Source of the DNA: an uncultured bacterium
GTDB lineage: Bacteria > Actinomycetota > Actinomycetes > S36-B12
Direction: 5' to 3'
DNA length: 39,302 nucleotides
Assembly: GCA_903850745.1 (NCBI GenBank)
Contig: CAINMH010000029.1
Location: 1-39,302 of the forward strand
The translations under genes were made by a program, and so were the position numbers. The stretch's first letter is position 1. Each line of letters begins with the position of its first letter. Below the pieces are notes generated by a model. That model did not search any database. It saw only the letters and a list, made by a program, of their open reading frames with translations, and was not told the origin of the DNA. Shown here in pieces: positions 1-39,302 of the stretch.

Positions 1-459
1 CATCGCATGCGGCGGCCTAGCCATGCCTGGGAGCAAAGGCGCCAAAAGATCTTGCTTTTCGTAGATCAGGGAATCGCGCGTGTGATCGGCAAGTTCGTAT
101 TCGTTGGTCATCGTGAGCGCGCGAGTTGGGCAGGCTTCGATGCACAGTCCACAGAAAATGCAGCGCAAGTAGTTGATTTGATAAACGCGTCCGTAACGCT
201 CACCTGGTGAGAAGCGCTCGCCGTCGGTGTTGTCTCCGCCTTGTACGAGTATCGCGTCAGCGGGACATGCCCACGCGCACAATTCGCAGCCCACGCACTT
301 CTCCAGTCCGTCTGCCCAGCGGTTGAGCTGGTGACGACCGTGGTAACGCGGCTTGGACTGCGGCCCACTCTCGGGGTACTGCTCTGTGACGACCTTTTTG
401 AACATCGTGCGGAATGTGACTCCAAATCCACGCGCTGCCGGGGACACCAGATCAGGCAT
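1..459 (-). CDS. nuoI: NADH-quinone oxidoreductase subunit I (partial, C-terminus off window)
   Basis: This is the start of the two-cluster ferredoxin-like subunit of complex I, which passes electrons through clusters N6a and N6b towards NuoB. The 153 residues visible show two CxxCxxCxxxCP motifs: Cys55, 58, 61 and 65, and Cys100, 103, 106 and 110. The frame is open to the left edge, so the C-terminus is missing. The ATG at 459 is preceded by GGAGGTAACTG, a strong ribosome-binding site lying inside the end of nuoH; the two genes overlap by 8 nt (nuoH stops at 452). It is the ninth gene of the nuo operon, and nuoJ onward would lie outside the window. Family assignment is certain from the cluster motifs and the gene order. 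Confidence 0.97.
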
Positions 460-1744
460 CAGTTACCTCCGTGTCTGGGGTACGCGCTGCGGCACGCCGC
501 GACGTGTAGGTGAATTCTTGACCGGGCAGTGGTGGCACCGGGAAACCGCCAGCGAATGGATCAAACGGTTGACCCAGCCGTTCTTCTTCGTCGATTCGTG
601 CATCTTCGGCTTTGCGAGACGCTCGCACCGAAAGGATCCAGCCGATGATGAGTATCAGCGCCAGTACACCGGCTGCCAGAAAGAGCAACTGTTGAGTGTT
701 GAAGGCAAACTCGTTACGTACGACACGTGCCACAGCGACAATCACAATCCAGGCAATGGATGCTGGGATGAGGAACTTCCAGCCAAACTTCATGAACTGG
801 TCGTATCGCAATCGTGGCAGGGTTCCGCGAAGCCAGATAAACGCAAAGATGAAGAGTTGCACCTTGACCAGGAACCACAGGATCGGCCACCAACCGGAGT
901 TGGCGCCTTCCCAGATCGAGATCGGCCACGGTGCGCGCCATCCACCGAGGAACAGCGTGGTAGCCAGTGCCGAGACAGTCACCATGTTGATGTATTCAGC
1001 AAGGAAGAACAAGGCGAACTTCAACGAGGAGTACTCGGTGTGGAATCCGCCGACGAGTTCGCCTTCTGCCTCGGGAAGGTCGAATGGCGCGCGGTTAGTC
1101 TCTCCCACCATCGCAGTTGCGTAGATAAGGAATGAAGGAAGCAGGATCACGCAGTACCAAATTGGCTCCTGCGCCGCCACAATCGCACTCGTGCTCATGG
1201 AGCCGGCGTAGAGGAACACAGCCACAAAAGACAGTGACATCGCGATCTCGTAGGAGATCATCTGGGCGCTTGATCGCAAACCACCCAGTAGTGGATATGT
1301 CGAACCGGACGCCCAACCCGCAAGAACGATGCCGTAGATGCCGATGGAAGCGATGGCGATGACGTATAGGACCGAGACAGGGAAATCAGTGAGCTGCAAT
1401 GCGGTCTCAACGCCGAACATCGAGACGTTAGGCCCCAACGGGATAACAGCGAACGCCACAAATGCCATGGACGCCGAGATCACCGGTGCAATCCAGTAGA
1501 CCGCCATGTGCGCGGTCCGCGGAATGATTTCTTCCTTGAGCGCGAGCTTGATGCCATCCATGAGCGACTGAAGCAAGCCGAAAGGTCCAACGCGATTTGG
1601 CCCAATGCGGTTCTGCATGCGCGCGACCACACGACGTTCCCACCAGATGGTGAACAAAGTCAGGAGCACGAGAATCGCAAAGATCGCGACAACCTTGATG
1701 AGAACGATCCACCAAGGATCATTGCCGAAAGTGCTCGAGCTCAT
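452..1744 (-). CDS. nuoH: NADH-quinone oxidoreductase subunit H
   Basis: Membrane subunit of complex I that forms most of the quinone chamber with NuoB and NuoD and connects it to the proton pumps. The 430-residue protein has the expected run of hydrophobic segments, beginning at about residue 12, and the conserved family stretches [26 protein letters not shown] and [13 protein letters not shown]. After the last membrane helix there is a charged, proline-rich tail ending in roughly [18 protein letters not shown], which is longer than the enterobacterial protein; such tails are common in actinobacteria. The ATG at 1744 overlaps the nuoG stop as ATGA, so translation is probably coupled. Confidence 0.97.
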
Positions 1745-4137
1745 GCCGCTCCTCCCGAGACACGGACTGGCTGACCAGGTGCGACCCCGAGACTGGCGAT
1801 CGCACAGTCAGAAGCGTTGCTTGGCAGCCACACGGCATTGTCGACAATGCTGCCGATCTCGACGGGCATCGAGACGCTACCTGCGGGCCCCGTGACAGTG
1901 ACCCGCTGGCCAGCAGCAACACCCAGAGAAGCGGCAGTCGCTGCCGACACAACCGCCACCGTGCGACGGCGGGTCCCCGCAAGATTTGGCTCGCCTTCCT
2001 GCAGCGCCGCATCATCGAGCAGGAGACGCCACGTCACCAAGAGCGGGCCACCGGTCTGCTCTGCTGCTGCTGAATCACTAGGCGCCACTGCGCGCGCGCC
2101 AGTCCAAGGCCCGAGCGAATCGAGTTCGTTGCGGAGTGACTTCACGTCACCTCGACCGATAGAACTATCCATGACATCAGCGAGCATCGCTAGCACGCGG
2201 CCATCAGACATCATCAGCGCATCGCCAAACACGCGGGCAAACGGCCGACGCCGGCCTTCCCAGTCGACGAACGTGCCTGACTTCTCCGTGACAACAGCAA
2301 CCGGCAGGACTACGTCGGCTCGGTCGGTGACCTCCGTGCGTCGAGTCTCGAGACTGACAACGAACCCTGCGTTATCGAGTGCGCGACGCATCGCTGCTGG
2401 CTGAGCAGCATCACGGGGTTCGAGGCCACCCACGACGAGCGCGCCGAGCCCACCGGCGGCGGCAGCGGACACAATCGAGGCCCCATCTCGACCCACGCTG
2501 GTCGGCAGGTCCGCAGCGTCAACGCCCCAGACCTGCGCTAGCTGCGCACGTGCGTGTACATCGTCTAGAGGACGTCCCCCTGGAAGAAGCCCGGACAGTG
2601 CACCGGCTTCGAGCGCACCCCGCTCACCTGCACGACGTGGAACCCAGCCAATGCGAGCGCCAGTCGCGGCAGCCAGTGCCGCTACGGCAGATGGTCCACC
2701 GCTGACATCAGCGATCCGCTCCCCCACCAGAATCACCGCACCAGGCTGGCGCAATGCCTCCGCAATCGAGGCTCCATTGGGCACGTCCCCGCCACCTTGC
2801 GCCAGAGCGTGAAGCGCACCTGCATCAGCGCCTGGGGCTATTGGCGCCCACTCCCCGGCGATCTTCTCTAGTCCACGGCTCGCGATGGGACTTAGCGCAA
2901 CAACGCGAAGTCCTCGACGAAGCGAAGCGGCGCGCAGGCGAAGCAGCACGATCGGCGATTCGTCCTCTGGCTCGAAAGCGACCAAGAGGACGATTGGCGC
3001 CTTATCAAGATCGGCATAGGTAGGACCACAATCGCCCGCGATACTCGCACGCAGGAACGCCGCCTCTTCGCTCGAAGAACGACGCGCACGGAAGTCGATA
3101 TCGTCCGTGCCGAGTACGACGCGGGCGAACTTGGCGTACGCGTAGGCATCCTCCATCGTGAGGCGCCCACCTGTGAGCACTGCGGTGCTACCTTGCGCGG
3201 AGCGCAATCCGCGGGCAGCCACATCAAGTGCTTCTGGCCAAGAGGCAACCCGCAGCTCACCGTTTTCGCGGATCATCGGGCTATTGATGCGGTCCTGGCT
3301 GAGGTACGTAAATGCGAAACGACCCTTATCGCAATTCCAGTCTTCATTGACGTCGGCATCGTGCCAAGCAAGTCGACGAGTCACTTCTCCGCGACGTGCA
3401 TCGGTTCGCAGGGAACAGCCAGATGCGCAGTGCTCACACGTGGTGGGTGTGGACACGAGGTCAAATGGGCGTGCACGGAAGCGGTATGAGGAACTCGTCA
3501 GCGCGCCGACTGGGCAGATCTGAATCGTGTTGCCCGAGAAGTACGAGTCAAACGGCTCGTCATTCGCGACACCCACCTGTTGCTTGGCGCCTCGCTCAAG
3601 TAATTCGAGCTTGGGATCGCCGGCGATCTGGTCGGCAAAGCGAGTGCATCGAGCACACGACACACAGCGCTCACGATCGAGCAAGATCTCGGTGTTGATC
3701 GGCACAGGCTTGTCGAAGATTCGCTTCGGGATATCGTGACGCGACTCCGCGCGGCCAGCCGACATCGCCTGGTTCTGCAGCGGGCACTCTCCACCCTTGT
3801 CGCACACCGGGCAATCGAGTGGATGATTAGCAAGCAAGAACTCCATCACGCCTTGCTGCGCTTTTTCGGCGACCTCGGATGAGCGCTGGGTACGAACCTT
3901 CATCCCCGGCGTTAACTCGATCGCACAAGCGGGCTGAGGCTTGGGGTTGCCTTCGATCTCGACAAGACACATGCGGCACGCGGCCACGGGCGCCAGAAGC
4001 GGGTGATCACAGAATCGCGGGACCTCAGTGCCGATCAACTCCGCGGCACGGATGATCAGCGTGCCCTTCGGGACGTTCATTTCTACGCCGTCAATTTCGA
4101 CGTTGATGAGATCTGAGGTTTCGGGGGCGAGTGTCAT
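1741..4137 (-). CDS. nuoG: NADH-quinone oxidoreductase subunit G
   Basis: The large iron-sulfur subunit of the complex I peripheral arm, 798 residues. The N-terminal ferredoxin domain holds a 2Fe-2S set at Cys43, 54, 57 and 71. His105, Cys109, Cys112 and Cys118 form the His-ligated N5 cluster, and Cys158, 161, 164 and 208 form the next 4Fe-4S cluster. Cys234, 237, 241 and 269 (CxxCxxxC then C) match the extra N7 cluster that only some lineages keep. The rest is a degenerate molybdopterin-oxidoreductase-like domain with alanine- and glycine-rich stretches. The start overlaps the nuoF stop by 4 nt (ATGA). Confidence 0.97.
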
Positions 4138-5438
4138 CGGGCTGTCGCCTCCGAGAACAGGTATGACGCAGCGGGAGCAAACTCCAGCTCAGCTGCCTGA
4201 CTTGTGCCGGCTTCAAATTCGTTGCGGAAGTACTTCAGAGCCGCCGGGTATGGGGTCGCCGCAGCGTCTCCAAGCGCACAGAAGGAACGACCACCGATCT
4301 GGTCACAAAGATCCACGAGTGTGTCGATCTCGGCCGCACTGCCGTGGCCGTGTTCGAAGCGTTCGAGCACACCCGTGATCCAGTACGTGCCTTCGCGGCA
4401 GGGAGTGCATTTGCCGCAGGACTCATGCTTGTAGAACTCAAGCCAGCGGGTCACGGCGCGCACGACACTGACTGTGTCGTCGAACAACATCGGAGTGCCA
4501 GTGCCCAGCATGGTCCCCGCAGCAGCCATCTCTTCGTAGGTGAGCGGAAGATCAAGGTGCTCAGCAGTAAGCATGGGCACCGACGAACCGCCAGGCAGCC
4601 AAAACTTCACTGGTCGGCCGCCGCGCATGCCACCTGCGTAATCAAGAAGCTCGCGCATGGTGACACCAAGCGGCGCTTCGTAGATGCCGGGACGATTGAC
4701 GTGGCCGGAGATGGCAAAGACTTTGAACCCAGGAGATTTCTCGGTACCGAACTTGCGGAACCACTCGACACCGTTGTTCACGATGAATGGAACATTGCAA
4801 ATTGTCTCTACGTTGTTGACCACCGTCGGCGAGGCGTACAGGCCCGCAACTGCAGGGAATGGCGGCTTGAGCCGTGGTTGCCCACGACGCCCCTCGAGTG
4901 AATCCAGAAGAGCTGTCTCTTCGCCACAGATGTACGCGCCTGCACCTGAGTGAATCGTGACGCGCAGATTGAATCCGCTACCAAGAATGTTGTCGCCCAG
5001 GAGACCGGCCTGCTCCGCTTCACGAACCGCTGCGGCTACGCGACGGATCGCTTGGGGTACTTCACCACGGATGTAGATGAATGCGTGATTTGCGCGAATC
5101 GCATAGGACGAGATGATCACGCCCTCAATCAGAGTGTGCGGAGTAGCCATCATGATCGGGATGTCTTTGCAGGCCCCTGGCTCAGACTCATCGGCATTCA
5201 CAACGAGGTAGTGCGGCTTGCCATCGTTCTGCGGGACAAAGCTCCACTTGAGCCCGGTGGGGAATCCGGCGCCGCCGCGACCGCGAAGTCCGGTGTCCTT
5301 GACAGTGGAGATAATCGCGTCTGGCTCTTGCTGAAGCGCCTTGGCGAGTGCCGTATATCCACCGATCGCGCGGTAGCCAGCGAGCGTATAGAGGTCAGGA
5401 CGATCCCAATGCGCAGTGATAACCGGAGTGAGAGTCAT
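4134..5438 (-). CDS. nuoF: NADH-quinone oxidoreductase subunit F
   Basis: The NADH- and FMN-binding subunit of complex I, where NADH is oxidised. In the 434-residue product, GRGGAGFP (53-60) and CGEETALL (171-178) are the NADH/FMN signatures. Cys341, 344 and 347 (ESCGKCTPCREG) with Cys387 ligate the N3 4Fe-4S cluster. The reading frame is open further upstream, but that extension would lie within nuoE. The ATG at 5438 was chosen because it gives the normal family N-terminus, follows the nuoE stop by one base, and has AGGGGA about 6 nt upstream. Confidence 0.96.
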   Translation of the reverse strand: MTLTPVITAHWDRPDLYTLAGYRAIGGYTALAKALQQEPDAIISTVKDTGLRGRGGAGFPTGLKWSFVPQNDGKPHYLVVNADESEPGACKDIPIMMATPHTLIEGVIISSYAIRANHAFIYIRGEVPQAIRRVAAAVREAEQAGLLGDNILGSGFNLRVTIHSGAGAYICGEETALLDSLEGRRGQPRLKPPFPAVAGLYASPTVVNNVETICNVPFIVNNGVEWFRKFGTEKSPGFKVFAISGHVNRPGIYEAPLGVTMRELLDYAGGMRGGRPVKFWLPGGSSVPMLTAEHLDLPLTYEEMAAAGTMLGTGTPMLFDDTVSVVRAVTRWLEFYKHESCGKCTPCREGTYWITGVLERFEHGHGSAAEIDTLVDLCDQIGGRSFCALGDAAATPYPAALKYFRNEFEAGTSQAAELEFAPAASYLFSEATAR

Positions 5439-5439
5439 G

Positions 5440-6093
5440 TCAGTTCCCCTGCCCTGCCGTGGGAGCAGACATCCCGCGCTCCTGCGCAACGCGCAAGCCA
5501 GCAAGCATGAGTTCGTCGGCGACTGGACCTTCCCCAGCAAGTCCGTCATCTGGGAACGCGAGGGTACGCTCCGTCGCCGTGAAGTTACGGATCACTGGAC
5601 CACGTGTCGATCGAACTTCCTCGCCACGAGCCAACTGATCAATGACGTCGATCGCGCTCGCAGGGGTCTGCTGATCCATGAATTCCCAGTCAACAGTCAT
5701 GACAGGAGCGTGCGTACACGCGGCCTGACACTCGATGCGCTCAAGCCAGAACTTGCCATCAGGAGTCGATTCGTCATGCCCAACACCGAGACGCTCCGAA
5801 AGCGCTGCGTAGACGGCATCGCCACCCAAGAGGCCACACAAAGTATTGGTGCAAACGCCGATGTGATGCTTGCCCACCGGGCGACGCTTGTACATGGTGT
5901 AGAACGTCGCGACCGCAGCAACCTCAGCGGGTGTGATGCTGAGGACGTCGGCGCACAAAGCCATTCCTTCGGTCGTGACCTCGGACTGCACACTTTGCAC
6001 AAGGTGCAGCATTGGAAGCAGCGCCGACCGCGGGTCGGGGTAGCGCTGCTTGATCTGCTCCATTTCGGCGCGGATCTCGGGGCCAAGTGTCAT
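5440..6093 (-). CDS. nuoE: NADH-quinone oxidoreductase subunit E
   Basis: Thioredoxin-fold 2Fe-2S subunit of complex I (cluster N1a) that sits beside NuoF. The 217 residues carry Cys81 and Cys86 (CTNTLC) and Cys122 and Cys126 (CQAAC), the usual ligand pattern C-x4-C...C-x3-C. The N-terminal helical part (about 1-70) includes the conserved ALLPMLHLVQ stretch. It starts 17 nt after the nuoD stop. The tail beyond about residue 170 is a variable actinobacterial extension. Confidence 0.96.
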   Translation of the reverse strand: MTLGPEIRAEMEQIKQRYPDPRSALLPMLHLVQSVQSEVTTEGMALCADVLSITPAEVAAVATFYTMYKRRPVGKHHIGVCTNTLCGLLGGDAVYAALSERLGVGHDESTPDGKFWLERIECQAACTHAPVMTVDWEFMDQQTPASAIDVIDQLARGEEVRSTRGPVIRNFTATERTLAFPDDGLAGEGPVADELMLAGLRVAQERGMSAPTAGQGN

Positions 6094-6110
6094 CAGTTGT
6101 CCGTTCTTCC

Positions 6111-7460
6111 TCAGCGGTCCACGCCGCCCATGACGGGATCGATGCTCGCCACGGCAGCCACGACGTCGGCAATCTGACTGCCTTCGGACATGGACGCCAC
6201 GGACTGAAGGTTCGTGAAGGATGGATCGCGGTAGTGCACCCGGTAGGGCTGCGTGCCGCCCGCGCTCACGATGTGTACGCCGAGTTCGCCGCGCGGTGAC
6301 TCGATGGCGCTATACACCTGACCTGCTGGGACCCGGAAGCCCTCAGTGACCAGTTTGAAGTGATGGATGAGGGCCTCCATCGATTGAGACATGATCTCTT
6401 TGATGTGCTCAGGTGAGTTGCCCTGACCGTCTGACCCGATAGAAAGCTTTGCGGGCCAGCCCACTTTACGATCCTCGATCATGACTGGACCTGGCTTGAG
6501 TCGATCCAAACATTGCTCAACGATGCGCATTGACTCCGCCATCTCGGCAACGCGAATCAAGAATCGGCCATACGCATCGCAGGTGGTCTGTGTCGGGATG
6601 TCGAATTCGTAGGTCTCGTATCCGCAGTAAGGCGAGGCCTTACGCAGATCATGCGGCAACCCCGATGCACGCAGGATTGGCCCGGTAATGCCCAGTGCCA
6701 TGCAGCCAGCCAGATCGAGATAGCCCACCCCTGCTGTGCGCCCCATCCAGATCTGGTTATCGACAAGCAGATCAGTGGTGTCCTTCATGCGCTTCTTGAG
6801 CAACGGCAACGTCTCGCGAATGCGGCGCTCTCCATCTTCGGGGAGATCATTGGCCACACCACCGGGACGGATGTAGGCGCTATTCATGCGCAGGCCAGTG
6901 ATCATCTCGAAAATGTCGAGGACGAGTTCGCGCTCTCGGAAGCCGAACGTCATCGCAGTCAGGGCACCGAGTTCCATGCCGCCAGTTGCGAGCGCAACAA
7001 GATGTGACGAAATGCGATTGAGCTCCATCATCATCACGCGAATGGTCGTAGCGCGTTCTGGAATCTGATCGGTAACACCAAGGAGTTTCTCTACGCCGAG
7101 GCAGTACGCAGTCTCATTGAAGAATGGAGCGAGGTAGTCCATGCGAGTCACATAGGTGACGCCCTGAGTCCAGTTGCGGTATTCCATGTTTTTCTCGATG
7201 CCGGTATGCAGGTAACCAATGCCGCAACGCGCCTCAGTGACTGTCTCACCATCGAGCTCGAGAATCAGTCGAAGGACACCGTGCGTCGATGGGTGCTGCG
7301 GACCCATGTTGACGACGATTCGCTCTTGCTTGCCTTCATTCGGCGCCTTGATGGAGTCCCAGTCGCCACCGGACACTGTGTAGACAGTGCCCTCAGTGGT
7401 GTCGTACGACGTTGCGTACGGATCCGTGTCCTCATCGACGAACTTAACCTGTTCAGACAT
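6111..7460 (-). CDS. nuoD: NADH-quinone oxidoreductase subunit D
   Basis: The 49-kDa-type subunit of complex I, related to [NiFe]-hydrogenase large subunits, which forms the quinone site with NuoB. The 449 residues include the hallmark GPQHPSTHG (53-61), the central helices with ELNRISSHL, and ESPRGELG near the C-terminus; the protein ends in VMGGVDR, as family members do. The first 45 or so residues are an acidic extension typical of actinobacterial NuoD. Its ATG shares one base with the nuoC stop (TGATG), a layout that favours translational coupling. Confidence 0.97.
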
Positions 7461-8158
7461 CAGGCGTAACTCCTGCGCTCATTGGGCGGCGGCACCGTCG
7501 CGCCCTTGTAGACGACCGGAATGCCACCGAGCGGATAGTCCTTGCGCTGCGGGTGTCCGGGCCAGTCATCGGGCATCTGAATGCGTGTGAGCGCAGGGTG
7601 CCCCGTGAAGTCGATGCCAAAGAAATCGAAGGTCTCACGTTCATGCCAGTTGTTGGTCGGGTAGACCGCGGTGATGGACGGGATCTTCGCATCGGCATCG
7701 GGGCAGGTCACCTCCACACGAATCTGACGGCCGTGGGTGATGGAGCGGAAGTGGTAAACACCGTGAAGCTCGCGGCCCTTATCGAGCGGGTAGTGAGCGC
7801 CGCTGACACCAAGGCATAGTTCAAATCGCAGACCCGGCTCATCGCGAAGCGCCTGCACAAATCCGACGAGCTGATCGCGGCGCACGAAGAACGTGATCTC
7901 TCCACGATCCACCACAACCTTCTCGATTGCGCCAGCGACCAAGCCGCGATCAGCCATCGCAAGTTCTAGTTCCTCGGACATTTCGTCGAACCATCCACCG
8001 TACGGCTTGGCCGTCGGACCGGGCATCGCGACCGCTTCGGTAAGTCCACCGAATCCCGAGGTGTCACCGGAGCCACTGACACCAAATGCACCGTGGCGCA
8101 CGGCGATGACATCAAGTTCGGGACCGGGGGCATTGAGGGATAGCGAGTTTTCGGTCAT
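7460..8158 (-). CDS. nuoC: NADH-quinone oxidoreductase subunit C
   Basis: The 30-kDa-type peripheral subunit of complex I that braces NuoD. The C-terminal half contains the family signature around residues 185-215 ([13 protein letters not shown], followed by [23 protein letters not shown]). The product has 232 residues; the first 60 or so are a glycine-rich extension seen in actinobacterial proteins. The ATG at 8158 overlaps the nuoB stop as ATGA. NuoC and NuoD are separate genes here, not fused as in E. coli. Confidence 0.96.
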
Positions 8159-8709
8159 CGAAGTAGGCCGATCATGTCCTGGGCGGGTTCAGCCAGAAGA
8201 GCAGCATTTTCCAAGACCATCTGCTCTCGTCGGGCGTCGGGGCCGAGCGGCATCGCCGCGATTTGGGCATGAATTTTCAAGATGGCGTCAATCAGCATCT
8301 CTGGGCGGGGAGGGCATCCAGGCAAATAGACATCGACAGGAACAACATGGTCAACGCCCTGCACAACTGCATAGTTGTTGAACATGCCACCGCTGGATGC
8401 GCACACACCCATGGCGAGAACCCACTTGGGATTGGCCATTTGGTCGTAGATCTGGCGAAGAACGGGTGCCATTTTCTGGCTCACGCGGCCAGCCACGATC
8501 ATCAGATCAGCCTGACGTGGCGAGGCACGGAAGACCTCCATGCCGAAGCGGGCGAGGTCATAGCGCGGGCCGCCGGCAGCCATCATTTCAATTGCACAAC
8601 AAGCCAGACCGAAAGTCGCTGGCCACAACGAACCCTTACGGGCATAGCCAGCCACCTTCTCGACTGTCGTCAGAAGTACGCCGGAGGGCAGATTCTCTTC
8701 GAGACCCAT
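8155..8709 (-). CDS. nuoB: NADH-quinone oxidoreductase subunit B
   Basis: Carries the terminal 4Fe-4S cluster N2 of complex I, which reduces the quinone. In the 184-residue product, Cys37 and Cys38 (GLACCAIEM), Cys103 (VCASSGG) and Cys132 (PGCPPRPE) are the N2 ligands. The frame stays open to an upstream start at 8766 inside nuoA. The ATG at 8709 is preferred because [10 protein letters not shown] is the usual actinobacterial N-terminus and it lies 7 nt after the nuoA stop, with TGGGAG at the end of nuoA as a ribosome-binding site. Confidence 0.96.
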
Positions 8710-8716
8710 TACAGAT

Positions 8717-9076
8717 TTACTCCCACTCCAGGCCGCGTCGACGCCATACGTAGGCGTAGACGACAAGGACGGTTCCGATGAAAATCAGCATCTCGATGAG
8801 ACCGAATAAAGCAAGCTTGTCGAAGGCGACTGCCCACGGATAGAGAAACACGATTTCGATGTCAAAAACGATAAACAGCATCGCGGTGAGGTAGTACTTC
8901 ACCGGGAAATGGCCACCACCGACGGGCTGTGGCGTCGGGTCAATGCCGCACTCGTAAGCATCTCGCTTGGCACGGTTGTAGCGCTTGGGGCCAGTGAAAG
9001 ACGTCAGGGTCACCGAAAAGATCGCAAATGCAGCACCGAGTGCCAGCAGAACGAGAATTGGCGCATAGACGTTCAC
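8717..9076 (-). CDS. nuoA: NADH-quinone oxidoreductase subunit A
   Basis: Small membrane subunit of complex I and first gene of the operon. The 119 residues form three hydrophobic segments (about 5-27, 63-82 and 88-110). The loop after helix 1 carries the conserved YECGIDP with its cysteine, followed by [18 protein letters not shown]. The start codon is GTG at 9076. An ATG further upstream is out of frame and meets a stop at once. No Shine-Dalgarno sequence is visible, but a TAGGAT box lies exactly 6 nt upstream, so the operon mRNA is probably leaderless. Confidence 0.95.
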
Positions 9077-9088
9077 GACGTCATCCTA
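9077..9088 (-). promoter_or_regulatory. Leaderless promoter of the nuo operon
   Basis: On the minus strand TAGGAT (9088-9083) is followed by GACGTC and then the GTG start of nuoA. A TANNNT box 6 nt before a start codon places the transcription start at or next to the start codon. No clear -35 box is seen 16-19 nt further upstream, which is common for actinobacterial promoters. This is an inference from spacing only. Confidence 0.55.
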
Positions 9089-9090
9089 GG

Positions 9091-9136
9091 GGCGACCCGT
9101 CATAACGTGCGGAGGGGTACCCGTGTGTGGCGACCC
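9091..9136. repeat. Pair of 8-bp direct repeats upstream of nuoA
   Basis: GGCGACCC occurs at 9091-9098 and again at 9129-9136, 38 bp apart, upstream of the nuo -10 box. The 8-bp palindrome GGGTACCC lies between the copies at 9115-9122. The spacing is close to a whole number of helical turns, so a regulator site is possible, but the repeats are short and could be chance. Confidence 0.3.
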
Positions 9137-9826
9137 TCACGCAATGCCGCGGTGGAGAGCAACAATGCCGCCAGTGAGGTTCATCCACTGCACGGAATTC
9201 CATCCAGAATCCATCATGAGATCGGCCAACCCAGCCTGGTTCGGCCAGTCGCGAATTGATTCGGCCAAATAGACGTAGGCATCAGGATTGCTGGACACCC
9301 GTCGGGCGATTCCAGGCACCAACGCCATCAGGTAGTCCGAGTAGACGGCCCGCAACGGGCGCCACGTCGGGTGAGAGAACTCACACACGACTAGTCGTCC
9401 GCCAGGGCGCACGACGCGCCGAATTTCGCGAAGCGCGGCACCCGCGTCTGCCGTGTTGCGCAGACCGAAGGACATCGTGGCGGCATCGAAGGCTGCGTCA
9501 GCGAACGGCAGCCGCAGCGCATCGCCAGCCACAAATGGGAGGTCTGGACAGCGGAGCATGCCCACTTCCAGCATGCCGATGGAGAAGTCGCAGGGGACTA
9601 CGTAGGCGCCGCGTGCGGCAAAGGGCAGGCTGGAAGTGCCTGTCCCAGCGGCTAGATCCAGAATCCGCTGTCCTGGCTGGACATCGACAGCATTGACGAC
9701 AGCACGGCGCCATAAACGGGTTTGACCCAGCGCGAGTAGGTCATTTGTGACGTCGTAGCGCTCAGCGACGTCGTTAAACATCGCCGCCACGTCACTCGGC
9801 TGCTTGTCCAGTTCTGCGCGAGACAC
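9137..9826 (-). CDS. menG: Demethylmenaquinone methyltransferase
   Basis: Class I SAM-dependent methyltransferase for the last step of menaquinone synthesis (demethylmenaquinone to menaquinone). The 229-residue product has motif [10 protein letters not shown] (56-64), the family stretch [14 protein letters not shown] near the N-terminus, and MSFGLRN and the VVCEFSHP-type motifs further on. An ATG at 9850 is possible, but the GTG at 9826 gives the standard actinobacterial beginning MSRAELDK and has a TACGAT box exactly 6 nt upstream, so it was preferred. It lies divergent to menF and 60 bp downstream of the nuo operon start. Confidence 0.92.
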
Positions 9827-9838
9827 GCACTGATCGTA
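9827..9838 (-). promoter_or_regulatory. Leaderless promoter of menG
   Basis: TACGAT (minus strand, 9838-9833) is followed by CAGTGC and the GTG at 9826. It shares bases 9837-9838 with the plus-strand -10 box of menF, so one polymerase at a time could open this site. Confidence 0.5.
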
Positions 9839-9848
9839 GATTGTTCCC
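9837..9848 (+). promoter_or_regulatory. Leaderless promoter of menF
   Basis: TAGATT (9837-9842) is followed by GTTCCC and the ATG at 9849. There is no Shine-Dalgarno sequence. The box overlaps the opposing menG -10 box by two bases. No convincing -35 box is seen. Confidence 0.5.
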
Positions 9849-11099
9849 ATGTCCTCCACGACCAGCCCATCCCTCGCGGGCGCCGCCCCGCTTGGGCCGC
9901 TGGTCCGCTCTGTACGCGTGGAGGCAAGCGGACTGCTTGAGCGCCTCCCAGCGGAGGGCGCTCTGGCGTGGGTCCGTGATGGACAAGGTCTCGTGGGCTG
10001 GGGCGTAGCCGCCCGCATTGAGGTCGCGGGAGCAGAGCGATTTAGCCGCGCCCAGCGCTGGTGGCAGGACTGGTGTCGCAATGCCCAGATCGAGGACGCA
10101 GTCGGAGTTCCGGGTTCTGGCCCCGTTGCCTTTGCCTCTTTCGCTTTTGACCCCGAGCCGGGTACCTCAACCGTGGTGGTGCCACGCGTCGTTCTAGGGC
10201 GACGTGGGGATCAGACCTGGATGACCATCGTTGGGGAGGCTCCGGAGGCTCTGCAAACGATTACAGAGCCGACCATTCCGGGTGTAGTCGAATGGTGCGA
10301 TGGATCCCGTCCCCGCGAAGATTGGCAGGGTGCCGTCGCAGAGGCAATCGCTCGTATCAATCGGGGTGAACTCGACAAGGTCGTGCTCGCCCGAGACATC
10401 GTGGGCGTTGCGCCTGAGGCCATCGACATTCGTTATGTCCTGCGCCGTCTCGCGCAGGACTACCCGAGCTGCTGGACGTTCAGTGTCGATGGGCTCGTCG
10501 GGGCCACCCCGGAGCTACTCGTCCGCCGCAGCGGCGACGACGTGACCTCCCGAGTCCTCGCAGGCACTGTCAAGCGACGCGGTGAGGCCTCCGTCGACGA
10601 AGGTTTGGCCCGGGCACTCCTCGGTAGCGACAAGGACCTCGAAGAGCACAAGTACGCAGTGCATTCTGTTGCCCGGGCGCTCGCTGCACACTGCACCGAT
10701 CTGAACGTCCCTGCGCGGCCGCACGTCCTGCGGTTGGCTAACGTGCAACACCTCGCCACGGACGTCACTGGTCGACTGGCGGACTCCGCCCCTGTGTTGG
10801 CGCTCGCAGCCTCACTACACCCGACAGCAGCCGTGTGCGGCACCCCGACCGAGCGAGCCCTAGCTCTCATCCGCGAAACCGAGGGCATGGACCGAGGTCG
10901 ATACTCCGGCCCAGTCGGTTGGTTCGACGCCCACGGCGACGGCGAGTTCGGCATTGCACTGCGATGCGCAGAATTCGACGGTGCGCGCGTTCGTGCTTTC
11001 GCTGGGTGCGGCATCGTGGCTGGATCAGATCCAGATTCTGAGCTTGCGGAATCCGCAGCGAAATTGCTGCCGATCCGCAACGCGCTCAGCCTCGACTAG
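9849..11099 (+). CDS. menF: Isochorismate synthase
   Basis: Converts chorismate to isochorismate, the entry step of menaquinone synthesis. The 416-residue protein has a variable N-terminal half and the chorismate-binding domain from about residue 155. Visible motifs are LDKVVLAR with Lys177 at the position of the general base, GATPELLV (218-225), the LAGTVKRRG stretch (238-245), [10 protein letters not shown] (324-333) and GRYSGPVGW (350-358). The absence of a pathway partner for siderophores and the men neighbours favour the menaquinone role over an entC role. Its TAG stop shares CTAG with the convergent esterase gene. Confidence 0.93.
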
Positions 11100-12052
11100 T
11101 GCAACGCCCGACGTAGCGCGTCAACGCGACCATTCCAGAGCCGCTGAGACAACTCAGCGTCAGGCGCAAACACCTCGGATGCGTGGTAGTGACCTGGATA
11201 CACGTGCAATTCGGTAGGAACTCCTGCCTGCATCAATCGTGTTGCGAACTCAATGTCTTCATCGCGGAAAAGATCTAGCTCACCAACGCCAATGTACGCC
11301 GGCGGAAGGCCGCTCAAGTCCGTTGCGCGGGTGCCAGCGGCGTAGGCATCTGCTTTCTTACCGCCGAGATACCACGCCCACGCCTGAATATTGCCCTCGC
11401 GATCCCAGATGCCCACGTCAGTGATCTCATGACTCGACGGGGTGACATTGCGATCATCCAGCATGGGGAAGATCGGCATCATGTACGACACCGTGGGATA
11501 ACCGCGATCCCGCGCCATCATCGCCATCGCGAGACAAAGAGCTCCTCCGGCACTCGCACCGTAGATCGCCAAACGGTTAATGTCGAAGTCAAGTTCCTCC
11601 GCATGCCGAGCCATCCACGTCAAGCCCGCGTAGCAGTCATCGACCTGTGCAGGGTAGGGATTCTCCGGGGCAAGCCGGTACGCACACGACACAACCACTG
11701 CGCCGACACGCTCACAGAGCAGGGACGCGGCAGCGTCCTCTCCTTCGATGCTGCCGAGAACCATTCCGCCGCCGTGGATGTAGAAAATTCCTGGCAAGGA
11801 CCCCTGCGCACCCTTTGGGCGATAAATGCGGACACGGGTGTCTGGTGCGCCATCGGGTCCGGTAATGCGTCGATCTTCACGTGTGACGCGATCATTAGGT
11901 GGGACTGCGGCAGCAACTGCCTCCTGCAGCCCGGCAACAACTTCACGGCGCTGCACAATGTCAGCAATCGCATTGAATCCACCAGGTATTGCTTCCAGAA
12001 GTGCATCCAAAGGGACACGTGACTCAGCATCAATTCGCGAACGATCCACCAT
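11096..12052 (-). CDS. Alpha/beta hydrolase, hormone-sensitive-lipase family esterase (copy 1)
   Basis: Predicted carboxylesterase of 318 residues. The oxyanion-hole motif HGGG is at 93-96 and the nucleophile elbow GASAGG (165-170) places Ser167. Asp260 (GELDLFRDE) and His290 (YPGHYHASE) complete the triad. The usual GDSAGG elbow reads GASAGG here. There is no signal peptide, so the enzyme is probably cytoplasmic; the substrate cannot be read from the sequence. It starts 6 nt after the stop of a paralogue that aligns with it without gaps through the whole catalytic core (same residue numbers 93, 167, 260, 290). No convincing ribosome-binding site beyond a GGGAAGTGAG stretch. Confidence 0.88.
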   Translation of the reverse strand: MVDRSRIDAESRVPLDALLEAIPGGFNAIADIVQRREVVAGLQEAVAAAVPPNDRVTREDRRITGPDGAPDTRVRIYRPKGAQGSLPGIFYIHGGGMVLGSIEGEDAAASLLCERVGAVVVSCAYRLAPENPYPAQVDDCYAGLTWMARHAEELDFDINRLAIYGASAGGALCLAMAMMARDRGYPTVSYMMPIFPMLDDRNVTPSSHEITDVGIWDREGNIQAWAWYLGGKKADAYAAGTRATDLSGLPPAYIGVGELDLFRDEDIEFATRLMQAGVPTELHVYPGHYHASEVFAPDAELSQRLWNGRVDALRRALH

Positions 12053-12058
12053 GACGAC

Positions 12059-13018
12059 TCACTTCCCAAAGGCGCGATTGAACGCGTCGATGCGTTGGGC
12101 CCAGATGCGATTAGAGAGTTCGACTCCGGGCGAGAAGATTTCCGACGCGTGATACGAGCCGGGGCTGACGTGTAGTTCGACTGGTACTCCGGCCTGCAAG
12201 AGCCGCGACGCAAATGCGATGGTCTCGTCGCGCACGAGATCCACTTCACCAACATCCATGTACGTGGGTGGGAAATCCGAAAGATCAGGGTTGCGCAGTG
12301 GCGCTGCATAACCGTCTGCGGCTTGACCTCCGAGGTACCACTCCCAAGCTTCGATGCTGGTCTCTCGGTCCCAAACCCCGATGTCCGTGATCTCGTGGGT
12401 CGACGGAAGCGTGCTGCTGTCGTCGACCATTGGGTACAGAGCCATACAAAAGGACACCTTTGGTGTCCCACGATCGCGAGCCAGCAACGACATCGCAATC
12501 GCGAGGTTGCCGCCCGCGCTGCCGCCGTAGACCGCAAGACGGTCTCGATCCAGACCGATTTCGTCGGCGTGCAGCCCGGTCCACTGCAGGCCCGCGTAAC
12601 AGTCTTCAATCTGAGCCGGATAGGGGTTCTCCGGAGCTAGCCGGTACGCCACCGAAACGACCACACACTGCACCTGCTCGCAGTACATCGCCGCGATTGC
12701 ATCTTCTCCATCGATGTTCCCGGTGCTCATCCCACCGCCATGTATGTACACAATGCCCGGAAGAACTCCGTCGACACCCGCAGGTCGGTAGATGCGCACC
12801 TTCGTATCTGGAGCACCGAGTGGGCCAGGGATCACACGATCTGTGGTGACGACACGATCATTGGCCGGCATGCCCTCTGCGCTGGCCGAGAGCACAGCGG
12901 CAAGTCGGGCCCTGCGCTCGATCGGATCATGAAAAGCTCCGAAACCACCCGGGACCGCTGCGAGAAGCGCATCTAAACCGGGCAGAGACGCACGATCAAT
13001 TTTGTCGCGGGCGCTCAT
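12059..13018 (-). CDS. Alpha/beta hydrolase, hormone-sensitive-lipase family esterase (copy 2)
   Basis: Paralogue of the downstream esterase, 319 residues, with HGGG at 93-96, Ser167 in GGSAGG, Asp260 (GEVDLVRDE) and His290 (SPGSYHASE). A GTG at 13033 would add five residues, but the ATG at 13018 has AGGAG 5-8 nt upstream and was preferred. It is the first gene of a two-gene unit with its own promoter, placed between menD and menF. Nothing in the sequence ties it to menaquinone chemistry; tandem duplication inside the men region is the simplest explanation. Confidence 0.88.
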   Translation of the reverse strand: MSARDKIDRASLPGLDALLAAVPGGFGAFHDPIERRARLAAVLSASAEGMPANDRVVTTDRVIPGPLGAPDTKVRIYRPAGVDGVLPGIVYIHGGGMSTGNIDGEDAIAAMYCEQVQCVVVSVAYRLAPENPYPAQIEDCYAGLQWTGLHADEIGLDRDRLAVYGGSAGGNLAIAMSLLARDRGTPKVSFCMALYPMVDDSSTLPSTHEITDIGVWDRETSIEAWEWYLGGQAADGYAAPLRNPDLSDFPPTYMDVGEVDLVRDETIAFASRLLQAGVPVELHVSPGSYHASEIFSPGVELSNRIWAQRIDAFNRAFGK

Positions 13019-13048
13019 CCACTCTCCTGACACTCGGGTAGAGCGTGA

Positions 13049-13077
13049 ACGCTAGTGAGCCTCGGTGTCCGGCACAA
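13049..13077 (-). promoter_or_regulatory. Promoter of the tandem esterase genes
   Basis: On the minus strand TTGTGC (13077-13072) and TAGCGT (13054-13049) are separated by exactly 17 bp. This would give a leader of roughly 25 nt containing the AGGAG ribosome-binding site of the first esterase. Unlike most promoters here, this one has a leader and a -35-like element. Confidence 0.45.
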
Positions 13078-13117
13078 GGGATATGACCTATTCAACATCG
13101 CGGAGGCAGTCCAAGGG

Positions 13118-13134
13118 GGCACGACGTCCGCGCC
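13118..13134 (-). terminator. Weak hairpin downstream of menD
   Basis: The minus-strand RNA GGCGCG-GACGT-CGUGCC can form a 6-bp stem with one G-U pair 16 bp after the menD stop. There is no U tract, so it may only attenuate transcription between menD and the esterase genes. Confidence 0.25.
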
Positions 13135-13149
13135 GTGAGACGAAGGCTC

Positions 13150-14841
13150 CTAGAGACTTCCAGCGATGTGGCGAATCTGCTGTGCCTCTACCTCGCGCGA
13201 CTCCACTCGAGCCACCACGACATGCACTCCGCCTGCTGCTCGCGATGCCGCTAGCGCGCCAGCAAGCGACGCAACATCGTGAACTTCCACCACTGTGACA
13301 CCAGGTGCGATAAGAGAAGCAGCGATATCGGTCCCATGCGGCGTCCCGAATACGCGCTCAAAATCAACCTCGAACTGTGGAGCCGCCTGCTCCAATACGG
13401 AGAAGATGCCGCCACCGTTGTTATCAATCACGACGTACACGAGATTGGGGTGACGCTCACCAACACCAGCGAGGAGACCATTGCGGTCGTACAACGCAGT
13501 GAGGTCCCCTAGAACACAGATCGTGAGTGCGTCGTTGAGCTGCTGTCCGTGCGCGTGCGCAGCTCCCCAGGCCATCGACACGATGCCATCGATGCCAGAC
13601 GTGCCTCGGTTGCCGATGACTCGACTGCGGATCGAGCCGGCAAAAGTCGAGAGGTGACGGACCGGCCATGATGGGCCGCATACGACCAAGTCGTCAGGCT
13701 GCAGGCCACGTGTGACCTCTCGAATGGCAGTGGGCCCGGTAAATGACTTCGCATTGTCAAGCGCGTTATTTACGATAGTGACGACAGAATTGTCAGCGTT
13801 GACCCATCCTTCAAGCCACTCTGGATCGCGATGGGCGCCTGAAGCGAGCGGGACCTCTGACAGCACAACCACTGCGCTACGAGATGGATCTGAAAGTGCG
13901 GAAAGCGGCCGAGGATCGACCGCAACATGGGTGCGGGATAGCGCAATCAGCCGAGCCACCGAACGATGAAGTCCAACTCTCCCGATGGTCAGGACAATGT
14001 CGGGTGAGTGCGCAACGAGAAACTCGTCATCATCAAGTATCAACGATCCATGCCGAAGGGATTGCGGCAAGTGCGTGCAGTTGCCGGAAGGTTCAGAGAT
14101 AACTGGCCAACCCATGGCCCCCGCGAGGTTGCGTACGAGGTGTGGGACAGACGAGTCGTCGTGATCACCGACCACAATCACGCCGCGAGTAACAGGAACG
14201 TCACCAACGTGATCTTGAAGAACACCATCGGGCGCTACTCGACCACGACGATCGCGCACCCACGGAAGGCGACCAGCCCGACCACTGGGAATCTCCCCAG
14301 AATCGTCAGCCGATGGAACAAGTGGATCTGCAAACGGAACATTGAGATGAACTGGGCCTGGGTGCTGTTCGTCGCGTGCAACAGCGAGTGCGCGAGCCAC
14401 AATGGAACGCACGTGCAAAGCGTCAGACACATCCACTTGCACATACCAACGAACTGATCCACCGAAGAGGTGCTGCTGTTCAATTGTCTGGTTTGCTCCA
14501 ACGGCTCGCAGAGTCGGCGGCCTGTCGGCCGTCACCGCTATGAGTGGCACGGCTGAGTAGGACGCCTCCACAATTGCCGGATGCAGATTGACAGCGGCCG
14601 TGCCAGACGTCGTGACAACCGCCACCGGACGACGCTGAACTTTCGCAATGCCGAGTGCAAGGTAGCCCGCGGAACGCTCATCAAGTCGGACATGAAGTGT
14701 GATGTGACCGGCCCGTTCGGCCTGAGCCAATGCCAGGGCCAGTGCCGCCGAACGAGAACCAGGGGCTAGGACGACATCAGTCGTGCCACCACGGATGAGT
14801 TCGTCAACCACCGCACGGGCTGTGCTCGTCGACTCGTTCAT
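13150..14841 (-). CDS. menD: 2-succinyl-5-enolpyruvyl-6-hydroxy-3-cyclohexene-1-carboxylate synthase
   Basis: Thiamine-diphosphate enzyme that joins isochorismate and 2-oxoglutarate in menaquinone synthesis. The 563 residues show VLAPGSRSAALALA near the N-terminus, LDERSAGY (53-60) with the catalytic glutamate Glu55, a central domain, and the TPP/Mg motif in the C-terminal domain, running from GDLTALYD to DNNGGGIFS. Length matches the family. It begins 24 nt after the menC stop, so menC and menD are probably one transcript; the only upstream purine run is GAGAGAG. Confidence 0.95.
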   Translation of the reverse strand: MNESTSTARAVVDELIRGGTTDVVLAPGSRSAALALALAQAERAGHITLHVRLDERSAGYLALGIAKVQRRPVAVVTTSGTAAVNLHPAIVEASYSAVPLIAVTADRPPTLRAVGANQTIEQQHLFGGSVRWYVQVDVSDALHVRSIVARALAVARDEQHPGPVHLNVPFADPLVPSADDSGEIPSGRAGRLPWVRDRRGRVAPDGVLQDHVGDVPVTRGVIVVGDHDDSSVPHLVRNLAGAMGWPVISEPSGNCTHLPQSLRHGSLILDDDEFLVAHSPDIVLTIGRVGLHRSVARLIALSRTHVAVDPRPLSALSDPSRSAVVVLSEVPLASGAHRDPEWLEGWVNADNSVVTIVNNALDNAKSFTGPTAIREVTRGLQPDDLVVCGPSWPVRHLSTFAGSIRSRVIGNRGTSGIDGIVSMAWGAAHAHGQQLNDALTICVLGDLTALYDRNGLLAGVGERHPNLVYVVIDNNGGGIFSVLEQAAPQFEVDFERVFGTPHGTDIAASLIAPGVTVVEVHDVASLAGALAASRAAGGVHVVVARVESREVEAQQIRHIAGSL

Positions 14842-14865
14842 GTTGTGACTCTCTCATGCATGCCG

Positions 14866-15882
14866 TCATGCCACCAGATGACCGACAGCATCGGATGCTC
14901 CGTTTTCCCATGCGGCAGCAAGGCGATCTCGCCAAGCGGCCGCTCCCCCTTCGGGCAGGCGATCTCGGGCCTCGAGCAGGGCGTCCAGATCAGGTGCCAC
15001 CCGAACAACAGAAAGGACTCCATGCGAAGGGACCATCGGCCGGGAAATCACGTCGGCCTGGAGCAAGGCCCCGGTCCCGAGACCACATGCTCTTTCGGGG
15101 AGCAGGGCAGCGAGCGCAAGCCCCGCGCTGAGTCCAACAGCCGAGTCGAGACTGCCGCTCACCACCACATCGATCCCCACGCGCTCTACGAGTTCGAGGC
15201 ACCTACGCACTCCACCGAGCGGTGCCACTTTCATAATTGCTACGTCTACCCGTCCACGAAGGTCCTCCACCTTGTCCGACCAACGAATGGACTCATCGGC
15301 CGCAATCGCAATGTCGGTCTGCCGACGTACCTGCTCTAACTCAGCAAGTGACGCGCATGGTTGCTCGACGTATTCCAACCCATAGGCCGAAAGTCGCTTG
15401 AGCGACCTCACCGCGTCTTCCACCGTCCATGCCCCGTTGGCGTCGAGTCGAATCATGCCGACGCCTCGACCAGCAACGGAGTCCAGCGCGTCACGTACAG
15501 CGGCAACGCGTGCCTCGTCATCAAGGCGGGTCTGACCAGACTCTGCAACCTTGACCTTGATAGTCGTGCATCCCCGCTCGAGAACCGCCTCGCGAGTCAG
15601 CGCAGCAGCATCGTCCGCCGACACCGCCGGGATGATCGCGTTGACTAGAACCGATGTACGTAAAGGGTCGGGCCATGTGCCATATGAAGCCTCCACAGCT
15701 GCAGCAAGCCACCGAGCGCTCGCAGCGTCGCTGTAGTCAGGAAAAGGTGAGAACTCACCCCAACCACTCGGCCCACGTAACAGCAATCCTTCGCGCTGAG
15801 TAGTGCCACGGAATCGCCTTCGCAGAGGCAGCGCGAAAGGCACCGCTTCACGCAACAACGTCGCCAGAGCCGGATCTGTCAC
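14866..15882 (-). CDS. menC: o-Succinylbenzoate synthase
   Basis: Enolase-superfamily dehydratase that makes o-succinylbenzoate from the MenD/MenH product. In the 338-residue protein, Lys109 and Lys111 (KVK), the metal ligands Asp147 (DAN), Glu173 (EQP) and Asp196 (DES), and Lys218 (IMK) follow the family order. The frame is open much further upstream, across the menE start, but the GTG at 15882 leaves the normal 22 or so residues before RFRG, as in other actinobacterial MenC proteins. That GTG overlaps the stop of an 8-codon upstream ORF. A longer form from ATG 15954 cannot be excluded. Confidence 0.9.
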   Translation of the reverse strand: MTDPALATLLREAVPFALPLRRRFRGTTQREGLLLRGPSGWGEFSPFPDYSDAASARWLAAAVEASYGTWPDPLRTSVLVNAIIPAVSADDAAALTREAVLERGCTTIKVKVAESGQTRLDDEARVAAVRDALDSVAGRGVGMIRLDANGAWTVEDAVRSLKRLSAYGLEYVEQPCASLAELEQVRRQTDIAIAADESIRWSDKVEDLRGRVDVAIMKVAPLGGVRRCLELVERVGIDVVVSGSLDSAVGLSAGLALAALLPERACGLGTGALLQADVISRPMVPSHGVLSVVRVAPDLDALLEARDRLPEGGAAAWRDRLAAAWENGASDAVGHLVA

Positions 15883-15905
15883 GAGACTCGAACGCCGCTG
15901 TTCAT
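15879..15905 (-). CDS. Candidate 8-codon leader ORF coupled to menC
   Basis: An ATG at 15905 preceded by GAGGAG with a 5-nt spacer opens a frame of eight codons (MNSGVRVS). Its TGA overlaps the menC GTG as GTGA. The menC start has no ribosome-binding site of its own, so ribosomes ending the small ORF could re-start at menC. The encoded peptide shows no obvious attenuator codons. It could be a chance frame. Confidence 0.35.
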   Translation of the reverse strand: MNSGVRVS

Positions 15906-15939
15906 CGATACTCCTCAGACGCTTTACAGGTACGTCCCC

Positions 15940-15952
15940 TAACCTAGCTGTC
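15940..15952 (+). promoter_or_regulatory. Leaderless promoter of menE
   Basis: TAACCT (15940-15945) is followed by AGCTGTC (7 nt) and the menE ATG. No Shine-Dalgarno sequence is present, so the mRNA probably starts at the ATG. Confidence 0.5.
15941..15946 (-). promoter_or_regulatory. Candidate -10 box for menC-menD
   Basis: TAGGTT on the minus strand (15946-15941) would start transcription near 15934, giving a leader that contains the GAGGAG site and the small ORF before menC. It overlaps the opposing menE -10 box almost completely. Confidence 0.35.
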
Positions 15953-17143
15953 ATGACCACCCGCGCACTCGTGCGCATCCCCGTCGCTCCCGGACCGCGT
16001 GGCGTACAGGACCTCATCGCCGCGCTGCCCGAAGCCTTCGACGGCATTCCCATAGCGCCCGTACCGGTCACCTCTGTGACGGTGTCGGATACGTATGTCG
16101 CGCAGATTCTGCAGGCGATCCGACCCGAGATCGCCCTGGAGAGCGACGGTGTTGCTGTTGTTCTCACCACAAGCGGTTCTACCGGCTCGCCACGCGGGGT
16201 ATTGCTCAGCGCCACGGCTCTCGCTGCGTCGGCTCAGGGGGCCGCAGAACTCGTCGGGATACCGGTGGCGGAGAGTGCCTGGCTCGTCGCTATTCCAGTG
16301 ACCTCCGCAGGTGGCTTCGCAGTAGTTGTTCGATCATGGCTGGCCGAATTCGAGCCGGAGACACTTCCGTCCGTGGGCGGTGCGATGCCCTTCCGTACAG
16401 CGGACTTCGTCGCCAGCACCCGCCACCTCGCTCAACGTGCAAGCGGTCGAGCGCTCCTCACATCGCTCGTGCCCACTCAGTTGGCTCGAATCCTTGATGA
16501 TGTGGAGGGTCGATCGGTGCTCCGTGAGTATTCAGCCATTCTGGTGGGCGGGGCACGGTTTGATAGCACTATTCGAGAGCGGGCTCAGGAAGCCGGCGTC
16601 AATGTGTTGTCGACTTATGGACTCACTGAGACCTGCGGCGGCTGTGTCTACGACGGCAAGGCATTCCCAGGCGTCGATGTCCGCATTGCTCCCGATGGCG
16701 AAGTACTCGTGCAGGGAGACGTCGTGGGCCTCGGCTACCGCTTGGATCCTGCTCTAACTGCCCAACGCTTCATTGACGGATGGCTGCATACCGGTGACAT
16801 CGGATCGATAGAAGAAGGAACTCTCAGCATCGTGGGTCGTCGGGATGACATCGTCACCGTTAAGGGTGTCAACGTCGCTACGGGCGCCGTCGAACGCGTC
16901 ATCTGCGCGATTCCCGGAGTTGACGCATGCGCTGTCATCGCAACTCCGCATCCGATCGACGGTCACCGGCTCTCCGCCTTCATCGTTGCGCAACAGGATC
17001 TCGCAAGAACCATCACGGCCACCGTCGCTCAGCAGCTCGGACCCGTTGCTGCACCTTCGAGCATCTCGACGATAGCCTCGCTGCCGGTACTTCCAAACGG
17101 CAAGACAGACCGCGCAGCACTCGCAGCGCGGGCAAATGATTGA
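15953..17143 (+). CDS. menE: o-Succinylbenzoate-CoA ligase
   Basis: AMP-forming acyl-CoA ligase that activates o-succinylbenzoate for ring closure to the naphthoquinone. The 396 residues include the phosphate-binding loop TTSGSTGSPRGV (72-83), STYGLTETCGG, WLHTGDIG, the hinge GRRDDIVTVKGVN and the C-terminal lysine motif LPNGKTDR. The N-terminal domain is shorter than in general acyl-CoA synthetases, as is usual for actinobacterial MenE. The ATG at 15953 is supported by the promoter box 7 nt upstream; an in-frame extension to 15803 would lie over menC. menA follows after 12 nt. Confidence 0.93.
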   Translation: MTTRALVRIPVAPGPRGVQDLIAALPEAFDGIPIAPVPVTSVTVSDTYVAQILQAIRPEIALESDGVAVVLTTSGSTGSPRGVLLSATALAASAQGAAELVGIPVAESAWLVAIPVTSAGGFAVVVRSWLAEFEPETLPSVGGAMPFRTADFVASTRHLAQRASGRALLTSLVPTQLARILDDVEGRSVLREYSAILVGGARFDSTIRERAQEAGVNVLSTYGLTETCGGCVYDGKAFPGVDVRIAPDGEVLVQGDVVGLGYRLDPALTAQRFIDGWLHTGDIGSIEEGTLSIVGRRDDIVTVKGVNVATGAVERVICAIPGVDACAVIATPHPIDGHRLSAFIVAQQDLARTITATVAQQLGPVAAPSSISTIASLPVLPNGKTDRAALAARAND

Positions 17144-17155
17144 GCAGGAGGCGTA

Positions 17156-18073
17156 GTGGCAACAGCCGCTGAGTGGTGGCATGGTGCCCGACCCAGGACA
17201 CTCCCTGCTGCAATCGCACCAGTGTTCGTCGGAACTGGCATCGCGATGGGTGCTGGCGCGGTGAATTGGATGCGAGCCGGACTCGCATTGGTAGTCGCCC
17301 TACTCCTGCAGGTCGGCGTGAACTACGCCAACGACTACAGCGACGGAATTCGTGGCACAGACCAGGCACGAGTCGGACCTGTGCGCCTAGTAGGCCAAGG
17401 CAGAGCAACACCAAAAGCTGTTCGCACAGCGGCTTTGCTCTCGCTTGCGAGTGCCGGCGTCATTGGGGCCCTACTCATCACACTTACTGGCGAATGGTGG
17501 CTCTTCATCGTTGGCGCTGCCTGCATTGCAGCCGCATGGTTCTACACCGGAGGACGGCGACCATACGGTTACCTCGGACTCGGCGAGGTTTTCGTGCTCG
17601 TCTTCTTCGGAATTGTGCCGGTCGTCGGCACCGCCTACGTACAGATGGCGCAGATGCCTGTTTTGGCTTGGATCGCAGGCGTCGGAGTCGGACTGGTCTC
17701 TTGCGCGATTCTCGTCACCAACAACTTGCGTGACATCCCATCAGATGCTGCGAGCGGGAAAATCACTCTCGCAGTCCGACTCGGTGACCGCGGCACTCGC
17801 GTCTTATACATCTGCTTAGTCTCCGCCGCACTACTCGCGGTGCCCGTCCTTGCGGGAATATGCGTTGCCAACGTCGGTTCTGGGAGCGGTTGGTGGCCAC
17901 TTCTTGCGCTGGCTAGCTTCATCCAGGCGATAGGTCCACTAGGTCTTGTCGCTGGCGGGGCCAAGGGACGCGATCTGGTCCCGGCTCTCAAAGGCACCGG
18001 AACTTTGCTCCTTGTCTATGGAGCGCTATTGGGGTTGGGGCTAGCACTCGGTGGAGTCTCACCTTCTTGGTGA
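17156..18073 (+). CDS. menA: 1,4-Dihydroxy-2-naphthoate octaprenyltransferase
   Basis: UbiA-family membrane prenyltransferase that attaches the polyprenyl tail to 1,4-dihydroxy-2-naphthoate. The 305-residue protein has about nine hydrophobic segments and the two aspartate-rich motifs, NYANDYSDGIRG in the first cytoplasmic loop and NNLRDIPSDAASGK in the second. The start is GTG at 17156 with a perfect AGGAGG (17146-17151) 4 nt upstream, placed in the 12-nt gap after menE. The 3' end overlaps the convergent DUF4229 gene by 58 bp. Confidence 0.94.
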   Translation: MATAAEWWHGARPRTLPAAIAPVFVGTGIAMGAGAVNWMRAGLALVVALLLQVGVNYANDYSDGIRGTDQARVGPVRLVGQGRATPKAVRTAALLSLASAGVIGALLITLTGEWWLFIVGAACIAAAWFYTGGRRPYGYLGLGEVFVLVFFGIVPVVGTAYVQMAQMPVLAWIAGVGVGLVSCAILVTNNLRDIPSDAASGKITLAVRLGDRGTRVLYICLVSAALLAVPVLAGICVANVGSGSGWWPLLALASFIQAIGPLGLVAGGAKGRDLVPALKGTGTLLLVYGALLGLGLALGGVSPSW

Positions 18074-18324
18074 TCGGGGCCGTCATAATCCTCTGCCGTT
18101 CGGGACTCGTCGATGCGACGGTTTATCCGGCCAAAAAACGATTGCACATTTCCCGCAGCCGAATTTCGTTGACGATTGAGCACGACAAGCGAAATCCCCC
18201 CAGAGACAAGAATCGCAGCCACGAGGGCTGGGAACCCGCGCCAGGAAGTGAACAGCTGCAGTGGAATCCAGATAACGAGGAATAGACCCACTCGTGCGAG
18301 CGTGTACAGCAACAGACCGCGCAT
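18016..18324 (-). CDS. DUF4229-type small membrane protein
   Basis: A 102-residue protein with two hydrophobic segments (about 5-25 and 30-49), then a basic stretch, then an acidic proline-rich tail. This shape and the neighbourhood (beside menA) fit the DUF4229 family of actinobacteria, whose function is unknown. It starts with ATG and has a TAACGT box 6 nt upstream instead of a ribosome-binding site. The last 58 bp overlap the end of menA on the other strand. Confidence 0.75.
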   Translation of the reverse strand: MRGLLLYTLARVGLFLVIWIPLQLFTSWRGFPALVAAILVSGGISLVVLNRQRNSAAGNVQSFFGRINRRIDESRTAEDYDGPDHQEGETPPSASPNPNSAP

Positions 18325-18336
18325 GAAACCACGTTA
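18325..18336 (-). promoter_or_regulatory. Leaderless promoter of the DUF4229 gene
   Basis: Minus-strand TAACGT (18336-18331) is followed by GGTTTC and the ATG at 18324, the same 6-nt spacing seen at the other leaderless starts in the window. Confidence 0.5.
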
Positions 18337-18342
18337 TCGGGT

Positions 18343-18348
18343 TAGTGT
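18343..18348 (+). promoter_or_regulatory. Candidate -10 box of the PLDc_N gene
   Basis: TAGTGT lies 29 nt before the GTG of the PLDc_N gene and only 6 bp from the divergent -10 box of the DUF4229 gene. The leader would hold the AGAGGGG ribosome-binding site. No -35 element is clear. Confidence 0.3.
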
Positions 18349-18377
18349 GAGACTCTCGACGCTAGAGGGGTGCCAGA

Positions 18378-18668
18378 GTGCTAAGAGTTATAGGTGCGAT
18401 CCTCGGGATTGCGATCTACATCTATTTTCTCGTTGATGTAGTTCGGTCTTCACGTGCGGGCTCTCGCGCGCTGCCAAAGTACGTCTGGCTTCCTGTTGTC
18501 GTGCTGATACCGATAGTGGGCGGAATCATTTGGACACTGTTCGGGAAGCCCCGAACTGCCCGCAAAAGGCAAAACATTGCGCCAGATGATGACCCAAAGT
18601 TTTTGCGCAATCTCGACGAACAAGCTTGGCGCGAGAAAATGCGCAAGCAACGCGAAGAAGAGGGCTGA
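18378..18668 (+). CDS. PLDc_N domain membrane protein
   Basis: A 96-residue protein with two membrane segments (about 3-24 and 36-54) around a short loop, followed by a charged tail rich in Lys, Arg and Glu. The pattern, with PKYVWLPVVVLIPIVGGIIWTLFG as its core, is that of the phospholipase D-nuclease N-terminal (PLDc_N) family. The catalytic PLD domains are absent, so enzyme activity is not expected. The GTG start at 18378 has AGAGGGG 7-8 nt upstream. Its TGA directly abuts the stop of the convergent ccsB. Confidence 0.8.
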   Translation: MLRVIGAILGIAIYIYFLVDVVRSSRAGSRALPKYVWLPVVVLIPIVGGIIWTLFGKPRTARKRQNIAPDDDPKFLRNLDEQAWREKMRKQREEEG

Positions 18669-19637
18669 CTAGAACCCCTTGTAAGAATGCAGCCCCTGCA
18701 CGAAAAGATTGACGCCGAAGTAGTTGATCAAGAATGCAAGGAAACCCACAAGACTGATCCAGGCGGCTCGTCGGCCACGCCAGCCAGCAGTCGTGCGTGC
18801 GTGGAGGAAAGCGGCATAGATCACCCACGTGATGAATGCCCACGTCTCCTTGGGGTCCCAACCCCAGTAACGACCCCAGGCACTCTCCGCCCAAATGGCG
18901 CCCGAAACGACGGCGAAAGTCCACAAGGGGAAGGCGAATGTCAAAATCTTGTAGTTGAGAAGTTCGAGCCGCTGCGCACTCGGAAGCCGTGAGACTGGCG
19001 GCTCCTGGCCCTCGGGCGTACGACGGAGGCGTCTTTCTTGCAGGAGATAAGCCAGCGTCACTCCGGCTGCGATAGTGAATGCTCCCCCACAGATCACAGC
19101 CGCAGACACGTGAATGATCAGCCAGTAGGACTTGAGCGCGGGCACCAGTTGCGCGGCTTCGGTGTAGAGAACCTTGACCGCAAGACCGAGGGTGAGCAAC
19201 ACCACCGTCGTGACATAGATGCCAAGCCAACGTACGTCACGGAAGAACGAGAAGATCAAGAAGACAGCGAGGACTCCCAGTGCGGACGTGAGGGAGAACT
19301 CATACATGTTCCCCCAGGGAACGCGTCCGGCCCATATTCCACGCATCACGACCGCAACGAGGAGCACTGCAAAAGCGAGCCAAGTGAGAGACATGCCGAC
19401 ATTGGAAGCGCGGCGACCCTTCGGCAACTCAGTAACGGGCTCTACGGCAGAAACCGCCGGTGGCTCGCTGTCGCCCGCGGATCCCACGAGCGCAGGGACA
19501 CGGTCACGAACCACAAGCTTTTTTGCACGGGATCCTGCGTATGAGACCGCAAATGCAACCATGGCCATGGTGATGATCGCCATGGCGATATAGACGACCA
19601 AAAGACTCAGCTCAGCTAGACCCATGGTTTCCGTCAC
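18669..19637 (-). CDS. ccsB: System II cytochrome c maturation protein CcsB/CcsA (ResC type)
   Basis: Heme-handling membrane protein that works with ResB to deliver heme to apocytochromes c outside the membrane. The 322 residues have a first helix, a variable soluble loop (about 33-75), then a block of membrane helices. The heme-binding tryptophan-rich motif is AWGRYWGWDPKETWAF in the C-terminal third, and conserved histidines lie in flanking helices (IIHVSAAV and AFLHAR). The GTG at 19637 overlaps the resB stop as GTGA and has GGAAG 6 nt upstream; an ATG four codons later is possible. Last gene of the rex-ccs run. Confidence 0.93.
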   Translation of the reverse strand: MTETMGLAELSLLVVYIAMAIITMAMVAFAVSYAGSRAKKLVVRDRVPALVGSAGDSEPPAVSAVEPVTELPKGRRASNVGMSLTWLAFAVLLVAVVMRGIWAGRVPWGNMYEFSLTSALGVLAVFLIFSFFRDVRWLGIYVTTVVLLTLGLAVKVLYTEAAQLVPALKSYWLIIHVSAAVICGGAFTIAAGVTLAYLLQERRLRRTPEGQEPPVSRLPSAQRLELLNYKILTFAFPLWTFAVVSGAIWAESAWGRYWGWDPKETWAFITWVIYAAFLHARTTAGWRGRRAAWISLVGFLAFLINYFGVNLFVQGLHSYKGF

Positions 19638-21199
19638 TTGCGTCTTCCATTCTGTGCAGAATCACTCGCCGCAGCAGTTGCCACGTCGTTCACAAGACTT
19701 TCAAGGCGTTCATCATCTCCCCGCGCCAGCCCAGCTGCCACAACGGTACTTCCTGTTTCTGCGGGGCGCGCTCGGACCCACATGCGGCGCCTCTTCACAA
19801 ACAGGGACAACAAGAGTCCGACTATGGCAAACGTCACAGCAATGAGCGCGATGCCCTGCCCCGGATCGTGGGCGATCTGGAAGGAAGCCCAACGGGTGAA
19901 ATCAACGAACTCAACGGAGCCCATCCCGTCTGGAAGGGTCCACGTCTCTCCGGGGCGAAGCGCCTCTCTGCCGGTCAAGGTCATCTGGGCCGTATCAAGT
20001 CGATACACGCTCTGCGTCGCACCGGTGTTCAGCCCCAAGTCGCCAACCCACGCTGACATGAAGAGGCCGGGATCATCTGGGGCTGGGAAGGTCGAATACG
20101 GCCCGAGAATTTCGTCAAGGGCCGCGGTAGGCAGAAATAGCCCCTGAATGCCAATTTGAGGAGTCGCATCGGGGACCTTGACTACGCCCGTCGAGGTGAA
20201 ACTGCCATCTTGTGGGAGAAACGGCACAGTGTCATCGAAGACGACCGCTCCCGTCGTGTCTCGAACGATGATGTGCGGCGCATAGCCATGTCCCACAAGA
20301 AAGACCTTGACCCCATCAACCGATAACGGCTCATTCACGCCGATCGTGGTGTCGTAGGGAACAGCACCGGGTGTGTCACGGACGGTGAGTTTTCCTTCGA
20401 AGAATCTTGGAGCTCCACGTTGCGCTTCGCCCCGCTCGAATTCAGCAGTGAATTCATTAAGGGTGAATGAGAACGGCGGCAAGTCAGAGGGGCTGACCAT
20501 ACGTCCGCCACCCCACACGTCGTACTGCGTAAGCGTGTCAGAGAACCCCTTGCCCGACACCACAATCACATTGCCTTTCCATCCCCACAAGGAGCCATAA
20601 CCAACTCCGATGAGCAAGACGATCAGCGCAATGTGAAAGACAAGGTTGCCAGTCTCTCGCCAATATCCTTTCTCGGCGGCAATCCACGGCCCTCCCTCGT
20701 CCTGGCCACGACGTACCCGCCAGCGCTTCGCGCGAAAGACTCGTTCTGCTCTGTCGATGACTGCATCGGAGCCAAGCTCGCTGGAGACTTCCGTTGAACT
20801 CGACAGACGAGTGAGATTGCGCGGCGCAACCGGTGGTTTTGCCCGGAGTGCTCGCGCATGCATGAACGAACGCGGGAGGATGCAGCCAATTAGCGAAATG
20901 AAGAGCAACAGGTAGATGGCCGCAAACCACGGAGACGCATATACATCGAAGAAGCCAAACCTCTTGAGGATCGGCCCCGAGGTCGGATTATTGGCGATCC
21001 ACTCGTTAACACGTACCGGATCAATCCCCTGTTGCGGCAGAATAGATCCAGGGATTGAGGCGATCGCCAAAAACACCAACAGGATGAGCGCCGTGCGCAT
21101 GCTGGTCAGCTGCCGCCAGGCCCATCGAAAGAATCCCTTAGTTCCTAGGGGCGGAGGCGCAGCGGGTTGCGTGGATAGATCCGAGGCGAGGTCTGACAT
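19634..21199 (-). CDS. resB: Cytochrome c biogenesis protein ResB
   Basis: Partner of CcsB in system II cytochrome c synthesis. The 521-residue protein has three N-terminal helices (about residues 35-55, 85-110 and 180-200), a long extracytoplasmic domain, and one C-terminal helix (about 450-470). SIPGSILPQQG and the later WRETGNLVFHIALIVLLIGVG are recognisable family stretches; the histidine in the latter is a candidate heme ligand. The ATG at 21199 shares one base with the ccdA stop (an adjacent GTG at 21202 is the alternative). Confidence 0.93.
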   Translation of the reverse strand: MSDLASDLSTQPAAPPPLGTKGFFRWAWRQLTSMRTALILLVFLAIASIPGSILPQQGIDPVRVNEWIANNPTSGPILKRFGFFDVYASPWFAAIYLLLFISLIGCILPRSFMHARALRAKPPVAPRNLTRLSSSTEVSSELGSDAVIDRAERVFRAKRWRVRRGQDEGGPWIAAEKGYWRETGNLVFHIALIVLLIGVGYGSLWGWKGNVIVVSGKGFSDTLTQYDVWGGGRMVSPSDLPPFSFTLNEFTAEFERGEAQRGAPRFFEGKLTVRDTPGAVPYDTTIGVNEPLSVDGVKVFLVGHGYAPHIIVRDTTGAVVFDDTVPFLPQDGSFTSTGVVKVPDATPQIGIQGLFLPTAALDEILGPYSTFPAPDDPGLFMSAWVGDLGLNTGATQSVYRLDTAQMTLTGREALRPGETWTLPDGMGSVEFVDFTRWASFQIAHDPGQGIALIAVTFAIVGLLLSLFVKRRRMWVRARPAETGSTVVAAGLARGDDERLESLVNDVATAAASDSAQNGRRK

Positions 21200-21939
21200 C
21201 ACACCACCGTCTCAAATCCAGGCACCAAAGTGCGCATCCAAATCGTGAGGTCATTCCAAAGACCCGTCACCAGCAGAATCCCGATCACGACTAGGAGCGC
21301 ACCGCCCACCCTCATGATCACTGCATAGTGGCGTTTAACCCAACTAAGCGTTCCGCCGACGCGGGAAAACAAAAGTCCGAGCAGGATGAATGGCACGCCA
21401 AGACCAATGCAATAGGCCAGCGACAAAATTGCTCCGCGAAGCGCACTCGCTTCCGTGAATGCAAGTGTCTGCACCGCTGCCAAGGTTGGGCCAATGCAAG
21501 GGGTCCAACCCAGGCCAAAGAGTATGCCCAACAAGGGCGCACTCCATAGCCCGAAGGTCGCGACTCTATGGGAACGCCACTCACGTTGCATTCCGGGAAT
21601 CAGTCCCATAAAGACAAGGCCCATAAAAATTACAAGCACGCCAAGCACGCGGGTAATGACGTCCTGCCACTTCAATAGGGCCTGGCCCAATTCACCGAAT
21701 GCAACCCCATAAGAGACGAAGAGCACAGAGAACCCCAGGACGAACAGCGCGCTTCCCAAAAGTACGCGTGATTTCTTGGCACCTTCTGCAATTTCCGCAC
21801 CCGTCAGTCCGGTGACATACGACAGGTATCCGGGCGCGAGCGGCAACACACACGGGCTTAGGAATGAAAGCAATCCGGCGACTACCGCGAGTGGGAGAGC
21901 GAGAAGCAGTGATCCGCTCATCACGGTGTCGGTGATCAC
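21199..21939 (-). CDS. ccdA: Cytochrome c biogenesis protein CcdA
   Basis: Membrane thiol-disulfide carrier that brings reductant across the membrane to ResA, keeping the apocytochrome CxxCH cysteines reduced. The 246 residues form six hydrophobic segments. The redox cysteines lie in LSPCVLPLAPG (helix 1) and GWTPCIGPTLAA (helix 4), the family hallmark. The GTG start overlaps the resA stop as GTGA. Position between resA and resB fits the canonical system II order. Confidence 0.95.
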   Translation of the reverse strand: MITDTVMSGSLLLALPLAVVAGLLSFLSPCVLPLAPGYLSYVTGLTGAEIAEGAKKSRVLLGSALFVLGFSVLFVSYGVAFGELGQALLKWQDVITRVLGVLVIFMGLVFMGLIPGMQREWRSHRVATFGLWSAPLLGILFGLGWTPCIGPTLAAVQTLAFTEASALRGAILSLAYCIGLGVPFILLGLLFSRVGGTLSWVKRHYAVIMRVGGALLVVIGILLVTGLWNDLTIWMRTLVPGFETVV

Positions 21940-22514
21940 GACGATTCCGCGAGCAACGAGTCAATCAAGCCCTGCAAGGTGGATTGCGAAGTGGGTCCAA
22001 GAATTCGAGCTGCAACACGCCCCTGCTTGTCCACAATCACAGTTGAGGGAATCGCCTGCGGTGGTAGCGAATCACCAAAGAGCAACTGAATCTGGCCATC
22101 GGTGTCGACGACAGAAGGGAACGTGATCGCGTAGGTTTTGACGAATCCCTGCGCAGCCGCAAGAGAATCGCGTGTGTCTAATCCCAGCATTAAGAAACCG
22201 GCCGCGCGATTCTGGGTCCACACTGCCTCGAGCGCTGGGGCCTCGGCGCGACAAGGGCCACACCAGGAGGCCCAGACGTTAATAGCGATAACTTCGCCGC
22301 GGTGGTCCGCGAGTGCAAAATTCTCGTCAGTCAAAGTTGTGCCGGTGAAATCGGGTGCGGCTACGCGCTGGTTCGGATCAAGCAACACAATCGAGCCATC
22401 TCCCGCTACGAAACCTTGTCCCGCGGTCGCATTAGTGGCTCCCCCACCACCGCATGCAGAGAGCACGACAACAAGCGACGTCAGCAGCGCAGCGAAGATG
22501 GCACGTGTGCGCAC
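21936..22514 (-). CDS. resA: ResA/TlpA-type thiol-disulfide lipoprotein
   Basis: A membrane-anchored thioredoxin-fold reductase for apocytochrome c. The 192-residue precursor has a signal peptide with lipobox LSAC (18-21), so Cys21 is the lipid attachment site, followed by a glycine-rich spacer. The active site WCGPC has Cys84 and Cys87, and the cis-proline loop reads IPSTVIV. The start codon is GTG at 22514. It follows the histidine phosphatase gene by 7 nt and overlaps ccdA by 4 nt. Confidence 0.93.
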   Translation of the reverse strand: MRTRAIFAALLTSLVVVLSACGGGGATNATAGQGFVAGDGSIVLLDPNQRVAAPDFTGTTLTDENFALADHRGEVIAINVWASWCGPCRAEAPALEAVWTQNRAAGFLMLGLDTRDSLAAAQGFVKTYAITFPSVVDTDGQIQLLFGDSLPPQAIPSTVIVDKQGRVAARILGPTSQSTLQGLIDSLLAESS

Positions 22515-22521
22515 TGAGGCC

Positions 22522-23160
22522 TCAGGCCCCTCGCGCCGTCAGATCATCTGCGGTCAGCAGATCCCTCGCCGGCTCGGTGTAACTGATAGCGACTAGTCGG
22601 GTGTCATCAAAAGTGAACGTGGTCAGTGAGGCTAGAGCACACTGGCGATACTGCGGGTTGTGCCAGAGCCGGCGACTCTCTGCCGACAGCCGAGCAATCC
22701 AGACCGGGAGCTGGTGACTCACGAGAACAGACTCGCGACCTCGATGGGTATCGCGCGCTGAAACCACGGCATCGCGCATGCGACGGGCGATCTCGTTATA
22801 GGGCTCTCCCCACGAAGGCGTGAACGGGTCATAGAGATGACGCCATGCCGAAGGCCTACGCAACACCCCATCACCCACGCTCACTCGCTGCCCTTCAAAC
22901 ACATTGCCCGCTTCGATGAGTCGATCATCTACTCCGATGGGCACTTGATGCGCGCTGGCAATGGGCCCAGCCGTCTCTTGAGCACGTTCAAGAGGCGAAG
23001 CGACCACCGCGGCGATGTCGTGGCCGCTCAGATAATCGGCCACTCGGGCCGCCATGGCCTGACCGCGTTCGGAAAGATGGAAGTCAGGCAGGCGCCCATA
23101 AAGCACCTTCGTCGGATTGTGCACCTCACCGTGACGGAGCACGTGAACAACAGTGTCCAT
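22522..23160 (-). CDS. Histidine phosphatase (phosphoglycerate mutase-like) family protein
   Basis: A 212-residue member of the histidine phosphatase superfamily. RHGE (9-12) supplies the phosphorylated histidine, SPLERAQET and the VSHQLPV stretch supply the second arginine and histidine. The substrate is unknown. A homologue sits in the same place, next to the ccs genes, in mycobacteria (Rv0525 as I recall), which hints at a link with heme or cytochrome c supply. The ATG at 23160 shares a base with the hemDX stop; a GTG one codon earlier is possible. Confidence 0.88.
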   Translation of the reverse strand: MDTVVHVLRHGEVHNPTKVLYGRLPDFHLSERGQAMAARVADYLSGHDIAAVVASPLERAQETAGPIASAHQVPIGVDDRLIEAGNVFEGQRVSVGDGVLRRPSAWRHLYDPFTPSWGEPYNEIARRMRDAVVSARDTHRGRESVLVSHQLPVWIARLSAESRRLWHNPQYRQCALASLTTFTFDDTRLVAISYTEPARDLLTADDLTARGA

Positions 23161-24767
23161 CACGTGGCCTTACGACGAGCCGCCGTTCGACGTCGGCTGG
23201 GACGCCAGACATGCTCTCCACTTTCGGCAGCTGCGACCCGCAGCGACTCTCCATGTGCGGCAAGCGCGACGGCTAATGCCTCGGGAGTGGAATCCTCTGC
23301 GAGGACATCCACACGCAGGCCGTGCTCTTCCGCTGTCTTGGCGGTCTGCGGTCCGATGCACGCGACCACAGTGGTCGCGTGTGGCTTGCCTGCGATTCCT
23401 ACGAGGTTGCGCACGGTACTGCTCGACGTGAAGAGCACCGCGTCGAAGCCACCGGACTTAATCGCCTCGCGGGTCTCGGCGGGGGGCGGAGCAGCACGAA
23501 CAGTGCGGTACGCAGTGACGTCTTCTACTTCCCAGCCGAGCTCGGCCAATCCCGCCGCGAGAGTCTCGGTCGCGATGTCTGCGCGAGGCAGGAACACCCG
23601 ATTGATCGGGTCAAGCAGGTCGTCGTAGGGCGGCCATTCTTCAAGCAGCGCGTGACTCGTCTGATCAGTGACGGGAACTAGGTCGGGACGCACGCCAAAA
23701 TTGATCAGTGCCTGTGCAGTTCCTTCGCCAACAGCAGCGACCTTCAAGCCAGCGAATGAACGGGCGTCGAGGCCGTACTGCTCCAACTTTTCGCGTACGG
23801 CACGAACGGCGTTGACGCTGGTGAAGCCGATCCACTCGTAGCGACCGGAGACAAGTCCGTGCACGGCGCGCTCCATCTGGTGCGGAGTGCGTGGAGGTTC
23901 AACCGAAATAGTTGGGACTTCAACTGGGATCGCACCAAACCCACGGAGTCGGTCGGTGAGAAGACGCGGCTGATCCTGTGTGCGCGGAACGAGAACGCGC
24001 CAACCGAAGAGGGGCTTGACCTCAAACCACGACATCCGCTCACGTTGTGCGACTACATCTCCAACAACGACAATCCCGGGTCCTGCTTGACGAGCGTTTT
24101 TCACATCAGTGGCGACATTGCCCAAAGTTGAGACGACTGAACGCTGCTCAACCGTGGTTCCTCCGCGAGTAATCACGATGGGTGTCTCGGCCGAGCGACC
24201 GGCCGCAAGTAAATTGCGCGCAATGTCTGGAGCTTGGTCCGCACCCGACATGAACATGAGGGTGTGATGGGCATCGGAGAAGCGCGACCAGTCCATGTCG
24301 GGTGCGTCAGCGTCCAAAACCTGGAAGGTGCGGGTACGGCCACCAGTGAGGGTAAATCCGGCATAGACCGGCACGCCCGTCACGATGCTGACACCTGGCG
24401 CTACCTCGAAGGGAATCTTCGCCTTGTGGAGTGCCGCAACTTCAATCGCGAGTGCGCCGTCAACCACCGGGTCTCCTGCAAAAAGGCGCACCGTGCGCTG
24501 ACCGGCCTTGGCAGCCTCTGCGACTAGTCGGGCACGCCCTTGATGGTCGAGCGGGATGCCGTTCTCATCAATGGTGTTGAGAATCTGGGCTTCTGCATTG
24601 ACATGCACCTCAGCAACCGACAGAACTGCTGTGTCGCACACCACGACCTCTGCCGTCGAGAGGAGGTGAGCCGCTCTCAAGGTGAGCAGGTCCGGATCTC
24701 CGGGCCCGGCGGCAACGAGGGAAACTGCCCCGATGGTGGGCTTGCGTTTACTGCGTAAATCGCTCAT
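23160..24767 (-). CDS. hemD: Fused uroporphyrinogen-III C-methyltransferase-like / uroporphyrinogen-III synthase
   Basis: A 535-residue two-domain protein. Residues 1-240 resemble the tetrapyrrole methylase fold (VAAGPGDPDLLTLRAA at the start, then VVGDVV), and about 245-505 is the uroporphyrinogen-III synthase domain (WRVLVPRT, FTSVNAVRA, FTSSSTVRN). The second domain makes the first macrocycle of heme and corrin synthesis. The methylase half is degenerate: the usual GGDP-phenylalanine motif reads RLFAGDPVVDG, as in mycobacterial HemD, so SUMT activity is doubtful. The C-terminus is rich in arginine. The ATG at 24767 overlaps the rex stop by 4 nt. hemA, hemC, hemB and hemL are not adjacent. 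Confidence 0.9.
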   Translation of the reverse strand: MSDLRSKRKPTIGAVSLVAAGPGDPDLLTLRAAHLLSTAEVVVCDTAVLSVAEVHVNAEAQILNTIDENGIPLDHQGRARLVAEAAKAGQRTVRLFAGDPVVDGALAIEVAALHKAKIPFEVAPGVSIVTGVPVYAGFTLTGGRTRTFQVLDADAPDMDWSRFSDAHHTLMFMSGADQAPDIARNLLAAGRSAETPIVITRGGTTVEQRSVVSTLGNVATDVKNARQAGPGIVVVGDVVAQRERMSWFEVKPLFGWRVLVPRTQDQPRLLTDRLRGFGAIPVEVPTISVEPPRTPHQMERAVHGLVSGRYEWIGFTSVNAVRAVREKLEQYGLDARSFAGLKVAAVGEGTAQALINFGVRPDLVPVTDQTSHALLEEWPPYDDLLDPINRVFLPRADIATETLAAGLAELGWEVEDVTAYRTVRAAPPPAETREAIKSGGFDAVLFTSSSTVRNLVGIAGKPHATTVVACIGPQTAKTAEEHGLRVDVLAEDSTPEALAVALAAHGESLRVAAAESGEHVWRPSRRRTAARRKAT

Positions 24768-25471
24768 GCGCTGCACTCCGGAATCGTCACAGTCCTGCGC
24801 TGTTCATGGAACGCAAGGATCTGTAGTTCAACAGCGAGATCCACTTGCCGGATCTCTACATCTTGAGGAACCGCCAGTGTCACGGGCGCGAAGTTGAGGA
24901 TGCTTCGTACCCCTGCCTGCACTAGACGATCACATACATACTGAGCGGCCGCTCCAGGTGTAGCGATCACACCGATGCGCGCACCACCTTCACGAACAAT
25001 TGCTTCAAGCTCCGTCAATGAACGCACGCACATCTGTACGCCGTCCACCACCGGGGAGCCGACACGATCAACAGAAATATCAACGACACCCACAACGCGA
25101 AAGCCGCGGGAAGGTAGCCCCTGATAAGCCGCAAGTGCGGTACCGATATGTCCGGCACCAACGATGACGACGGGGCGCTCCGACGAAATGCCGAGAGCCT
25201 GCGTGACGTGGGCGAGTAGAGAGAAGACGTGGTAGCCAACGCCACGCGTGCCCTGTGATCCAAGATGAGATAGGTCGCGTCGGACATTTGCACTCGACAC
25301 ACCAGAAGCTGCCGCGATCTCCTCAGAGGACACGATGTCAACGTGGCTCTCGGCGAGTGCGGCTAACACACGTTGGTACACAGGAAGCCGCGCGATCGTC
25401 GCGTCGGGGATCTCTCCTCCGATGCGACGCGCGGACCCCTCACGTGGAGAGTGTCGTAATGTCACGGGCAC
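24764..25471 (-). CDS. rex: Redox-sensing transcriptional repressor Rex
   Basis: NADH/NAD+-responsive repressor of respiratory and fermentative genes. The 235 residues comprise a winged-helix domain (about 24-95), with IPDATIARLPVY, VRRDLSHLG and TRGVGYHV, and a Rossmann domain with GAGHIG (105-110) that binds NAD(H). A 20-residue N-terminal extension precedes the conserved part. The start is GTG at 25471; a second GTG two codons on is possible. It heads a run with hemDX, the phosphatase and the ccs genes, and the upstream region has a candidate Rex half-site, suggesting autoregulation. Confidence 0.94.
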   Translation of the reverse strand: MPVTLRHSPREGSARRIGGEIPDATIARLPVYQRVLAALAESHVDIVSSEEIAAASGVSSANVRRDLSHLGSQGTRGVGYHVFSLLAHVTQALGISSERPVVIVGAGHIGTALAAYQGLPSRGFRVVGVVDISVDRVGSPVVDGVQMCVRSLTELEAIVREGGARIGVIATPGAAAQYVCDRLVQAGVRSILNFAPVTLAVPQDVEIRQVDLAVELQILAFHEQRRTVTIPECSA

Positions 25472-25516
25472 CTACATTGAGCGCGGTGGCCGACCACTCG
25501 GCCGACGAGGGCAAAC

Positions 25517-25545
25517 ATTATGGATTCCGGGGGATTCACACAAAA
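25517..25545 (-). promoter_or_regulatory. Promoter of rex operon with possible Rex half-site
   Basis: On the minus strand TTTTGT (25545-25540) and CATAAT (25522-25517) are 17 bp apart, one of the best -35/-10 pairs in the window. TTGTGTGAA overlaps the -35 box and resembles half of the Rex operator TGTGAA-N6-TTCACA; the second half is poor. The leader would be about 40 nt. Confidence 0.5.
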
Positions 25546-25584
25546 TTGACCTGAGGGCCGCGGGCGATGTATAGCAGCCCAACT

Positions 25585-25827
25585 TCAGGAGGTGAGGGCC
25601 GCCCGGAGCCGGTCAACGTCCACGCCCCAGTGCGAGACCTTGTGCCCATCTACGAGGACAACCGGTATCCACTCCCAATACGCATCAGCAAGGGCTGGAT
25701 CGTCAAAAATTGAGCGTTCCTCCCACTGCACCCCCAGGGGCCCACAGACCTCCGTCAGGATAAGTGCCGCCTCCTCGCATAGGTGACAGCCAGGCTTGCC
25801 TACGAGGGTCACACGGGCATCGGCCAT
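25585..25827 (-). CDS. Glutaredoxin-family (DUF836-like) protein
   Basis: An 80-residue thioredoxin-fold protein with the redox pair CHLC (Cys14 and Cys17) after strand 1 and a cis-proline in WIPVVLVDG. The size is that of the small glutaredoxin-like proteins found between the HAD phosphatase and heme/rex genes of actinobacteria. The partner is unknown. It is divergent from the HAD phosphatase gene. A TAGGCT box at 25863-25858 on the minus strand could be its -10 box, giving a leader of about 25 nt. Confidence 0.85.
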   Translation of the reverse strand: MADARVTLVGKPGCHLCEEAALILTEVCGPLGVQWEERSIFDDPALADAYWEWIPVVLVDGHKVSHWGVDVDRLRAALTS

Positions 25828-25871
25828 GGCATCAGTCTCGCAGGGGTACGCACTCGAAGCCTAGAGCCGGT

Positions 25872-25883
25872 TACCCTGACACG
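25872..25883 (+). promoter_or_regulatory. Leaderless promoter of the HAD phosphatase gene
   Basis: TACCCT (25872-25877) is followed by GACACG and the GTG at 25884. The spacing matches the other leaderless starts here and supports GTG as the start. Confidence 0.5.
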
Positions 25884-26771
25884 GTGAGCAAGTCCCGACC
25901 ACTCGACATCCTGTCGAGATACCGCACCGCGGGAAGGGCCTCGGCCAACGCCGCGGACGTTGTTGGTGCGCTCGGCCCAGACCCGGATGTGACGCCCGAC
26001 CCGACTGCAGCTGCCTTTTTCGACGTCGATAACACTCTCATCCGTGGTGCGAGCGTTTTCCACCTTGCCGTAGGGCTGGCCCGCCAGCGCTACTTCACAA
26101 TTCCCGAGATAGCCCAGTTCTCCCGTAAACAGGTCAAGTTCTTGATCAGCGGATCAGAGGACCTAGAGGACATGGAGTCTGCGACAGAGGCGGCGCTCTC
26201 ATTTGTGGAAGGCCGCCCAGTCAGCGAGTTGATGGCGCTGAGCGAGGGCATCTTCGACGACCACATGGTCGATAAGTTGATCCCCGGGTCGTTGGCACTA
26301 GCCCAAGGACACCTTGACGCCGGTCAACGTGTCTGGCTGGTCACGGCAACGCCGGTCGAACTCGCTGCAATCATCGCTCGCCGGCTCGGGCTCACCGGTG
26401 CTCTGGGCACAGTTGCTGAGATACAAGATGGCATCTACACCGGGCGGCTAGTAGGAGCCCCGCTACACGGACAAGCGAAGGCCGAGGCTGTGCGCGCAAT
26501 CGCAGAGCGTGAGGGCCTAGATCTCTCGCGTTGCTCCGCGTATTCCGACTCATCCAACGACATCCCGATGCTGTCTCTCGTCGGAAGTCCGGTCGCGGTC
26601 AACCCCGACCAACTGCTGCGTGCCCACGCTAAGCAGCGCAATTGGCCCATCCGTGACTTCCGGCGTCGGGCCCGAATCCGTGAGGCAGCCGCCCCACTCG
26701 CCGTAGGCGGCGCGGGTGTTGCTGCCGGAATCATGTTGGGATACGCGGTCGGAAAAATCGCGCGTCGATAA
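25884..26771 (+). CDS. HAD-superfamily subfamily IB phosphatase (SerB/CicA-like)
   Basis: A 295-residue phosphatase. Motif I is FFDVDNT (45-51) with nucleophile Asp47 and Asp49, motif II is VTATP, a lysine follows in HGQAKAEAV, and motif III is YSDSSNDIPML. The protein ends in a glycine/alanine-rich hydrophobic segment (about 272-288) that may anchor it in the membrane. The physiological substrate is not certain; phosphoserine phosphatase is one possibility, and the position matches serB1 (Rv0505c) of mycobacteria as I recall it. The GTG at 25884 is supported by the promoter box; the frame is open upstream but would overlap the divergent gene. Confidence 0.87.
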   Translation: MSKSRPLDILSRYRTAGRASANAADVVGALGPDPDVTPDPTAAAFFDVDNTLIRGASVFHLAVGLARQRYFTIPEIAQFSRKQVKFLISGSEDLEDMESATEAALSFVEGRPVSELMALSEGIFDDHMVDKLIPGSLALAQGHLDAGQRVWLVTATPVELAAIIARRLGLTGALGTVAEIQDGIYTGRLVGAPLHGQAKAEAVRAIAEREGLDLSRCSAYSDSSNDIPMLSLVGSPVAVNPDQLLRAHAKQRNWPIRDFRRRARIREAAAPLAVGGAGVAAGIMLGYAVGKIARR

Positions 26772-26801
26772 CCGCAGATAAAAATTGAGTGGGAAAAACG
26801 A

Positions 26802-26826
26802 GCCAACCTCGGTGAATGAGGCTGGC
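26802..26826 (-). terminator. Rho-independent terminator after the bS22 gene
   Basis: The minus-strand RNA GCCAGCCUC-AUUCACC-GAGGUUGGC forms a 9-bp stem with one G-U pair and is followed by UCGUUUUU. On the other strand the same position is an A-C mismatch and no U tract follows, so it works for the minus strand. Confidence 0.75.
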
Positions 26827-26840
26827 GAGCAGCGGGAGAG

Positions 26841-26939
26841 CTACTTCTTGTTGCGACGCTGAACGCGGGTGCGCTTGAGAAGCTTGCGGTGCTTCTTCTT
26901 AGCCATCCGCTTGCGGCGCTTCTTGATGACGGAACCCAT
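26841..26939 (-). CDS. Small basic ribosomal protein bS22 / AURKAIP1-COX24 domain
   Basis: A 32-residue protein with about half its residues Lys or Arg: it starts [19 protein letters not shown] and ends RVQRRNKK. This nearly matches the mycobacterial bS22 protein of the small ribosomal subunit, also described as an AURKAIP1/COX24 domain protein. It lies 46 nt downstream of the HTH gene, as Rv0500B does after Rv0500A. GAGGTAGGT just before the ATG is the likely ribosome-binding site, a TACGCT box at 26976-26971 is a possible own promoter, and a strong terminator follows. Confidence 0.93.
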
Positions 26940-26985
26940 GACCTACCTCACCCATCCACTAGAGATGAGGAGCGTACCTCAGTGC

Positions 26986-27186
26986 TCACATGGCCTCGAC
27001 GTAGGCCTGCTCAAGATACTCGTTGACCGCAGTTTCAGGCACCCGGAAGGAGCGACCGACCCGAACCGCAGGAAGTTCGCCGGAATGCACAAGTCGGTAC
27101 ACGGTCATCTTCGACACGCGCATGACCTTGGCGACCTCAGCCACCGTAAGGAACCGAACCTCCGAAAGCGCAGGCTTCGTCGTCAT
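26986..27186 (-). CDS. Excisionase-family helix-turn-helix DNA-binding protein (Rv0500A-like)
   Basis: A 66-residue protein consisting almost entirely of a MerR/excisionase-type winged helix-turn-helix: FLTVAEVAKVMRVSKMTVYRLVHSG as helix-turn-helix, then a wing with PAVRVGRSFRVP, and a final helix. No effector domain is present. It is the conserved neighbour of proC and the bS22 gene in actinobacteria. The targets are unknown; a recombination-related role is unlikely, since no integrase or attachment site is nearby. A GGGATCGGA stretch precedes the ATG. Confidence 0.9.
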   Translation of the reverse strand: MTTKPALSEVRFLTVAEVAKVMRVSKMTVYRLVHSGELPAVRVGRSFRVPETAVNEYLEQAYVEAM

Positions 27187-27440
27187 TTACATCCGATCCC
27201 TTCGATTTGTACTGCCGTTTTCCTACGTCAGTCCGTGAGCCTAGTGAACATTAAGCAAATTCGGTAGCGAGATTAGAAAATATCTGTGAGCAATTTTCAC
27301 GCCCGCTTTTAGTCTCCAACCACGGCCGCACCAAGTCCGCGTGGCGAGAATAGCCGCACCCGCAAAGTCCCGTTCACCGAGGTCACCACTGAGGTGATCT
27401 TGTATTAGCGGACAGGGATTCAAGCCCACGAAAAGCCCAC
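27187..27440. other. AT-rich intergenic region without a convincing gene
   Basis: This 254-bp gap, the largest in the window, lies between proC and the HTH gene, both on the minus strand. It is more AT-rich than its surroundings, with GCAATTTTC and GAAAATATC stretches. It holds a 5-bp stem TCACC-ACTGA-GGTGA near 27390 and several TANNNT boxes on the minus strand (TAGGCT, TAATCT) that might drive the HTH gene. A TTG-started frame of 67 codons exists but does not look like a protein. Confidence 0.4.
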
Positions 27441-28244
27441 TCAAGAGCCCGACGAGAGTTCCCTACTCCGCTGAGCTGCAGCAGCGACCGCCCGAATCAC
27501 TGTCTCGCGGGTTCCTCGCTCATCGAAAACTGCCACCGCCGCCGCTGTAGTGCCGTTGGGTGAGGTAACTCGGCTACGCAATTCGCTGGGCTCAAGTTCG
27601 GTCGAATTCAGCATCGCCGATGCGCCGACGAGGGTCTGATTGACCAGAGCGCGGGCCAGTTGGGGATTGAGACCCAGCCCGAGCCCGGCCTCGACCATGG
27701 CCTCGGCGAGATAGAAAACGTAGGCGGGACCGCTACCCGAAATGGCGGTGAGCGCGTCCTGGTCCGCCTCGGCGATGATCACGACCGAGCCCACCGTCGA
27801 CATGATCGAGGCCGCCTTGCCCAAGGAGTCACCGTCACAGTGGGCCCCCGCTGACACGCCAGTCATGCCCTGACCGAGGAGTGCCGGTGTATTGGGCATC
27901 GCTCGAACGCAGGCGACCCCTTCGCCCACCTGGGACTCAAGGAATGCTGTGGAAATGCCCGCAGCGATCGAGATCACCAGGCTGCCCGACGTAATATCCG
28001 CACCGATCTCCCCTAGGAGCCCCGCGACGTCTTGGGGCTTCACCACGAGGACATGCACGGCTGCCTCCGAGGCAGCCGTCAGGGCATCCACAATGCGCAC
28101 CTCGTAGGCAGAAGCGATCTCGGTGGCCCGTTCCGGACGCTTTTCTACGACCAGGATGTCCGCGCCAGACACGCCGGAGTTTCGCAGACCACTCAGCAGC
28201 GCCTCGCCCATGTTGCCAGCGCCATAGAAAGCGAAAGTAGTCAT
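27441..28244 (-). CDS. proC: Pyrroline-5-carboxylate reductase
   Basis: Catalyses the last step of proline synthesis with NAD(P)H. The 267 residues have an N-terminal Rossmann domain beginning FYGAGNMGEALLSGL (5-19), VLVVKPQDV, the RAMPNTPALLGQGMT stretch, and the C-terminal family signature SGSGPAYVFYLAEAM, followed by LVNQTLVGAS and TSPNGTT. The ATG at 28244 overlaps the upstream TetR gene's stop by one base (TGATG arrangement), so the two are probably co-expressed. Confidence 0.95.
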   Translation of the reverse strand: MTTFAFYGAGNMGEALLSGLRNSGVSGADILVVEKRPERATEIASAYEVRIVDALTAASEAAVHVLVVKPQDVAGLLGEIGADITSGSLVISIAAGISTAFLESQVGEGVACVRAMPNTPALLGQGMTGVSAGAHCDGDSLGKAASIMSTVGSVVIIAEADQDALTAISGSGPAYVFYLAEAMVEAGLGLGLNPQLARALVNQTLVGASAMLNSTELEPSELRSRVTSPNGTTAAAVAVFDERGTRETVIRAVAAAAQRSRELSSGS

Positions 28245-28822
28245 CAGTTCTCTCCTAGCGGTGTGGTGGGATCGAGCAAAGCCTGGATGGTGGGCGCGAC
28301 AATTCGAACCAGCAGTTCTTCATCAGTGGTGTCGAGAGGTGAGATCTTCGCGATGTAGCGCCCGGCCGCTACGCCCATCAGGTACGACGAAATCAGGGCC
28401 ACGCGCAGACGTACATCTGGGAGGCCGAGATTAGCGACGACGCGATCCACCACGCCAAATTCGATGTACTCAGAGAAAACACCTGCGAGCCGTCCCGCTG
28501 TGCCCCCGGTGCGCATGATCGAGTCAATGTCCTTGCGAACCTGCTCGTCAGTGAAAGTTGCGAACGTCAGGCGGACGAGTCGCTCGCCCATGCCGTCAAG
28601 ACCCGGCGCGAGGAGGCCCTGAATCGCTGTCGCAGGGTCATAGGGCAGTCGCATCGCTGCGGCAAACAGCTGCTCCTTGTTGTCGTAGTACGACTTGAGA
28701 ACCTGCGGCGCAACCCCCGCCGCGGCTGCGACGCCCTTCAGCGTCGTGCTGGCATAGCCTGTGGCCGCGAAGGCCGCCATCGCGGCCTTGAGTACGGCGG
28801 AGCGATCACTCTCAGCAGACAT
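28244..28822 (-). CDS. TetR-family transcriptional regulator
   Basis: A 192-residue regulator with an N-terminal TetR HTH (about 8-55: AVLKAAMAAFAATGYASTTL, GVAAAAGVAPQVLKSYYDNKEQLF). The C-terminal ligand domain resembles the family whose tail contains LISSYLMGVAAGRYI. The frame opens 14 codons earlier, but the ATG at 28822 has a TACAGT box exactly 6 nt upstream and gives the usual short lead-in. The ligand is unknown. It is directly coupled to proC; whether it regulates proline synthesis or itself cannot be told. Confidence 0.88.
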   Translation of the reverse strand: MSAESDRSAVLKAAMAAFAATGYASTTLKGVAAAAGVAPQVLKSYYDNKEQLFAAAMRLPYDPATAIQGLLAPGLDGMGERLVRLTFATFTDEQVRKDIDSIMRTGGTAGRLAGVFSEYIEFGVVDRVVANLGLPDVRLRVALISSYLMGVAAGRYIAKISPLDTTDEELLVRIVAPTIQALLDPTTPLGEN

Positions 28823-28834
28823 GTCTCCACTGTA
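28823..28834 (-). promoter_or_regulatory. Leaderless promoter of the tetR-proC unit
   Basis: Minus-strand TACAGT (28834-28829) is followed by GGAGAC and the ATG at 28822. The GGAG in the spacer is too close to act as a normal ribosome-binding site, so leaderless initiation is preferred. Confidence 0.5.
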
Positions 28835-28847
28835 GGCGAGCGAGCTC

Positions 28848-29654
28848 TCAGGGGGCCGAGCCACTATGTAGACGAGTGAACGCCAGTGCCTCCGCCAGGT
28901 CGGTCATACGTTCCGTCTGTGACGAGGCCTTGCGGGTGGAAACCTCCAGCACGATCGTGCCAGCAAAGCCGCTGTCAAGCAGGTGCGAGAGGACTGGAAC
29001 GCACGCTTGCGTACCACGGCCCGGGATCAGATGCTCGTCGCGAGCTGAGCCGCTGCCGTCAGCTAGGTGCAAGTGCGTGAGGCGATCCCCAAGATCACGG
29101 GCCATCTTCAGTGCATCGGTGCCGGATACGGCGGTGTGCGACAGATCAAGCGTTGTGGCGGGGTAGTCCTCGTCACGAATATCCCAACCAGGCGAGTACG
29201 CCATCACCTCGCGCGATCGTGCCCGCCACGGGAACATATTCTCCACCGCGAATTGCACGTGCGTCTCATTGGTCATGCGCTTCAGACCCGCCACGAACGC
29301 CCGGCCGTATTCACGCTGCCAGCGAAACGGCGGGTGGACCACCACTGTGTCCGCTCCAAGTTCCTCCGCAACTTCACGCGCGCGGGTGAGCTTGCCCCAC
29401 GGGTCAACCCCCCACACGCGCTGGGTGACCAAGAGACACGGTGCATGGATGGACAGCACAGGCATCGAATAGACGTCACGCAGACGCTTAAGTTCGTCGA
29501 CGCTCTGACTGGCCACATCGGTGCCAACCATGACTTCGATTCCGTCATATCCAAGGATTGACGCAATTTCGAAGGCACTTTCCGTCGACTCCGGAAAAAC
29601 TGATGACGTGGAGAGCGAGATCTTGGCTAGCCCAACCTTCACGCGCGACGCCAT
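28848..29654 (-). CDS. TIM-barrel sugar phosphate isomerase/epimerase-like protein
   Basis: A 268-residue protein of the xylose-isomerase-like TIM barrel fold. Visible elements are [15 protein letters not shown] at the start, [56 protein letters not shown] and VLEVSTR; the histidines, Glu and Asp at strand ends would bind a metal. The substrate is unknown. An Rv0498-like gene occupies the same place between ppx and proC in mycobacteria. The ATG at 29654 overlaps the end of the P-type ATPase gene by 16 bp, so it belongs to the ppx-ctpE transcript. Confidence 0.85.
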
Positions 29655-32026
29655 CGATCGGTGATTAGCGTCGCGATCCACACGAACACAGCCCCGACTA
29701 GACCGATGATTACCGCTATCAAAGTGGTGCTATTCCAAGACATCTGCAGCGCGAAGAACTTTGCGAAGAATGGAATGAGTAGTACACCAAGGAACATTGC
29801 GATCATGAGCGCCACAATGCCAAGTCGAATCAGATTGAGTGGGCGCGCAGACTGCAGCAGGACAGCAGTAGTAACGATGAAGAGCGTCAGTGTGGCCATA
29901 CCCTGCGCAGAAACAACCTGTGCGGGAGTGGCGCCTTCATCTGGAAGTGCGATGTAGTAGCTCAACATCGCGCTGAATGCTGCAATAGCGCCAGCCGGCA
30001 CAGTGAACAACAAAACGCGTTTGAAGAAACCGGGCCGGAAACGCTCTTTATTGGGCATCAAGGCGAGAAAGAATCCTGGAATTCCAATCGTGAGTGCGCC
30101 AATCAACGTGAGGTGGCGTGGCAGGAACGGAAAATCAAGCGGAGCCGCAAGGAACGGCACCAGAGCCGAACCGGCCGTCATCAGCGAGATAATGATCGCA
30201 TAGAAGGTCTTCGTGAGGAATACGTCGGAGACACGCTCGATATTGCCGAGCACCTTTCGGCCTTCGGCAACCACGTGCGGCATCACGGAGAACTTGTTGT
30301 TGAGCAGTACCAACTGGGCAACTGCTCGAGTGGCTCCTGATCCGGATCCCATCGCGATGCCAAGATCGGCATGCTTGAGTGCAAGTACGTCGTTGACGCC
30401 ATCACCAGTCATTGCAACTGTTTTGCCACGAAGGTGCAATGCATCAACCATCGCCTGCTTTTGCAGCGGCGTGACCCGGCCGAATACCGAATGTGAATCG
30501 AGAACGGTGGCGAGTTCAGCGGTGTCCTCAGGCAGGGTTCGCGCATCGATCGGGGCTTCAGCGCCCGGAATCCCAGCCTGCGCTGCGATCGCGCCAACCG
30601 TGCCGGGGTTATCCCCCGAGATAACGGTGACATGAACGCCCTGCTCAAGGAAGTACGCCACGGTGTCCGCAGCGTCATCACGAAGCTTCTGATCAATCAC
30701 CACAAGCGCAACCGGCGAAAGCGCCCCCGGTCCACGGTCCGCATCGGGTCCAGCTTCAGAAGTCGCAGAAGATCGAGCGAGCAGCAAAACTCGTGAGCCA
30801 CCTGAGGCGACCTCCTCTGCCTGCGCTCGCACCGCAGCGTCAGCGTCATCGAGCAGCAACATCTCGGGCGCACCAAGCAGCCAAGTGCCGTGTTCGTCGA
30901 AAGACGCAGAAGACCACTTCCGGGCACTCGAGAAGGGGACTGCAGATACGAGTGACCAAGCCGGTTTGGGGTAGGCCTCAGCGACTGCTTGCAGTGTCGG
31001 ATTGGGGCTACCTTCACTCGCACCCATGGCACCGAGTGCCTCAGCAATGGGTTCTGACTCGGTGAGGGAAATGACATTTCGGACGTGCATACCTGGCTCA
31101 GTTAAGGTGCCGGTCTTGTCGACGCAGACCGTGTCGACTCGCGCGAGAACCTCGACCGCTGGCATGTCTTGCACCAAGACCTTGTAGCGCGCCAGACGAA
31201 TGACAGCTACGGCCATGGCGATGCTAGTAAGCAACACCAGGCCTTCTGGCACCATCGTGACGACTCCGGCGATAGTGCCGCGGATAGCGTCCTTGATGGT
31301 CTGCCCGGAATCCGGCGAATCCACTGCCCTGATCTGCGACCACAGCAGCAAGGCGCCCACCGGAAGCAGCGCATATGAAATCACGCGAATGAACTTCGCT
31401 ACGGAGTCTCGTAACTCCGAATTGGTTTGCTGAAATTTCTTCGCCTGCTCAGTGAGGCCGGCCGCGAAAGAATCTCGACCAACGCGCGTGGCCCGATAGA
31501 GACCGCTGCCGGCGACGACGAAGGACCCAGACATCGCTGAATCGTCAATCGCCTTATCGACCGGATCTGCCTCACCGGTGAGCAGGCTTTCGTCGATCTC
31601 GAGGCCCACGGATTCGACGACTACGCCATCAACGACCAGCTGATCACCCGTGCGCAGGACAATGATGTCGTCGAGGACTACCTCTGCGGGGCGCACTTCG
31701 ACGTCCGCGCCTTCGCGCCGCACGATGGGTTTGGCTTCACCGATAAGTGACAGCTTGGCGAGAGTCTGGCTCGCACGCCATTCTTGAATGACACCAATGA
31801 GCGTGTTTGCGACAATCACGAAGCCGAAGAGTGAGTCCTGAATCGGAGCGACGATGATCATCGCGATCCACAGGAAGAAGATTAGCCCGTTAAACCACGT
31901 AAAGAGATTCGATCGAATAATGCTGCCGAGACTGCGACTGCGCGCATCGGGTGCGTCGTTGGCTTTCCCCGCCGCGACACGTTCAGCAACATCAGTTGTG
32001 GAAAGACCCTGTATGTCAAGACTCAT
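29639..32026 (-). CDS. ctpE: P-type cation-transporting ATPase, CtpE-like
   Basis: Membrane cation pump of 795 residues. Two N-terminal helices (about 44-82) precede the actuator domain with LTGEADP (149-155). VPEGL (259-263) lies in the ion-binding helix 4, the phosphorylated Asp303 is in DKTGTLT, the hinge is [11 protein letters not shown], and six C-terminal helices follow. There is no N-terminal metal-binding domain and no CPx motif, which argues against heavy-metal transport. Sequence and layout are close to mycobacterial CtpE, reported as a calcium transporter. The ATG at 32026 overlaps the ppx stop as ATGA, placing it in a unit with ppx and the TIM-barrel gene. Confidence 0.9.
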
Positions 32027-32952
32027 TGGTGCAACCAATCTATCCGGCGGAGAATGATGCCTTCCCTCAGTGCCCATGGGCAAATGTCGAGTTCGACAAC
32101 GTGCAAAAGGTCCATGGCCGCCTCAGCAACAACTGCACCGGCGAGGATCTGCGCCGCACGACCTTGGGAAACGCCAGGCAGATTGGCCCGCTCAGGTGCG
32201 GTCATGTCCGCAAGCTTGGGAACCCATGTCTGCAAGGCGCCCTGTGACAACGAACGACGAACAAACGGCCCATCGCTCGAAGGTGCCGCTCCAGCGATGC
32301 GGGCAAGCTGTTTGAAGGTCTTGGAAGTCGCCACCGAGATGCGTGGCTCACCGACGCGCAGGATGCGACCCGCGACCTCAGCAATCTGAGAACGCACATA
32401 CTTGCGCATCGCGCGCACGTCATCGGGGTTAGCCGGATCACTCGCCACAAAGTTGCGAGTCATCCGGCCAGCGCCGACGGGAACGGAAACCGCAACTTCC
32501 GGCTCCTCATCTGTGCCGACCGCGATCTCCAGTGAGCCACCACCAATGTCAAGCACGAGGATGCGGCCCGCTGACCAACCGAACCAACGGCGGACAGCGA
32601 GGAACGTGAGCCTCGCCTCCTCGTCACCGGTGAGTACCTCAAGGTCAACGCCAGTGCGTTCGCGAACCTGCCGGACGACATCATCGCCGTTGGGGGCCTC
32701 GCGAATTGCTGAAGTCGCGAAGGCCATGAACTCGGTCGCTCCCATGTCTTCGACTGCGTCCTGCGAAGCACGGATGTGCAGACATAACTCAGCGATCGCA
32801 TCCTCATCGATGCGCCCATCCTCTGCTACGTGCTCAGACATGCGCAACGGAATCGAGTGCTTGAAAGCTGGCACCGGCGCTGCACCATCATGTGCATCCA
32901 CAACAAGCAGATGGACCGTGTTTGAGCCCACGTCGAGCACGCCAATACGCAT
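32023..32952 (-). CDS. ppx: Ppx/GppA family exopolyphosphatase / pppGpp phosphohydrolase
   Basis: An actin-fold phosphatase of 309 residues, similar in length to the short actinobacterial Ppx1 type. [11 protein letters not shown] (7-17) is the first phosphate-binding loop, [13 protein letters not shown] and [11 protein letters not shown] follow, and DIGGGSLEI is the second loop. Such enzymes hydrolyse polyphosphate and/or pppGpp; which is preferred cannot be read here. There is no HD domain. The ATG has a TACCGT box 6 nt upstream and no ribosome-binding site. First gene of the ppx-ctpE-isomerase unit. Confidence 0.93.
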
Positions 32953-32964
32953 GGTCCGACGGTA
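32953..32964 (-). promoter_or_regulatory. Leaderless promoter of ppx
   Basis: Minus-strand TACCGT (32964-32959) is followed by CGGACC and the ATG at 32952. It faces the promoter of the divergent cysteine-rich gene about 64 bp away. Confidence 0.5.
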
Positions 32965-33027
32965 TCCGCAACGCGCCGTTTATGCGAGGGCCGCATACCT
33001 CTTTGCGTGTGACCCCGGCTATCCGTC

Positions 33028-33039
33028 TAGGCTGCAGGA
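33028..33039 (+). promoter_or_regulatory. Leaderless promoter of the cysteine-rich protein gene
   Basis: TAGGCT (33028-33033) is followed by GCAGGA and the GTG at 33040. TTGCGT at 33003-33008 is a possible -35 element with a long 19-bp spacer. The GCAGGA spacer could also be read as a weak ribosome-binding site. Confidence 0.45.
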
Positions 33040-33807
33040 GTGCCTGAGGTTCCCCTTGATTTTCCGCGCCAGTGGGTCGAGTTCGTCGACCCCGCCGACT
33101 CCGACCAACGGATTCGCGCTGACTTGACGTGGCTCACCTCGCGGTGGGCGTGCATCTTCGGCAACGGATGCCAAGGCATCTACTCATCTCGACCCGATGA
33201 CGGCTGCTGCACCCTCGGCGCCCACTTTTCTGGGAAGAAGGACGAGCGCAACGTCACCAAGTGGGTCAAGAAGCTCGATCCGGAGCGTTGGCAGTTTGCC
33301 AAAAAGGCCGCGAAGAAGGGCCCATTCACCAGCGGACTCGACGGGGATCGCAAAACGCGGGTCGTTCAGGGCGCATGCATTTTCCTCAATCGCCCCGATT
33401 TCGATGGCGATAAGGGCTGCGTTCTCCATCACCTTGCCGCGAGTGAAGGTGTCTCGTTCGTCGAGACCAAGCCCGATGTCTGCTGGCAGTTGCCGATCCG
33501 GCGCACCTTCGAGAAGGTCGACTACCCCGATGGCACCGAGCACACCGTCGTGGTCATTACCGAATACGACCGCCGCGGATGGGGCGAGGGCGGGCACGAT
33601 CTCGACTGGTACTGCAGCGGCAACACTGAGGCCCACGTGGGTCAGGACCCAGTCTTCATCTCCTCGCGAGACGAGCTCATTGCCCTCATCGGCAAGCTTG
33701 CCTACGACGAGCTAGTCGTGCATTGCGAGGCCCGTATACAGATGCTGGACCGTGCGACCGGAACCCTGCGCATTGGCTTAGCTCCACACCTCGCCGATCC
33801 GGCTTGA
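33040..33807 (+). CDS. Conserved cysteine-rich protein of unknown function
   Basis: A soluble 255-residue protein with nine cysteines, at 38, 44, 56, 57, 113, 127, 148, 192 and 229. The spacing C-x5-C-x11-CC, then GACIF, GCVLHHLA and DVCWQLP, resembles the metal-binding proteins of the YkgJ/DUF3109 type, so a zinc or iron-sulfur site is plausible but not shown. No signal peptide or membrane segment is seen, and many Asp, Trp and basic residues suggest a folded cytoplasmic protein. It starts at GTG 33040 and precedes radA by 33 bp. I do not recognise a named family with confidence. Confidence 0.8.
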   Translation: MPEVPLDFPRQWVEFVDPADSDQRIRADLTWLTSRWACIFGNGCQGIYSSRPDDGCCTLGAHFSGKKDERNVTKWVKKLDPERWQFAKKAAKKGPFTSGLDGDRKTRVVQGACIFLNRPDFDGDKGCVLHHLAASEGVSFVETKPDVCWQLPIRRTFEKVDYPDGTEHTVVVITEYDRRGWGEGGHDLDWYCSGNTEAHVGQDPVFISSRDELIALIGKLAYDELVVHCEARIQMLDRATGTLRIGLAPHLADPA

Positions 33808-33828
33808 CCTGAAGTCAGTCCGTGGGCG

Positions 33829-33840
33829 TACGGTCACCCC
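33829..33840 (+). promoter_or_regulatory. Leaderless promoter of radA
   Basis: TACGGT (33829-33834) is followed by CACCCC and the ATG at 33841. TTGACC at 33804-33809, over the stop codon of the preceding gene, is a -35-like element with a 19-bp spacer. Confidence 0.55.
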
Positions 33841-35205
33841 ATGGCGAAAGTCTCGGTCCGCTACCAGTGCTCGGCGTGTGGGGCATCCGCCCCGCGCTGG
33901 GTTGGTCGTTGTCCGAAGTGTCAGGAGTTCGGCACCGTCAGCGAGCTCGCACCCGTCCGCCCCGGCACCGCCGCTGCCGCCCCGGTGCGTGCCGCACGGC
34001 CGGTCAGCGAGATCGCGGCTGCAGACTCTCCGCGTAGGCCCGTAGGGCTGCCGGAGTTCGACCGCGTCATCGGCGGCGGGCTAGTCGCTGGCCAGGTGGT
34101 GTTGGTGGCCGGAGAGCCCGGCGTGGGCAAGTCGACCCTGTTGCTCTGGGTCGCAGACCTCATCGCACGCCGCCGCGTCGGCAACGTGCTCTATATCTCA
34201 GGTGAAGAGTCGGCAGAACAGATCGGCGTACGAGCCCGACGCATCAATGCAGACTCCGACACGTTACTCATTGCTGACGAATCCGACCTCGCCGCAGTGA
34301 TTGGGCACATCGAATCAAGTGATCCTCGGCTCGTCGTGATCGATTCAATCCAGACAATCAGTTCGGCCGAACTTGACGGACGAGCTGGCGGCGTCTCGCA
34401 GGTTATCGAGGTGACAACCGCGCTGGCGCGCGTCGCAAAATCGCGCGGTATGCCGATGCTCATCGTTGGGCAGTCCACTAAAGAGAGCACCGTTGCGGGC
34501 CCACGCGCCCTCGAGCACCTCGTCGACACAGTTCTCACCTTCGAAGGTGACCGGCACACCTCCTTGCGGCTGCTCCGCACGAGCAAGAATCGCTACGGTC
34601 CTGCCGACGAGGTCGCCTGTTTCGAACAAACGGAGTTTGGGCTGGCTGAGGTCAGCGATCCCTCGGCGCTCTTTCGCGGCATGCGCGACGTAGCTGTGCC
34701 GGGCACATGTGTCACCGTCACCGTAGAGGGCAGGCGAGCGATCCTCGCTGAGATTCAGACCCTCATGAGCACTGCTTCAGGTCCGCCTCGGCGTGGCGTC
34801 ACTGGCCTGGACTCCTCCCGGGTGGCAATGCTGATCGCGCTCACAGAGGCGACCACGAAGACTCCCCTGAACAGTCGCGACGTCTTCGTTGCGACCGTGG
34901 GCGGCGCGCGCATCAGCGACCCAGCCGCTGACCTCGCGATCTGTATGGCCCTGTGGTCCCAGGTGACTGGCGCACCGATCCCCATGGCAGTTGCCGCGAT
35001 CGGCGAGGTGGCGCTTTCAGGTGACGTACGCCCGGTCTCCATGTTGGGCCAGCGAGTCGCTGAAGCAGCCCGGGCCGGATACAAGACGATTCTTGTTCCA
35101 CCCGGCTCTCGCGAGCGCATGGGCGATGTTCCTGCAGGAGTCACAGTCAACGAGATTCCGCACGTGAAGAAGGCCCTCGACCGACTTGACGAGCTCCGCG
35201 GCTAG
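33841..35205 (+). CDS. radA: DNA repair protein RadA
   Basis: RecA-like branch-migration ATPase used in recombination repair, 454 residues. The zinc finger has Cys10, 13, 24 and 27, Walker A is GEPGVGKST (91-99), Walker B is LVVIDSIQT, the RadA-specific KNRYG is at 249-253, and a Lon-like domain fills the C-terminal third. The loop usually written GHVTKDG reads GQSTKES at about 210-216, a departure worth noting. disA follows after 44 bp, an association kept in many Gram-positive bacteria, where RadA and DisA interact. Confidence 0.95.
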   Translation: MAKVSVRYQCSACGASAPRWVGRCPKCQEFGTVSELAPVRPGTAAAAPVRAARPVSEIAAADSPRRPVGLPEFDRVIGGGLVAGQVVLVAGEPGVGKSTLLLWVADLIARRRVGNVLYISGEESAEQIGVRARRINADSDTLLIADESDLAAVIGHIESSDPRLVVIDSIQTISSAELDGRAGGVSQVIEVTTALARVAKSRGMPMLIVGQSTKESTVAGPRALEHLVDTVLTFEGDRHTSLRLLRTSKNRYGPADEVACFEQTEFGLAEVSDPSALFRGMRDVAVPGTCVTVTVEGRRAILAEIQTLMSTASGPPRRGVTGLDSSRVAMLIALTEATTKTPLNSRDVFVATVGGARISDPAADLAICMALWSQVTGAPIPMAVAAIGEVALSGDVRPVSMLGQRVAEAARAGYKTILVPPGSRERMGDVPAGVTVNEIPHVKKALDRLDELRG

Positions 35206-35211
35206 AACAGG

Positions 35212-35217
35212 TACGCT
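35212..35217 (+). promoter_or_regulatory. Candidate -10 box of disA
   Basis: TACGCT lies 32 nt before the TTG start, leaving a leader of about 25 nt with the GAGGA ribosome-binding site. TTGACG at 35186-35191 is a possible -35 box, but the 20-bp spacer is long. Confidence 0.35.
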
Positions 35218-35249
35218 TGTCACACACCCACGCTGCCTGAGGACTTACG

Positions 35250-36341
35250 TTGGCTCCCAATCCCGACATCAACATCGATGTTCAACTTCGTGACGTACTC
35301 GCGATGGTTGCACCAGGCACTGCCCTGCGAGACGGGCTGGAACGCATCCTGCGCGGGCAGACCGGCGCCTTGATTGTGCTCGGCCGCGACAAGATCGTCG
35401 ACCAGATCGCGACGGGCGGATTCGAACTCGATGTGGAGTTCTCCGCGACCAGACTGCGAGAACTCGCCAAGATGGACGGCGGGATCATTCTTGATCGTGA
35501 CGTAACGCGCATTCAGCGCGCCGCAGTCCAATTGGTGCCAGACCCGTCGATTCCGACCGAAGAGACGGGCACTCGTCACCGCACGGCCGATCGTGTCTCA
35601 CGGCAGACGACCTTCCCCGTGATCAGTGTCAGCAAGTCAATGCGCATCGTGGCGCTGTATGTCGGTGGTCGACGCTACGTGCTTGAGGATTCTGCCGCGA
35701 TCTTGTCGCGCTCCAATCAGGCACTTGCCACTCTCGAACGCTACAAGCAACGACTCGACACAGTGAGCGGCACCTTGTCGGCTCTCGAGATCGAGGATCT
35801 TGTAACAGTCCGCGATGTCGTGAGCGTTGCCCAAAGACTCGAAATGGTACTTCGCATCGCCACAGAGATCGAAGGCTACGTTGTCGAACTCGGCAGTGAC
35901 GGTCGCTTGATGTCCTTGCAACTCGAAGAACTCGTAGCGGGTCTTGCACACGATCGCATCATGGTGCTTCGTGACTACATTCCAGCTGCGGGTCGCAGGT
36001 CGCGCCCCGTCGAAAAGGCAATGGCTGCACTAGATGTCCTGACCTCAGCAGATCTTCTCGATCTTGTTTCTGTGGGCACTGCAATCGGATTCGTCTGCAC
36101 TCCAGAAACTCTCGACAGCCCAGTGTCACCGCGCGGATTCCGCCTGCTGGCCCGCGTGCCACGCCTACCCGAGATCGTCATCGACCGGCTTGTCAGCCAC
36201 TTCGGCACCTTGCAAAAGTTGCTCGCCGCAAGCATCGATGATCTTCAGGCCGTTGAGGGTGTGGGCGATACGCGCGCACGCTCCGTGCGTGAGGGCCTCT
36301 CCCGACTTGCGGAGGCGAGCATCCTCGAACGCTACGTCTAG
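35250..36341 (+). CDS. disA: DNA integrity scanning protein DisA, diadenylate cyclase
   Basis: Makes cyclic di-AMP from two ATP and scans DNA. The 363 residues contain the DAC domain (about 10-150), a helical linker, and a C-terminal HhH domain with LQAVEGVGDTRARSVREGL. The RHR motif is present at 109-111. The DGA motif reads DGG (76-78); Asp76 is kept. The start codon appears to be TTG at 35250, preceded by TGAGGA about 6 nt upstream; no ATG or GTG would give the family N-terminus. The stop shares CTAG with the convergent gene. Confidence 0.94.
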   Translation: MAPNPDINIDVQLRDVLAMVAPGTALRDGLERILRGQTGALIVLGRDKIVDQIATGGFELDVEFSATRLRELAKMDGGIILDRDVTRIQRAAVQLVPDPSIPTEETGTRHRTADRVSRQTTFPVISVSKSMRIVALYVGGRRYVLEDSAAILSRSNQALATLERYKQRLDTVSGTLSALEIEDLVTVRDVVSVAQRLEMVLRIATEIEGYVVELGSDGRLMSLQLEELVAGLAHDRIMVLRDYIPAAGRRSRPVEKAMAALDVLTSADLLDLVSVGTAIGFVCTPETLDSPVSPRGFRLLARVPRLPEIVIDRLVSHFGTLQKLLAASIDDLQAVEGVGDTRARSVREGLSRLAEASILERYV

Positions 36342-36973
36342 CTTGCAGTGATGGCGAACGCGGTGCCTTCACTGACGACTTCACCATTGCGCCCGAAAAC
36401 GACCAAGTTGCCAGGGTCAACCGAACTGGTTTTTGCCGGACAGCCCTTCTTGCTTGTGCGCTGATCCCACGTCACATCAGTCGGGTAATTCTCATTAGGC
36501 ATCAACACAACCTCGTTGACTTCCTTGCTCGGATTGCAGTCATCACTGCTCCACTGCACAGTTATTGCCGAGACAACTTGGAGCTCATTGGCACGAGCAC
36601 CGACGTCGCGCTTGCACGGCGACGCGTAGGTATTTGTGATTACCAGTGTGAATTTCATTTCGGAACCGGCCGGACTCGACACCGGATCGGCGAGGACGCT
36701 CACCTTGATCGCCTCATCGGGGCATCTGGGGGCACTGTCGGTAGAAGTCGGGCTCGGCGTCGGAGCCGGCGTAGGTGTGGAAGTCGGCGAAGGAGTCGAC
36801 GTAGCGCTATTGGTGGGAGCTGGCGTCGGAGTCGCTCCTCCACCACCACTGGCGCGGCCCGCAACCAGCCACCACAGGAACGCCACGACAAGAATGGCCA
36901 CGACGAGCACCACCAACCGGCGGCGCCAGTAGACACCAGGGGGCAGCGGCCCCACGGGCTCCATAAAGCTCAT
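36338..36973 (-). CDS. Membrane-anchored extracytoplasmic protein (Rv3587c-like)
   Basis: A 211-residue protein with one N-terminal membrane helix (about 20-37) preceded by Arg17-19, so the rest lies outside. A low-complexity linker of Thr, Pro, Ser and Ala (about 47-80) leads to a globular domain with four cysteines, which may form two disulfides. The domain has a beta-sandwich look (VKFTLVITNT-like strands). A protein of this layout stands in the same place between disA and mutY in mycobacteria. Function unknown. The ATG has a TACGGT box 6 nt upstream. Confidence 0.8.
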   Translation of the reverse strand: MSFMEPVGPLPPGVYWRRRLVVLVVAILVVAFLWWLVAGRASGGGGATPTPAPTNSATSTPSPTSTPTPAPTPSPTSTDSAPRCPDEAIKVSVLADPVSSPAGSEMKFTLVITNTYASPCKRDVGARANELQVVSAITVQWSSDDCNPSKEVNEVVLMPNENYPTDVTWDQRTSKKGCPAKTSSVDPGNLVVFGRNGEVVSEGTAFAITAS

Positions 36974-36985
36974 GGCAGCACCGTA
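36974..36985 (-). promoter_or_regulatory. Leaderless promoter of the anchored protein gene
   Basis: Minus-strand TACGGT (36985-36980) is followed by GCTGCC and the ATG at 36973. The -10 hexamer is identical to that of radA. Confidence 0.5.
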
Positions 36986-37021
36986 CTGTCCGACACGCGA
37001 TGACGTGACACGATCTGCCGC

Positions 37022-37885
37022 ATGCCTCCTGTCGCAGCCGAGCTCCGCCGGGCCATCGTGCGATGGTTTGACCGGAATGAGCGGCCTCTACCTTGGCGAT
37101 CCACCGATCCTTGGGGTGTCTTGGTGAGTGAGTTCATGCTCCAACAGACCCCCGTGGACCGCGTTTTGCCGGTGTGGCAGTCCTGGCTGGAGCGATGGCC
37201 TAGTGCCCCCGCGCTGGCTCAGGCAAGCCAAGCGGATGCGCTACGAGCCTGGGGGCGCTTGGGATACCCACGTCGGGCTATCCGCCTTCATGCGGCCGCA
37301 CGGGCGATCGTGGCCGAATTCGCGGGCCAAGTTCCAGACACCTACGAAGAATTGCGGAGGCTACCCGGCGTCGGGGACTACACCGCAGCGGCTGTTCTGG
37401 CTTTCGCCTTCGGACAGCGCAGCGTGGTGCTCGATGTCAACGTACGACGAGTGCTCCGCCGAGCTATGGATGGCATCGAACACCCCACCCCGGCCACGAC
37501 TGCCGCAGAGCGCGCGCTCGCCGAATCCCTCCTCCCACGGCGCCATGACTCGGCGGCACGCTGGTCTGCAGCGGTCATGGAACTCGGCGCGCTGGTATGT
37601 ACGTCGCGTTCACCCAAATGTGGCGATTGCCCGATTGCTCAGGACTGCACCTGGCTTAACGCAGGCAGTCCGACTGGAGAGCGTCCCCGTCAGCAGGCAA
37701 AGTTCACTGGCAGTGATCGGCAGGTGCGCGGGTTGATCATGGCTGCACTGCGCGATTCACCCGTCGCTGTGCAGTCCATCGACTACGTATGGCCCGACGA
37801 GGCACAACGTCTGCGCGCATTAGTCGGGCTGATGTCGGACGGTTTGATCGTAGAGACAACGAAGGGCTGGACTCTCCCGCAATGA
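37022..37885 (+). CDS. mutY: A/G-specific adenine glycosylase
   Basis: Removes adenine mispaired with 8-oxoguanine. In the 287 residues, Glu37 (SEFMLQQT) and Asp138 (VVLDVNV) are the catalytic residues, LPGVGDYTA (114-122) is the helix-hairpin-helix, and Cys193, 200, 203 and 209 (C-x6-C-x2-C-x5-C) hold the 4Fe-4S cluster. The C-terminal region after 215 is short, lacking most of the NUDIX-like recognition domain, as in other actinobacterial MutY. Upstream, CACGAT at 37009-37014 is only a weak -10 match. The last codons form half of a strong hairpin. Confidence 0.95.
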   Translation: MPPVAAELRRAIVRWFDRNERPLPWRSTDPWGVLVSEFMLQQTPVDRVLPVWQSWLERWPSAPALAQASQADALRAWGRLGYPRRAIRLHAAARAIVAEFAGQVPDTYEELRRLPGVGDYTAAAVLAFAFGQRSVVLDVNVRRVLRRAMDGIEHPTPATTAAERALAESLLPRRHDSAARWSAAVMELGALVCTSRSPKCGDCPIAQDCTWLNAGSPTGERPRQQAKFTGSDRQVRGLIMAALRDSPVAVQSIDYVWPDEAQRLRALVGLMSDGLIVETTKGWTLPQ

Positions 37886-37905
37886 GCGAGGGAGTCCAGC
37901 CCTTC
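37861..37905. terminator. Bidirectional hairpin between mutY and clpC
   Basis: GAAGGGCTGGACTC (37861-37874) and GAGTCCAGCCCTTC (37892-37905) form a perfect 14-bp stem. The left arm encodes the end of MutY and the stop codon lies in the loop. No U tract follows on either strand, the so-called I-shaped type. It can serve both convergent genes. Confidence 0.7.
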
Positions 37906-37915
37906 GGGCAACTAC

Positions 37916-39302
37916 TTAGTCTTGACCCGCAGTTTCGACTGGTGGTGAATCAGGAAGGGCCATCTTCTCCGTGGTGGTGAAGGTGAACTCCCGATCGGCA
38001 CCTTCGCCCGCGACATCGACAACCACAATACTGCCGGCCTTGACCTCACCGAAGAGCATCTTCTCGCTCAAGGTGTCCTCAAGTTCGCGCTGAAGGGTGC
38101 GACGAAGTGGACGAGCACCCATCACTGGATCATAACCACGAGCCGCCAACTCCAGACGAGCCGCAGTGGTCAACTCCAAATCGATATCGCGTTCCTTCAG
38201 ACGATCATCAAGTTGCGCGACCATAAGATCGACGATCTTGACAATCTCATCTTCGGTGAGCTGGTGGAAGACGATCGTATCGTCGATGCGGTTGAGGAAC
38301 TCAGGACGGAAGTGCTGCTTGAGCTCCTGCTGCACCTTGATCTTCATCCGCTCGTATGCGTTGACGTCGTCATTCTCCGGCGCGAAGCCGAGCAGAACAC
38401 CCTTAGACACGTCACGACTGCCGAGGTTGGTCGTCATGATGATGACCGTGTTCTTGAAGTCGATAACACGCCCCTGAGCATCAGTAAGACGACCCTCCTC
38501 GAGCACCTGCAACAGCGAGTTGAAGATGTCGGGGTGAGCCTTCTCAACTTCGTCGAAGAGCACGACAGAGAACGGCTTGCGACGGACCTTCTCCGTCAAC
38601 TGGCCGCCTTCTTCGTAGCCGACGTAGCCAGGCGGGGAACCGAACAGGCGCGACGCGGTGTGCTTCTCGGCATATTCGGACATGTCGAGAGCGATGAGTG
38701 AATCCTCGTCACCGAATAGGAACTCAGCGAGTGCCTTGGACAACTCGGTCTTGCCGACGCCCGAGGGGCCAGCGAAGATGAATGAACCGGACGGACGTTT
38801 GGGATCCTTCAGTCCGGCACGAGTGCGTCGAATGGCCTTGGACAACGCCTTTACCGCCTGATCTTGGCCGATCAAGCGCTTATGCAGTTCATCCTCCATG
38901 CGCATAAGACGCTGAGCATCGTCTTCCGACAGTTCGGTTACGGGGATGCCCGTCATGAGTCCGACAACTTCGGCGATGAGACGCTCGTCAACCTCTGCAA
39001 CGATGTCGAGATCGCCAGCCTTCCACTCGCGCTCGCGCTGTGCCTTCTCAGCAAGCAACTGCTTCTCATCGTCACGTAGAGACGCGGCCTTTTCAAAGTC
39101 CTGCGAATCGATTGCCGACTCCTTCTCGCGACGCACGTTTGCAATGCGATCGTCAAACTCGCGCAGATCCGGGGGTGCGGTCATACGACGAATGCGAAGG
39201 CGTGAACCCGCCTCATCAATGAGATCAATGGCCTTATCGGGCAGTTGACGATCAGAGATGTAGCGATCGGAGAGTCGAGCAGCCGCAGCAAGTGCGCCAT
39301 CG
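37916..39302 (-). CDS. clpC: ATP-dependent Clp protease ATP-binding subunit ClpC (partial, N-terminal part off window)
   Basis: Hsp100 unfoldase that feeds ClpP. The C-terminal 461 residues are present; the frame runs to the right edge (DGALAAAARLSDRYI at the start), so the N-domain and most of AAA1 lie outside. Visible are DKAIDLIDEAGS at the end of AAA1, the UVR-type DFEKAASLRDDE, AAA2 Walker A GPSGVGKT, Walker B VVLFDEVEKAHPD, GSPPGYVG, the arginine-rich FRPEFLNRIDD and sensor-2 GARPLRR. ClpC rather than ClpB or ClpA is indicated by the UVR motif. It converges on mutY. Confidence 0.96.
   Translation of the reverse strand, partial: DGALAAAARLSDRYISDRQLPDKAIDLIDEAGSRLRIRRMTAPPDLREFDDRIANVRREKESAIDSQDFEKAASLRDDEKQLLAEKAQREREWKAGDLDIVAEVDERLIAEVVGLMTGIPVTELSEDDAQRLMRMEDELHKRLIGQDQAVKALSKAIRRTRAGLKDPKRPSGSFIFAGPSGVGKTELSKALAEFLFGDEDSLIALDMSEYAEKHTASRLFGSPPGYVGYEEGGQLTEKVRRKPFSVVLFDEVEKAHPDIFNSLLQVLEEGRLTDAQGRVIDFKNTVIIMTTNLGSRDVSKGVLLGFAPENDDVNAYERMKIKVQQELKQHFRPEFLNRIDDTIVFHQLTEDEIVKIVDLMVAQLDDRLKERDIDLELTTAARLELAARGYDPVMGARPLRRTLQRELEDTLSEKMLFGEVKAGSIVVVDVAGEGADREFTFTTTEKMALPDSPPVETAGQD

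Follow-up and report, generated by a model that had tools for sequence, protein, structure and literature searches.

Our analysis points to a mechanism in which an eight-codon open reading frame (ORF) just upstream of the menaquinone (vitamin K2) gene menC serves as a ribosome-loading leader for that gene, replacing menB and working by termination-reinitiation; we place this reading just on the probable side. In this model, a 30S subunit would bind the sequence GAGGAG and translate the eight leader codons, and the ribosome would terminate at the TGA inside a GTGA overlap and then restart at the overlapping menC GTG. The leader ORF would stand in for menB, which is absent upstream of menC in the window (i.e., the whole stretch of 39,302 nt from an uncultured actinomycete that was analyzed), with a divergent menB located elsewhere in the genome. 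We infer that the leader ORF is translated and that menC depends on it, and we posit that the loss of menB is the reason why the ORF emerged or has been retained. The kind of mechanism is already known; what is unusual is the recurrence of mini-ORFs where menB has been displaced, and no paper in the collection searched joins menB, menC, and translational coupling.

The leader ORF lies on the minus strand at 15879-15905, where the read across it and the menC start is gcgtctGAGGAGtatcgATGAACAGCGGCGTTCGAGTCTCGTGACAG; its codons are ATG AAC AGC GGC GTT CGA GTC TCG TGA (MNSGVRVS*). It has an initiation signal of its own, a putative Shine-Dalgarno (SD) sequence GAGGAG (15911-15916, minus strand) in which AGGAG is followed by a 5-nt spacer and the ATG at 15905-15903. 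The SD match is 5 nt long, with a predicted anti-SD duplex of -8.1 kcal/mol, and a sequence test for TANNNT 6 to 8 nt before this ATG found none, the SD being present instead. The TGA at 15881-15879 has its TG in common with the menC GTG at 15882-15880, such that the leader ORF stop overlaps the menC start by 4 nt, out of frame (GTGA, 15879-15882, minus strand). All of the leader ORF coordinates given in the initial annotation proved correct when the minus strand was reread. The gene menC itself (14866-15882, minus strand) encodes an o-succinylbenzoate synthase of 338 amino acids that matches NF002782 at 356 bits (cutoff, 288). Its GTG has an SD match of just 3 nt (anti-SD duplex, -4.3 kcal/mol) and no TANNNT 6 to 8 nt upstream; judged by these features, menC is without a strong SD and is not leaderless, which bears out the earlier claim that there is no ribosome-binding site at this GTG. 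The opening energy computed for the menC start is 13.7, versus 8.8 for the leader ORF start, and exceeds the upper quartile (13.1) for the window's long ORFs, measured at their first starts (n = 47).

The assignment of GTG 15882 as the MenC start is well supported by comparison with relatives, in agreement with the choice made in the initial annotation. The predicted N terminus aligns without gaps, over the first 100 columns, with the start codons and sequences of the MenC proteins of four relatives, which were picked for having a start codon at that position. The menC start aligned with GTG 15882 overlaps the menB stop in three of these four (L020, L022, and L006), and other relatives have candidate menC starts within a few residues of it.

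Why would menC be coupled to an upstream frame at all? We surveyed the order, where 152 genomes have a MenC match at E <= 1e-20; 140 genomes (141 loci, with G080 counted twice) were taken, and 12 (G016, G070, G041, G049, G128, G131, G132, G134, G148, G150, G160, and G163) were left out because the N terminus was missing, because the place was not listed, or for lack of room. With menB called in place when its match ends no more than 400 nt upstream of menC, it lies just upstream of menC at 126 of the 141 loci and is absent at 13, the other 2 having too little upstream sequence. Many relatives' menB genes (about 310 codons) end on menC as GTGA, ATGA, or TGATG, and the GTGA in the window thus takes the form of an old gene junction. 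A candidate menC start falls at -4 from the menB end at 31 of the in-place loci and at -1 at 5 (i.e., 36 of 126 have a junction of this form), counts that were taken from whichever candidate menC start is closest to the menB stop and so are biased toward overlaps. This likeness of junctions, together with the absence of menB from the window locus, supplies a reason for coupling. The gene menE, the divergent neighbor in the window (15953-17143, plus strand; best match NF005877, o-succinylbenzoate-CoA ligase, at 264.8 bits, below the curated cutoff of 345), is divergent beyond menB in nearly every checked in-place stretch that reaches that far. Where menB is absent, menE is directly divergent from menC at 12 of 13 loci and was not found at the remaining one, in G110. 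Many loci of the family have a menB that begins as TAGNNT, 6 to 7 nt, and ATGGAYACC and that looks leaderless.

A second MenB lineage seems to have taken the place of the operon copy, probably on several occasions. The "menB absent" label requires five changes on a MenC tree, at least four of them forced by well-supported branches; the tree has 37 rows (seven of only about 100 residues), is midpoint rooted with G035 placed unsurely, and allows the changes to be gains or losses. The MenB of the window genome (G000, contig 95, 18369-19193) has matches at E <= 1e-105 in 142 of 166 genomes of the order, with one match per genome listed. Ten of the 142 are at 74 to 100% identity, all in menB-absent genomes, and the other 132 are at 60 to 70%. 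Homologues of the divergent MenB occur in G113, G111, G115, G035, G056, G040, G110, G116, and G025, and G005, an eleventh menB-absent genome, has a partial copy; none was found in G001 and G034, genomes that are 90 to 91% complete. The alternative copies are 68 to 89% identical to one another and average 59 to 64% identity to 19 sampled operon copies, which average 80% among themselves; G056 was left out of this comparison, and its MenB identity comes from the order-wide search. We infer that menB was lost in the window lineage rather than never having been there.

What, then, lies ahead of menC where menB is absent? Small ORFs bearing a start signal (an SD match of at least 4 nt or a -10 element) overlap menC in four of the six menB-absent genera, or in three of six when menC starts are chosen blind, and at the positive loci the null expectation of an overlap that carries a signal, computed locus by locus, ranges from 0.02 to 0.19. 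Both genomes of g1 (the window species and its sibling) have the SD-led eight-codon ORF with GTGA. Both genomes of g6 are positive as well, with nine-codon ORFs (MDSCPVKQG in G025 and VDTHPICEL in G034) that begin 7 nt after TAAGTT/TAGGTT and overlap menC as TGATG. The single genome of g15 (G035) has MLRRTTSV, whose SD is 4 nt long and which overlaps menC by 8 nt. Four of the six g20 genomes are positive: G056, G040, and G115 have ORFs of 20 to 28 codons that start 6 nt after TANNNT and end in GTGA, and G113 has a longer frame ending in ATGA, for which the signal was scored only through the five-codon VSGLG with a 4-nt SD. G116 has the same peptide ending upstream of menC, and G111 has no mini-ORF overlapping menC. 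The blind choice of menC start showed no overlapping upstream ORF (uORF) in the four g20 positives; the overlap appears only at a start 24 nt downstream, favored with the uORF in view, and this part of the count is partly circular. There is no mini-ORF at menC in g5 (G005, locus L021); there, menC itself begins 6 nt after TACGTT and appears leaderless, which looks like a different answer to the same menB loss. The g24 locus (G110) has just frames with an 8-nt overlap, none with a start signal. As a side observation, the menC match of G025 (contig 64, 13143-14126) includes one in-frame TAG.

Could the mini-ORFs be remnants of menB? Eight of them were compared with 71 in-place menB starts, namely those whose opening codon at the MDTRTRY position is ATG or GTG, some genomes being represented twice. 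The G034 mini-ORF agrees with menB starts at 16 of 24 nt (P = 0.0015), and its upstream sequence agrees at 23 of 28, a score reached by 0 of 4,000 shuffles. For G025, the upstream agreement is 21 of 28 (0 of 4,000 shuffles) and that of the codons is 12 of 24 (P = 0.16); for G056, the mini-ORF agrees at 18 of 24 (0 of 4,000 shuffles). Likeness to menB is clear for loci L010 and L024 and, upstream, for L009, and no such likeness was seen for the mini-ORFs of G035, G040, and G115 (P = 0.41 to 0.66). The window mini-ORF as a menB relic is not supported: it agrees at 11 of 21 (P = 0.10; mean-score P = 0.03), with an upstream P of 0.97, and the sibling mini-ORF likewise agrees at 11 of 21 (P = 0.13; upstream P = 0.87). 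Recognizable menB beginnings thus appear to have turned into leaders in two lineages, and the window is not among them. We speculate, tentatively and with more doubt than conviction, that once a divergent menB had displaced the operon copy, a mini-ORF was retained or rebuilt independently in several lineages where menB formerly met menC, solely to supply menC with ribosomes, as a menB cut down to its first codons plus a stop in g6 and probably in G056 and as a rebuilt ORF with a new SD in the genus of the window.

The comparison within that genus covers two genomes, those of the window species and one sibling species. The sibling has an identical GAGGAG and keeps the ATG, the length of the ORF, and the GTGA, with identical spacing and no indel; the initial annotation had looked to relatives for conservation of the small ORF, and SD, frame, and overlap are all kept. 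The sibling peptide reads MNSDVRVP* versus MNSGVRVS* in the window (G4D and S8P), both substitutions are nonsynonymous, and the two peptides show neither a conserved sequence nor regulatory codon runs. The leader region as a whole is constrained at the sequence level: the two species are well separated, with differences at 95 of the 219 fourfold sites in menC, yet the menE-menC gap varies at 5 of 70 positions. The least diverged 150 nt of menC-menE (15856-16005) takes in menC codons 1 to 9, the leader ORF, the gap, and menE codons 1 to 17 and has 7 differences, where the median for a stretch of this length is 22 over the 2,271 nt compared between the two species. Between the same two species, third positions differ in 1 of the first 20 codons of menE versus 41% in the rest and in 4 of the first 20 codons of menC versus 38% in the rest, and some regulatory element may reach into the coding sequence of both genes. 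Judged from these alignments, the start, stop, and SD of the leader ORF are not demonstrably more conserved than the surrounding promoter letters; since the genus comparison has only two species, conservation of the uORF is inseparable from conservation of the whole leader.

A putative -10 element for the menC transcript, TAGGTT (15941-15946, minus strand), would place the transcript start near 15934, and TAGGTT is likewise found ahead of menB in several relatives that have menB in place. On the opposite strand, TAACCT (15940-15945) lies 7 nt before the menE ATG; each strand of TAGGTTA at 15940-15946 thus carries a TANNNT resembling a -10 element, the two being shifted by one base, as if a single symmetric site worked for both divergent genes. 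A consensus promoter scan of 15800-16050 returned no sigma-70-type promoter, no terminator-like site was found in the same interval, and a plasmid search gave no match. A possible hairpin that pairs leader ORF codons with early menC codons (15856-15900, minus strand) is predicted, weakly, in both species; the sole changed pair breaks, and the hairpin is not more stable than shuffles and shows no covariation. When the 90-nt leader was folded, 190 of 200 shuffles were at least as stable as the window sequence and 85 of 200 were at least as stable as the sibling sequence (z-scores, +1.45 and -0.03), and for 51-nt folds the counts were 176 and 114 of 200. These computed energies give no support to RNA unfolding as an alternative route of coupling. 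Inverted repeats in 15860-15990 amount to five 6-nt pairs, three of them palindromic. Termination-reinitiation had been proposed in the initial annotation as the simplest reading; the anatomy, the GTG start, the sibling ORF, and the menB context speak for it, RNA folding lends it no support, and the nonsynonymous nature of both substitutions speaks against it. Overall, the proposal is plausible, and the comparison with relatives strengthens it.

How often would such an arrangement arise by chance? When the 70-nt menE-menC gap was dinucleotide shuffled 20,000 times, any uORF ending in a 1- to 8-nt overlap was present in 28.7%, one with an SD match of at least 4 nt was present in 12.0%, one with an SD match of at least 5 nt was present in 3.6%, and one that also starts with ATG was present in 0.67%. 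The same genome was also sampled over 374,578 nt (the window and 20 further stretches) for mini-ORFs of 3 to 15 codons that have an SD match of at least 5 nt and overlap an NTG by 1 or 4 nt. They occur at 18 of 1,164 start-region NTGs and 58 of 5,437 interior NTGs, and those beginning with ATG occur at 6 (0.52%) and 21 (0.39%), respectively; no enrichment of SD-led mini-ORFs at gene starts is seen in these 375 kb. The presence of similar ORFs in shuffles and the lack of genomic enrichment make the geometry alone weak evidence. The arrangement is uncommon but not rare by chance, being unusual for one gene and within chance expectation across a window of dozens of genes, and the window alone proves little. 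Mini-ORFs in Nonomuraea (L074 to L128), such as MATGRTLAQGGS, end at the menC GTGA in some species only, at loci where menC, judged by eye, has its own GGAGGG-type site; they are a useful illustration of chance overlap.

These frequencies bear on the reading that the leader ORF is a chance frame, with menC starting directly at its GTG (through a weak signal, GAG and an accessible start) and the leader conserved for two promoters. We regard this as unlikely, yet as a contender to be taken seriously: similar ORFs arise in 0.4 to 0.7% (strict) to 12 to 29% (loose) of shuffles or interior codons, the Nonomuraea mini-ORFs come and go, and conservation spans the whole gap plus both gene starts. However, it would leave menC to a GTG that has the 3-nt SD match, lacks a -10 spaced for leaderless initiation, and costs more to open than the quartile value, and it does not account for the recurrence of mini-ORFs at menB-absent loci. 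Alternatively, MenC may start at ATG 15954 or elsewhere upstream, with the small ORF lying out of frame inside menC. This ATG has a 4-nt SD match (-6.2 kcal/mol), better than that of the GTG; the sibling retains both this ATG and its open frame, in which three of the five gap substitutions hit third codon positions. Nonetheless, we consider such a start improbable, given that it would lengthen the protein by 24 residues missing from the four aligned homologues (chosen for their start codon at the GTG position), that the ATG sits in the CATG of the menE start, and that a transcript driven by the putative -10 TAGGTT, which is downstream of this ATG, would not include it.

Two further readings grant the small frame a meaning other than constitutive ribosome loading. 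If it were a regulatory leader acting by stalling or attenuation, it would have a parallel in five g20 genomes in which a conserved (L/W)WC(A/Q)(F/L)VSGLG ends at or just before the menC start; however, the window peptide is not conserved and has no codon runs, and with no terminator-like site nearby and no Rfam family reaching its gathering score anywhere in the window, we think this very improbable. Because the sole good SD and menC are in different frames, one might also suppose that ATG 15905 was the true MenC start and that an indel, in nature or in the assembly, has shifted the frame. This idea we find scarcely credible and reject, as an independent sibling genome has identical spacing with no indel. 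We return to the leader ORF as a probable loader of ribosomes for menC.

Such a leader would have close counterparts elsewhere. In Mycobacterium tuberculosis, as described in a 2024 report, uPPE2 is an SD-led, out-of-frame uORF whose stop overlaps the SD-less start of PPE2, and PPE2 requires uPPE2, mainly by termination-reinitiation, under a B12 riboswitch (PMC11260477). The anatomy of that pair is the same as that of the leader ORF and menC, with the differences that no riboswitch or other Rfam family is found at gathering score in the window and that dependence on the uORF was shown for PPE2 (PMC11260477) and is putative for menC. Mycobacterial "coupled" RTGA small ORFs are, according to Shell et al. 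(2015), overrepresented, and as with the GTGA of menC, the TGA of the small ORF gives the last two letters of the next RTG (PMC4633059). Those ORFs were described on leaderless transcripts (PMC4633059), whereas the window ORF appears, from its sequence, to be SD led, and SD-led mini-ORFs are not enriched in the 375 kb sampled from the window genome. Huber et al. (2019) tested overlap-dependent coupling in 14 gene pairs (PMC6728339), and short ORFs that serve to "deliver" a ribosome are covered in a review (PMC12548453). The 4-nt overlap and the putative dependence of menC on upstream translation are features shared with such overlapping pairs (PMC6728339), the difference being that the upstream partner here has eight codons at the place held by a full gene in relatives. 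Operon genes often rely on an upstream neighbor for their ribosomes. If our reading is true, these loci form a natural series, from menB in place through menB pared to nine codons and other mini-ORFs to a leaderless menC, with which one can ask how does evolution respond when a coupling partner is lost? For annotators, it would mean that SD-less genes with NTGA overlaps may depend on ORFs far below the usual length cutoff.

The g20 leader peptides merit a separate remark. Those just upstream of menC at L199, L024, L220, L222, and L218 (G040, G056, G115, G113, and G116) combine the conserved end with a variable front, and the changes are mostly synonymous; judged from this pattern, the peptide may be a small protein that is conserved, or else a stalling leader. 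The DNA pattern for this end occurs in 5 of the 166 genomes of the order, once in each and always beside menC.
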